Shown: in pieces, positions 1 through 64,000 of the stretch
Layout: the number at the start of each line of letters is the position of its first letter
Position numbering within the stretch: the stretch's first letter is position 1
Origin: Corallium rubrum
Lineage: Eukaryota; Cnidaria; Anthozoa; Scleralcyonacea; Coralliidae
Direction of reading: 5' to 3'
NCBI GenBank assembly: GCA_964035015.1
Contig: OZ036007.1
Span: 13,583,641-13,647,640 of the forward strand
Length of the DNA: 64,000 nucleotides
The notes under the pieces: model-generated
The model's database searches: none
The model's input: only the letters and a program-made list of their open reading frames with translations
What the model was told of the DNA's origin: nothing
Translations under genes and position numbers: made by a program

Positions 1-639
1 AACCGTTGTCTATTCGTGATGGACAACGTTTGAGAAAAATGAAAACAAACCTGAAAAAATATGGCAGTCCCTCGTTTTGCAGACGTTTCGGAGGAATTTT
101 TGAGAGTTTGATAGAAAATTCTATCCCTGAGAAAACTAAAAACGCCACAAAATATGGCATGAAGATTTTTAATGGTAAGGAACGAAATACAATTAAACCA
201 TATTTTATTAATTAAATCTGCTTTTACTTGCTGCTCACGAGTGGTTAAATAACACAACATTTTCGTCAGTTTGCACTAGGAAAACTGTATTTCTTAGAGT
301 AGGTACAGGGTGTATACTAAAACAATTAGACAACTCGTCCTCGATTATATATTGAATTTATATGAATTTATAATGAGACATTTATGGGAGATAAATCCCT
401 CAAAAAAACAAAGAAAGCCGATTTGATCGTGTTTTAAGTCATTATTAATATCTCCAGAAATGAGCGGCTGAGTGGAAGTACAAGGAACGGAATGTTTTGA
501 TAAAATACTACCATCCACCAATGAAATTACCATTATCTCACGTGGGCCAAGGATTATTACAGCGTCCGGCTAGTTATATGTGCCGGCCAAGGAATTAGGG
601 GTGTTACATAGGATAATTGCTTGTTGGCATAATGAAGTA
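1..639. other. intergenic, no gene seen
   Basis: AT-rich sequence with short random ORFs only. I recognise no protein family, RNA gene or well-formed repeat. It ends at a TTAA that flanks the next element. Confidence 0.5.
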
Positions 640-643
640 TTAA

Positions 644-1930
644 AGTGCTTATATCACTTCTGGGCTTTTAATGTATTTGAATAGAGCAAAAAAAAGTTAG
701 TTAATAAGTTATTTTGCCGTTTTGGATTTAGTCAACAGTCCCTGACATATTGGCTTCTGAACATGCCAATTTTCAAAAATTTCCGTCGTTCATCATCGCC
801 AGAAATCGAAGACATGGGCTGCCAAATACCCTAATTAGGCCCAGGCCCCGGGCGCTCGTCACCGATAAAATATAATGGAGAATCATATGGACACTGTTCT
901 ATTACGAGAAATATCTCTTGAAAACATAAGCAATGTAAAAATGTGCATAGCCAGCATTTTAGTTTAATATCTAATAAATAGGAAAATACGGAAATCAGAA
1001 TATTTTTTATGAATTGTGTGATTCATTTACGAATCTTCTTAGCAAGTACTTCCTCTGTCAAATTTATAACAGATCTCTGCGGGATTTATCGAAATCCTGC
1101 GAATTCCTGATCTTCAAAATTCCGTTACAGGTAAACGAATCCCGCTAATAGAAATGTGCAAACGGAAATGGATAATCTATATTCTAAACTTACCTGTATA
1201 GCTGTTACAAACATGTGCTTGTAGTTTTCATGATTCATTTTTCGAACTGAAAACCATGCATAAATGAGAGCCAGCAATTGTAACTTTCGCGGTAAAGTCC
1301 GAAAAATGTACTTAGAGCTACGATATTTCAGTCGAATATGCTCCAAATTTACTCCAAAAGATATCGTTTGAAAGCTAATTTTCTCAATTTTTAACTGTTT
1401 ACAATAATTTTAGTTAGCGGCTTCTAAATAAGGTACTAAAAGTCCTTCATGTTATGTGATATAGAGTACTATATATTTTCTCCTCGTCTTTGAATGTTAT
1501 GGACTCTTAGGGATAAAAGGGGATTTATAGTATTTGCCGCTGATAATACCAGAGGCTCAAACGTCTTCGATTTCTGGCGAAGCTTTAACACCTTGGAGGC
1601 CTGGGACTCAGGAACAAATCAAACAACTTGGCTCGGCTCGTTTCAGCTTATTGATTCACAAAACACATATATTTGACTCGGAAAAATCGAAATGTCGAGC
1701 TCACACCCGTTTTCCAGTACGCACATTGATTTCAACTAGGTTCCTGAGTTCCAGGCCCTTGTGCTTAAAAATGAACGACGAAAATTTTTGGCGAAAGGCC
1801 CAAATTGGCATGTTTAAAGGCCTATATCTCAGAAACTATTAAACTAAATCAAAAATGGCAAAACAACTTATTAACTAACTTTATTCGATCTATTTAAATA
1901 TGTTAAAACCCCACAAGTGATATAAGCACT
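644..1930. mobile_element. Long-TIR nonautonomous DNA element, TTAA-flanked
   Basis: Both ends read AGTGCTTATATCACTT inward and are immediately flanked by TTAA (640-643 and 1931-1934). The inverted similarity continues imperfectly for about 150 bp: the left-arm run around 685-720 (GTTAGTTAATAAGTTATTTT) has its complement around 1855-1885. The ORF at 1534-1842 lies inside the element, and I see no transposase similarity in it. TTAA target duplications are typical of piggyBac and Kolobok transposons. The AGTGC start does not match the piggyBac CCC start, so the superfamily is left open. Confidence 0.6.
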
Positions 1931-1985
1931 TTAAATGGTTTGAACATAAGAGTTTTACCAGTACATGTCTGTAAAAGTGGATTGT

Positions 1986-2099
1986 CTAGGTTGGTGTAGT
2001 CTTGAGAAAGAGTGGTAGTGGTAGTGGTAGTGGTAGTAACTGAAGCAATTAAAATGTTAGTCACCACTAACAGTCCTTCTCAAGACTACACTAACCTAG
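1986..2099. repeat. Foldback/MITE hairpin
   Basis: A 23-bp arm CTAGGTTGGTGTAGTCTTGA... (1986-2008) is mirrored at 2077-2099 with one mismatch. The loop holds a short GTGGTA run. This is a small cruciform-capable element with no coding content. Confidence 0.6.
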
Positions 2100-3795
2100 G
2101 AACAAACCTCATTTCCTTCTGAATTCAATGAAATTGGTTTCATACTTGGCAAAAAATTGTTTTCAAGAAACCATGTAAAGCCAACATCAAACTAAAATAA
2201 CAAATTTCATGAAAGTTCTATTTTGCACATTTCAGAATATAACTTACAGTAGCATACTGTTTAATAGGAAATAGAAATGTTTTTTTAAGTAAATAGTAGT
2301 ATTCACAAGGGGAGGACCTCGATTCCCAGAGGTTTCTTATTAGTACTCACAACTCAGTTGCGTAGCAAATTGAAAGCTTAAGAAGAGAAGGTTTTGCTCT
2401 GTCACGTATTTTCGGTGAAAACCCTAGAACTTTTTGGCGTACCACTCAAAATCTTCTTATTTTATCATTATTGTGTAGCCTATAGAATCAACAAACTTTT
2501 TATAAGCATTTGGGGGTTGAGAAACATATCAAACGATAAAAAAAATCATAATTATGAAGGTATTCGCCATATTTATACAGTAATCTGGCGTATGCCTCAC
2601 AATCTCTTTATTTTAGCATTATTGTGTAGCTCATACAGTCAACAAACTTTTTAAGTACATGTGAGAGTTGAGAAACATATCAAAAGATTTGATAATTATG
2701 AATGTAGCATAGAAAAAATTCTCCTCTTAACCAACATAGAAAAAATTCTCCTCTTAACCTTTTGACTCCCAGACAGACCCAAACTTACCCCTTTTGTTAT
2801 TTTACTCTGTCTAACACCAGACAATTTTAATGTATTTTATTATAATAAAAGAAATTAACATGGAGCGGTGGCAGCGGTCTTACTTGGGGGTCCTGGGCAC
2901 TGATCTCTATATACAACTGGATGGGCCATGGGGCCGGATTTTGCGTGCCAGTTGTATGATGGCTGCCACTGAAGTTCATAGCTTTCGTGGATTGAAAACA
3001 GACAAAAAGAGTTATTTTAAGAAAATTTAAACGCACGTAAGGACACAAGACCTACTTAATAAGGTTTAAGACGCTCATTTCTTGTATTTGTTTCTGTTAT
3101 ACTGGGCTATAAAACCTTCGCTGTTTTTCTTCAGTGCCGACAACGAAGAAACTTCACGAATCTACGAAGAATTCAATTCCAAGTCTTAAATTGTACCTTT
3201 TATAGTAATCTTAATGCCCTAACAATATTTCGTGTTGTGCACTTGCCATCTTTTGACTGTATTTGTTGTTAAACAGTGAAAACTAAATGAACCGGCATCT
3301 GCTGTTTGCTTTGCGGCTTTTCCGACTCCCCCGGCACAGCCCGTACCTATTATTCCTACTCCCGGATAATCTGACCGTGCTGACGTCAAGATTGCTTATG
3401 CTAGTCAACTTTGGGATTGGGAACAAGTTCTAAGGCCGCATTGCGTCATATGTTCCACTACGTAAGATGGCGGCGACTGCCACGAAATGTTTGACTGCTG
3501 GCCATAGGGAAGGGCCCATCCAGTTTATTTAGAGATCAGTGGTCCTGGGGCCTCGGGTTCTCCATCACCTATATATACGCTCCTTGCTCAATTTACCTTC
3601 AGCTTAGACGTTGTTCGTTTTCGCGTTACCTCCTCCCTCCCCCCCCCCCCCTCCCCCTCCTTCCTTTTTTTTCGTCATCTTTTTTCTTTTAGCATATATA
3701 GTTGCAGTGTCTGTGTCCTCAGCCGAGCTTGGGTCTTAAAGTTGTCGTTTCGCTTCCCCCATGGTATTGCTGCTCTACTGTGCATTGGGCCCGGT
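2100..3795. other. intergenic with local duplications
   Basis: Two diverged direct copies of a ~105-bp segment occupy about 2448-2555 and 2598-2703 (shared core ATTATTGTGTAGC). A 27-bp unit containing AAAAAATTCTCCTCTTAACC is tandemly doubled at 2708-2760. Inverted similarity links about 2900-2935 and 3510-3545 (GGGCCCATCCAGTT on the right arm), possibly the ends of another decayed element. C-rich low complexity lies at 3640-3660. No gene is supported. Confidence 0.45.
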
Positions 3796-4119
3796 CATAG
3801 TTAGTGGAGGGGGGTGGTTTGGAAGTTTCATTGTCATGCCATGATTATGTTGATGAACACAATAGTTCATGTTGGAGGAAGGCAATTGGTTGAAGAAAGG
3901 AAATTCTATGGACACGTGACGACGGACTACGCAACGAACAAAGAACTTACAACACGTGATGACGAAGGACCAATTAAACCCGAACGTTGGTATTGGATGA
4001 CTGCCTCATTATACAGAAAATACAATACGTTCAGTGGCCGTGAAATTAAGTGAATTAAACAAAAGCATGGAACGATGACTTTTGCCGAGTTTCCAAACCA
4101 TCCCCCTCCACTAACTATG
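3796..4119. mobile_element. CATAG-type MITE
   Basis: Inverted ends CATAGTTAGTGGAGGGGG.. (from 3796) and ..CCCCCTCCACTAACTATG (to 4119) give TIRs of about 28 bp. Internal sequence TTCATTATACAGAAAATACAAT recurs in diverged form near 39443, and similar termini bound the elements at 26193-26570 and 40721-41099, so this is a dispersed family. The ORF at 3814-4053 is inside the element and is not a gene candidate. Confidence 0.55.
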
Positions 4120-5844
4120 GCCCGGCATGATGCCTCCATTACTTGTTGATCTCTACGTTGTTGGTAAGGCGAGTCCCATCAAGCTGGGTGAGTACCTCAT
4201 TTACTTATACGTATGACTCGTAACTTTTCTCTGTGTTAGACTCTGCAGATATCGTTCTGTTGGTTCGGAGGTGTGTGCCATGCCCACAAATGTTGAATCC
4301 TGGCTCGTCGTTGTAGGGTACCTAACCTCGCTCTCACCGTGGAGGCACGATGCCCCGGGGAACGAGGTCATACTGACTCCATCCCCTCAGATCTGCATTC
4401 CGCCAAAGTACACTAGTAGCTCTATTGCTATCCTAGTTAGCAGGCGGGGTGGGTTTACGGAGGTTGAACACCTAGCGATCAGTTCATTATACCGTACTTA
4501 TACTGTACTTGTCACGTGAGAACATCTGCAAAAGCAAAAGAACAACTAAACGCTTATTTTGTAGTACAATGACCTTCTGAGGTGCCTAAAAACTGGACAA
4601 TTACAATAGTTGTGGCAGAAATGACGAAATAATTAGCAATGTTTCTTGTTTTTCTACTGGACGTTTAATTTTAACTTGATTTCCACAGTTTGTCGATTAC
4701 AATTTTAAGAGAAAAGCTATGATCCTTAATGGACACGTTTGAGTGCTGAATTTAAGGTACTAGCGCAAGAGAAATATTTTAGACCATTCTCTTAAAGATG
4801 CATGGTCTTTCAATAGAAGCTTTACTGGTAGAAAAATAAAGGATTTGAAATGAACAATTTAGAGATAAAAAAGAGATAAAAAATGCTTAGTCAGCATTTT
4901 CCAAAAACGTTGGTGTACGATATTTCCGTAACGAATGACTGAAAGTAATCAGTCCAATTGAGTTTTTTTGTCCACTTATATAGATCTATCTGGCGGAAAT
5001 GTTTAACTTGCAGATTTCCAAAAGTTATATTTTTTCCAACAACAGATGACGTCATCATTTAGCACACCCCTTTTTGACCAAACCGGTTGTTAAACTCCGG
5101 GGCCAATTAGTGATTTCACATCTGCATCGCATTTAATTGCATTTCCACTAAAGAAATATTATTCTTTAAATGTGTCCAGCAAAACTAAGAATATCGAGGC
5201 ACAGCCAGCCTATCGGCTTGCAATCTAAAATGTATAGCTATATTAAAGACAATAGCCAGGGTGGAAAGACAGCTAAATGCATTAAAAAAGCAGTTATCAA
5301 TTAAAGCAAATTAAGCACGAAAATTATAAGGATACATTACTAAATGGCAAGCAGATGCTTCATAGCATGAAAACTATTAGAAGTATCAACCATGCATGCA
5401 TCAACTCGGAAGTTACGAGATCAACAAAGTATCGCTTAGCTGTTTCGACAAACGGTTCATACTAGGTGATGGAATATCGTCACGAGCGTACGGACACTAC
5501 AAAGAACCATGCCACATATACAGTATAAAATGTCATGGCACCGCCAAATTAAACGCATCCATATATTTGAAAAGATATATAGATCAATTTATTTTTGTAT
5601 CAAGCGCTGGAAATTACCTTGCAATAAACACCAGGCTAAAAAAAAACATGCAGGCTAAAATGCCACTCTAAGTAAGAAAGGGTTAGCAACCAAATCCTGG
5701 TAAAACTGCGCCTATACCCTCACCCTCTATACTACAATTTTTTGTGCAACTTTTCTCACAATTTTGCACGACGAGGAATTGCGCAGTGTAACATAGCCCG
5801 CAATCACCAAGTCTCGTAACATTTTAATTTTGTTGCAGCGAGCA
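4120..5844. other. intergenic, no gene seen
   Basis: No motif, RNA gene or recognisable transposon protein is seen. Short ORFs at 4271-4519 and 5396-5671 have no recognisable similarity and lie in non-coding-looking AT-rich context. Confidence 0.45.
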
Positions 5845-5885
<41 letters not shown>

Positions 5886-5925
5886 TAATAATAATAATAA
5901 TAACAATAATAATAATAATAATAAT
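5845..5925 (+). repeat. (AAT)n microsatellite
   Basis: About 80 bp of AAT units with two single-base interruptions. Confidence 0.9.
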
Positions 5926-8083
5926 TTGTATTTATATTTCGCAATTTCATGTGATGTTCAATGCGAATAACAATGGATAAAATTAAAAGAGAAAAGGAAA
6001 AAGAAATAATACATAGTAAAGTTATAAAAAATATAAATGTATGATATAGAGAATATAAAATGTATATAGAATAATTGGACTTAGATTAGAGTCAACTAAA
6101 AGCCATAGTATAAAGGTAAGTTTTGAAGTCTTAAAGGACTTACCTTTGCACTGTTTGCACAAAGTAGAATAAGAAAAGATTTTTATTCGAGCAACGCGCT
6201 AACAAGTTGTGCTTCCACCCATGCTTACCTACACAGAATTATTGAAGCAGTGCACAATGTAATACATCTCCAACTTGTTTCACAACAATTTGCGCAACCA
6301 GTCAATAAAATTACGCTTTGTAAACCGCTCCAGTCCTCTTCGATCGCCAATTTGTGAGACAAGCAGTGGCGATCCCAGTTCTTTTCCAGATCGATTTCTT
6401 AATTTTTCCAAATCCGTGGAGAAAACATTGGGGGTGAGGGTGGGTGGGTGGGTGGGTGGGGGGCGAAGTAGTATTGAGACTTTTTAAGATTGTGGCTATA
6501 ATATTATTTGTGAGTGGCGCTCACGGCTGATAATCACTCCAGTAACTATTGCATTTCATGAAGGGTTACATAAAGTACGCTCAGTCGCATCCGCTCCGCT
6601 GATACGAAGTAGTTAGGGCTCGGGCGAAATTTTGTAATCGCCTCATCGAGCTAGATATATTCAAAGTCCTAAAATGTGTTTTCTTTTGTGCATTTTTTAT
6701 GACGTTTTATAACCTTCAGAATTCTGTAAAATCACCCCTCAAAGTGCAGGAAATGGCGTTTCAGGGACTCTAGAGTCCAAAATTTTCCGGGGGAGCATGC
6801 CCCAGGACCCTCCTAGAGGTTTCTCGTCATTTTGGCGCTTGGTTTGTCCACTCCAGTCCCTGGCGCCGTCACTGGAGACAACATGCCAGAAACATTGCAT
6901 ATAGTGTAACACCCCTGCTCGTATAGGCCTGGCCACAAGTTGCTCAAATTGCCCAATTATTTCAAAAAAGTTGCCAGGTTTTAAGAAAGTTGCTAAAGGT
7001 ACGTTGCTAGCTCATTTGCTCTGTCAATTAGGAGGTATGGCGATAAATGCCTTGTCTTGATGTCTACAACGATGTTTTTTGAAAATGTGGGTAGACACTA
7101 GACATGCATAGCACTTCCAGTAGATGGGAACAATTGTCTTTAATGAAAGTCATAAAACAATGAGTAAATACAAGTGTTTTTAAAACAAGTTTAATAATAT
7201 GTAACTAAATATGATAAGACAATATAACTCCGTTGTTAATTCCCCTGCCGGGATCTTAGCTTGTGTTATACGGTGTATTAAATACCGAAAAATAAAAGAT
7301 GACAACGTTTAAAACTGATAAACCATATTGACTGAAGAGGGAAGAACCCATTTTAAAGCTGAAATAGTTTATTATAAAGCATAAACTAAGCGAGAACAAG
7401 GAAAATGTAAATTTTTAATTTACCTATACAGATAATTGTTCCTTAAAATTGTCAAAATTGCCGGAATAGAAGACAAATTTCGAAATAGTTGCTTGAAGCT
7501 ACGTTGAAAAAAAAGTTGCTCATATAAGAAGAAGTTGCCGAAAAGTCGCCGAACAACTTGTGGTGGACATGGCTACCTGCTAGCGTAAATGCAATACAGC
7601 AGATTTAATCGTTGTCACTCGAGAGACATGTTGCATGGAAAAGTGCATAGTGTAACACTGCTCGGAAACTTTTTGAGATTTGAGTCTCTGAAATGGCATT
7701 TCCCGCAATCTGACATCATATTTGAGCAAAATTTTGAACCGATTTTAAAACATATTTTTAAGACACGCTCTCTCATTTTTACAAAAGATTTTGTCTAAAA
7801 CTACAGTATTACATATTTAAAATTACAAAGACAACGACAGTCATTTGCAACTCACTTGTCACTTTTCACCAAAATGTTCAGAAATTCGTTACGAAGTTCG
7901 TTGGGAAGCGCGAATGCAACGCGAAAACTCATTGTCAGAGTTACTGTATGATATTAATAGTTCTTTATTCTGTGACTCTGGGAACAAATGTGATGTTCTT
8001 GTGCAATTATTAACTATATAACTGTCTGAATACCAATAGAAAATAATAATCAACATTATTAAAAATCATATTTTGGATTTTCT
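5926..8083. other. intergenic; dispersed repeat fragment
   Basis: A G-rich run (GGGTGGGTGGGTGGGTGG) at about 6432-6465 could form a quadruplex. Bases 6735-6800 contain a motif of the form GCAGGAAATGGCGTTTCAG followed by CCGGGGGAGCATGCCCC. This recurs at about 14212-14275 and, weaker, near 29940, 35880, 38990, 56970 and 62625, so it marks a dispersed repeat family. No gene is supported. Confidence 0.45.
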
Positions 8084-8105
8084 CTGGGTGGGTGGGTGTG
8101 TGTGT

Positions 8106-8150
<45 letters not shown>

Positions 8151-8194
8151 GCTCCTGCTGCCCCACCCCCACCCCCCCCCCACCCCCACCCCCG
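8084..8194 (+). repeat. GT/G-tract followed by C-tract
   Basis: (GGGT)n, then (GT)n, an uninterrupted run of about 29 G, a short spacer and C-runs. The G-run and C-runs can pair as a hairpin or form quadruplex/i-motif structures. Homopolymer length here is unreliable in most assemblies. Confidence 0.8.
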
Positions 8195-11100
8195 CTATCT
8201 ACGGCCCTGCTGCTTGCATGGCGCTTTCACTCACTGCCAGATTTCTAGATATCTCCATTTGACGGGTAAAATCGCCTGGCGTTAGCATAATGAAAGTAGC
8301 AATATCGAGAGTTAACAAAGAGCTTTGTTAATAAAATCAATGGTTGTGCTAGCTTTTGCGCAAATGATGTTTCTTGTGCGTGTGGCCGTTAATGACCGTC
8401 ACACGAGAATGCGTAGCACGTCATTACGCACGCGCAGAATTGTCGCATTTATTTAAGGAAGCTCCATACACATTTTATGTTGAGCCCGCAGTCATTTTAT
8501 TATTGGTCACTTTAGCTGATAACCTAAAACCAACTTTGTTGGGTGTTTTTATCGCGAGTTTTTTCGGCAACCCAACCTAAAATTTTAACCAAGTATTTCA
8601 ATCATGGAAATATTAAGAAATTTTGGGAAATATTGATAGTTCCGGAGTGGGAAAAGAGCCTGGGCACGAGGTTATTGGAATTCGGCTATGGTTTGCCCTA
8701 ACATGAAGTACACACTGTGAACGAACATAAAACAACAATGGCGACCAATGGACCCGCAGGTGAACGAATGACAGAAGAAATTGAACATTATAAGACGGTA
8801 AGTCCTGGCTGAGAGAACGAAAACAGCTGCCAAATGACAAGGAGGAAATGTTATCGATGGTAAGCTGATTTTATCATTTGTTTTGTTTAGTTATTTAAAA
8901 TAAAACGCTTAAAATACAACGGCAAAGCAAACAGACATTTTTAATAAAATCTTTCTCGCTCCGCCTCGCTCCTAAAATATTCGAGTTGCAAGCAGAATTT
9001 AGTGTCTAAATTTCCTAAACTACTCGACTAAAACGAATACTATTTTCAAAGTAAGCTGTGGTAATGAATATTTTTTATTAATAGTGACTTCTGTGTGAGT
9101 TCAAGGGAGTGGGCGATTTGTGATTTTGTGGCCCCGAGACTGCCGTTGTTTCCCGAGGCGAAGCCGAGGACAACAACGAGCAGTCGAGGGGCCACGAAAC
9201 ACACTGTTTTCCCGAGGTACCAGTAAAGAAGTGTTTTGTTATATTTCTATTATCAAATGACAAAAAAATGTTGAGCTAAACCTTCAGACATAGTTTTAAA
9301 TGAAGGAAAACTGGAAAAAGCAACAAAGACAAACTTAACCTGGCTATCTACTTCCAGTTTCGATACGATTTTCGGACCTTCACGCGAGGACCGTTCGCTG
9401 GCCCAAACACAGAGCTAGAAAAACGGACTTTGACACTTGATATATAACATTATAAAATAACATTTTGAAAACGCAAGCGGTGATTGGTTAAAAGCCGTGT
9501 TTCTATAACTCTATGGAAAACATGACTGTGATGGATTATGCCATCCAATCAATACGCCATCATTCTAATTAAAATTTGTATAGAAACACCGCCATTACTA
9601 GAAATACATAAACGCAACCCCCTCGCCCGCTTTTAACACATTAAATATACATAATCCCCCCCCCGATTAAAATAAGCACCTGATCTGTTTTTTTATACAA
9701 ATATAAACACCCTTGCCCTCCTGGCCTCCTTTACATCCTGTTTCATCACTTTTATGAATGTAATTTTTCTATTATTGACCAATTTCCAAAGCAATGTTTT
9801 ATTCCAAAATAATAAAGCAGTGGCTGAGGAAAAACTTGTGTCACGACCTAACTTAATAGCACCAGAAACTGATAGCAAAAACAAACAATAATTACAGACG
9901 CTTATATCAAGGTGCCTATTAAACTGTTTTAATAATATGATTCCTCATGTTCCAAATATAATGTTGAACCTCAAAGAAAAACATCAGAAAAAAACGTGGG
10001 TAACAGCCTGAAAACTATAGGTATAAGAGAGGAAAAACTAACCAGGGAAGAACTATAACTTAATGCAAAGTTTTACTCGAACCATGGAAAAAAACGCCTG
10101 GGAAAATGTATATTATTTGACAAGATTTTTGCTGTTTTAACTGAGTTTATTTAATACTGAAAAGGTTTCGGATATATACCGACTCTAATTAGCTAAAGAA
10201 ACGGCTGGAAAGTTAAATACGAATCACTGCTTACCGTTAAATTTTCTTTTGGCTCTTCTCAGATGCTGCAAACACTGCCATACGGGCTACGGCGCTTGGT
10301 TTCCGTGTTTTTTTTTTCGTTAGCAAAAAGCAATCAATTCTCTTCAAAATGTGAAAAGCTGTTTGTGATGATGTTCCTTTTAATTCACTGTTTTCTCTCG
10401 AGCCAAGATATACCAGTGCATAAGTCTTTTGCTGGCTTTGAACAGACACACGAAGAAACATCTTTTTGTTTTTTTCAGTCACATTTGGCGGCATCTTTTC
10501 CGATCTTTATCGCAATTTTTCATGCTTTTTCAATGGTTTCTAGTCGTGTTTAACATTGTTTGGTTCATCCCACTGCAACATCTCTTCTTGGCTTTCCTTT
10601 TTCGGTCATTTGTAAACCAATTTTTCTGACAAAGATTTTGTTTCGCTTGAGCCGCGAAAGTTGCGGATTTGTTGACATACATATATATATATATATATAT
10701 ATAAACATCTCGCAGAATTTCTTTCCCACTTGCGTGTAATTTCGCGTGTAAGTGAACTCCACGCGTGTCGAGATTAGCACCCTCACCCGGGCTCCGGGCC
10801 TTCGGCCCTACGCCCGGGCTCGGGGATTATACGCCATCCACTTGCAATCCAATACGCCATCCGCGTGGAGGGTAAAGGAGAATTTGCGCTTTTTGTTTTG
10901 ATTAATTTTAACGTTTAATCTATTTTGACGGGTTATTTTATAAAGGGAATAGAAAACATTTTCCGTGTTCCTATAGAGTTATAGAAACACTTGTGGAAGT
11001 TTAAAACCACTCTAATTTCTCGAGACAAAAGAGTACAAAATTCAAAAACTTTTCGAACTTTACTAGTAGTTGTGAATTTGTCACAACATATTACAACAGG

Positions 11101-11362
11101 GGCTGAACACCGAATGCGATGAACGGCATATGAATTGAAATCACGGGATCGCCTATATTCTTGCTGTATACATGTATATCAACCAAACTGATTATTGTTA
11201 ATCTTCTAAACTCTGGATATATTTAGTAATTCAATGGAATGAACGATTAATCAGTTAGTTAACGTCCGAAACTTTCGTCATGCATGCATTCTAGTTCACG
11301 AGCGGATATAATATTTTTTTCATTAAAACTTTAATTATTCATCTCAAGTATTCGATTTTATG
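8195..11362. other. intergenic with short hairpins
   Basis: An imperfect ~75-bp palindrome surrounds 9126-9200 (GTGGCCCCGAGACTGC on the left, GCAGTCGAGGGGCCAC on the right). GTGTTTCTATAACTCTAT near 9497 has an inverted partner near 10965-10990 and could be the ends of one decayed 1.5-kb element. A (TA)n run lies at 10679-10702 and a GC-rich hairpin near 10785-10825. I see no gene. Confidence 0.4.
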
Positions 11363-11405
11363 CAGGCAGTGTTCATAAATCAGTCTGATTTATGAACACT
11401 GCCTG
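11363..11405. repeat. Perfect 43-bp palindrome
   Basis: Left arm CAGGCAGTGTTCATAAATCAG is followed by one T and then its exact reverse complement (11385-11405). With 21-bp perfect arms and a 1-base centre it is an extreme hairpin, perhaps a minimal foldback element. Confidence 0.85.
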
Positions 11406-11684
11406 ATTTAATCAGTCATTTCATGGCGAAAAGTTTGATTATTGTGGTCATAAAGCCGATTACAGATATTGATATACAATCTCAACATGGTGACATATTA
11501 AACAGTGGGGACACACACACGCACAGACGTCGTCAAATCACGTCAGACACGTCAGCAGTTTCATGTATGTACTGTGTACAATCTGTAATAAATTACAGAA
11601 GACGTCACAGCGTGTAAAGAACAACAATCACACCTCGACTTCGTCTCGTGTCGTACTTTGTTTACGCGCTGTGACGCCATCAAA

Positions 11685-12060
11685 GGAACATCTTTTGCAG
11701 ATTTTGGTTTCCTTGCTTCCTTTTCGAGCTATTTCAGTTTGTTTGATATGTAAATGTCAAATGTTGTGATGTCACAGGTAGATTGACCTGACTTATTATG
11801 ACATTGTGGAAGTTATGTATCTTTTCTATTATCAAACCAAACTTAATCCGAAGGAAGCATGTGCGTTTGTTTTTCCCACAATACCAAACGCGTAGAATTT
11901 CAAGTGATTTCGTTCGATAATAGCAAAGATACATAACCGCCGATAAGTCATTAATAATATATATGCACAACATGTGACATTAACATATCAAACAAACTGT
12001 ATAAAACAAAGCAAGAAAACATAAAAAAATTGCAAAAGACGTTACTCATTTTAAGTGTTC
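11685..12060. mobile_element. TTAA-family MITE copy (degraded)
   Basis: Inverted arms: CATCTTTTGCAG..TTTCCTTGCTTC.. at the left and GCAAGAAAACA..GCAAAAGACGTTAC at the right, with the mirrored ATCTTT(G)CTATTATC core near 11820 and 11920. The same arm sequence occurs in the copies at 19983-21014 and 25550-25948. The terminal AGTGC ends are not clearly preserved here. Confidence 0.5.
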
Positions 12061-14410
12061 TTTCAACAAACTTGTTGGGTTTTTTTAAGTGTTCTTTCAA
12101 CAAACTTGTTTTTCAACAAAAGTGTTTTTCAACAAAGTGTTCTTTCGACAAACTTGTGTCATAGGCACTGTTGAAATAAAATTAAAAATTCCCAAAATTT
12201 CCAAGCAATGAAAATTCCAAAAGTTTCCGCATAAAAAATTTCAAAATCTCCGCAAAATTTCCGACGCTTTGCAACGGTCCCTGACGCCGAAACATTAGTT
12301 TGGGGGGAGTCAGGAGGCTTAAACGTCGAGCAATAAAGTTTTAAATCTGATCACCGTGGGACACAAAGTTAATTGAATTCTTTGAAATCTCCTTCGACCG
12401 ACACGGACGAGTAGAACTTTAATATAATATCGGCGGGTTCCAGCTAAACTGGTTTACCACTTTACAGTAACTAAAGAGTATCAAGCAGATTAGTAGGCGA
12501 ACAAAGCTACAGAATTGAGGGACCAGTCCAGTCTATAGATATATCTGTGAATCAACATCGCCGTAATCCGACTTAATAGAAGTTGACTCGGGAAATTTGT
12601 AGTAAGTAGGTGTGAAATCTATTTGGTGTTCATCCTAATCTTATTCTTCGCGTTCAAATCTCTGAGCTTGGTTCATGCGGTTGTTTTAGGTTTGGGGCTA
12701 GATAGATAGCAACAGACACTCGCTATGACAAAGATGGCCCGCAGTTTAAGGACACAATGATCTTGCATATGTCACATTATTTGTCTCATCTCTTGATCTC
12801 GAGCGCCGCACGATTGAGCGATAAGCATATCACAGCATGTCAAGTTTTAATGCATGAATACATCATCATTATAGGCGTCCTGTGATAACTCTCCCAGACG
12901 TCCTTGTTATTTATAAGGATCTTCCGTACCCCGACCGCATTGATCGAGGTAGACTTCGTGAAGAAACTGAATCATCCCTATACAGAAGCAAACCTAACTG
13001 TAAGTACTGATGTAGTATGAAAATAAGGGCCTTACATACACTCGTAAATGTATGCACATACTAAGTTTCGGGGGCAATTTCACAAGGATTGCAAAGAGCC
13101 AAGGAATATATAGAAGGTGTAGTTTATTAAAGCGCAGCTGTGCTTTAAGGTCTAAATTTTTAACCAGTTTGAAGGGACAGCGCAACGGCTTTCGAAATTA
13201 TTCTCCTTCGCATAAACGTTTTTAACGTGGCCCGTTTAGAGCTTGTTTTATTGTATCATAAGCGTCGCTACGAACAGTTTTATTTCAATTAAAACGAAGG
13301 CGTTTTTTTTAACATGTTACAATCAGAGGAAGGCCATTACCGAGTATAAACAAAAACAAAGAGATTTAATTAAAATTCGCCCCCTCTGACGCCAATTGCA
13401 GCAAAACTATTCAACGTCGACTTTTCAATTTTCAGTCTGTCGTCTGTCGCGGAGTCTTGAGCATGTAATTCGACGTTGAATGCTGCGGCTGTGTTTCTTG
13501 GGTTTAGAACGACTGAATGTTGTGCGGTTGTAGCTAGAAAGCGGAGAAGGGACGAAAAGCGTTTTGAAAGCGCCGCGATAAAGATTGTGTATTTTAAATT
13601 AATTTACTTACGCCTCACGCTAGCTTGCAAAGTGTTCGGTGGCAATCAGCACGCGCCGACAAGTGTTCTCCGTCCGCTCTTGACTGACTCGGTGGTCAGA
13701 GCAGTTAACCTTTCGGACGCTGAAACTTGCATATATTAGTGCTGCTGTACTGCTGTTCTCATGAAACGCCAGGGCCAAGTTGCATAAGTTAATACGTTAA
13801 CGTCTGTTTTAGTGAATAGATAACGTCGAACCGTATAACTTTAATAGCATGCTCTAAGGATTTAAGGTGAAGGAAAATTCGAGTGTGGAATATATACATT
13901 TTAAGACCAAACCGGGACCAGTTGCGAAAAATGCAACTACACAGGCCTTCCGGGGGGGAGGGGGGGGGGGCTGAGGGGCCCCAGAAATTTTGCAGCAACT
14001 GACTCATCAATCACCATTGACAAATTATAGGTTACTCTTTAAGGCTAAAGTAAATGTTACAGCCTCATTCCTGTCAGCCAAAAGCACCCATATACAGTGA
14101 TACGTCAACCCAGTAAACACAACATCGAAAAATTGTTGAAATGTGTTGTATTTTAACTAGTTTTTATGACATTTCATGACCTTCAGTGTTCTTAAAAATC
14201 ACCTCTCAGAATGCAGGAAATGGCATTTCCAAGACTCTAAATTTCAAAAATTTCCGGGGGAGCATGCCCCCGGACATCCACACGGAAAAATTCTTAAAAG
14301 GCCCTGTTCAGCACTTCAGCCCCCCTGCACAAAAACAAAATTCTACGCTTATGAAGCGCTCTATCTCTACCACTGAGCTATTGGGACTCCCGGCTAAGGC
14401 AGTCAGAATT
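12061..14410. other. intergenic; SINE tail fragment
   Basis: Short direct repeats of GTTCTTTCAACAAACTTGTT occur at 12055-12160. Bases about 13848-13952 match the tail of the SINE described at 16330-16882 but lack its tRNA-like head, and continue instead into a G-run. The ORF at 13476-13739 has no recognisable similarity. The reverse strand near 14346-14385 carries an A-box-like TAGCTCAGTGGTAGAG without a paired B box, probably a tRNA-derived fragment. Confidence 0.4.
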
Positions 14411-14412
14411 AT

Positions 14413-14631
14413 CCATATATCAAATATCGCACACATTAACGAATTAGGTATCTCTCTCCAGGACTCAATTGAGCTATGGCAATGTTGCGATATTTGATAT
14501 ATGGTACGTTAAACCAGAGTCTTTGGGTTCGATTTACTGGTTGGGGCAGTCAGAAAACTTTTCATCTCTACAGCAGTGATTCCACTTCATTTGAAATTAT
14601 TCTAGAATAATTGTAGAGATGAAAAGTTTTC
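14413..14631. repeat. Two adjacent perfect inverted-repeat pairs
   Basis: Pair 1: 19 bp at 14413-14431 (CCATATATCAAATATCGCA) and its exact complement at 14486-14504. Pair 2: 20 bp at 14553-14572 (GAAAACTTTTCATCTCTACA) and its exact complement at 14612-14631. Each looks like a small foldback element. Confidence 0.75.
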
Positions 14632-15488
14632 TTCACATATATACGCTGCTGAAAGACAACTGAATGTTTATAGCATTGGCTATAGGATTGGTTCAACTGA
14701 AAAAGCTATTGCGTTTATTTACAGCAGAGTCTAATAAGAGCCATCTGTTCTTAAGAAGTGTGCAGTTTGGGTCTTTTTCAATATTCCAAATACAAAAAAT
14801 AGGTGCGCTATGCGTACATGTATCTGCGCATGCTTGTAGAATTTGAAGAATTATACGGATGATTGCACTGTACCTCTCCTTCGCTCAGCAGAAACCTCTG
14901 CGGAGAAAAGAGGAGCTATATTGAACTATATGACCGTACTTACTTCATGCAGACAATATACAAATATTTCAACCCGTTTTAATATTAGTTATATTTAGAA
15001 ATAATATGTAACTTTATATACATAAATTATAATTTATTAAGACGTAATTTGCTCAGTGAGGGAATGCTTGATGTTTGACAGTGGTATGATGCCGGATTGC
15101 CTCTGGAAGTCTTATCATTAAAAATGTTAAAACATATGCTTCGAAGGCTAAAGAAACGATAGAAAATATCGCTACATCAAGTAAACCACATATACTCCAC
15201 TCCTTCGCCGACGCCATCTTGCTTTTGCTCGCCATGTTAAAACATATGCTTCGAAGGCTAAAGAAACGATAGATAGGTGTGTTTTTTTATTTTTAAGGAT
15301 TTTTAAAATTCCGCTGGACTTTTCGCGGACTTTTCGTCGAAGTGTACGGGATTTTTGGAGTGCTTTGCCCCTCGCTTCTACAAACCTGTCAAAAAGGCGT
15401 TTGACCTATACTAAGGGCCAAGCGCCGTATACTTTAATACGAAATTACGTTCATTCGCCAAAATTGTTACCCTATGTTCGTTCGACTA
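14632..15488. other. intergenic; 40-bp direct duplication
   Basis: The sequence ATGTTAAAACATATGCTTCG and the following ~20 bases occur in direct orientation at about 15123 and 15234. No gene is seen. Confidence 0.5.
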
Positions 15489-15613
15489 CAGTAAAAACCC
15501 GCTATAAACAAGAACCTACATTTTACCAAATCAGCCTAGGATAGTCTTATATTCTTATATATTCTTATATAAAGTCTTAATAGTGGTAGGTTCTTGTTAG
15601 CGGATTTTTACTG
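15489..15613. mobile_element. pogo/Tigger-like MITE
   Basis: A 125-bp element starts CAGTAAAAACCCGCTATAAAC and ends with the inverted counterpart ..GGATTTTTACTG. TA lies on both sides (15487-15488, 15614-15615). CAGTAAAA-type ends plus a TA duplication are characteristic of the Tc1/mariner-pogo group. It separates diverged direct repeats of the surrounding sequence (about 15395-15490, 15690-15790 and 15830-15900, marker AATTACGTTCAT). Confidence 0.65.
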
Positions 15614-16139
15614 TATCTACAATTACTGTATCTACAATTCATCCAAAACCACATGGATGTACAGAATATGTCAAAATAGGCGTTTTGAACAACACTAGGG
15701 CCAAGCGCCGAATACTTTACGAAATTACGTTCATTTACCAAAATTGTTATCCCATGTTGGTTCGACTATCTACAACTTATCCAAGACCACATCGGGATGT
15801 ACTGACTTTTACAAAAATGACAAAATGCGCGTTTAGGCCTGACTTAGGACCAAATACCGCATATGTTACAATATTACGTTCATCTCGTAAATAGTAACCC
15901 CAGTGAAGGTCCAATTACCTAGCTACATAGCTACAAGATCAACTTATTCAAAAATCCCTGAACAGAAATCAAGATGTCGCATTTACAATCCGTTTCAATC
16001 TTGCTCAATTTTGATCATCTCTACTTTTGTGCAAGTTTCTAGTATATCCGTTGTGAGATTTTGTTCGATTTTACGGTCGCGTCGGTTTGCTAAAAGCCGC
16101 ATCAGCTATAGGTTCTTTACCATATTACTGCATCCCTAA

Positions 16140-16329
16140 AATACCCGAGGGTTCTCGCTTTGGTTAGTAAAATCATCTGGCGTTAGACAGAGTAAAAAAA
16201 TAAAGGGACCGCTTTTGGCCAGCTCGGGCAGGAATGGGTTCATTGCTGCATGCCTAAAATTCTTTGAGGGTTCTCCTTTGGTTAGTAAAATTATCTGGTG
16301 TTAGACAGAGTAAAACAATAATATCTGAA
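16140..16329. repeat. Dispersed CTGGCGTTAGACAG repeat, two copies
   Basis: GTAAAATCATCTGGCGTTAG followed by ACAGAGTAAA occurs here twice in tandem (about 16170 and 16285) and again near 16955. Reverse-orientation relatives lie near 2795, 25090, 25225, 25400, 39915 and 40085. The family is recognisable by eye but has no coding content. Confidence 0.5.
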
Positions 16330-16606
16330 GGGTATATTATAAATGATATTGGGCATTCACTCGATTACATAGCATGTTCTAAGGATTTAGGGTGAAGGAA
16401 AATTCGAGTGTAGAATATATACATTTTAAGACCAAACCGGGACCAGTTGCGAAAAATGCAACTACACAGGCCCTCCGGCAGGAATTGAACCCACGACCTT
16501 GCGATTCTAGTGCAATGCTCTGACCACTGAGCCACGGAGGCCGTTGCCGAGAGCTTGATCGCGAGTTCTGTATATATTAAGGTGGTAATGCCAGGACAGA
16601 ATGGGG
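16330..16606 (-). mobile_element. tRNA-derived SINE, copy 1 of tandem pair
   Basis: On the minus strand there is a Pol III A box TGGCTCAGTGG (plus-strand 16524-16534) and a B box GGTTCAATTCC (16481-16491) at tRNA-like spacing. Downstream is a non-tRNA body (TGTAGTTGCATTTTTCGCAA..). The tRNA-like part folds as a degenerate cloverleaf: the D stem and T arm are plausible, and the acceptor stem has an end mismatch. A long unrelated tail and multiple copies show this is a SINE and not a functional tRNA gene. The repeated unit is about 276 bp. Confidence 0.75.
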
Positions 16607-16882
16607 TATATTATAAGTAATATTGGGCATTTCACTCGATTACACAGCATGTTCTAAGGATTTAGGGTGAAGGAAAATTCGAGTGTAGAATATATACATT
16701 TTAAGACCAAACCGGGAGCAGTTGCGAAAAATGCAACTACACAGGCCCTCCGGCAGGAATTGAACCCACGACCTTGCGATTCTAGTGCAATGCTCTGACC
16801 ACTGAGCCACGGAGGCCGTTGCCGAGAGCTTGATCGCGAGTTCTGTATATATAATAAGGTGGTAATGCCAGGAGAGAATTGG
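16607..16882 (-). mobile_element. tRNA-derived SINE, copy 2 of tandem pair
   Basis: Near-identical direct repeat of the preceding unit, with A box at 16799-16809 and B box at 16756-16766 on the minus strand. Copy 1 and copy 2 abut head to tail, including the flanking GGTATATTATAA(A/G)T(G/A)AT sequence, so a tandem duplication of an inserted SINE is more likely than two independent insertions. The ORF at 16640-16966 is a shadow of this element. Confidence 0.75.
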
Positions 16883-17169
16883 GTATATTATAAATGATAT
16901 TGGGGCTGTTTTAGCCAGCTCAGGCCTAAGATGTCTGAGGGTTCTTCCTTTGATAAGTAAAATCATCTGGCGTTAGACAGAGTAAAGGGGTCGTTTTTGG
17001 CCAGCTCAGGCAGAAATGAGTTAAAATTCCACTCTAGCTGAAGTAAATCAATGTCTTATGCATGTATAATATGCTGAATGACACAAAAACGTGCATAAAA
17101 TCCAAATGATCTTAAAAAATTAATGTCTTCTCCATCAGCATAATTATTTTTTGAAGTGTTTCTTATAGT

Positions 17170-17400
17170 GAGAGCGTTCTTGCTATATAGTATTCGGAAG
17201 GTTGTGGATTCAAGTCTGGAGCTCAAAGATTACTTACGACAGCTTGTGCAGTAAGAACAAAGAAACTTTACCAACTTTCGTTTATTTTTGCTATACAAGC
17301 TGTCGTGAGTTGTTAAACTCAGAAAACTCGGAGCTCCAGAAGGGACTCAATCCCACAACGTTCCGAATACTATACTCTATAGCCAGACGCTTTATATAAC
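17170..17400. mobile_element. Inverted pair of a second tRNA-like SINE family
   Basis: GTATTCGGAAGGTTGTGGAT near 17190 (plus strand) is mirrored by CACAACGTTCCGAATAC near 17355. Each arm has a B-box-like GGATTCAAGTC or GGGATTGAGTCCC and the motif ACAGCTTGT. The same family occurs at 31985-32157 and 59017-59189. Further degenerate pieces (ACAGCTTGTATAGCAAGAAC) lie up to about 17660. Confidence 0.5.
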
Positions 17401-17660
17401 CATTGAACAACTAGATCAGAACTCAGATGGCAGACGAAGGTTGTTTACGCGGAATTACGATATTTATACCTTGGAACGAGTCAAACCGTACGTGTGTCGT
17501 AAGTACTTTTTGGGCTACAACTCAGAGCTTTCCGAGTTTAACAATTTACGACAGCTTATACAGCAAGAACCGAGAAAACCAAGAGCTGTTGCGTTAATGT
17601 AACTAACTATGCAAGGTAACATCTAACGACAGCTTGTATAGCAAGAACTAACAAAACTTT

Positions 17661-18089
17661 CTCCAGACTAACCGGACTCTTTAATCATATAATGGCTCGT
17701 ACAATAAGATACAATCTGGTGTCAACCGATCCCCATGCTTAAAACAACAACATAACTTTTGCTTGTCTTTCGTCATACTCATCAGCGATCCTCGTAACTT
17801 AATAGTCTATCTATAATTCTATAGATATGATATGATGAGAAAAACGAGTGACCTGTGCTATAATAGCCGCCGTGTATTTTGCGCTCGTCTGTCTCTCAAA
17901 GGAGCGTCTGCGATTGTGATGACGTCAATAAATAGCTTTTATCATAAACAGCTTTGATTAGTATGTTATTTTTGAATTCGAAAGCTATTCTGATGACGCC
18001 AGACGATTTTTTCTTGTTTTTCTTACCATGACCATGAAATATTACACCGTGGTAAATAACGCTTTCTCGTTCTTATTATAATGTGTCAT
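17661..18089. other. intergenic, no gene seen
   Basis: AT-rich sequence between the SINE-like debris and the GGT minisatellite. I see no gene, RNA or defined repeat. Confidence 0.5.
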
Positions 18090-18915
18090 GGCGGTGACGA
18101 TGGTAGTGATGATTGTGGTGGTGGCGGTGGTCGGATAGTGCATGGTGGTGGTGAGGTCGTGGTGGTAATGAAGTGGTCGTGGTAGTTCGTTGTAGTGGTG
18201 CATGGTGGTGATGGGAGTGGTGGTGGTGGTGGTGGTGGTGATGGGAGTGATGGTGGTGGTGGTAGTAAAGTGGTCGTGGTAGTTCGTTGTGGTTGTGCAT
18301 GGTAGTGATGGGAGTGGTGTTGGTGGTGGTGGTGGTGGTGGTGGCGGTGGTGATGTTGCGTGGAGGTGGTGGTAGTGAAGTGGTCGTGGTAGTTCGTTGT
18401 GGTAGTGCATGGTGGTGATGGGAGTTGTGGTGATGGTGGTGGTGGTGGGCCGGTGGTGGTGGTGGTGACGGGAGTGATGGTGGTGGTGGCGGTGGCGGCG
18501 GTGGTGATGTTGCGTGGAGGTGGTGGTATATAGTGAAGTGGTCGTGGTAGTTCATTGTGGTGGTGCATGGTGGTGATATTGGTGGTGGTGGTGGGCCGGT
18601 GGTGGTGGTGGGCCGGTGGTGGTGGTGACGGGAGTGGTGGTGGTAGTGGTGGTGGTGGTGGTGGCGGCGGTGGTGATGTTGCGTGGAGGTGGTGGTATAT
18701 AGTGAAGTGGTCGTGGTAGTTCATTGTGGTGGTGCATGGTGGTGATGGGAGTGGTGGTGATAGTGTGGTGGTGGTGGTTGTGATGCGAGTGGTGGTGGGA
18801 GTGGTGGGAGTGGTGGGAGTGGTGGTGGTTGTGATGGTGCCTGGTGGTCGTGGTTGATGGTGATGGTGGCGATGACGGCAGTGGTGATGGGAGTGGCGGC
18901 GGCAGCGGGCATGGT
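18090..18915 (+). repeat. GGT/GTG minisatellite with higher-order pattern
   Basis: About 825 bp built of GGT/GTG/GAT triplets. A recurring landmark GTGGTCGTGGTAGTTC.. appears near 18168, 18271, 18380, 18540 and 18707, giving an irregular higher-order period of about 105-165 bp. Long His/Pro/Thr-rich ORFs on the minus strand are low-complexity artefacts. Confidence 0.85.
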
Positions 18916-19982
18916 GGTGTTAGTCGTCGTCTAATAGTAAATTGCCGAACGCTTTTGCCACAAGAATCTTGACCCTGTTGTTGGGATAATATTGTTCACC
19001 AAGTAAAGTGACTAAACATTGTATATTATTAGATACTTTAAGCTTCACGTTCGTACGATAAATGGCAGGCGAAGTTGAATTTCTTATCTAAAACAACCAC
19101 TCACATAAAAAGACTTCTCACATTAAAATATAACGCCAAGTCACTATAATGACGAGTAAAAGAAAACGCAGTCTGACGAGAGCCAGTAGAAACTACACTA
19201 ATAAACCAACTCACGACGATTTGTGTTCTGATTTGTGTTCAACCAGCAAAGTACGAATAAAGTAAAAATTAAAAGAAAACCGAGCTTTAGGACTTAAGCG
19301 CCCTTCCTCAGGGTTCAAATGGTTCAAATCAGCTATCTGCCGGTGCAAATATACTCGGGTTCAAATGAACTCTCTATCATAGTGTGTTTTGGACCTTTGG
19401 TTATGCAGCAGTTTTTGCCATGATTAAATGGCGTGTACTCAACCTTGTCAGTCGAACGCAACACTGCATCTACTCGCCGCCGGCTTGATACTTGATTAAT
19501 ATTCGCCGTCAATCATCAACAGACGTCGTCAATAGAAATCCTGCAACCTTCATCTTACAGCAAGCTTGTGAGATTTCTTGCCTTGTCGACTGAATATGAA
19601 TGCCTAGTGCCTCTTTTGCAGTACTATTGCAGTACACTACAATGTTGTTTATAGTTTCCAACTGGTCCTGGTTACTGAGTGATGCTTGTCGTATTACCCC
19701 TGTATATCAAGAGTCCCATCAAACATTCACCGGATTGACCGGAATCATTTCGTTCAAATGTGTTAGAAGACAACTCAATTTAAACTGCTGATTCAGGTTT
19801 ATTTTGGGTTCTTGCGTAAACGCGTGAGAACTTGGCAAATTATAGTTTGGCAAAAGTCAGGGTATTGTTCGGTTTAGATCACATCTCGGGTCGCTTATGA
19901 GCCTGTAGGCCAGGCGTGCTGACTATGAAAGGTTAATTGAGGGGGTGAAGAGACTCGCGCGTCAAAGGACAAGTTCCATTGA
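18916..19982. other. intergenic, no gene seen
   Basis: The minus strand near 19285-19315 reads CTGAGGAAGGGCGCTTAAG, loosely like the Penelope-terminus motif at 37009-37036 but without an exact GAAA core. The ORF at 19600-19791 has no recognisable similarity. Confidence 0.4.
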
Positions 19983-20431
19983 AGTGCCTATGCATATGAA
20001 ACGAAAATTAAATTTGTCTTATTTGAAAGAACACTTAAAATGATAGAGTAACATATTTTCCAGTCTTTCGTTTCCTTGCTTCGTTCTTGAGATATTTTAG
20101 TTTGTTTGATATGCAAGTTAAACATTTTTACGTCACTTGTGCATAGGCCCAAGAGTTATCGAAAAAGTTATATATCTTTACTATTATCAAATATAATAAT
20201 CACTTGAAGATCTACATGTTTAGTGTTGTGGCAAAGCACATCCACATGCTTAATTCAAATTAATTTGGTTGAATTGATATATAGAAAGATATCTAACCTT
20301 CTCCGATAGCTCATAATTATGCCAGCACCTATACGACGTCAAAATGTTTAATTTGCATATCGATTATCAAATAAACTAAAATATCTCAAGAACAGAGCAA
20401 GGAAACGAAAAACTGAAAAAGATGTTATTCT

Positions 20432-20986
20432 CAGTGCTGTGAGTAACTTCGTTACAAGTAACTAGTACTAGTTACATGTAATCGTTACTTTCTTGAGTAA
20501 CATTACCGGTAACTAGTTACTTTTTTCAGAAGGTAACTGTAACTGTAACAAAAAGTAGGAATAAAAAGTAACGATAACTAGTTACATCTGTCGTTGAGAG
20601 GCTGTTACTTTTTGCGATGTCCATAATACTCCCAACCTCGCCGAGTCATCGCTCAACGTTGTATCTAGCTTTTCATTGAACTGAACACACCAATGCCTGC
20701 AAGTGCAGCATGTGAAAGGCTGTTCAGCTGCGCAAGATTAATTTTCAGATCACATTGCTCAATGACTGATCGTAATTTTGAAAATTCTCTTCTGGTCAAA
20801 TTAAACAATACTTTATAGGTGTAGCTTTGTAATTGCAATTGTAACTATAGTTCCGAAATTTTTAACGTAACTTTGTAACCGTGTAACTGTAACTAGTTAC
20901 TTTTTTCATTGTAACTTAGTTACTTTTCTGATGAAGTAACTGTAACTGCAATTAGTTACAAAAATTATGTAACTATTACAGCACTG
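20432..20986 (+). mobile_element. Nonautonomous hAT element with 8-bp TSD
   Basis: The terminal inverted repeats begin CAGTGCTGT at 20432 and end ..ACAGCACTG at 20986. The 8-bp direct duplication GTTATTCT lies on both sides (20424-20431 and 20987-20994), the diagnostic hAT signature. The ends are rich in GTAACTAGTTAC-like subrepeats. A transposase relic lies inside. Confidence 0.9.
20690..20809 (+). pseudogene. hAT transposase C-terminal dimerisation domain relic
   Basis: Translating from about 20690 gives PASAACERLFSCARLIF, then an R-S-x-x-S-M-T-D-x-N-F-E-N stretch and L-L-V-K-L-N. This matches the conserved hAT C-terminal dimerisation domain pattern (P-x-S-S-x-x-x-E-R-x-F-S, then L-x-x-x-N-F-E, then L-x-x-N). 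Only about 38 residues remain, and the DDE catalytic core and BED zinc finger are absent. The element depended on a transposase supplied in trans, or is a deletion derivative of an autonomous copy. Confidence 0.8.
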
Positions 20987-21288
20987 GTTATTCTGTAACT
21001 TAGCCATAGACACTTTAACTAATATCACATGTCAAAAACGCACGAGTTTTAAGAAGCCAGCCAACAGCATTGTTATAGAACTTGAATGTCAAGAAGTAGC
21101 TGATATAGGAATGCATTTGCACTGCTAGCCTTGTCCCGATTTGCTGACACGACCAACTTCTTGTGATTACCAATCCTGTCGCAGGTTCTAATACTGTGGC
21201 ATTGTTTGTAACAAGTTCATGGCCACGAAAGAGCCTGTAATTTATAAGCGATTTTATCATTACTGTCAGATGCACACCCTAGCTATTT

Positions 21289-21408
21289 GTACGAACGAAC
21301 GAACGAACGAACGAACGACCGACCGACCGACCGACCGACCGACCGACCGACCGACCGACCGACCGACCGACCGACGAACCAACCAACCAACCAACCAACA
21401 AACGAACC
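21289..21408 (+). repeat. Tetranucleotide array (ACGA / CCGA / ACCA)
   Basis: A run of ACGA units passes into CCGA units and then ACCA units. Each block differs by one base, consistent with local mutation and spreading. It reads through as an RTND/PTDR peptide in one frame and is not coding. Confidence 0.9.
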
Positions 21409-22014
21409 ACGGTTCGATTCCTAGCCTGCGTAGCTGCGCTTGGGGTTGGGGGTTGCGGGGGGAGGGTACAGCGACGAGCGAGCGACGAAGTCGTATTCGA
21501 TTCCTAGAGCTGGATGCAATTATCCGATTAAAATCGTCTAGCTTGGCCGCATGTGTCTGAGAAGAGTCAACTTCTAATTTGACTCAAAACCAAACACCAC
21601 AGGTTTTCATCGATGCAAACACAAAAGTATTCCAACTACAGTATTTCAGATTAATGCATAACTCTGTCAGTCTATAAAAGTTCCACATGGTACAACACAA
21701 CACTCTATGATCTATGCAGTTTCTTAAAAACACAATTGAACATTCCTTAGATATTTCTCAATGAACATCCTCAACATCTCAATATGTCGAGTGCTTATCT
21801 CGAACGCAGAGTCGCAGACAAACAGTCACCAGACTGATTTTAACCGCGGCGACGCTCTTTACATCAGCTACGGGCTACCGATGCGCGGTGTTGAAATTTC
21901 AATGTCACATACGGCTTAAGCGTTGACACTCGGTTGTCTCCAAACTGTAAAAGCTCCGTCGCTTTTTAAGCCAATGTACGGCAGGTTCGACCTTGGACAG
22001 ATATAGGCTGGTCT
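21409..22014. other. intergenic, no gene seen
   Basis: A lone B-box-like GGTTCGATTCC at 21411-21421 has no supporting A box. Otherwise nothing is recognised up to the start of the duplicated block. Confidence 0.4.
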
Positions 22015-22570
22015 TGATGAAGTGTGTGTTATAGACATGCAAGTGCTGTATTTAGCATCTAAAGCTTGTCAACGTTTCCGACGGCGATTTGTCCTATACT
22101 AAAGTGTGGCGAGAGTCTCTTGAGCAGAACAAGGATTTCACGTTCGAGGTTATCTCGACAAACATCAGTATCTTGAGAGAAAAGTAAGAGATATATTATA
22201 ATTGTGCTCGAGTGTTGTGTTTGTAATAAGAGCTGCTGGCAAGCCCGGTAGCTTTGTCTATTGCTAGAATTAAAGCTTGCAAGTTGAGATGATTATCAGA
22301 TTATCATCAACGAAAGTGACATAAAGCAACGAATTTCTAGAAGTCTGTATGACGAGTTAGCCGGGGGAAAGTGTTTATATTCATTATATGGAGAAATGTT
22401 GATCTCGCCTTGCTGCATGAGATCCCGGCTGCCAGTGCCGAGTTCTTGCCAGGGCGAGTTACTACCTAGTCACCACTCCCTAACTTTATTTATGCTTTCT
22501 AAAACTCATTAATAATTCATGAGGAAAATTCAAAAGAAATTAATGTTTAATCAATGTCTGTTTACCCCGG

Positions 22571-22670
22571 TACAGAACTGATATCAGTGTCTGTAAATGT
22601 GATACAGAACTGTTTAATAAAACATCAGTTCTGTATCACATTTACAGACACTGATCATATCAGTTCTGTA
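22571..22670. repeat. Long hairpin in a copy-1-only insertion
   Basis: Arm TACAGAACTGATATCAGTGT.. (22571-22612) pairs imperfectly with 22626-22670 over about 42 bp. A related motif GTTCTGTATC(G/A) is inverted again at 22993-23056. Both lie in a segment (about 22495-23083) absent from the paralogous site near 38132, so the whole segment is an insertion in copy 1 or a deletion in copy 2. Confidence 0.65.
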
Positions 22671-23478
22671 GCAAGTGTACAGACACTTCGCATTCAACTA
22701 TCTTGAGTGAGGTACGCTGGTAGCGTCCTCATACAAGATGAAGATGCAAACATTTGTTGCCCAACAACATTTGTTGAATAACAAATGATGATCAGTATGG
22801 CCATTTATGCCACGTCACGTAGAATAGAAAATGTGGGACTAATATTAAATTAAAGCGCATGCTCGTGTCACTAATTTAATATTCGTAGGCTATTAAACCT
22901 TACCTCGAAGGTTTATCAGCTGTTAACATGATTTATTTTTGTTTAGTTACCTTAATAGGCGTTTTAGAAGTCATTTACAGAATTCGTGTCCGTTCTGTAT
23001 CGTGATACAGGCACTCGGCTTCGCCTCGTGTCTGTATACCCCGATACAGAACGGCCACTCATTCTGTAAATAGTACATAGATAACCGTATCCGAGTTACA
23101 TCTAAACTGTTCTCCCAAGAAGTCGAGTAAGGGAAGCTTGTGTAAACTAGACTAACTTTTTTTATGCTGGATAACCCTAGCTATCAGTCATTATCTAAAC
23201 TGTTCTCCCTTAGAGGTCTAGTAAGAGGAGCGTGTGTAAACTAAACTAAACGAAACTAACTTTGTTTATCACCTAGATAACCCTATCATTCATAATATCT
23301 CAATTGTTCTCCCTAGAGGTCCAATATAAGGACCATCCATTCCTTATTGGTCCATACTTACTATTACAGCGGTAAACTAAAATGTCTAAACTAACTTTAT
23401 TTATGCTGGATATCTAAACTGTTTTCCTGTTAACAGAGGTCCAAAACGATGGTTTATTGATCCAGTCGGAAAGACTAA

Positions 23479-23480
<2 letters not shown>

Positions 23481-23544
<64 letters not shown>

Positions 23545-23597
23545 ATATCTATATATATATCTATATCTATATCTATATCTATATCTATATCTATATC
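23481..23597 (+). repeat. (AT)n and (ATCTAT)n microsatellite
   Basis: About 60 bp of AT passes into hexamer ATCTAT units, which continue beyond the hAT-like insertion at 24449-24496. The insertion therefore split one array. Confidence 0.85.
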
Positions 23598-24448
23598 CAG
23601 AGCTTGAAATAACGGCCGGCGGCCGGCGGTTTTCCGACCAAATTCCAGTTTTTCCGACCAAATGCTGAAATGATCGGAAATTTTGTCTGGACAAATTTTG
23701 AAAAAAAAAATCTGTTTTTTTAAATGATCGGGTCAGCGCTCAACACTCCATTTTTCTTGTTAAATTTCCATTGGGTTTTCCATCAGTTTTGAGTTAAAGT
23801 TGGTTTTACACTTTACAGTACATTATCAAAATTTCTTCGATCAGAGTATGCTTTAAACAAAGTTTAGTTAACTTAAGTGTGTGACAGTGAGTTACGAATC
23901 AGAGTGACTGCTTTCATTGTTGTTAATTTGACGATCTGGAAGATAAAGAATACGTTTCCTCGACGTTTCGAGCAAAGGCCCTTCATGATCAGGACAGTTA
24001 AATAGGCTGATCAAATAGGCTTATTCGACTCTCCTGACGAAGGTCCTGAGCTCAAAACGTCGAGGAAACGTATTCTTTATCTTCCAGGTTGTCGAGTCGA
24101 GATAACAACAGTGCGTGATTTTTAATTCAAAACCATTGCGTTAAACTGCGATTGACGCCATTGTAATCACAGAAACTTATCGTGTAATCCAGCTTTCCAG
24201 TTTAAAGTTGTTTCATAGTTACCATTTTAATTAAATTATTATCACTATAACTAATACGCAAGTAAACATTTGTGTTTTATTATTACAAATAACAAGTAGA
24301 GTGATTTACTGCATGCTTGACAGAATTTACTCAACGGAGGGGGTCAAACTAAACTAAAAAATTTCCAACTAAATTTGAAAATTTCCGGTCAAATTTCATT
24401 TTGCTCGGAAGTTTTGCCGGACAAATTTTAAAATTATTTCAGGCTCTG
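23598..24448. mobile_element. hAT-like element inside a microsatellite
   Basis: The ends are CAGAGCTTGAAATAA (23598) and its imperfect complement TTATTTCAGGCTCTG (to 24448). Subterminal TTTCCGACCAAAT-type and GGACAAATTTT motifs are mirrored at both sides. It lies inside an ATCTAT array, so a target duplication cannot be told from the array itself. It contains an inverted pair of CGACGTTTCGAG-type motifs (23938-24090). Confidence 0.55.
23938..24090. repeat. Inverted repeat with CTGAYGAAGG..CGAAACGT motifs
   Basis: GAAGATAAAGAATACGTTTC at 23938 is mirrored by GAAACGTATTCTTTATCTTC ending near 24090. Within the arms, minus-strand AAGGGCCTTTGCTCGAAACG and plus-strand CTGACGAAGGTCCTGAGCTC resemble the CUGANGA...GAAA core of hammerhead ribozymes known from Penelope-like elements. 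Parts are degenerate (CTCAAAAC in place of CGAAAC in the right arm). Confidence 0.5.
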
Positions 24449-24561
24449 TATATCTATATCTATATCTATATCTATATCTATATCTATATCTATATATACG
24501 TGTGGGTTTTGGTCTACGAAACGCAGAGTGCTCGATAACATATATAGTTAGAGCAAATATA
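24449..24561. repeat. Continuation of ATCTAT array
   Basis: TATATC units run to about 24496, followed by AT-rich unique sequence. Confidence 0.7.
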
Positions 24562-24693
24562 GATTTTCGCTTACCTCAAAAGTCTGCTACAGGCTGTTTC
24601 ATCTAAAAAAGAATCTTCAGGCAGATCTTTTTTCTAAAAAATTCTTTTTTAGATGAAACAGCCTGTAGCAGCACTTTTGAGGTAAGCGAAAAT
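24562..24693. mobile_element. Hairpin MITE
   Basis: Arms of about 50 bp: TTTTCGCTTACCTCAAAAG.. (24562-24614) and ..CTTTTGAGGTAAGCGAAAA (24640-24693) are complementary apart from a one-to-two-base bulge. An (AT)n run follows at 24694-24760. The paralogous copy lacks it. Confidence 0.7.
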
Positions 24694-24700
24694 ATATATA

Positions 24701-24763
<63 letters not shown>

Positions 24764-25451
24764 GAAACCCTGAGTACCAGGAGATTCAGAAAACCTGTAG
24801 TGTTTTCAGTAGTGTTCTGGAACTGGAAGCACTCTTCTCACATGCGGCCAAGATGAAATCGTAATCAGTGATAACTGCACGTGCGTTAACCACTCAATGG
24901 TGGACGTATACGTTCACAGTCCGTAAACCAGTTGTTACCGTTAACATCAATTGCCATTTTTTCCTGCAAAGCTCCGTACTTGGGCATATATTTTTAGTGC
25001 GCAGTTACGGTGGTATTGCAAATCGCATTAGAAGCGTTCGATAATTAACTCTTTCTTGTCCGAATTGGTCTTTAGTATTTTATTCTGGCTAACGCCAGAC
25101 GATTTTATTCACCTCTGGGGAAGCCCCCGGACAGGAATGAGTTAACTTGCTAATATAGGATCGATTAACCCATTGGCATTGCTAGTGAAGCTTTTGCATA
25201 AAAATATTCCGATGAGAAGCGCGACAAAGTAACGCCAGACAGTTTTACTCTAGACGATTTATACTTGTCAAGGGAAGTATCCTCAGACATCCTAGATATG
25301 CAGCAGTGGGTTAACAAGTGATTAACCCATTCCTGCCATGCAGAGTGGGCAAAAAACGGCCTCTTTATTGTTTATTATTATTGTATATTATCCCTAATGC
25401 CAGACTGTTTTACTCGTCAAAGGGAGAACCCTCAGACATCCTTAGGGCGAG

Positions 25452-25530
25452 ACAGGGTTAAGCCTTGCGGAGGCGTGCACGTTAGCACAGGAGAGCCGGA
25501 ACCAACTACTCTGCGCCCATGAGTTCTAAC
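25452..25530 (+). repeat. Possible tRNA-like SINE head
   Basis: GCGGAGGCGTGCACGTTAGC and, about 50 bp downstream, GAGTTCTAACCCC resemble weak A and B boxes. The segment is repeated at 40143-40215 as part of block X'. Boxes are poor matches to consensus, so this is tentative. Confidence 0.3.
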
Positions 25531-25549
25531 CCCATCCAGGCGAGCTTAA

Positions 25550-25948
25550 AGTGCTTCAGTATGAAACGAAAATTAAGTTTGTCTTATATTTGAAAGTACT
25601 TTTGAAATGACAAAGTAACATCTTTTGCTGTTTTTTGTTTCCTTGCTTCGGTCTTGAGATATGTCAGTTTGTTTTATATGCGAAACTAAACAGGAAAAGA
25701 TTATATATCTTTGCTATTATCAAACGGAATCACTTCCACGCAATATGTTTTCCTCTCACAGCAACTAAAATATACATTTTCAACTGATTCCATTTAATAA
25801 TAGCAAAGATATATAACTTTTCACATATCAAACAAACTGAAATATCTCAACAACGAAGCAAGGAAACAAAAAACAGCAAAAGATGTTACTTTGTCATTTC
25901 AAAAGTATTTTCAAATAAGACAAACTTAATTTTCATTTCATAAGCACT
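25550..25948. mobile_element. TTAA-family MITE, well preserved
   Basis: It starts AGTGCTTCAGTATGAAACG and ends ..CATTTCATAAGCACT, with TTAA on both sides (25546-25549, 25949-25952). The TIRs run about 130 bp and include TTTGTCTTATATTTGAAAG, AGTAACATCTTTTGCTG and TTTCCTTGCTTCGGTCTTGA. The mirrored core ATATCTTTGCTATTATCAAA occurs in both arms. It is about 400 bp and noncoding. Confidence 0.75.
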
Positions 25949-26192
25949 TTAACATCAGACCTTCGTGATGAAATGCAAAAACGCTAACGCCTAAGAGCAC
26001 ACGTCATCCCAAGCTTTTCCCATACTCAAAAGTATATGACGTTCTCACTATTTATTACTTATAATATTAACTAGCAAGATTGACCACAAGTTAGTTTTTA
26101 CAAATGATGATGACATGCACTGTATGTGACGACCTGCATGTGTTCGAAACCGAAAAACCTATTTCCAAATCACAGATCTAACAGATTACGTT

Positions 26193-26570
26193 CATAGTTG
26201 ATAGAGGGAGATAGTTAGGAAACTTCATAAAATTCATATTTCTAGGTTTTTGTGCACCTTGTGCACGGTCACGGTTGAAAATTATATTGTTTTACCTTTG
26301 CAAACTGATAGCAGTGTAAAAGAGATTGGGCACTACGTGTTTGTTTTGGCTTCTGGTTCGAAGTATTCCAGTACTTATTACAAATAATGACATATTTCGA
26401 GCCGTGCTTCCATGCAATAGAAAAGGTTTGTGTTCAGTCGTTTGTCCATATCAAATGAGCTTTAAAAAACTTTGTGCACAGTCAAACCCCATTCAACCTC
26501 CAAGTGGGTTCTTTGTTCAATCTATTTTAAGTTTGCCGGGTTTCCTAACCATCTCCCCCTATCAACTATG
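26193..26570. mobile_element. CATAG-type MITE (copy in X)
   Basis: TIRs CATAGTTGATAGAGGGAGAT.. and ..ATCTCCCCCTATCAACTATG bound 378 bp. The paralogue is 40721-41099, and a diverged relative is at 3796-4119. The ORF at 26326-26580 lies inside and is not a gene candidate. Confidence 0.65.
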
Positions 26571-26697
26571 GATTAATTAATAGTCATAACGAAAAAATTT
26601 TCTTCTTCAAATTTTAATACCCATTCAGAATATCTCCCGCCGCTTAAAGTGCCTGTGAAGCGAAAGTGAAGTTTGTCTTATTTGAAAGAATACTTAA

Positions 26698-27146
26698 AGT
26701 GCTTATAAACCCAAAGATAATATTACTGATATGGATTCTATTTAATGTGTATAGTTCAATACCAAAATATTATTTGATTTGAACATTTATTATATTGAGG
26801 TTTGTATTTCCAAAATGGTACTAATGAAATGACGTCTATGTAGGCATAATTTGCATACGCAGTGTTCCGTTACAGCAGAAATATATTACCCAATTCACAT
26901 ATTAATGGAATACTTGAATAGTATATTCTGTATTTTATCATTTTTTTATTAAAATCTTCAAACGGTTTATCATAAAAGAAAAAACACACACACAAAAATG
27001 CCTACATTGACGTCATCCTCATTACCATTTTGGAAATACAAACCTCAATATAACATGTTATTCAAGTCATAAAATATTTTAGCATTCAACTATTCACGTT
27101 ATATAGAATCCATATCAGTAATATCTTATTTCAGTTTATAGACACT
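26698..27146. mobile_element. TTAA-family MITE subfamily 2 (copy in X)
   Basis: AGTGCTTATAAACC.. and ..GGTTTATAGACACT-type ends with TTAA flanks (26694-26697, 27147-27150). The TIRs are long, at least 120 bp: GATATGGATTCTATTTAATG and TTGAGGTTTGTATTTCCAAA have inverted partners at 27100-27120 and about 27035-27055. A left-end piece of subfamily 1 sits directly before it (26647-26693). The paralogue is 41227-41661. Confidence 0.75.
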
Positions 27147-27375
27147 TTAACACCTGGGTTCTCACGCCAGCATAGTAGTTACTTGGATTCAGATCAAGAT
27201 ACTACGAGCTGATCTTGATCCTTGATCTGACCACCAAACCCTGCACCTATCACACCAAAAACTTTTGGTGGAATGAGGAATTTATTGTATCTTGTTTCTT
27301 TTTACTAATAAAGATACAAATTTAGTCAAAAGCTAACAGAAAACACTCCTGCTCGTGTTTTAAATAGTACTGTAA

Positions 27376-27930
27376 CTAAAGAAACAGTATTGGCATATTG
27401 ACATCAATGAGTCCCCGAAAGCTTTTCCTGACTTGAAAATACGATCCTCGGGGAGAAGGACCACACCCACGTTGTTGGTCAGGAATGTTGCCATAAACGG
27501 CAAAAAAATTTGTATCGATTTTAAAATGAATCGTGCTATTTTGAAATGACACGATTGTGACTCCTTCCTTGAACGATGAAACTGGCGTACTTGGGGAAAT
27601 AGACCAACCAGCTGGAATCTCAAATCCAGGCATCGGTAGCTCGTCTAAGCTGACAAACTTAAGGCTTTGCTGCAAATCCTGAAGTGTCGACGAGGGGGAC
27701 ACACGCTTAGAGAATGCTATGCTGATGTACGTTTTCCCTTCGTTAGATTGCGAAGAATGGCTAAAGGTCGGTCCGTGTTCGGTGGCTCCGGGGAAGTCTT
27801 GTTCTTTCAGGCCATTTTCTGGGTCTGATTTAGTGAGGTTCAATTGTAGAGTGTATTTTAAGTTTTCTAGCCAATCTTCAACTCTTGACATGATGGCTTT
27901 CACCTCGGGTGGATACTCTTCACCTGACAT
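27376..27930 (-). CDS. Hypothetical 184-residue ORF, copy 1
   Basis: An open frame of 184 codons begins MSGEEYPPEVKAIMSRVEDW and ends VNMPILFL. I do not recognise a family. The protein is soluble-looking, with no signal peptide or membrane segment; residues 1-50 are acidic/helical and the C-terminal half is rich in S, F, P and G. A paralogue at 41886-42440 keeps the same start, stop and length with no frameshift, and differs at roughly 15-20 residues by eye, which argues mildly for coding. Upstream on the minus strand a pyrimidine-rich TTCCCTTCCTATAG could be a splice acceptor, so this may be one exon of a larger gene. It may equally be a fossil ORF. A third site (55028 onward) keeps only sequence upstream of the ATG. 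Confidence 0.4.
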   Translation of the reverse strand: MSGEEYPPEVKAIMSRVEDWLENLKYTLQLNLTKSDPENGLKEQDFPGATEHGPTFSHSSQSNEGKTYISIAFSKRVSPSSTLQDLQQSLKFVSLDELPMPGFEIPAGWSISPSTPVSSFKEGVTIVSFQNSTIHFKIDTNFFAVYGNIPDQQRGCGPSPRGSYFQVRKSFRGLIDVNMPILFL

Positions 27931-28620
27931 TCTTTTAGTGCAATGATTTCACTAGTCTTGTCGCTATAGGAAGGGAATAACAAAATTATTGTTAAGAATG
28001 TATCTAAGCTAGTTGGTTTTCTTTGATCTATACCACGGGATTATATCACGAATACCCGAAAATCGGTGTTATAACCTATACACAGCACTCTTGCCAATCA
28101 CTTACGTCACAAGAGAAAACCTCTTTTGTTGGCCAGGGGTGGATCAGAGTTGGAAAAAAGCTGCGGGTACCACCCGGAGGAAGTTTTACTTTAGTGAGAT
28201 TACCGATTGTGTTTACAACACATTCGGTAATCTGAAAAAGTTACAACTGACCAAGCAAGGTGTCGAGAAGAAAAGCGATTTGCAGAAAAACATTGGCCAA
28301 CAATTATGCAGCAGTGGCAGTGGCAGCAGTTACATGTGTGACACATGTACGCTGATGTCTGCTGTGATGTCTGTATCTTCGCAGCAGCCGAGGGTATAGT
28401 TAGTAGGCTGTCAGTCAGCAGAGGTCAGTTATTATAGTAGCTATTGTAGTATGCCAAAGCTTACCTATATAGGAAAACCTAGAAAACCAAGGTACTGTAA
28501 AAGTCACGCAGTATTTATGGACGTTGCAGAACACAAAATTCTCGCTATATATTTTGAGGAAGGTTATCTAAACTTAAAAACCCATCCGGAGGAAGGTTGA
28601 ATACAACTCTGGGGCGGATA

Positions 28621-28910
28621 ATAATATAATAATAATATTTATTTATTTATATAGCGCTTATCCCAGGTCTGCTCTAGGCGCTTTACAAAAGCTCAAAACT
28701 AATTAAAGACAGACTTAAATAGATGTAGGATATAGGTTTTTGAAAACCTCACGTGGTTATTATGGGACGGACGGAATGCTTCCAATCGCGTATAAATGTT
28801 CCTCGCTTGAAATAAATCGATGACTGTGTAATCTAGATAATAATAATATTTAATACTTATATAGCGCAAATTAACATACAGTGTTATGATCAAATGCGCT
28901 GATCAAATGA
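28621..28910. repeat. TATATAGCGC-type 3'-end repeats
   Basis: Two AATAATAATATTTA..TATATAGCGC stretches (about 28621-28690 and 28836-28885) followed by GGCGCTTTACAAAAGC or similar. Such short tails are common retroelement 3' ends in marine invertebrate genomes. No body is identified. Confidence 0.4.
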
Positions 28911-30864
28911 CAAATCATCGTCGGTATTTCGCAATATTTCTTCATCATTGCTGTTGAAAGCAGCAAAAACGCGTTCGAAAACGCTTATACAGAATTCATG
29001 ACTGAAACACAGCTGTGAGAAGTGAGAACTGAGAAGCCTTCAATGAATAAATTACTCAGTATCTCAGCTGACTCAACAATCGATGTTGCCATCGGTCAAA
29101 AAGCCCAAAAATCAATGCGAGAGCCAATCAAGTTTGAGGCAAATCGGTTCAAAATGACACCAGGTCGAGGCAAATTGGTCAAATTGATGAAACACCAATC
29201 AAATCTGTCCGCACACCGGTCAAAACTCTCAAAACAAATGCTGACCACCAGTCATCCCTGCCCAGTGTTTGCTGATTCACAAATTACGACAAAGCGATTT
29301 TGAAACCTAATCTCTGTGATCACAGAAGACCAAGCCTGAGCAGTCGCACCATAACATTTTCTAGAAGACTTGAGATTAAAATATTGTGTGATTGTGCAAT
29401 TATTCTGGTGATTTTTTTAAGTCAGTCGTGTGACCGGTCTGATGTAGTGTATGTTAAAATGGCCACTGTAATGGCTAATAAGAAAACTTGGGCTACACCC
29501 TTGGTTTATAAAACAATAATTGACCTCGATCGGTTCAATAACCCTTACTTACCACCATCACTCTGGTTGGAGGTGGAATCCCAAAGCCAGTGTAAGAAAT
29601 CCTGAAAATTTTCTCATGTTTCTCTGAGGATGATTCTGTAATTACCACCATCATTTATAGAAAATGGCCTCCCATGTTTATAATTATAGCCTGTAGTCCA
29701 GTTCCAGACCCACTTTATATACCCTGATGCAAACACGAGAGTGACTCTGGGAATTTGAAAGTTTATATGAATCTGAGTTTTAGGTCAGAGTGTTTACTCC
29801 CATACTGACTTCAATGTTTGCATCAGATTATATAAACACAGGGTATTCATTTTCTATTTCTCTTACAGTGGTGTAGCCATAGTCTAGGGTGGTCTGGGGG
29901 CATTCCCCGCCCCCCCCCCCGGAAAATTTTTGATTTCTAAAATGCAGGAAATCTGTTTCAGAGACCCTGAGGCAAGTATTTCAGAGTACATCTGAAAACC
30001 ATAAATTACTTAATTTTGTTGAAATCAAACCAGAACATAGAGTGATACACATCAGAATATCTTTAGATTTATAATATAAACAAGTTGGAGGCATTTTGTA
30101 TAGACCTTTAAGTATTGTAATTTATAGCATAGAACTGAAACAGGAAGTGGGCAAATATATTTTCAACTGTCAAACGCTGTGAATAGAGTGACGATTATCA
30201 CTCAGATAACACTGAAAAAGTCTATGAATAAGATTCCGAAAGCGAGTTGGAACTGCAATGAGTTTATCATTTTAACTCCCCAAATCAAACGATTCTTATT
30301 AGACATAGTGTGACTCAGTGAGTGAGTTTGGTGATGCCGAAGTCATAAACAACCTACCTTTGAATAAACTAAGCCTTCAAATAGCATTTCGGGAAGAACA
30401 GTAAACACCAAACCCAACTTCTATAAAGCGATATCTATTCTGACTATTCATACTAGGGAGGCCGGCCAACTGTTGACAGATACAAGCATAATCGTATTAT
30501 TTAATATGCGTATTATAAAATAGGAATATCAAATTCCAGCAAAAAAAGCACGAAATAAGCCTACGGCACATTTGCCGTATTTAAAAATACCGATATCTGT
30601 TTTACTTTTGGCATTGAATCACAAGTGATATTTAATATAACAAGCAACATCTAATAGGAAACCTTACCTTTTAAAATACTCCCCAAACAAAATTAAACAG
30701 CTCTCATTTCGCAGACTGCAACCATTCAGAACGCGCGTAATTGGATGGCACTGGATCCTAGTTATGTTTAATATAGAAGGGTTGCTGCGTAGGCAGTGTT
30801 GAAACAACAATGGAAATATAGTAAACTTAGATATACTGCCAAAACAGGGAACGTATGAGTCTAA

Positions 30865-30978
30865 CATTTCGAGCGAAGGCCCTTCGTCAGAGAGAAACGT
30901 AAAGAGTGTCACACTCTACGTTTCGGCTGACGAAGGGCCTTCGCTCGAAACATTAGACTCCTACGTTCTCTGTTTCGG
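30865..30978. repeat. Inverted repeat with hammerhead-core-like motifs (Y)
   Basis: AGTCTAACATTTCGAGCGAA at the left is mirrored by TTCGCTCGAAACATTAGACT at the right. The motif CTGACGAAGGGCCTTCGCTC followed by GAAAC is present on the plus strand, with a near-complete copy on the minus strand. Similar motifs lie at 23938-24090 and 37009-37036. The duplicate is at about 57896-58009. Confidence 0.55.
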
Positions 30979-31199
30979 CAGTATATCTACGTTTTTATTT
31001 CCCTCTGGTTTTTATCATAAACTGAGGTTATCACAACCTTTGTGGATATCTCTTAGAAATAAAATGTAAAATAAGATTAAAAGGGAACTATATGGGGTCA
31101 CCACTTGACGTGGGTATCTCCCCGAAGTTGAATCAGCAGAGAAGAAACTTAAAGAAATTGAAATGGTTCTAAAGTAGTATGCTTGGTATAAACTAGACT

Positions 31200-31395
31200 T
31201 TTGAAGTAAAATCGTTTCCACTTCTTTCGTTTCCGTCATGCTCCGGTTTTCAGATATTTCAGTTTGATATCGAAATGAAAAGTGTTGTGACGTCACAGGT
31301 GCATCATGACTTATCGCAGGTTATATATCTTTGCCACTGTAGTTTACTGAAGCAAGGAAACTAAAAACTGCAAAAGATGTTACTTTCTCGACGGT
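31200..31395. mobile_element. TTAA-family MITE remnant
   Basis: Arms TTTCGTTTCCGTCATGCTCC and GAAGCAAGGAAACTAAAAAC, with GTTATATATCTTTGCCACTG in the core, match subfamily 1. The ends are lost. The duplicate lies at about 58231-58425. Confidence 0.45.
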
Positions 31396-31984
31396 CAACA
31401 AGTGCTGAGTCGGGCAAACGTTCAAGCTAAGTCGAGCAAAAATATAGGGAAAAAATAAAAAAATAGGATGAAAATAAGGAAAAGTAATCAAAGTAATTTA
31501 ATATCTGTGTATTGTAGGAGAAAAAGTATATTGAACAACAGGCACTTAGTGGGTTTTTTATATCAAAAGTTGGGCAATTTCTGTTTCAGTTGGGCAAAAT
31601 GTTCTCTGCCCCCCCCCCCCCCCCTATAAATTTGTGCCCGTACGCCTATGACAATAGGCTTTTAAAGACCCGAATTGTGCTTGATATTGCTACTCTTCCC
31701 GTATCCCGACAACTGTTTGGTTCAAATCTAGGGTCAGATCTTGACCCCATTTTCTGATTGGCTCCGAAATCTGTACGGGGGATAAATCTGTTAGGCAAGT
31801 GTTTTTATTGGTCGGGCTTTAATTAGATTAGCGCAACACGAAAGCGAGATTGGTGGCCTCTTCGACCAGATGTTCTTTGGCCGCTTTCAGATTTCGGGGG
31901 AAGTGGGCGACGACTAGGGTAACCTAGAACAGATAAATTTCAGCAATGTTTACCAGATTGATCAAAGATAAAGTTTTTTCGTTT

Positions 31985-32157
31985 GTCTTTGCTGTACAAG
32001 CTACAAGTTAAACTCAGAGAAAAACTCTGAGCTCCATACGGGACTCGAACCCACAACCTTCCGAATGCCAGCCGGACGCCACCGGAACACCCAGATGGTA
32101 GACCGATGGTGGGTTTGGGTTCCGTCTCGAACTCGGAGTTTTTCTTACGAGTTTAAC
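31985..32157 (-). mobile_element. Second-family tRNA-derived SINE (Y)
   Basis: On the minus strand, B box GGTTCGAGTCC (plus-strand 32041-32051) and an A-box-like TGTTCCGGTGG upstream, followed by GGAGCTCAGAGTTTTTCTCT and a GTTTAACTTGTAGCTTGTAC tail. AAACTC-containing sequences flank both sides. The duplicate is at 59017-59189 and diverged relatives are near 17170-17660. Confidence 0.5.
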
Positions 32158-32160
32158 TTA

Positions 32161-32920
32161 TGCACCTATCAATGTTAAGCCCGAGGGGGCAGGGGACGGG
32201 CAAACAGGGGGTATTTGACTAACATTGCTGTCCCGACGGTGAGGATTTTGATGTCGCAAGATCACCCCGGGGTGTGGGTATTTGAAATGGTCGGCAGAAC
32301 CAGCCAGGGCAGTATTGACAGCAAAAGCATGGGAACGAGTTAATCTGATCGCCATTGGGAAGAAGAAAAGGTATACTTTAAGTGCTTTAAGCATCTCAAG
32401 GAATAATCCTTATTTTTAATGCATCGACTTGCAGTTTGTAAGGAAATTTCCTTTTACTTTACTATTCTGTCTGACTTTGCCACTACATAATTCATAAATA
32501 ATACTTTGGTATTTAATAAAATATGTGAACCGATATGTAAACCATGTCAATTTGAAAGGGTTTCTTATTAAACTTTCTTTGCTAGTGTTTTGTGCAAATT
32601 GGTATTTCCAAGGTCTGAAGGAGTAGTGGAACTTGAGACTGAAAGTGATGGTTCTTTCAGCTTGTGTAATGTTGCTACTGTGTAAACTGTTGTCACAAGG
32701 AATTCGTATTTTTACTGAAATATAGCATCTTGCCGGTTAACGCTTTGAGAATTACCAGTGATTTGACCAACATGAATTTCCCCAGGTGGGAAATATTACT
32801 GTTTTTTGACTAATAGTGGTGTCCACAGGGTGTGGATTTTGACAATTTTTTATGGAAAATGTCAAAATCCCCACCCCTTGCCCGCCCCCTGCCCCCTCGG
32901 GCTTAACATTGATAGGTGCA
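32161..32920. mobile_element. 760-bp TIR element, present in Y only
   Basis: The TIR begins TGCACCTATCAATGTTAAGC at 32161, with the inverted copy ending at 32920; the arms match over about 45 bp with one mismatch near position 36. TTA stands on both sides (32158-32160 and 32921-32923), which fits a 3-bp PIF/Harbinger-type TWA duplication, although no transposase is present. The paralogous position near 59186 lacks the element and reads AACTTTAATACGAC. The ORF at 32158-32394 is inside the element. Confidence 0.75.
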
Positions 32921-33068
32921 TTACGACAGCATGCACAGCAAAAACAAACGAAATTTTTTTACCAACTTCAAGCTGAAAACACTAATAACATGATCAAAGA
33001 TATATAAAAACTAAACCCGAGATACCGTAACGAAATATCAATTTCGATGTCTTTTTTGTTTCTTGCAG

Positions 33069-33144
33069 AGCCATCGTAATATTCCAGCGTGCATGATGAT
33101 TTTGCCAAGCCAAGTTTTACTGAGCTTTTCCCTGGTTACTTTAG
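33069..33144 (+). other. Ly6 gene exon: 5'UTR end plus signal-peptide codons (copy 1)
   Basis: The exon is bounded by a strong acceptor (TTTTTTGTTTCTTGCAG ending at 33068) and the consensus donor GTAAGT (33145-33150). The acceptor ahead of the ATG implies at least one further upstream non-coding exon, which I could not locate. 24 untranslated bases precede ATGATG. Confidence 0.75.
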
Positions 33145-35291
33145 GTAAGTAAATGGCACTAAAACAATCTGAATAACGGGACTGTTTTTCTAAGTTAATC
33201 ATTAGAAATAAACTCTCTCTTGCAATTATAAGGTTGGCGTTTTTTGAGCATACAACTTGCTTAATTTAAGGTGTGCTATTATTTTTGTATTGTATTGTAT
33301 TGTATTGTATTGTATTGTATTGTATTGTATTGTATTGTATTGTATTGTATTGTATTGTATTGTATTATATTGTATTACATTGCATTGCAATGTATATTGT
33401 ATTGTATTGTATTGTATTGTATTGTATTGTATTGTATTGTATTGTATTGTATTGTATTGCATTGCATTGCATTGCATTGTATTGTATTGTATATTGTATT
33501 GCATTGTATTGTGTTGCATTGCATTGCATTGTATATTGTATTGTATTGTATTGTATTGTATTGTATTGTATTGTATTGTATTGTATTGTATTGTATTGTA
33601 TTGTATTGTATTGTATTGCATTGCATTGCATTGCATTGTATTGCATTGCATTGTATTGTATATTGTATTGCATTGTATTGTGTTGCATTGCATTGCATTG
33701 CATTGTATATTGTATTGTATTGTATTGTATTGTATTGTATTGTATTGTATTGTATTGTATTGTATTGTATTGTATTGTATTGTATTGTATTGTATTGTAT
33801 TGTATTGTATTGTATTATTGTATTGTATTGTATTGTATTGTATTGTATCGTATTGTATTGTATTGTATTGTATTGTATTGCATTGCATTATATATTGTAC
33901 CGTATTGGATATTGTACTGTATTACATTGCATTGCATTGCATTGTATATTGTATTGTATTGTATATTGTACTGTATTACATTGCATTGCATTGTATATTG
34001 TATTGTATTGTATATTGCACTGTATTACATTGCATTGCATTGCATTGCATTGTATATTGTATTGTATTGTATATTGTACTGTATTACATTGCATTGTATA
34101 TTGTATTGTATTGTATTGTATTGTATTGTATATTGTACTGTATTACATTGCATTGTATTGCATTGTATATTGTATTGTATATTGTATTGTATTATTGTAT
34201 AGTATTGCATTGCATTGCATTGCATTGCATTGTATATTGCATTGTATATTGCATTGTATATTGCATTGTATTGCATTGCATTGCATTGCATTGCAATGCA
34301 TTACATTGCATTACATTGCATTGCATTGCATTGCATCGCATTGCATCGCATTGCATCGCATTGCATCGCATTGCATCGCATTGCATCGCATTGCATCGCA
34401 TTGCATCGCATTGCATCGCATTGCATCGCATTGCATCGCATTGCATCGCATTGCATCGCATTGCAGTGTACTGCACTTGTATTGTATTGCATTGCATTGC
34501 ATTGCATTGCATTGCATTGCATTGCATTGCATTGCATTGCATTGCATTGCATTGCATTGCATTGCATTGCATTGCATTGCATTGCATTGCATTGCATTGC
34601 ATTGCATTGCATTGCATTGCATTGCATTGTATTGTATTGTATTGTATATTGTACTGTAGTACATACAGTGCAGTGCAGTGCAGTGCAATTGATTGGAATA
34701 GATTGGAATGGATTGAATTGGATTACTGTTGTGTTGTGTTGTGTTGTGCTGTGCTGTGCTGTGCTGTGCTGTGCTGTGCTGTGCTGTGCTGTGCTGTGCT
34801 GTGCTGTGCTGTGCTGTGCTGTGTTGTGTTGTGTTGTGTTGTGTTGTGTTGTGTTGTGTTGTGTTGCATTGTATTCGGCAAAGTAGTATTGGTAATTCCC
34901 TGTGTGAAACAGATAATTATAGTTACTCTTTTACTCTATATTTCGTTACTTAGGTTCGGCATTAAGATGTTATTATTGCATGCCATCATGCCTTGCGGAA
35001 CCGACCACCTGTGCTTACGCCAACGAGACTTACTGTCTGAGCATGCGCAGTCGGCCTGCAAGAAGCTCGGAGAATGTTTTCATTAAATCATGCGCCAACC
35101 AGGACATGTGTCGGGCGGCGCATCACGCCTGCGAAGATCTGAAGAAAAACGCCACCGAGTGTCATGCTCTTTGCTGTGAGAAGAATTTGTGTAATTTGCA
35201 CCATGACCCGTCTAATGCTGTGACCAACTCGTTACCAGTCTTTCTCACCGTGCTGGCCTTATTGCTACATCTGAGCGATTGGTTCTCGTAG
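33093..35291 (+). CDS. Ly6/uPAR three-finger GPI-anchored protein, copy 1
   Basis: Two coding exons, 33093-33144 and 34954-35291, join in phase 1 across a GT-AG intron to give 129 residues. Exon 1 encodes a signal peptide (MMILPSQVLLSFSLVTLG). Exon 2 opens with SALRCYYC, the usual mature N-terminus of Ly6/uPAR domains. It contains 12 cysteines and ends the domain with CCEKNLCN, the CC-x3-x-CN signature. NET and NAT are potential N-glycosylation sites. The hydrophobic end (SLPVFLTVLALLLHL) after a small-residue stretch fits a GPI-attachment signal. Family members are extracellular, membrane-tethered binding or modulatory proteins; the partner cannot be told from sequence. Length is typical of a single-domain Ly6. 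Translation from the in-exon ATG at 34980 would lose the signal peptide and first two cysteines, so the spliced start is preferred. The intron is almost wholly a pentanucleotide array. No clear AATAAA lies close downstream. Confidence 0.85.
33285..34874 (+). repeat. Variegated pentanucleotide array filling the Ly6 intron (copy 1)
   Basis: TTGTA units dominate to about 33890, then mixed TTGTA/TTGCA/TACTG with TATATTG slips to about 34340. A decamer TTGCATCGCA zone covers 34336-34465 and a pure TTGCA zone about 34490-34630. Next comes a non-array spacer (GATTGGAATAGATTGGAATG within about 34670-34730), and finally CTGTG and TTGTG units. No stop codon occurs in a TTGTA/TTGCA array in several frames on either strand, which explains the huge false ORFs here. 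Confidence 0.95.
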
Positions 35292-35957
35292 ATTTTGCGA
35301 CACTTTTTTGTATAATAGAAGGCTTTCTCCGATGGCTGTGAAGCATAATTGATATATAGAGTACAGTTTAGCGGATCAAATATGGATTGTTTTCACTCAA
35401 TGCCCTGGCCTGGTTTCCTCGTTGGTATCAAATTTGCAATAGATTTGCACGCTTGGCAAACAGCATGCATGCAAAACTAGTTATATTGCACAAATTTGCT
35501 ACTGTGCAAATTTAGTACTAAATTTGCAAAGAAGCAATTTTGTGCAAATTTATAACTAAGAGGACGATTAAATGGAGATTTTCAGCCCGGGCTGGAATTT
35601 TAGCCCGGTTAGGAGGGCTGAGTTATTTTACTGCAGTCAATTATTTTCAATATTTTAACAATATACGCAAGGCAGAATTAACGTGCCAATATATAAATAA
35701 CTTATACCTTGCCTGGACTACGACGGATTGTAATATATAATATAAATTAATAATAGACGTTCAGTGATGCCATAAAAACTGTTTAAGTGACTTGAACATA
35801 ATAATCATTATCAAAATACGCCAGAACCCACCATTTGAAATCAGTGTTTGATATACAAATGGACAAAAAAAATCTTTCCCTAAAATGCGTAAAATGGCGT
35901 TTCAGAGGTTCCAGATTTCAAAAAATTTTCGTCCCCCCCCTGTATATAGGGTAGGTT
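35292..35957. other. Ly6 downstream region (copy 1)
   Basis: Probable 3'UTR and flank. It contains AAATTTGCA-rich sequence at 35430-35560 with several direct and inverted TTTGCACA/TGTGCAAA words, and a short ORF at 35540-35740 that is conserved only through the duplication. A C-run precedes the next foldback element. Confidence 0.5.
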
Positions 35958-36210
35958 AAGGTCTTCGTTAAGGTTTGCAGGGTCATTTCGATAAAGCGCT
36001 CTCAATTCGTCAGAATTTATGCCAGAAAAATAAAATAGATATCGTTAGAAAGCTTTTAATTTGTAGAATACAATGTTGTCTTTGATTTTGCGATAAACAC
36101 AAACCAATAATCTGCAGTTTAATTCCGAGATACGTTTCCAGCAAAACGGTGTCAGCGTTTTTTGCCTGATATGTTGAGTAAGAATATGTTCCCAGCAAGA
36201 ACCACCTTCA

Positions 36211-36895
36211 GTTTCTCTTCCGTATATCCGACCAGCATCTCACAAGATTGAGAGGATTCTAAATCGTGCTGGTATGAAGGTATTTCACACTAGTCAACAC
36301 AAATTGTTCAAGGTACTTTTCACACATAAAGATGAAGTGGATAGCTTATCTAAGCCTGGAGTGTATCGCATTCCTTAGAGAGAAGATAGAATAATTTTAT
36401 TTAACCACGCTTACATCATCAGCAAAAGCTGGTTTCCATGACGGGCGTGTATAAGAACATGAACAAAATTATATTATTTACAAATCAAGAGTTAAGTTAC
36501 TAAGTAGTAAGTATAAGAGTAATTTAAATATTTACATGAGTATGTAAATTAGTATAATTAGTGGGAAACATAAGTAGCGATTTTTCGTTGAAAACATGGA
36601 AGAGATTTACTCTCTCTTATGTATGGCTTGGTATACATCGGAGAAACGGGAAGGAATCTCTCAACTCGCCTGAAGGAACACAAGACATGTTGCATAAAAG
36701 TCTGCTGTTGCCAAACACGCTTGGAAGTATGACCATCGTGTTAAGTGGGAAGAGTCATCACTCTTAGCCAGCGACAAGCAATACTTCACGCGAAGAACAA
36801 GAGAATCAATTGAGATTGCAAAACATCACACTATTTCTCAGGAGGGACAGCCATTGAATAGCACGTGGCGTGCCCTATTCGGAGAACTTTCTTGA
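36211..36895 (+). pseudogene. Penelope GIY-YIG endonuclease relic
   Basis: Three frame-separated pieces are readable. Piece 1 (36211-36375) reads SLPYIRPASHKIERIL and ends in KPGVYRIP, the conserved linker of Penelope proteins. Piece 2 (from 36616) reads YGLVYIGETGRNLSTRLKEH, the GIY-YIG nuclease core with its catalytic Arg. Piece 3 (to the stop at 36893-36895) starts AVAKHAWKYDHRVKWEE and ends in STWRALFGELS. About 230 bp of foreign AT-rich sequence (36378-36610) separates pieces 1 and 2, and a frameshift near 36705 separates 2 and 3. In intact elements this domain cuts target DNA for retrotransposition. It is dead here. Confidence 0.85.
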
Positions 36896-37008
36896 TTTTG
36901 TTTTCTAATTAATAATATTAACGTGATACGCCATTGTATTCTTACGTGATTTAATTGATCAGTTGCTTAGTTTATAAATGACGTGAGCCAACAACTTGTT
37001 GTCATTGC

Positions 37009-37036
37009 TCTGATGAAGGCCTGAGTCAACAGGCCG
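37009..37036 (+). ncRNA. Hammerhead-core-like motif at Penelope 3' region
   Basis: CTGATGAAGGCCTGAGTC, a 5-bp stem (GGCCT/AGGCC), then GAAAGC: the order CUGAUGA - stem II - GAAA matches the hammerhead core. There is one extra A after CUGAUGA compared with the textbook core, and I could not verify stems I and III. Penelope-like elements are known to carry hammerhead motifs, which supports the assignment. Activity is unproven. Confidence 0.4.
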
Positions 37037-38351
37037 AAAGCTTAGCAAAGAAATATTTTACGTGGTGTTTCCACAAAACTTACTTATATGTTGAGTTTTG
37101 CTGATTTTATTGACGACCAAAGTTGAAAATGCTGTTTTTCGACCAACATTCGGACAAAATAAGTCATAAAATCGAAACTAAGGAGTAAATAAAAAACACT
37201 GACACCGTTTTGCTCGAACTGAATGGAACTGCGAAAACCTTTTGAACAAAATGAAACGCTTTATATATTCTTAAGTCGCCCTGAGTGAAGCCCTCTGGTT
37301 TTACTTGAAAAATTCACAACTATTATTGGTTTGTGTTTATCGCAAAATCAAAGAAAACATTGTATTCTATAAATTAATAGCTTTCTAACGATATCTATTT
37401 TATTTTTGCGGCATAAATTCTGACTAATTGAGAGCTCTTTACCGAAATGAGCCTGCAAACCTTAACGATCGAAGACCTTAAATCTGTTGCTGTTCACCGT
37501 ACGGCGGTTAAAACGGCAAGTTAAGTTTTACAATTTAAAGAAGTCACGGTTAACTGCATGACTATTATAGTTGATATTTGAAGCTAGTTTAATGACTTCC
37601 AAAACTCCCCAGTACTGCTAAAATGATTGTAGTGTCCGTAGATATAGGCTGGTCTTGAAGCGTGTGTTATAGACATGCAAGTGCTGTATTAGCATCTAAA
37701 GCTTGTTCAACGTTTCCGACGGCGATTTGTCCTATACTAAAGTGTGGCGAGAGTCTCTTGAGCAGAACAAGGATTTCGCGTCCGAGGTTATCTCGACAAA
37801 CATCAGTATCTTGAGAGAAAAGTAAGAGATATATTATAATTGTGCTCGAGTGTTGTGTTTGTAATAAGAGCTGCTAGCAAGCCCGGTAGCTTTGTCTAAT
37901 TTCTTTGCTAGAATTAAAGCTTGCAAGTTGTAATATTTGAGATGATTATCAGATTATCATCAACGAAAGTGACATAAAGCAACGAATTTCGAAAAGTCTG
38001 TATGCCGAGTTAGCTGGGGGAAAGTGTTTATATTCAGTATATGGAGAACTGTTGATCTCGCCTTGCTGAGATCCCGGCTGCCAGTGCCGAGTTCTTGCCA
38101 GGGCGAGTTACCACCTAGTCACCACTCCCTAACTTTATTTATGCTATAGATAACCGCATCCGAGTTACATCTAAACTGTTCTCCCAAGAAGTCGAGTAAG
38201 GGAAGCTTGTGTAAACTAGACTAACTTTATTTATGCTGGATAACCCTAGCTATCAGTCATATCTAAACTGTTCTCCCTTAGAGGTCTAGTAAGAGGAGCG
38301 TGTGTAAACTAAACTAACTTTATTTATCACCTAGATAACCCTATCATTCAT

Positions 38352-38637
38352 TAATTTATTATTGAGTCGGTTTTCTTTGATGTACCGCGGGCTGTATATA
38401 GCATACAGCCCTTGAATACTAATTAGATAAGATATGAAGAAAAAAACTAGGAAAATCTTTGTACAAGGTAGAAAAAAAGACAAAACTTTGTTGGAAAACC
38501 TCCTCAATAATAAATTAAGTCAGATAAATCCCTCGAACGTCGGGCTGTATGCGATATACAGCCCTCGGACGCTTCGCGTCCTCGGGGCTGTATATAGCAT
38601 ACAGCCCTCGTTCTCGGGCTTTATCTCTTACTAATGA
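38352..38637. mobile_element. Palindrome-rich insertion
   Basis: GGGCTGTATATAGCATACAGCCC-type palindromes occur at about 38389-38411 and 38584-38607, and GGGCTGTATGCGATATACAG at 38541. The segment is absent from the paralogous site near 23293. The ORF at 38434-38634 is inside it. Confidence 0.5.
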
Positions 38638-38744
38638 TATCTAAACTGTTCTCCCTAGAGGTCCAATATAAGGACCATCCATTCCTCATTGGTCCATACT
38701 TACTATTACAGCGGTAAACTAAAATGTCTAAACTAACTTTATTT

Positions 38745-39257
38745 ACCATATTTGCCACCCTCAACCTAAATTGTAGCTCATTGTTAACCGCTTTGTTGTT
38801 CGCCGCGTCTCCAGACAATATAATTCTAGGGACTATGCTGGTACTCAGGGTTTCCTCATACATATGTACAGGGGCGTAGGAAGCTTGATAAACTTACTGG
38901 GGGCCGACTCGGGCCGACTCCCACGAGGCGCCACCATGGTTGGCGCCGATCGGTAAAATTTTGAAAATTTGGAGTCTCTGGATCGTCGGAAATGGCATTT
39001 TAAGGGTCTCCTCTATCTCTTTCATTAGGCCCTTTCATTAATTCTTTCATTATAATTTGCGAGTCTCTTGCTATCCGTGAGTCAGGATGGATTATTATTA
39101 TTAATTGGCCGATCAGCGCAATCGAAGTCGCACTTATAATGCAATTTTCTTAAATTCAATTTTTTTTTTTGGGGGGGGGGGGAAGCTATTCCGGCCCCCC
39201 TTTATAAAATATTGGAGAGCCGCCCCCCCCGGGCCCCCAGTTCCTACGCCCCTGTAC

Positions 39258-39301
<44 letters not shown>

Positions 39302-39382
39302 TTAGTCTTTCCGACTGGATCAATAAACCATCGTTTTGGACCTCTGTTAGCTACAATTTAGGTTGAGGGTGGCAAATATGGT
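38745..39382. repeat. Segment between 34-bp perfect IRs, inverted relative to copy 1
   Basis: ACCATATTTGCCACCCTCAA.. at 38745-38778 has an exact inverted copy at 39349-39382. Interior landmarks (the GACTGGATCAATAAACCATC strand at 39313 and GGTACTCAGGGTTTCCTC at 38840) are in the opposite orientation and order from copy 1 (about 23440-23480 and 24760-24780). Confidence 0.75.
38869..39254. mobile_element. hAT-like MITE
   Basis: CAGGGGCGTAGGAA at 38869 and its exact complement TTCCTACGCCCCTG ending at 39254. TACATATGTA abuts both ends, either as a target duplication or as a palindromic extension of the TIR. Inside is a G-run/C-run region. A (TA)n run follows at 39260-39298. Confidence 0.65.
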
Positions 39383-40221
39383 GCACAATCTTTTGTTTTC
39401 CGTTCATTAATATTTATAAAGCAACGCTGCGATTGGTTGATTGCTTCATTATACCAAAAATACAATGTGTTCAGCAAGCGTTAAGGTGAAATAAGGTGCA
39501 CAAACGTGAACAAAAACCTAGAACAAAGACTTTGGCCGCGTTTCCAGACAATTTATTTCTAGGGACTATGGTTTTCAGTAGTGTTCTGGAACTGGAAGCA
39601 CTCTTCTCACATGCGGCCAAGATGAAATCATAATCAGTGATAACTGCACGTGCGTTAACCACTCAATGGTGGACGTATACGTTCGCAGTTCGTAAACCTG
39701 TTAATTGTTACCTTTAACATCAATTGCCATTTTTTCCTGCAAAGCTCCGTACTTGGGCATATATTTTTAGTGCGCAGTTACGGTGGTATTGCAAATCGCA
39801 TTAGAAGCGTTCGATAATTAACTTGCTAATATAGGATCGATTAACCCATTGACATTGCTAGCTAAGCTTCTGTCTACTTGCATAAAAATAATCCGATGAG
39901 AAGCGCGACAAAGTAACGCCAGATAGTTTTACTCTAGACGATTTATACTTGTCAAGGGAAGTATCCTCAGACATCCTAGACATGCAGCAGTGGGTTAACA
40001 AGTAATAACCCATTCCTGCATGCCATGCAGTCGGCCAAGAACGGCCTCTTTATTGTTTATTATTATTGTATATTATCCCTAATGCCAGACTGTTTTACTC
40101 GCCGAAGGGAGAACCCTCGGACATCTTTAGGGCGAGACAGGGTTAAGCCTTGCGGAGGCGTGCACGTTAGCACAGGAGAGCCGGAACCAACTACTCTGCG
40201 CCCATGAGTTTTAAACCCCAT

Positions 40222-40476
40222 GCAAGCAATATGTTTTTCTCTCACAGCAACTAAAATATACATTTTCAACTGATTCCATTTAATAATAGCAAAGATATAT
40301 AACTTTTCCGAGTAAGTCATTACGCACGTTGTGATGTCACTGGTTAGTTTCACATATCAAACAAACTGAAATATCTCAACAACGAAGCAAGGAAACAAAA
40401 AACAGCAAAAGGTGTTACTTTGTCATTCAAAAGTACTTTCAAATAAGACAAACTTAATTTTCATTTCATAAGCACT
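40222..40476. mobile_element. TTAA-family MITE, left-truncated
   Basis: The right half matches 25740-25948 and ends ..CATAAGCACT before TTAA (40477-40480). The left arm is deleted, joining directly to the SINE-like head. Confidence 0.65.
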
Positions 40477-40720
40477 TTAACATCAGACCTTCGTGATGAA
40501 ATGCAAAAACGCTAACGCCTAAGAGCACACGTCATCCCAAGCTTTCCCCATACTCAAAAGTATATGACGTTCTCACTATTTATTACTTATAATAATAACT
40601 AGCAAGACTGACCACAAGTTAGTTTTTACAAATGATGATGACATTCACTGTATGTGACGACCTGCATGTGTTCGAAACCGAAAAACCTATTTCCAAATCA
40701 CAGATCTAACAGATTACGTT

Positions 40721-41099
40721 CATAGTTGATAGAGGGAGATACTTAGGAAACTTCATAAAATTCATATTTCTAGGTTTTTGTGTACCTTGTGCACGGTCAC
40801 GGTTGAAAATTATATTGTTTTACCTTTGCAAACTGACAGCAGTGTAAAAGAGATTGGGCACTACGTGTTTGTTTTGGCTTCTGGTTCGAAGTATTCCAGT
40901 ACTTATAATGACATAATGACATATTTCGAGCCGTGCTTCCATGCAATAGAAAAGGTTTGTGTTCAGTCGTTTGTCCATATCAAATGAGCTTTAAAAAACT
41001 TTGTCCACGGTCAAACCCCATTCAACCTCCAAGTGGGTTCTTTGTTCAATCTATTTTAAGTTTGCCGGGTTTCCTAACCATCTCCCCCTATCAACTATG
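40721..41099. mobile_element. CATAG-type MITE (copy in X')
   Basis: Paralogue of 26193-26570 with the same inverted ends. Confidence 0.65.
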
Positions 41100-41226
41100 G
41101 ATTAATTAATAGTCATAACGAAAAAATTTTCTTCTTAAAATTTTCATACCCATTCAGAATATCTCCCGCCGCTTAAAGTGCCTGTGAAGCGAAAGTGAAG
41201 TTTGTCTTCTTTGAAAGAATACTTAA

Positions 41227-41661
41227 AGTGCTTATAAACCCAAAGATAATATTACTGATATGGATTCTATTTAATGTGTATAGTTCAATACCAAAATATT
41301 ATTTGATTTGAACATTTATTATATTGAGGTTTGTATTTCCAAAATGGTACTAATGAAATGACGTCTATGTAGGCATCATTTGCATACAGCAGAAATATAT
41401 TACCCATTTCACATATTAATGGAATACTTGAATAGTATATTCTGTATTTTATCATTTTTTTATTAAAATTTTCAAACGGTTTATCATAAAAGAAAAAAAA
41501 ACGCACACAAAAATGCCTACATTGACGTCATCCTCATTACCATTTTGGTAATACAAACCTCAATATAATATGTTATTCAAGTCATAAAATATTTTAGCAT
41601 TCAACTATTCACGTTATATAGAATCCATATCAGTAATATCTTATTTCAGTTTATAGACACT
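41227..41661. mobile_element. TTAA-family MITE subfamily 2 (copy in X')
   Basis: Paralogue of 26698-27146, with TTAA at 41223-41226 and 41662-41665 and the same long inverted arms. Confidence 0.7.
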
Positions 41662-41885
41662 TTAACACCTGGGTTCTCAACACCAGCATAGTTGTTACTT
41701 GGATTTAGATCAAGATACTACGAGCTGATCTTGATCCTTGATCTGACCACCAAACCCTGCACCTATCACACCAAAAACGTTTGGTGGAATGAGGAATTTA
41801 TTGTATCTTGTTTCTTTGTAAATATACAAATTTAGTCAAAAGCTAACAGAAAACACTCCTGCTCGTGTTTTAAATAGTACTGTAA

Positions 41886-42440
41886 CTAAAGAAACAGTAT
41901 TGGCATATTGACATCAATGAGTCCCCGAAAGCTTTTCCTGACTTGAAAATACGATCCTCGGGGCGAAGAACCACACACACATTCTTGGTCAGGAATGTTG
42001 CCATAAACGTCAAAAAAATTTGTATCGATTTTAAAATGAATTGTGCTATTTTGAAATGACACGATTGTGACTCCTTCCTTGAACGATGAAATTGGCGTAC
42101 TTGGGGAAATAGACCAACCAGCCGGAATCTCAAATCCAGGCATCGGTAGCTCGTTTAAGCTGACAAACTTAAGGCTTTGTTGCAAATCCTGAACTGTCGA
42201 CGAGGGACACACACGCTTAGAGAATGCGATGCTGATGTACGTTTTCCCTTCGTTAGATTGCGAAGAGTGGCTAAAGGTCGGTCCGTGTTTGGGGGCTCCG
42301 GGGAAGTCTTGTTCTTCCAGGCCATTTTCTGGGTCTGATTTAATGAGGGTCAATTGTAGAGTGTATTGTAAGTTTTCTAGCCAATCTTCAACTCTTGACA
42401 TGATAGCTTTCACCTCGGGTGGATACTCTTCACCTGACAT
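41886..42440 (-). CDS. Hypothetical 184-residue ORF, copy 2
   Basis: Full-length, frame-intact paralogue of 27376-27930. A LINE inserted immediately upstream of the start codon, so the ATG (42438-42440) lies in its target duplication. The frame stays open upstream to 42557 through antisense LINE 5' sequence, adding 39 in-frame residues that include a hydrophobic KILLFLVLALRSSLG stretch. Any original promoter or upstream exon is now more than 12 kb away on the far side of the LINE and its nested insertions, so this copy is probably not expressed as before. Function is unknown. Confidence 0.35.
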   Translation of the reverse strand: MSGEEYPPEVKAIMSRVEDWLENLQYTLQLTLIKSDPENGLEEQDFPGAPKHGPTFSHSSQSNEGKTYISIAFSKRVCPSSTVQDLQQSLKFVSLNELPMPGFEIPAGWSISPSTPISSFKEGVTIVSFQNSTIHFKIDTNFFDVYGNIPDQECVCGSSPRGSYFQVRKSFRGLIDVNMPILFL

Positions 42441-42496
42441 ATTCTTTGATATATTGAGACCTGATGCGAAGCGGACGTGTCCGAGTGAGCTCCGCA

Positions 42497-43677
42497 ATGC
42501 CAAAACAAGGAACAGTAGAATCTTTGACTGAGCTTTGGGAAAATACATTTCTCCCAAACATTAGAAAAGAATTGAAGTCGGAGATAGCTGAACTAAAGCT
42601 AGAAATAAAACAATTAAATGCAAATGTAGTGAGATTGAAAAATCGCAGAAGTTTTTATCGAACGAGTTCGATAACCTTTTACAATCGCTTCGATCAACTA
42701 AGAGAGAGATAATAGACATTTCTACTAAACTAAAGGATCTTGAAGAGCGAACAGCGGCGTTTGGCGATTCTAACTACGATCTGAATGCAACGTTGGATGA
42801 TTTACAACAATACATTCGTCGTGGGGTTAGGTTAAAACGCGGATACGGACGGACGGACGGATATGAGGGTAAAACGCGGATATGAGGGTAAAGTATTTAT
42901 AAATAGTAACGACGCAGGGCATAGCAAATTAGTGCATATGCTTGGTGAGTTGTCACACGAGTCATGTAACAAATCCGATTTTTTGTTTGAACAATTGCAC
43001 GAGGAGAGGGGTTATCTTTTGATAAAACAATCAAGACATGCACTATATACAAGATATATTAAGAAAAAAGACTTTTCTCAATCACAATGTTCGATTCAAC
43101 AGTTTGGGATAAAAACACTTTTATTGCTTTGAAATGAAATGAAACTGACAGTGAAGCTTGTCGGTTGGTGAGTCAGGTAAACGTTAAAAAGTTTGACGTC
43201 CGTGTACCTAGTGTTATGGTAGAGCCATTTCACACTATTCGTCGTGATTGTGTTGAAGTGACTGGCATTCCTGTCCTTCCCGTTGACAGCCCGAAGCAAC
43301 TTTCAATCGCACATCGACTATCCCCAACGAAGAAGAACAACAAGGGGCGAATGATTATTAAATTTGTACAACGACATACAAAGGATGAATTCTATAAGCG
43401 GAGAAATATGCTTGTTGGAAAGTCAACAAAGGACCTTCCACTAATTGCACAAGAATATGGGAAGAGTATACACAGTGCTGACAAGATTTTTATCAACGAA
43501 TCTTTGACTCCTTATCGCAAAAGGTTATTTGGCCGCATTAATGAATACCGCAGGATTAACAAGTGGAAGTTCATCTGGACTGTAAATGGGAAAATCTTGT
43601 TACGTGAATCCGATAGCTCAAGAGTATTCAGCTTCACCACCAATGAACAGTTTGAAGATTTTAAACAACAATCTTAA
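42497..43677 (+). pseudogene. LINE ORF1 (coiled coil + RRM-like), broken
   Basis: It starts MPKQGTVESLTELWENTFL, followed by a heptad-like ELKSEIAELKLEIKQLN coiled coil. A frame change lies near 42650, and 413 foreign bases (42824-43236) sit between the codons of DLQQYIRR and DCVEVTGIP. The rest (about 43247-43677) gives SIAHRLSP.., KIFINESLTPYRKRLF and FIWTVNGKILLR, which align by eye with the intact ORF1 of the second LINE (KIFINESLTQRNKDLF). ORF1 proteins of such elements bind RNA and act as chaperones. Confidence 0.8.
42824..43236. mobile_element. 413-bp unknown insertion with 10-bp TSD in ORF1
   Basis: ATTCGTCGTG occurs at 42814-42823 and 43237-43246, splitting the conserved IRRDC codons. 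The insert opens with GGACGGACGGACGG and two GATATGAGGGTAAA copies. I see no inverted ends, Pol III boxes or known protein. Confidence 0.75.
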
Positions 43678-43721
43678 ATAACAATGCGTGAACAGGTAGC
43701 AGAATGTAAATTTATATTAAT

Positions 43722-44100
43722 ATGGCTGTGACAAGTGAGTGTGATCTATTGTTAAATCTACCGTTTTATAACCTAAACGATAGAGAGTTGAACTCTCTAT
43801 TTGGTATATGGTTAAGAGAACTAGATTTAGAGACTGATTTGTATAATTTACTCTCCAACCCAGACAAAAACGATGAAACTGATCCTGACCTTATGCTTAA
43901 CAATTTAACCTCTAATTATTCGGTATCAAATTTAAATATGGTTTTGAATAGTGTAGGACCAAAAGCATTATCTCTTTTTTATTGTAACGTGCGTAGCTTA
44001 CCAAAAAATTTAACAGTGATTAATGACCTAATTTATACACTCTCTTCAAAACCTGATGTACTGGCTCTAACCGAGACCAGGCTTAACGAAAATACTGTAA
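43722..44100 (+). pseudogene. LINE ORF2, N-terminal part (endonuclease start)
   Basis: The ORF2 start, a poorly conserved leader, then LFYCNVRSLPKNLTVINDLI and PDVLALTETRLNENTVT: the first two motifs of the exonuclease-endonuclease-phosphatase domain (NVRS, and E in TET). The frame stops being LINE sequence at 44100, where the Helentron-like element begins. It resumes at 52071 with NIDLLGYQFYHTDS. Confidence 0.85.
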
Positions 44101-44389
44101 CAAGACGCCCGCTAGGCGTTAACTCGGGCTACTGGGCATGGGCAATGGGCAATCGGAATGGCGATGACTGTGGAGAATGAGATTGGCGGAGGAGGGCATG
44201 TTAGAAAGCTAGTTAGAAAGCGCACTCACTTGTTTTATAAAGAACAATTTTTTTTATTGACTACCATTATAAACTTACATGCATGGACAACCTAGATTGA
44301 GACAACATAGAATTCATATACTGAAAGCCAACATGACATTGCTTTAACTATATCTCACACTATGTACGGTATTGTGACATTTTGTGTAC

Positions 44390-44739
44390 ATATTACACTT
44401 TAATATTTTAATTATTGTTAATAAACTGTTTAGATGGTGTTCACAGATCTCACATAATATCTGAAGTCATTCATTTTAAAGGCCGCAACAGCATTATCAA
44501 CAGCACTGCTCATGCTGTATATCAAGTTAGCATGACCACGTTCAATCGTACAATACTTTGGCATTCTTACATATAACTTTGGTGTTCACATATACTGTAT
44601 AACTTTGGCATTGATACATATACTTTTAGCATTTATAAATATACTTCTGGTATTCATGCATACAGTTTTTGCATTAAAACATGTATTCTTGGGGCTTTCA
44701 TAGACAACTTCGTATTCATATTCATATTCATTTGGCATA
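44390..44739. repeat. Degenerate short tandem region
   Basis: Loose repeats of ACATATAACTTTGG(C/T)ATT-like units, about 25-30 bp each, precede the main tandem array. Confidence 0.45.
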
Positions 44740-45475
44740 TAAATTGGTGGTTGATGGTTTCATAGTCCAACTCACAATTCCAACTGTGTTGCTGTTTGAT
44801 TAATACCAGATATGTCAATGTATAAAGTCATTTAATACCAGAGTAATAAATTGGTGGTTTAATAGTCCAACTCACAAATCCAACTGTGTGGTCCTAGAGG
44901 CCATTTACTTCAGACACCAGTGTTAATTTGTTTGCTCCTTCATTAATACCAGATATGTCAATGTTATAAAATCACTTAGTACCAGAGTAATAAATTGGTG
45001 GTTGGTGATTTAATAGTCCAACTCACAACTCCAACTGTGTTGTCGTAGAAGCCATTTACTTCAGACACCAGTGTTAATTTGTCTGCTCTTTCATTAATAC
45101 CAGATATGTCAATGTTATAAAATCACGTAGTACCAGAGTAATAAATTGGTGGTTGATGATTTAATAGTCCAATTCACAACTCCAACTGTGTGGTCGTAGA
45201 GGCCCTTTACTTCAGACACCAGTGTTAATTTGTTTGCTCTTTCATTAATTACCATATAAAGTCATTTAACCAGAGTAATAAATTGGTGGTTGACGCTTTA
45301 ATAGCTAGTCCAACTCACAACTCCAACTGTGTGGTTGTAAAGGCCCTTTACTTCAGGTAAAGGTCTGGGTTTGCTGTTTCATTTATACCATATATGTCAA
45401 TGTCATAAGGTCATTCAATATATACCAGAGTATTAAATTGGTGGTTGGTGCTGTAATGGTCCAACTCATGTCTTA
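44740..45475. repeat. ~145-bp tandem array inside the Helentron-like element
   Basis: The landmark AAATTGGTGGTT recurs near 44741, 44850, 44993, 45146, 45282 and 45437. CAACTCCAACTGTGTGGTC, TTCAGACACCAGTGTTAATT and ACCAGATATGTCAATG occur in each full unit. This gives five or so units, some shortened. Tandem internal repeats are usual in nonautonomous Helentron derivatives. Confidence 0.8.
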
Positions 45476-45723
45476 ATGTGAATATTGCTGAGGCTTTTCA
45501 TAATTCTACCAGATCTTTAGTTTTATCTGAAATATGAAATAGAGAGAAAATTATAAAGATTAAGCTATACATGTATGGGTACTTTGCAATATTAAAGGGC
45601 AGCTACATAGAGATTCAGTATATTTTTTTACTTACATTAATTTGTTGTCCCATGGTTCAGGTTGTCCAGGTGTTCAAGTCCTTTTCAGGACAGAGGCTGC
45701 CACTGAGTATAGGTGAATCATCC

Positions 45724-45759
<36 letters not shown>

Positions 45760-46003
45760 TTTATTTGTACCATACATACAAATTACGTATATACATAAAA
45801 ATAAGACACAAAATTAAGATGTTCCACATCTTACAATAGATTGGTACTAGCTGCCTGTAATAACCATATGGGCTAAAAAATACAAGCAGCTAATAAAATG
45901 AATTAAATAGTTATTTATATATAGTGACGGAACATTTCAAAATTGGCCTGGCATAATATTACAAATATTGAATTAAATATATTATAGTAAATCAGCCAAG
46001 CCA

Positions 46004-49000
46004 TCAATAATTATCAATAAATAAAGACAAAAGAGATCTTTTAAATTTAGTCAATGAAAATTGCCTCAATTGTTCATCAAGAGAATTCCATATCTTGGGG
46101 CCTTGGTATTTTATACTGAAAAGACCATAATTTGTTCTTACCAAAGGAAGGGAATATGAAGACTTAGAGGAGTGTCTAGTATTGTAATTGTGAATTTTAT
46201 TAACTTGTTTAAAAAAACTTTCAAAAGCTGGTGGTAGAGCTTTATTATGAAATTTGTACATAAAAACATTAATGTGGAAAGTAATTAAATCAGTCAATTT
46301 AATTATCTTGGTTTTTCTAAATAACGGACTAGAATGCTCATCAAATTTAGAAAAAGTTATAATTCTCAATGCTTTTTTTTGTAAAATAAAAAGGGCATTC
46401 AAATTTGTGGGTGACGCAGATCCCCAAGCAATTATACCATAAATTAAAAAAGGATAAATCAAAGCATAGTAAAGAGTAATTAAAGTGTTCAAATTTATAA
46501 AATAGCGAATTTTAGATAACAATCCAATATTTCTTCTTAATTTACTGCAAATATATCTAACATGATTTTTCCAATTAAGATTTGAGTCAATAAATATGCC
46601 AAGATATTTAACACAATCCTTATTTTCCAACTCCTGATTATTAATATTTAAAAAAATGGATTGGGTTAAACGCTTTTGTCTTGAGTGAAAAAGTACGAAG
46701 TTAGATTTTTCAATATTTAAGGAAAGTTTATTTGCACACAGCCAAATAAAAATTTTATCCAATTCCTCATTCAAAACCGCCTCCAACGTTAGCAAATTTT
46801 TATTGGCATAAAATAGATTAGAATCATCAGCAAAAAGATGTACATCAAGTAGTGTACATCTATTGAAATCATTTATATAAAGTAAAAATAATAATGGGCC
46901 AAGGACTGATCCTTGGGGTACCCCACAAGTAATAAACTGACTGGTGGACAATTCACTACCAATAGATACAAATTGCTTTCGATTGCTCAGATAAGATACA
47001 AACCACTCTTTTGCAATTCCTCTGATTCCATAATTTTCAAGCTTATTTAGGAGAATTGTGTGATTTACAGTATCAAAAGCTTTTCTGAAGTCCAAAAAAA
47101 TTCCACAAGAGAAACTGCTTTGATCTATGGCATTCTGTATCTTGTCGACTATACTAAGAATGGCGTGATCAGTAGAGTGATTTGTTCTAAATCCGAACTG
47201 TTTATCATACAAAACATTATTTTTTCCGATATAATTCATTAGCCGATTTTGCATCAGTTTTTCCAAAAGCTTATTGAACACTGATAAGAGAGATATAGGT
47301 CTATAGTTACTTAGACATGTACGAGACCCATTTTTAAATATGGTAATGACTCTGGCTAATTTAAACTTATCTGGAACAATACCACTACAGAATGAGGAAT
47401 TAAATAAAATCTCCAGAGGCCTAGATACAAATGTTTTAATTAATTTTAAAATATTAGTTGGAACACTAAAAGGTCCTGTTGATTTTTTGTCATTTAATTT
47501 TAATATCTCACATTCAATTTCCAATGATGTTACTGGTGTCAAATAAAAGCTATTGGGTAATGAAGCAGGTAAATAACTGCCTGGGGACCTACCCACGCAT
47601 GGAATTGATTGAGCAAGGTCAGAGCCAACTTGGATAAAATATTCATTAAATGCGTTAGCAATGAACTTTGTATCAGTTAGCTCAATATCATTAGAGACTA
47701 TCTTAGATGGAATGTTATTATTGTGGGATTTTAAGGTAATAATTTGTTTGATTCCATTCCACATTTTTTTGCTATCACTGATGTTATATGTAAAATAATT
47801 GTTATAATAATTTTTTTTACTAATTTTACACAAATGATTGATTTTATTTCTATATAATTTAAATTTTGTATAATAATAAATTGTGCGGGATTTAATATAT
47901 TTTTTGTATAAATTGTTTTTTATCTTTATGGACTTTCTTATACCTTGTGTTATCCAAGGTTTAGATCTAAATTTTAATTCTTGCTTTGAGAGTTGTTTTA
48001 CAGGAATATGAAAGTCAATAATCTGAGATACCTTTTCATGAAACGAATCAAATATTATATTTGGATCATCTGTGGACGGTAAAATTTCTTCCCAATTTAA
48101 TGATTCAAAATCATTGATCATAGCTGATTGATTAAATTTAGAAAAATCTCTTTTGTAAATTTTAATATTTTTAGGTAAATGGGAATATTTATTGATAATT
48201 AGAAAGTTAGGCAAATGATCCGTCAAGTCATAAACAATATTACCACTCATTGATAGGTGTACAGTAGAATTAAAAAAAATATTATCTATTAAAGTAGATG
48301 AGTGGTCAGTAATCCTAGTAGGTTGTAAAATATGAGGTTGAAAGTGAGAAGACATGAGGTTATTAATAAAATTATCTGTATCTGGATGTGATTCAAATTT
48401 TAAAAGATCAATATTGAAATCACCTATGATAGCACAGTATTTACACTCTTTATTTATTATATCAATAACCCCATTTATATGCTCCATAAAACTATTCATA
48501 CTTCCATTAGGATGTCTATAAACAACACCACAAATTATATTATGCTGAGATTTGTTTTCAATTTCAATCCATAACGATTCAAAGTCATCTTTAACCGATG
48601 TCGATAAATCAGATCGGACTGAATAACTGAGGTCATTCAAAATATAAAAACCTACTCCACCAGCATTAGTTAACGTAGATTGTGATAGAAAATAATATCC
48701 CGACAAATCACTATTTGTTAGTTGGTCCTGATTTAGTTTAAATTTAGTTTCAGACAAGCCAATAACAGAGAAAGGATGATTAATTTCATGAAGCATATTC
48801 ACTAAATTATCATAATTTTTTGAAAGGCTACGTATGTTACAATGCAAAATCGAAAATGAACTATTAGATGATAAACACTTAGATAATTCTTCATTGGTAT
48901 GAAATTCACTGGTATTATAATAATTAAAATTTATATCAGAAGGCATATTTAGATCAACATCAGAAATTGTAAGATGTGGAATATCTGTGGTAGAAGACAT

Positions 49001-49090
49001 AATATCTAAGCGTGGAAGAGAGTCAAAGTCACAGTCACTGAAACGCTCAGAGCTTATAGATATATTAATATTGTTAGTCATCGAACACAT
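46004..49090 (-). CDS. LINE ORF2: endonuclease + reverse transcriptase (1028 aa)
   Basis: Intact. Residues about 80-310 form an exonuclease-endonuclease-phosphatase domain: LHCNIRSLSKN, IGLSETKF, YRHPNGSM, CAIIGDFNIDLLKF, TLIDNIFF and LTDHLPNF. Residues about 560-830 are the non-LTR reverse transcriptase: NYRPISLLSVFNKLLEK, GFRTNHSTDHAI, GIFLDFRKAFDTVNH (first catalytic Asp), GVPQGSVLGPLLFLLYIND, and VHLFADDSNLFY, which carries the FADD catalytic pair. The C-terminal ~200 residues resemble the usual CR1/L2 tail (YGIIAWGSAS, NYNTRHSS, GPKIWNSL). No RNase H is seen. The product nicks target DNA and primes reverse transcription on it. The start Met at 49088-49090 follows ORF1 after 45 bp, as in related elements. 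Confidence 0.9.
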   Translation of the reverse strand: MCSMTNNINISISSERFSDCDFDSLPRLDIMSSTTDIPHLTISDVDLNMPSDINFNYYNTSEFHTNEELSKCLSSNSSFSILHCNIRSLSKNYDNLVNMLHEINHPFSVIGLSETKFKLNQDQLTNSDLSGYYFLSQSTLTNAGGVGFYILNDLSYSVRSDLSTSVKDDFESLWIEIENKSQHNIICGVVYRHPNGSMNSFMEHINGVIDIINKECKYCAIIGDFNIDLLKFESHPDTDNFINNLMSSHFQPHILQPTRITDHSSTLIDNIFFNSTVHLSMSGNIVYDLTDHLPNFLIINKYSHLPKNIKIYKRDFSKFNQSAMINDFESLNWEEILPSTDDPNIIFDSFHEKVSQIIDFHIPVKQLSKQELKFRSKPWITQGIRKSIKIKNNLYKKYIKSRTIYYYTKFKLYRNKINHLCKISKKNYYNNYFTYNISDSKKMWNGIKQIITLKSHNNNIPSKIVSNDIELTDTKFIANAFNEYFIQVGSDLAQSIPCVGRSPGSYLPASLPNSFYLTPVTSLEIECEILKLNDKKSTGPFSVPTNILKLIKTFVSRPLEILFNSSFCSGIVPDKFKLARVITIFKNGSRTCLSNYRPISLLSVFNKLLEKLMQNRLMNYIGKNNVLYDKQFGFRTNHSTDHAILSIVDKIQNAIDQSSFSCGIFLDFRKAFDTVNHTILLNKLENYGIRGIAKEWFVSYLSNRKQFVSIGSELSTSQFITCGVPQGSVLGPLLFLLYINDFNRCTLLDVHLFADDSNLFYANKNLLTLEAVLNEELDKIFIWLCANKLSLNIEKSNFVLFHSRQKRLTQSIFLNINNQELENKDCVKYLGIFIDSNLNWKNHVRYICSKLRRNIGLLSKIRYFINLNTLITLYYALIYPFLIYGIIAWGSASPTNLNALFILQKKALRIITFSKFDEHSSPLFRKTKIIKLTDLITFHINVFMYKFHNKALPPAFESFFKQVNKIHNYNTRHSSKSSYSLPLVRTNYGLFSIKYQGPKIWNSLDEQLRQFSLTKFKRSLLSLFIDNY

Positions 49091-49135
49091 GATAAGTTAT
49101 ACAAAGACAATAATAAAAAGTATATAGTACTTGAC

Positions 49136-49909
49136 TTAGCTTTCGAACACCTTTAAATCTTTTATTGATGCTATGTGCATAACAGAACTATGATCATCCT
49201 TTTTCATGTAAATCTTCCCCACATTTGTCCATAAAAACTTGAGTCCTTTAGCTTTCTTTACCTGAAGACATTGGTAAAATAAGTCCTTATTTCTTTGGGT
49301 GAGACTTTCATTGATGAAGATTTTATTGGAAGTGTTATATCCAAGGTTTTCTGAGGTAATATTCTTGAGCAATCTTCTAGCACGGTAGAACTTATCGCGT
49401 ACTATGCGATTTGTAAATTTGACTATAATTGGAGTTGGAGAACCAGTATAAAGACTAGATGATCTTCTACTAGGTAGACGATGGCTGATTGAGATATCAT
49501 ACTCTTGTATAGTTACTCCAATTTTATCCCCAAGGCTTTGGACAATATCGTTCGTTTCTTCCACGGATTCGGATTCTTTCTCGGGAATTCCTTTGATTTC
49601 TAGGCAGTCCCTTCTTGAGTACTGTTCTAAATTATTCATGGCTTCCTTGAGTGAATTAATCTCATTCGCAGAGCCCAATACCTGTGTTTTAAGGCTCGTA
49701 TTTTCTTTGACCAAGTCGTTATTCGCTACTTCAACTTTGCTTAATCTCTCGACAAATTCCTCAAATTTGGTATTGAGAAAAGTCTGACTACTGATCACCT
49801 CGGTAATCTTGTCGTCAAGCTCTTTGTAACGTGTCGTCAAAGACTCACTCAAGCTATGAATCAGATTCTCGATTTTATCAAATCTAGCATTGATTTTCTT
49901 GCTATCCAT
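49136..49909 (-). CDS. LINE ORF1: coiled coil + RRM-like (257 aa)
   Basis: Intact. Residues about 1-100 are a charged coiled coil (MDSKKINARFDKIENLIHSL, then KVEVANNDLVKENTSLKTQV). Residues about 100-230 resemble the L1-ORF1p/transposase_22 type RNA-binding region (NLEQYSRRDCLEIKGIP, SISHRLPSRR, PIIVKFTNRIVRDKFYRARR, KIFINESLTQRNKDLFYQC, LKFLWTNVGKIYMKK). Such proteins trimerise and coat the element RNA. It aligns by eye with the disrupted ORF1 at 42497-43677, so the two LINEs are related but clearly distinct. Confidence 0.85.
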   Translation of the reverse strand: MDSKKINARFDKIENLIHSLSESLTTRYKELDDKITEVISSQTFLNTKFEEFVERLSKVEVANNDLVKENTSLKTQVLGSANEINSLKEAMNNLEQYSRRDCLEIKGIPEKESESVEETNDIVQSLGDKIGVTIQEYDISISHRLPSRRSSSLYTGSPTPIIVKFTNRIVRDKFYRARRLLKNITSENLGYNTSNKIFINESLTQRNKDLFYQCLQVKKAKGLKFLWTNVGKIYMKKDDHSSVMHIASIKDLKVFES

Positions 49910-50478
49910 CGCGAATAATGTAGAATGGAATACGATAAACTTGTTATAGATACAAAATTATAATCTCTGCTGTCTTTAGTAATATAATTAAGAAATTTTT
50001 ATCTCGCTTACAATAAACACGTCCGCCATTTATCTCGCTTACAATAAACACGTCCGCCAGTTGGACTGCACTAATTTGGGGTTGGACCATTAGAAATCTT
50101 TGGGAGAGGGGGTAAAAAAAATATTTCTAAGCATGAATTTTTTCATCCTATGTAAGTTCTGCAGGATTTGTTTTTGGACAATAAAGTGGTTATTTATTAA
50201 AGTTGTAAACAGTTTGCCAGTGTATTCTCATTATATTGACTGCAGGATTTTTTTTATCACTTTCCCTTGCACAGGAATTGTCCCCTCCCTGCAAGATTTC
50301 CAAATTGGCCCACCCCTTATTGATAAATATGGTTTGTGAATATGGATGCATGGATCATGAGGAGACTATGTACATTGTGTAAGATAAACTTGCTTGATAA
50401 CAATTGCCAGAAAGAATTGGATACAACTACTTGTAATTAATATAATATTTCAATTAATGTGATAGATACAATTATTCC

Positions 50479-51250
50479 CTAGTTGCAATATTGTAATATG
50501 ATTTTGATGGCATCATGATCAGAATAATACACACTGACTACATAATTGTCAATTATTTGAAATACTGTGGATCTAATATACACATGGTCTAATAAGCTAC
50601 CAGAAGAAATAAATGTAGGTTTTGTTACAATCTGAGTGTAATTGAGAGATTCCATTAAAGATTTTAGTGGTTGAACTTGATTGTCATTCAAGTAATTAAT
50701 ATTAAAGTCACCAAGAATCATGTCAATTGTATAACTATGTAACACGTATCCCAAACAATCTACATATTGTGGGATGTTGGAGGCTTGCTTTCGATACAGC
50801 AAAAGAAAAGTTATTTTTTCTTGGGATTGACTATTAACCAGGTCAAATTTTAATGCATAATTTTAGTGAAGAAAAATATTCACACTCTCTGATTTCTACA
50901 GTATTTCTTGTGCATAGTGCCATACTCGAATATTTATCAGTATCATGATCTTGACGGTGGAGTTTGAAAGGACTGAGATTATTTAAAATTTCATTGTCAG
51001 AATCCTGAGGTAGTAGTTGGGTTTCAGTAAGAGCTATGACATCACTATTAAAAACTCTTGAATCACATTTAATATCGATGCTATGTTTTTTGAGAGATCT
51101 TATATTTAAAAGTGATATGGTCAAAAGATTGAAATTGTCTTGGAATAGAGTTGTTGAATGTGGAATCCTACATTCCTTTCGTAGTCTTTTGTATTCTTCA
51201 AGAACTTTAGGATTTGCTTTAATATGCTTACTCGCATTCTTTGCAAATTT
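50479..51250 (-). pseudogene. Helentron endonuclease with helicase C-terminal tail, broken
   Basis: Reading minus from about 51250: ASKHIKANPKVLEEYKRL followed directly by LLTISLLNIRSLKKHSIDIK and DVIALTETQL. The first segment resembles the end of PIF1-like helicases found in such elements; the second is the start of an exonuclease-endonuclease-phosphatase domain. After a frameshift at about 50803-50843 it continues with DMILGDFNINYLND, LLDHVYI and VYYSDHDAI to a stop at 50479. This helicase-endonuclease fusion is a Helentron feature. An in-frame stop near 51257 and the absence of the Rep and helicase core upstream show a truncated relic. Confidence 0.65.
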
Positions 51251-52069
51251 TATTCATCTACATTATATAACCCCAATGATTGTCCAATTATCTACATCTT
51301 ATTCAAAAAAACACAGCCATACTAGTGTGCCAAAACATTGAAATGGTGGCCATACTGGTGTACCAAAACATTGAAATGATGGCCATATTGGTGTACCCAA
51401 ACAATAATACACACTTGATGAAAGTAACATCGACTTTTATTTGCAAGACATCAGTACAATAAATCAATAATAAACAATACAAGCAAAAATGAAGCAAACC
51501 ACAAATATTAATACAGTTTAAACATCAATACATTTACACACAGCATTCACAGACACAAGTCAGTTCGGCTAAATGTCAACCTCGAATCGATGAAGATGTA
51601 AAACATAACATGTACCTTTCACTTGCAAGTTGGCTTTATCAACTTTCTTTGTTCTTTGATTTACAGCACTTGAGCAACATTTTCAGTACAATTTAGTTAA
51701 TAACACATGTAAATTGATCGAGAACACATTGATCGAGAATTTTCGTGCGTACGGTTATCGAGATCGCCGACCAACCCAGGTCTACTATAGTCCATAATTT
51801 GTAAGCATTGTGAGCGTGTTTATCATTAAAACACAAATTCACTTCGAACAACACAACCAAAGGCCGTCAGGAGAGAAAAAACGCATCACTTCTGCACGCT
51901 CCTGCATGAAAATCAGCCATGATACAGTACACCGCGTGGTTTCGCAAAGCCTACCGGTATCGGAATGATGCAATAATTGCAATTTGTCGACACAAAAAAA
52001 AAAATAAATAAATAAAAAAATAAAAATAACAGAGCCGAAACCTAGACTCGACTACCACAGTAGCCCGAG
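51251..52069. other. Helentron-like 5' region, noncoding
   Basis: A ~33-bp unit (CAAAACATTGAAATGGTGGC) is repeated about three times at 51330-51405. An A-rich run (about 51988-52027) lies just inside the 5' terminus, matching the T-rich run after the 5' end of the element at 62914. No gene is seen. Confidence 0.6.
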
Positions 52070-52070
52070 T

Positions 52071-53301
52071 AATTAACATTGATCTCCTCGGTTACCAATT
52101 TTATCATACTGATTCATTAACTGCAGCAGGCGGTGCAGGTATTTATGTCTCTCAAAATTTGAAATCAATTCCAAGGCCTGATATAAAATTAAACACTGAA
52201 TCAGTCGAATCCTGTTGGATCGAAATTGATCCTGGTAATAATGCCTTAAACCATATAATGATAGGCTGTATATATAGGCATCCAAAATCAAATATTGAAA
52301 TCTTTACAGAACAGCTCGAAGAGTTGCTTCAGTGTATAAATCAACGTAAATACGATGTTTATATATTAGGCGATTTTAATATTGATTTTTTCAAATATAC
52401 AAATCATCAACCTACTGAAAAATATCTGGATATGTTATACTCGAATAATATAACTCCTGTTATTACTAAACCCACTAGAATAACTAATCATACTAAGACA
52501 TTGATTGACCATATTTATACAAACAAATCCACCTCTCAACTAACATCTGGAATCGCACTTGCTGATATATCAGATCATCTTCCAGTGTTTTGTATCGCTA
52601 ATATACCAATTAAACGAAACAAAGAAAAAAAGTTTTACAGAGATTATAAACACTTCAATAAACAGTCTTACTTAAATGATATGCAGAATATTGATTGGAA
52701 CGTCACTGTAAATGAAAATGATGGTCTTAATCAATATACAGAAAAAGTTATACATCTTATTACAGAAGTGAGTGATCGACATGCCCCCATAAGAGAGGTG
52801 CCACGAAGTAAACTTAAACAAATTACTAAACCTTGGATTATTAATGGTATATTAAAGTCTATCAAAACCAAACAAAAAATGTATCGCACCCATTTCCATA
52901 GTAACAATATGGAAAAAGTGATGCAGTACAAGAAATATTCAAACAAACTTAATAAGATAAAAATGGAAAGCAAGAATCGATATTTCAATAGGCAATTTGA
53001 GAGGTGCAAAAATAATTTAAAAGCCACATGGAAATTAATTGGAGCACTTATTAAGCGGAAAACTAAAGGTCAACAATACCCTACTAGAATAATAAGAAAT
53101 AATAAGGCATATACAACAAATCCGGATATAGCCAATCAGTTCAATGAACATTTTATCAATGTAGGCCCAAACCTTGATAAATCAATTGAATCTACAAATA
53201 TAAATCCTTTAGATTATATACAAAATTCACCTGTGACAAGCTTTGCAATGTCACCAGTTACTGAAGTACAAGTCCTTGAACAATTTTCATCTTTAGACTG
53301 A
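52071..53301 (+). pseudogene. LINE ORF2, endonuclease remainder and linker
   Basis: Continuation of ORF2: GAGIYVSQNLKSIP, SCWIEIDPGNN, IGCIYRHPKSN, VYILGDFNIDFFKYTN, KTLIDHIYTNKS and ISDHLPVF, the later motifs of the endonuclease domain, then the linker to RT. A frameshift at about 53300 (CTTTAGACTGATGGCAAG) ends the frame, and a second at about 53388 follows. Between them TDGKKASI and SIPNSMIKIA are readable in the adjacent frame. Confidence 0.85.
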
Positions 53302-53389
53302 TGGCAAGAAAGCTTCTATTAGTATACCTAATAGTATGATAAAAATAGCAGCTCCTGTAATTTCACCCATTTTTACTCATATTTAGCGA

Positions 53390-54791
53390 ATCTATTACAA
53401 CAGGTATTGTTCCCGATATTTTAAAAATTTCGAGAGTTACACCAATTTACAAAAGTGGTATTACCACAGATCCCTTGAACTATCGCCCAATATCCACATT
53501 GTCTCCTTTTGCTAAAGTCCTTGAAAGATTAGTTTTCGATCAGCTAGAGTCATTTGTTGAAAAAAATAATATTATTTACAAATATCAATTTGGCTTTAGG
53601 AAAAGACATTCTACCGAACAAGCAATACTAGAAATTACTGACAGTTTGAAAACTGCAATTGATAATAAACAGATTACATGTGGCTTATTCTTGGACTTCT
53701 CGAAAGCCTTTGATACAGTTAATCACCAAATTCTTCTTTCTAAATTAAATAAGTATGGTGGTAGCCCTCTTGCATGGCTCACTGATTACTTAAATAACCT
53801 ACAACAGTACGTGAAAATAGGAAATGTGGACTCAAATAAATTACAAATGACCTGTGGTGTACCACAGGGTACAACACTGGGACCACTTTTATTCTTAATT
53901 TATATAAATGACATGCCTAATTGTTCCAAAAAGCTTTCTTTTCGAATATTTGCCGATGATACGAATGTCTTTTATACTAGTAAATGCGTTCAGGAAGTTG
54001 AAAGTGTAATGAATGAGGAATTATTACATCTTCAACGTTACTGCGCAACAAACAGACTTTCTAAAAATTTTAAAAAAACTAATTTTATGCTGATAACTTC
54101 TCAAAAGAAAAGAATTCCAGATTTTCAATTTGGAAATATCGAACAAAAAGATCACATTAAGTATTTAGGCATATATATTGATAAATATATTAATTGGGAA
54201 CAACAAATTAAACATGTTAAATGTAAAATGGCAAAAAATACGGGAATCCTGAATAAACTAAGGTATTACCTTGATTTGAATATGCTGAAGCAACTTTACT
54301 ATACTTTAGTGTATCCTTATATTACATATGGCCTTATGAGCTGGGGCAACACATACACTACAAAACTAATGAAAATCCGAACTTGTCAAAACAAATGTAT
54401 TAGAAACATTTTTTTCGCAAATAAGAGAGAAAGTGCCACACCCTATTATAATCTCTTAGGAATTTTGAAATTTGATAATATCTTCAAACTAAAAACTGCT
54501 ATATTTACTTATAAAATTCTAAATGAAAACGACAATGTACCATCGGTGTTCTTCAATTCCATATCAACAGCTTCTTCTTGTCATAATTATAATACTAGAT
54601 TCGCTGCCAAACGAAACTTTAGCCGACCGATGGCTCATACAAACTATGGAATACATACATTTAAATTCATGTCTTCTAAAATTTGGGAATCAATTGACTT
54701 CAATATTAAACGCTCAGAATCAGCACACCAATTTAAAAAAACAATATATGAACTGTCTCTTATCTACCCAAATGTAATCTATCAGATCTGA
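53390..54791 (+). pseudogene. LINE ORF2, reverse transcriptase and C-terminus
   Basis: The frame is open from about 53390 (SESITTGIVPDILK) to the stop at 54789-54791. RT motifs: NYRPISTLSPFAKVLER, FGFRKRHSTEQAI, GLFLDFSKAFDTVNH, GVPQGTTLGPLLFLIYIND and RIFADDTNVFY, all with catalytic aspartates retained. The tail has YGLMSWGNTY, HNYNTRFAAKRN and SSKIWESIDF. Only the upstream frameshifts and the nested element prevent a full ORF2. Confidence 0.85.
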
Positions 54792-55027
54792 TTTCTCAGC
54801 TTTTCTCTTGTTCACGTCCGCTGCAGTTAATGTAGTTAATTCACTGTAGGCAGTGGTCAACTCGAAAGCCTTGTGCTACTTTGACCACTGCGCACATCTC
54901 AGAACCATTATTAATAATGATCTTAATTTGTTATATATATCCAAATCTAATACTTTTATTTTTCTCATAATTATACCTGTAACTAAATTAAATGTGCAAA
55001 TCATTAAAAATCTGAAAAATCTGAAAT
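54792..55027 (+). other. LINE 3'UTR and tail
   Basis: The 3'UTR ends in AAAAATCTG-type repeats that abut the right target duplication at 55028. Confidence 0.7.
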
Positions 55028-57895
55028 CTGACATTCTTTTAGTGCAAGGATTTCACTAGTCTTGTTGCTGGGAAGGGAATAACATAATTATTGTTAAGAA
55101 TGTATGTAACTTTGTATTACCTATACATGTATTATTAACCGACAAAACTAGTCGGTTTTCTTTGATCTATACCACGGGATTATATCACGAATACCCAAAA
55201 ATCGGTGTTATAACCTATACACAGCACTCTTGCCAATCACTCACGTCACAAGAGAAAAGCTCTTTTGTTGGCCAGGGGCGGATCATAGTTGGAAGAAAGC
55301 TGTGGGTATGCGGGTACCACCCGGAGGAAGGTTTACTTTAGTGAGGAACGTTTAAAGTGAAAACACGTGAAACAACACATTCGGTAATCTGAGAAAGTTA
55401 CAACTGACCAAGCAAGGTATCGAGAAGACTGAAAGCGATTTGCAGCAAAACATTGGCTAACCAACAATTATGCAGCATTGCAGCATTGTGTGAGACATGT
55501 ACGCTGATGTCTGCTGTGATGTCTGTATCTTCGCAGCAGTCGAGGGTATAGTTAGTAGGCTGTCAGTCAGCAGAGGTCAGTTATTCATAGTAGCTATTGT
55601 AGTATGTCAAAGCTTATCTATATAGGAAAACCAAGGTACTGTAAAAGTCACGCAGTATTTATGAACGTTGCAAAACACAAAATTCTCGCTATATATTTTG
55701 AGGAAGGTTATCTAAACTTAAAAACCCATCTGGAGGAAGGTTGAATACTTTTTCCAACTCATGGGTGGATATAGGTTTTTGAAAACCTCACGTGGTTATT
55801 ATGGGATGGACAGAATGCTTCCAATCCCATCTAAATGTTCCTCGCTTGAAATAAATCGAAAATTGTGTAATCTAGATAATAATAATATTTAATACTTATA
55901 TAGCGCAAATTAACATACAGTGTTATGATCAAATGCACTGATCAAATGACAAATCATCATAGCTATTTCGCAGTATTTCTTCATCATTGCTGTTGAAAGC
56001 ACAAAAACGCGTTCGAAAACGCTTATACAGAATTCATGACTGAAACACAGCTGTGAGAAGTGAGAACTCCTTCAATGAATAAATTACTCAGTATCTCAGC
56101 TGACTCAACAATCGATGTTGCCATCGGTCAAAAAGCCCAAAAATCAATGCGAGAGCCAATCAAGTTTGAGGCAAATCGGTTCAAAATGACACCAGGTCGA
56201 GGCAAATTGGTCAAATTGATGAAACACCAATCAAATCTGTCCGCACACCGGTCAAAACTCTCAAAACAAATGCTGACCACCAGTCATCCCTGCCCAGTGT
56301 TTGCTGATTCACAAATTACGACAAAGCGATTTTGAAACCTAATCTCTGTGATCACAGAAGACCAAGCCTGAGCAGTCGCACCATAACATTTTCTAGAAGA
56401 CTTGAGATTAAAATATTGTGTGATTGTGCAATTATTCTGGTGATTTTTTTAAGTCAGTCGTGTGACCGGTCTGATGTAGTGTATGTTAAAATGGCCACTG
56501 TAATGGCTAATAAGAAAACTTGGGCTACACCCTTGGTTTATAAAACAATAATTGACCTCGATCGGTTCAATAACCCTTACTTACCACCATCACTCTGGTT
56601 GGAGGTGGAATCCCAAAGCCAGTGTAAGAAATCCTGAAAATTTTCTCATGTTTCTCTGAGGATGATTCTGTAATTACCACCATCATTTATAGAAAATGGC
56701 CTCCCATGTTTATAATTATAGCCTGTAGTCCAGTTCCAGACCCACTTTATATACCCTGATGCAAACACGAGAGTGACTCTGGGAATTTGAAAGTTTATAT
56801 GAATCTGAGTTTTAGGTCAGAGTGTTTACTCCCATACTGACTTCAATGTTTGCATCAGATTATATAAACACAGGGTATTCATTTTCTATTTCTCTTACAG
56901 TGGTGTAGCCATAGTCTAGGGTGGTCTGGGGGCATTCCCCCCCCCCCCCCCCGAAAATTTTTGATTTCTAAAATGCAGGAAATCTGTTTCAGAGACCCTG
57001 AGGCAAGTATTTCAGAGTACATCTGAAAACCATAAATTACTTAATTTTGTTGAAATCAAACCAGAACATAGAGTGATACACATCAGAATATCTTTAGATT
57101 TATAATATAAACAAGTTGGAGGCATTTTGTATAGACCTTTAAGTATTGTAATTTATAGCATAGAACTGAAACAGGAAGTGGGCAAATATATTTTCAACTG
57201 TCAAACGCTGTGAATAGAGTGACGATTATCACTCAGATAACACTGAAAAAGTCTATGAATAAGATTCCGAAAGCGAGTTGGAACTGCAATGAGTTTATCA
57301 TTTTAACTCCCCAAATCAAACGATTCTTATTAGACATAGTGTGACTCAGTGAGTGAGTTTGGTGATGCCGAAGTCATAAACAACCTACCTTTGAATAAAC
57401 TAAGCCTTCAAATAGCATTTCGGGAAGAACAGTAAACACCAAACCCAACTTCTATAAAGCGATATCTATTCTGACTATTCATACTAGGGAGGCCGGCCAA
57501 CTGTTGACAGATACAAGCATAATCGTATTATTTAATATGCGTATTATAAAATAGGAATATCAAATTCCAGCAAAAAAAGCACGAAATAAGCCTACGGCAC
57601 ATTTGCCGTATTTAAAAATACCGATATCTGTTTTACTTTTGGCATTGAATCACAAGTGATATTTAATATAACAAGCAACATCTAATAGGAAACCTTACCT
57701 TTTAAAATACTCCCCAAACAAAATTAAACAGCTCTCATTTCGCAGACTGCAACCATTCAGAACGCGCGTAATTGGATGGCACTGGATCCTAGTTATGTTT
57801 AATATAGAAGGGTTGCTGCGTAGGCAGTGTTGAAACAACAATGGAAATATAGTAAACTTAGATATACTGCCAAAACAGGGAACGTATGAGTCTAA

Positions 57896-58009
57896 CATTT
57901 CGAGCGAAGGCCCTTCGTCAGAGAGAAACGTAAAGAGTGTCACACTCTACGTTTCGGCTGACGAAGGGCCTTCGCTCGAAACATTAGACTCCTACGTTCT
58001 CTGTTTCGG
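57896..58009. repeat. Inverted repeat with hammerhead-core-like motifs (Y')
   Basis: Duplicate of 30865-30978, unchanged as far as I can see. Confidence 0.55.
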
Positions 58010-59016
58010 CAGTATATCTACGTTTTTATTTCCCTCTGGTTTTTATCATAAACTGAGGTTATCACAACCTTTGTGGATATCTCTTAGAAATAAAATGTAA
58101 AATAAGATTAAAAGGGAACTATATGGGGTCACCACTTGACGTGGGTATCTCCCCGAAGTTGAATCAGCAGAGAAGAAACTTAAAGAAATTGAAATGGTTC
58201 TAAAGTAGTATGCTTGGTATAAACTAGACTTTTGAAGTAAAATCGTTTCCACTTCTTTCGTTTCCGTCATGCTCCGGTTTTCAGATATTTCAGTTTGATA
58301 TCGAAATGAAAAGTGTTGTGACGTCACAGGTGCATCATGACTTATCGCAGGTTATATATCTTTGCCACTGTAGTTTACTGAAGCAAGGAAACTAAAAACT
58401 GCAAAAGATGTTACTTTCTCGACGGTCAACAAGTGCTGAGTCGGGCAAACGTTCAAGCTAAGTCGAGCAAAAATATAGGGAAAAAATAAAAAAATAGGAT
58501 GAAAATAAGGAAAAGTAATCAAAGTAATTTAATATCTGTGTATTGTAGGAGAAAAAGTATATTGAACAACAGGCACTTAGTGGGTTTTTTATATCAAAAG
58601 TTGGGCAATTTCTGTTTCAGTTGGGCAAAATGTTCTCTGCCCCCCCCCCCCTATAAATTTGTGCCCGTACGCCTATGACAATAGGCTTTTAAAGACCCGA
58701 ATTGTGCTTGATATTGCTACTCTTCCCGTATCCCGACAACTGTTTGGTTCAAATCTAGGGTCAGATCTTGACCCCATTTTCTGATTGGCTCCGAAATCTG
58801 TACGGGGGATAAATCTGTTAGGCAAGTGTTTTTATTGGTCGGGCTTTAATTAGATTAGCGCAACACGAAAGCGAGATTGGTGGCCTCTTCGACCAGATGT
58901 TCTTTGGCCGCTTTCAGATTTCGGGGGAAGTGGGCGACGACTAGGGTAACCTAGAACAGATAAATTTCAGCAATGTTTACCAGATTGATCAAAGATAAAG
59001 TTTTTTCGTTTGTCTT

Positions 59017-59189
59017 TGCTGTACAAGCTACAAGTTAAACTCAGAGAAAAACTCTGAGCTCCATACGGGACTCGAACCCACAACCTTCCGAATGCCAGCC
59101 GGACGCCACCGGAACACCCAGATGGTAGACCGATGGTGGGTTTGGGTTCCGTCTCGAACTCGGAGTTTTTCTTACGAGTTTAACTTTAA
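59017..59189 (-). mobile_element. Second-family tRNA-derived SINE (Y')
   Basis: Duplicate of 31985-32157. Its 3' flank shows the site that lacks the 760-bp element. Confidence 0.5.
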
Positions 59190-59336
59190 TACGACAGCAT
59201 GCACAGCAAAAACAAACGAAATTTTTTTACCAACTTCAAGCTGAAAACACTAATAACATGATCAAAGATATATAAAAACTAAGCCCGAGATACCGTAACG
59301 AAATATCAATTTCGATGTCTTTTTTGTTTCTTGCAG

Positions 59337-59412
59337 AGCCATCGTAATATTCCAGCGTGCATGATGATTTTGCCAAGCCAAGTTTTACTGAGCTTTTCCC
59401 TGGTTACTTTAG
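59337..59412 (+). other. Ly6 gene exon: 5'UTR end plus signal-peptide codons (copy 2)
   Basis: Same acceptor (CTTGCAG ending at 59336) and donor GTAAGT (59413-59418) as copy 1. The signal-peptide codons are unchanged. Confidence 0.75.
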
Positions 59413-62023
59413 GTAAGTATATGGCACTAAAACAATCTGAATAACGGGATTGTTTTTCTAAGTTAATCATTAGAAATAAACTCTCTCTTGCAATTATAAG
59501 GTTGGCGTTTTTTGAGCATACAACTTGCTTAATTTAAGGTGTGCTATTATTTTTGTATTGTATTGTATTGTATTGTATTATATTGCATTGCATTGTATAT
59601 TGTATTGTATTGCATTGCATTGTATATTGTATTGTATTGTATTGTATTGTATTGTATTGTATTGTATTGTATTGTATTGTATTGTATTGTATTGCATTGC
59701 ATTGCATTGTATTGCATTGTATTGTATATTGTATTGCATTGTATTGTGTTGCATTGCATTGCATTGTATATTGTATTGTATTGTATTGTATTGTATTGTA
59801 TTGTATTGTATTGTATTGTATTGTATTTGTATATATTGTATTGTATTGTATCGTATTGTATTGTATTGTATTGTATTGTATTGCATTGCATTGCATTATA
59901 TATTGTACCGTATTGTATATTGTGCTGTATTACATTGCATTGCATTGCATTGTATATTGTATTGTATATTGTACTGTATTACATTGCATTGCATTGTATA
60001 TTGTATTGTATTGTATATTGTACTGTATTACATTGCATTGCATTGCATTGCATTGCATTGTATATTGTATTGTATTGTATATTGTACTGTATTACATTGC
60101 ATTGCATTGTATATTGTATTGTATTGTATATTGTACTGTATTACATTGCATTGCATTGCATTGTATATTGTATTGTATATTGTATATTGTATTGTATTAT
60201 TGTACTGTATTGCATTGCATTGCATTGCATTGTATATTGCATTGTATATTGCATTGCATTGCATTGCATTGCATTGCATCGCATTGCATCGCATTGCAGT
60301 GTACTGCACTTGTATTGTATTGTATTGTATTGTATTGTATTGTATTGTATTGTATTGTATTGTATTGTATTGTATTGTATTGTATTGTATTGTATTGTAT
60401 TGTATTGTATTGTATTGTATTGTATTGTATATTGTATTGTATTACATACAGTGCAGTGCAGTGCAATTGATTGGAATAGATTGGAATGGATTGAATTGGA
60501 TTACTGTTGTGTTGTATTGTATTGTATTGTATTGTATTGCATTGCATTGCATTGTATTGCATTGTATTGTATATTGTATTGCATTGTATTGTGTTGCATT
60601 GCATTGCATTGTATATTGTATTGTATTGTATTGTATTGTATTGTATTGTATTGTATTGTATTGTATTGTATTGTATTTATTTGTATATATTGTATTGTAT
60701 TGTATCGTATTGTATTGTATTGTATTGTATTGCATTGCATTGCATTATATATTGTACCGTATTGTATATTGTGCTGTATTACATTGCATTGCATTGCATT
60801 GTATATTGTATTGTATATTGTACTGTATTACATTGCATTGCATTGTATATTGTATTGTATTGTATATTGTACTGTATTACATTGCATTGCATTGCATTGC
60901 ATTGCATTGTATATTGTATTGTATTGTATATTGTACTGTATTACATTGCATTGCATTGTATATTGTATTGTATTGTATATTGTACTGTATTACATTGCAT
61001 TGCATTGCATTGTATATTGTATTGTATATTGTATATTGTATTGTATTATTGTACTGTATTGCATTGCATTGCATTGCATTGTATATTGCATTGTATATTG
61101 CATTGCATTGCATTGCATTGCATTGCATCGCATTGCATCGCATTGCAGTGTACTGCACTTGTATTGTATTGTATTGTATTGTATTGTATTGTATTGTATT
61201 GTATTGTATTGTATTGTATTGTATTGTATTGTATTGTATTGTATTGTATTGTATTGTATTGTATTGTATTGTATTGTATTGTATTGTATTGTATTGTATT
61301 GTATTGTATTGTATTGTATTGTATTGTATATTGTATTGTATTACATACAGTGCAGTGCAGTGCAATTGATTGGAATAGATTGGAATGGATTGAATTGGAT
61401 TACTGTTGTGTTGTGTTGTGTTGTGTTGTGTTGTGTTGTGTTGTGTTGTGTTGTGTTGTGTTGTGTTGTGTTGTGTTGTGTTGTGTTGTGTTGTGTTGTG
61501 TTGTGTTGTGTTGTGTTGTGTTGTGTTGTGTTGTGTTGTGTTGTGTTGTGTTGTGTTGTGTTGTGTTGTGTTGTGTTGTGTTGTGTTGTGTTGTGTTGCA
61601 TTGTATTCGGCAAAGTAGTATTGGTAATTCCCTGTGTGAAACAGATAATTATAGTTACTCTTTTACTCTATATTTCGTTACTTAGGTTCGGCATTAAGAT
61701 GTTATTATTGCATGCCATCATGCCTTGCGGAACCGACCACCTGTGCTTACGCCAACGAGACTTACTGTCTGAGCATGCGCAGTCGGCCTGCAAGAAGCTC
61801 GGAGAATGTTTTCATTAAATCATGCGCCAACCAGGACATGTGTCGGGCGGCGCATCACGCCTGCGAAGATCTGAAGAAAAACGCCACCGAGTGTCATGCT
61901 CTTTGCTGTGAGAAGAATTTGTGTAATTTGCACCATGACCCGTCTAATGCTGTGACCAACTCGTTACCAGTCTATCTCACCGTGCTGGCCTTATTGCTAC
62001 ATCTGAGCGATTGGTTCTCGTAG
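59361..62023 (+). CDS. Ly6/uPAR three-finger GPI-anchored protein, copy 2
   Basis: Coding exons 59361-59412 and 61686-62023, phase-1 junction, 129 residues. The protein is identical to copy 1 except F to Y in the C-terminal hydrophobic GPI signal (SLPVYLTVLALLL), so the predicted mature domain is unchanged: SALRCYYC start, 12 cysteines, CCEKNLCN end. Splice signals are intact and nothing suggests a pseudogene. The intron is longer (2273 against 1809 bp) because its pentanucleotide array contains an internal duplication. The role is inferred only from family: an extracellular three-finger domain tethered to the membrane. The two copies lie about 26.7 kb apart in the same orientation. Confidence 0.85.
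59555..61605 (+). repeat. Pentanucleotide array with higher-order duplication (copy 2)
   Basis: Same unit types as copy 1, but a block of about 0.85-0.9 kb is present twice. The landmark CAGTGTACTGCACTTGTATT occurs at about 60297 and 61146, and the spacer GATTGGAATAGATTGGAATG at about 60470 and 61369. The first block returns to TTGTA after TTACTGTTGTGTTG; the second runs into a pure TTGTG tract of about 190 bp (61404-61600). The TCGCA zone of copy 1 is reduced to two units per block. Confidence 0.95.
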
Positions 62024-62682
62024 ATTTTGCGACACTTTTTTGTATACTAGGAAGGCTTTCTCCGATGGCTGTGAAGCATAATTGATATATAGAGTACAGT
62101 TTAGCGGATCAAATATGGATTGTTTTCACTCAATGCCCTGGCCTTGTTTCCTCGTTGGTATCAAATTTGCAATAGATTTGCACGCTTGGCAAACAGCATG
62201 CATGCAAAACTAGTTATATTGCACAAATTTGCTACTGTGCAAATTTAGTACTAAATTTGCAAAGAAGCAATTTTGTGCAAATTTATAACTAAGAGGACGA
62301 TTAAATGGAGATTTTCAGCCCGGGCTGGAATTTTAGCCCGGTTAGGAGGGCTGAGTTATTTTACTGCAGTCAATTATTTTCAGTATTTTAACAATATACG
62401 CAAGGCAGAATTAACGTGCCAATATATAAATAACTTATACCTTACCTGGACTACGACGGATTGTAATATATAATATAAATTAATAATGACGTTCAGTGGT
62501 GCCATAAAAACTGTTTAAGTGACTGGAACATATATAATCATTATCAAAATACGCCAGAACCCACCATTTGAAATCAGTGTTTGATATACAAATGGACAAA
62601 AAAAATCTTTAAAATCTTTCCCTAAAATGCATAAAATGGCATTTCAGAGGTTCCAGATTTCCCCCCCCCCCCTGTATATAGG
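62024..62682. other. Ly6 downstream region (copy 2)
   Basis: Matches 35292-35957, with more differences than the gene itself. No polyadenylation signal is clear, and the small ORF at 62273-62473 is carried over from the duplication. Confidence 0.5.
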
Positions 62683-62913
62683 GTTAGGTTAAGGTCTCCG
62701 TTAAGGTTTGCAGGGTAATTTCGATAAAGCGCTCTCAATTCGTCAGAATTTAAGCCACAAAAATAGAATAGATATCGTTAGAAAGCTATTAATTTGTAGA
62801 ATACAATGTGGGTATTTGATTTTGAGATAAACACAAACCAATAATAGTTGTGAATTTTTAAATTAAAACCAGAGGACTTCCCTCGGAGCTCCTTAAGTAA
62901 AAAGCGCTTTATT

Positions 62914-63723
62914 ACTCGGGCTACTGTGGTAGCCGAGTCGAGGTTTCGCGATTCTTTTTTTTTTTTATTATTTTTATTTTTATTTTTTTACGACGCGTTA
63001 TTAGTCCTCCGCGCGGCCGCTGGCGATATTGACCAATAAACTTTGCGAAACTGAGGCATCTGACTAACTGACCATATGCATGTGACCAGTGGCTTCTTTT
63101 TTTTTCGACTGAGTGAGTGAGTGAGTGAGCTTTCTCGTCTCGGATGTGTTTTGTTTGTTTACAGACATAGTTTAATATTGGGCAGTAATGTCGCTGGCAA
63201 GTATCTTGATATTATTATATACACTTACAATCGCACACGCCGTTCATTAAGTGAACTTGCAGCAAGTGACACTTTCCAGGTAAACATGAAGCTGTGTAAT
63301 AAGGCGAAGAGACTTGACATATTGAACGGCTGTGGAAATAATACTTTCTTTCTTTGCTTTCCTGATGTCTGATCACTCGTCTCGGATGTGTTCTGTGTGT
63401 TCACAGACATAGTTATTGGTTAGTAATGTCGGTGGCAAGTATCTTGATATTGCATACACTTACAATCGCACACGCCGTTGATAGTTGTGTTGATATTTAA
63501 TACCTGAAGAGACTCGACATATGAACGCTGTGTACATGTGTGGAAATATGTTAATAAATACAGGCAATCGTGTTTTGTTATTGCAAATTGTGTTTTCTAT
63601 CGGAGAATTGGATTGCGTTTTGACTTTTGTCTGTGACCAATGTGTTTAATAGACTTAGACCTTAGCACTGCATAGCACTGTGATTTTGCAGTAGCCCGAG
63701 TGAACGCCTGACCAGGCGTCTTG
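62914..63723 (+). mobile_element. Small Helentron-like element (810 bp)
   Basis: 5' end ACTCGGGCTACTGTGGTAGC (62914), followed by a T-rich run as in the large element. The 3' end is CAGTAGCCCGAGTGAACGCC with the hairpin ACGCC..GGCGT and terminal GTCTTG (63723). T lies on both sides and there is no target duplication. The interior has two diverged ~235-bp units starting CTCGTCTCGGATGTGTT (about 63133 and 63379) and containing TCGCACACGCCGTT. Noncoding and nonautonomous. The ORF at 63121-63372 belongs to the first unit. Confidence 0.7.
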
Positions 63724-64000
63724 TTTTCTTCAAAATCTTGTCTGCAGTTTAATTCCGAGATGCGTTTCCAGCAAAACGGTGTCAGCGTTTTTCGCCTGGT
63801 ATGTTGAGTTTTGCTGATTTTACTGACGACCAAAGTTGAAAATGCTGTTTTTCGACCAACATTCGGACAAAATAAGTCATAAAATCGAAACTAAGGAGTT
63901 AATAAAAAACACTGACACCGTTTTGCTGGAACTGAATGGAACTGCGAAAACCTTTTTTTGAACAAAATGAAACGCTTTATATATTCTTAAGTCGCCCTGA
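63724..64000. other. Interior of the foldback element, right part (Y')
   Basis: Matches 36113-36179 joined directly to 37086-37290, that is, the same element without the Penelope insertion. It is cut by the window end. Confidence 0.75.

What the first reader, a model, noticed from the sequence alone, without database searches (positions are those of the whole stretch)
44101..52070. 8-kb Helentron-like element recognised by asymmetric TIRs, 3' hairpin and an endonuclease relic
The inverted 13-mer ACTCGGGCTACTG lies at the very 5' end but internal to a hairpin at the 3' end. The flanks rejoin to restore the LINE coding frame with no target duplication. A PIF1-helicase-tail/endonuclease fusion fragment lies inside. 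The three lines of evidence are independent.
Basis: partly seen in the sequence, partly recalled or inferred. Interest (0 to 1): 0.7.

Follow-up and report, generated by a model that had tools for sequence, protein, structure and literature searches.

The report
Helentron-derived element inside a retrotransposon

Summary
The stretch is a non-autonomous Helentron derivative (HINE, DINE-1-like) on the minus strand, 7972 bp between its TT flanks. (1) The 13-mer occurs 2,756 times in the genome, reversed control 1; the full 3' end (13-mer, hairpin, CTTGTT) 1,194 times, the 5' end 345 times, controls 0. (2) The host LINE is uninterrupted at six other places; one shows exactly the predicted empty site, so insertion was at TT and the LINE frame is restored. 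(3) Two relatives, 96-99% identical where aligned, have the same ends at other sites. (4) The relic is 95.7% identical in DNA to the C-terminal endonuclease of long Helentron frames (up to 2,962 codons) with Helitron Rep and PIF1 helicase. Corrections: 4.34 kb is a later LINE insertion, so the element proper is about 3.6 kb; and limits 44101-52070 leave two extra A, so the frame is restored only at 7972 bp. New family of a known kind; modest interest.

The parts
44099..52072 (-). Helentron derivative (HINE) with the TT (AA on +) at each side; 7974 bp here, 7972 bp if two of the four T belong to the element
   Evidence: empty site in L091; relatives on C46 and C13 with the same ends
52033..52072 (-). 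5' terminus: TT + 13-mer ACTCGGGCTACTG + partner half, foldable as an imperfect hairpin (5' IR)
   Evidence: 345 exact genome copies of TTACTCGGGCTACTGTGGTAG, control 0
51240..52032 (-). 5' non-coding region with 33-bp tandem repeats (51316-51414)
50482..51236 (-). endonuclease relic (C-terminal EN domain of Rep/helicase/EN), with a frameshift; DNA homology to EN-bearing copies runs on to about 50065
45724..50064 (-). nested LINE inserted later into the element (ORF1 49136-49957, EN+RT ORF2 46004-49096, (GTT)n tail)
   Evidence: 28 of 29 other EN loci have no insertion at this point
44135..45723 (-). 3' untranslated region shared with EN-bearing Helentrons, with 151-bp tandem repeats (44789-45468)
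44099..44134 (-). 3' terminus: inverted 13-mer, hairpin ACGCC-TAGCG-GGCGT, CTTGTT
43710..44098 (+). host LINE ORF2, part 5' of the insertion
   Evidence: uninterrupted relatives, 97-98% identical
52073..54791 (+). host LINE ORF2, part 3' of the insertion (EN, then RT)

Best explanation
It is a deletion derivative of an autonomous Helentron of the same genome. It lost the Rep-helicase coding part and kept the 5' terminus, most of the endonuclease, the 3' untranslated region with 151-bp repeats, and the 3' hairpin terminus. Inferred mechanism: the Helentron protein, supplied in trans, recognises the 13-mer/hairpin ends, copies one strand by HUH-nuclease rolling-circle replication, and inserts the copy into a TT dinucleotide without a staggered double cut. 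One such copy landed in ORF2 of a LINE. Later another LINE of a different family inserted into it and more than doubled its length. Shown: ends, insertion site, relatives at other sites, coding relatives, order of nesting. Inferred: the rolling-circle mechanism and trans mobilisation.
For: Genome counts of ends against controls. 345 of 353 copies of the 19-base 5' end are preceded by TT. Empty site identical to the predicted join in L091; L092 and L093 also uninterrupted, with one base different. Same ends at three different flanks. EN relic 95.7% identical over 840 bases to L063; at that C49 place the Helitron_like_N match and the EN match are both reported in an open frame of 2,962 codons, and the C-terminal piece holds PIF1 over its cut-off, with UvrD_C_2 and Exo_endo_phos below theirs. 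On the listed part of C1, 4 of 6 EN loci have the exact 3' end within 5 kb downstream on the same strand (rough chance 4e-8), and 4 of 32 have the exact 5' end within 12 kb upstream (rough chance 6e-5).
Against: C1:58.735-58.746 Mb has an exact 5' end, a partial Rep match, EN at 92% and the 3' region, but its last 3' bases were not read. 28 of 32 EN loci on C1 have no exact 5' 21-mer within 12 kb, and 2 of 6 no exact 3' end within 5 kb. The EN relic was not confirmed in the C13 relative. A TT duplication cannot be told from element-borne T. Covariation of the hairpin was not supported, and the window's own 3' hairpin folds no better than shuffles (z -1.16; 29 of 200 as good).
Confidence: 0.96

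Rival explanations
1. A DDE DNA transposon or MITE with 13-bp inverted repeats and a 2-bp TT target duplication.
For: Short inverted repeats; TT on both sides of the three copies read.
Against: The inverted repeats are asymmetric: 23 bases with a hairpin lie outside the 3' copy only. The coding relatives that share the 3' region encode Rep/PIF1/EN. At least two T at each end is what HINEs show (PMC4067079, section 6).
Confidence: 0.02
2. The EN relic is just a piece of a third LINE caught in an unrelated repeat.
For: The EN is of the LINE-like Exo_endo_phos_2 kind, and weak by Pfam.
Against: It is 95.7% identical in DNA to an EN that follows a PIF1 helicase in one open stretch, and the same 3' untranslated region follows it in 28 of 29 other EN loci fetched.
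Confidence: 0.01
3. Canonical Helitron or Helitron2 rather than Helentron.
For: Rep/PIF1 helicase protein and a 3' hairpin are common to these.
Against: No 5' TC or 3' CTRR and no A-T target; an EN is fused to the helicase; the Rep motif reads RGSPHLH with the Helentron-type S (against PMC4067079, section 7).
Confidence: 0.02

Closest known systems
HINE / DINE-1-like elements, non-autonomous Helentrons (Thomas et al. 2014, PMC4067079; 12 passages and sections 6 and 7 seen)
   Same: 13-bp (sub)terminal inverted repeats, a 5' IR nested in the 5' repeat, short 3' palindrome, insertion at TT without clear target change, tandem repeats inside, deletion derivative of a Rep/helicase/EN element
   Different: The 3' inverted repeat ends 23 bases from the terminus, against about 38-60 bp in the mite families; the 13-mer as text is in none of the held papers
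Helentron-carried satellite-like repeats of Crassostrea gigas (PMC7492417; search listing and start of abstract only)
   Same: Non-autonomous Helentrons carrying tandem repeats (title)
   Different: Not compared in sequence; here the 151-bp repeats also lie in the 3' region of EN-bearing copies
Canonical Helitrons (features as given in PMC4067079)
   Same: Rep and PIF1-like helicase, 3' hairpin
   Different: No TC/CTRR ends, TT instead of AT target, EN domain present in the partner

Membership tests
Helentron / HINE | 12-15 bp inverted repeat at or near the 5' end, inverted copy internal to a 3' palindrome | tested here: met
   the distance to the 3' end is shorter than in the mite families
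Helentron / HINE | insertion at TT without target-site modification | tested here: met
   empty site; 345 of 353 5' ends preceded by TT; a TT duplication cannot be told apart
Helentron / HINE | autonomous partner with Rep, PIF1 helicase and C-terminal endonuclease in one ORF | tested here: met
   both the PF14214 and the EN match at C49 are reported in a 2,962-codon frame; PIF1 over its cut-off, Exo_endo_phos below it, in the C-terminal piece
Helentron / HINE | partner carries the same termini | tested here: met
   exact 3' end read in L062 and placed near 4 of 6 EN loci; exact 5' end placed near 4 of 32 EN loci; no copy read whole
Helentron / HINE | Rep motif 2 with S between G and P, and F/Y-x-R triplet (Helentron signatures) | tested here: inconclusive
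   first signature met: IEFQMRGSPHLH in L033, L036, L037, L038; second not plainly present (YALR)
Helentron / HINE | Rep/helicase falls in the Helentron clade of a tree | not tested
   no reference set was fetched
Helentron / HINE | accessory RPA or OTU ORF (optional) | tested here: inconclusive
   none of the 109 OTU matches lies at C49:10.11 Mb or C1:58.74 Mb; RPA not searched
Canonical Helitron | 5' TC, 3' CTRR, insertion between A and T | tested here: not met
   ends TTACTCGGG / CTTGTT, TT site
Helitron2 | no endonuclease domain in the Rep/helicase protein | tested here: not met
   EN fused C-terminally in the relatives
DDE transposon / MITE | symmetric terminal inverted repeats and target duplication | tested here: not met
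   23 outer bases with a hairpin at the 3' end only; no duplication beyond an undecidable TT

The most novel reading that the evidence does not exclude
One intact Helentron lineage, recognised almost only through the 13-mer and the small 3' hairpin (36-37 bases), cross-mobilises several sequence-unrelated passenger families. This would have produced well over a thousand element ends in this genome and may still be active.
Probability: 0.4. Interest if true: 0.4.

Novelty: new member of a known kind. Interest (0 to 1): 0.22.

Why it matters
It is a cleanly resolved case of a non-autonomous Helentron tied to coding relatives, with an exact empty site and a nest of known order (LINE in HINE in LINE). 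The host genome, with many long Rep-helicase-endonuclease frames and over a thousand ends, would be a good place to look for Helentron activity. It changes no concept.

Tried and rejected
Rejected: DDE transposon; canonical Helitron; Helitron2; EN relic as a stray LINE piece (reasons under rivals and membership). Hairpin covariation: of 32 ends examined, 23 gave a stem; 108 of 115 cells pair, and one G-C to A-T double change occurs (L018, L028). On the 8 distinct rows, however, 34 of 40 pair against a shuffle mean of 33.7 (1281 of 2000 shuffles as good), so this gives no support; one row, L006, was misregistered by the script. Folds as single-stranded DNA: window 3' hairpin z -1.16, 5' end z -2.29; small element 3' z -2.19, 5' z -3.45. 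A search of the paper library for the 13-mer as text gave 0 papers; a listing for HELIANO/HLE2 was of no use. The denominator for TT after the 3' end was not obtained, because the request did not complete five times. In one search the EN list was C1 matches at 60% identity or more within the listed ranges; two C1 rows at 41% and those beyond 91.7 Mb were left out, and pieces of one locus (7.042 Mb) were merged. The host species was not identified. One empty-site stretch (L094) was fetched at a wrong place through my arithmetic and was dropped; the two C1 sites and the right C8 site were not read.

Full report
Setting. The window is G000:C28:13583641-13647640 of a 474-Mb genome in 312 contigs. 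LINE and Helentron content suggest an animal (inference).

Ends. On the element (minus) strand the 5' end reads TT-ACTCGGGCTACTG-TGGTAGTCGAGT, foldable as an imperfect hairpin, and the 3' end CAGTAGCCCGAGT-TA-ACGCC-TAGCG-GGCGT-CTTGTT. The 13-mer has 2,756 genome matches against 1 for the control. TTACTCGGGCTACTGTGGTAG has 345 against 0, and the same without TT has 353, so 345 of 353 such 5' ends are preceded by TT. The 3' pattern with hairpin and CTTGTT has 1,194 against 0. Of the 34 13-mers read with flanks (30 loci taken in contig order, some of them the two ends of one element, plus 4 in the window), 22 were classed as 3' ends, 9 as 5' ends and 3 were left over (one of these, L006, looks like a diverged 3' end). 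21 of the 22 3' ends run into CTTGTT, and 8 of the 9 5' ends have TT outside. On the listed part of C1, 8 of 44 5' ends have a 3' end within 3 kb in the right order and strand, against 1 in the wrong order.

Insertion site. Joined host flanks found six uninterrupted LINE copies over the whole 399 bases at 97-98%. Four stretches were fetched; three lay at the junction and all three are uninterrupted. L091 reads ACTGTAATTAACATT, exactly the join; L092 and L093 read ACTGTAAGTAACATT.

Relatives of the derivative. C46:814721-818375 matches the window element at 99% (3' 1600 bases) and 96% (5' 760 bases); C13:12959995-12963908 at 99% (3' query 450-1600 only) and 96%. Their 5' ends carry an extra C in the 13-mer, their 3' ends run into CTTGTT, and their flanks differ from the window and from each other. 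The C46 copy spans 3,655 bases and has its endonuclease piece 473 bases inside the 5' region, as in the window (472), so the same deletion derivative seems to have moved as a unit. No EN match was listed at the C13 place (150 of 916 candidates scored).

Nested LINE. 45724-50064 holds two open frames (273 and 1030 codons), the larger with EN and RT. Of the other 29 EN loci fetched, 28 have the EN region and the 3' region within 27 bases of each other and no LINE match; the 29th (L076) lacks the 3' region. I saw no clear target duplication in the five boundary stretches printed. It is another family than the host LINE (34% and 43% protein identity in the EN and RT parts).

Coding relatives. PF14214 has 150 matches, all over the cut-off, from 480 candidates of which 150 were scored. 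The relic's second half has 150 matches from 916 candidates (150 scored), the best other ones at 95%; its own Pfam match is below the cut-off and the first half has none. The Rep and EN matches are both reported in a frame of 2,962 codons at C49 and of 2,750 at C1:20.43 Mb. Pfam finds Helitron_like_N and DUF6570 in the N-terminal piece of C49, and PIF1 over its cut-off, with UvrD_C_2 and Exo_endo_phos below theirs, in the C-terminal piece; 381 bases between the two pieces were not read. The relic begins at the linker after the helicase (SKHIKANPKVLEEY). L062 (C12) has EN, 3' region and the exact 36-base 3' end of the window element. C1:58.735-58.746 Mb has, in order on one strand, the exact 5' end, a partial Rep match, EN at 92% and the 3' region.

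Verdict. A Helentron-derived HINE, ordinary in kind, new as a family as far as I could test (one search tested only the 13-mer as text in the held library; no repeat database was searched).

Noticed in passing
window 62912-63725 (+): A second, apparently complete HINE of about 0.8 kb with the same 13-mer ends but another 3' hairpin type (ACGCCT-GACC-AGGCGT).
   Followed up: partly
window 45724-50064 (-): Nested LINE with both frames open, a doubled 31-bp repeat at its 5' end and a (GTT)n tail; possibly young, age not tested.
   Followed up: partly
window 33285-34647 and 59553-61607: Two long arrays of the pentamer TTGTA, about 1.4 and 2.1 kb, open in several frames.
   Followed up: no
window 18115-18869: GTG-rich array with a 169-bp higher-order unit.
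   Followed up: no
G000:C1:7.0420-7.0445 Mb: A fragmented EN relic with the exact 5' end about 2 kb upstream on the same strand: perhaps a second EN-bearing HINE.
   Followed up: no
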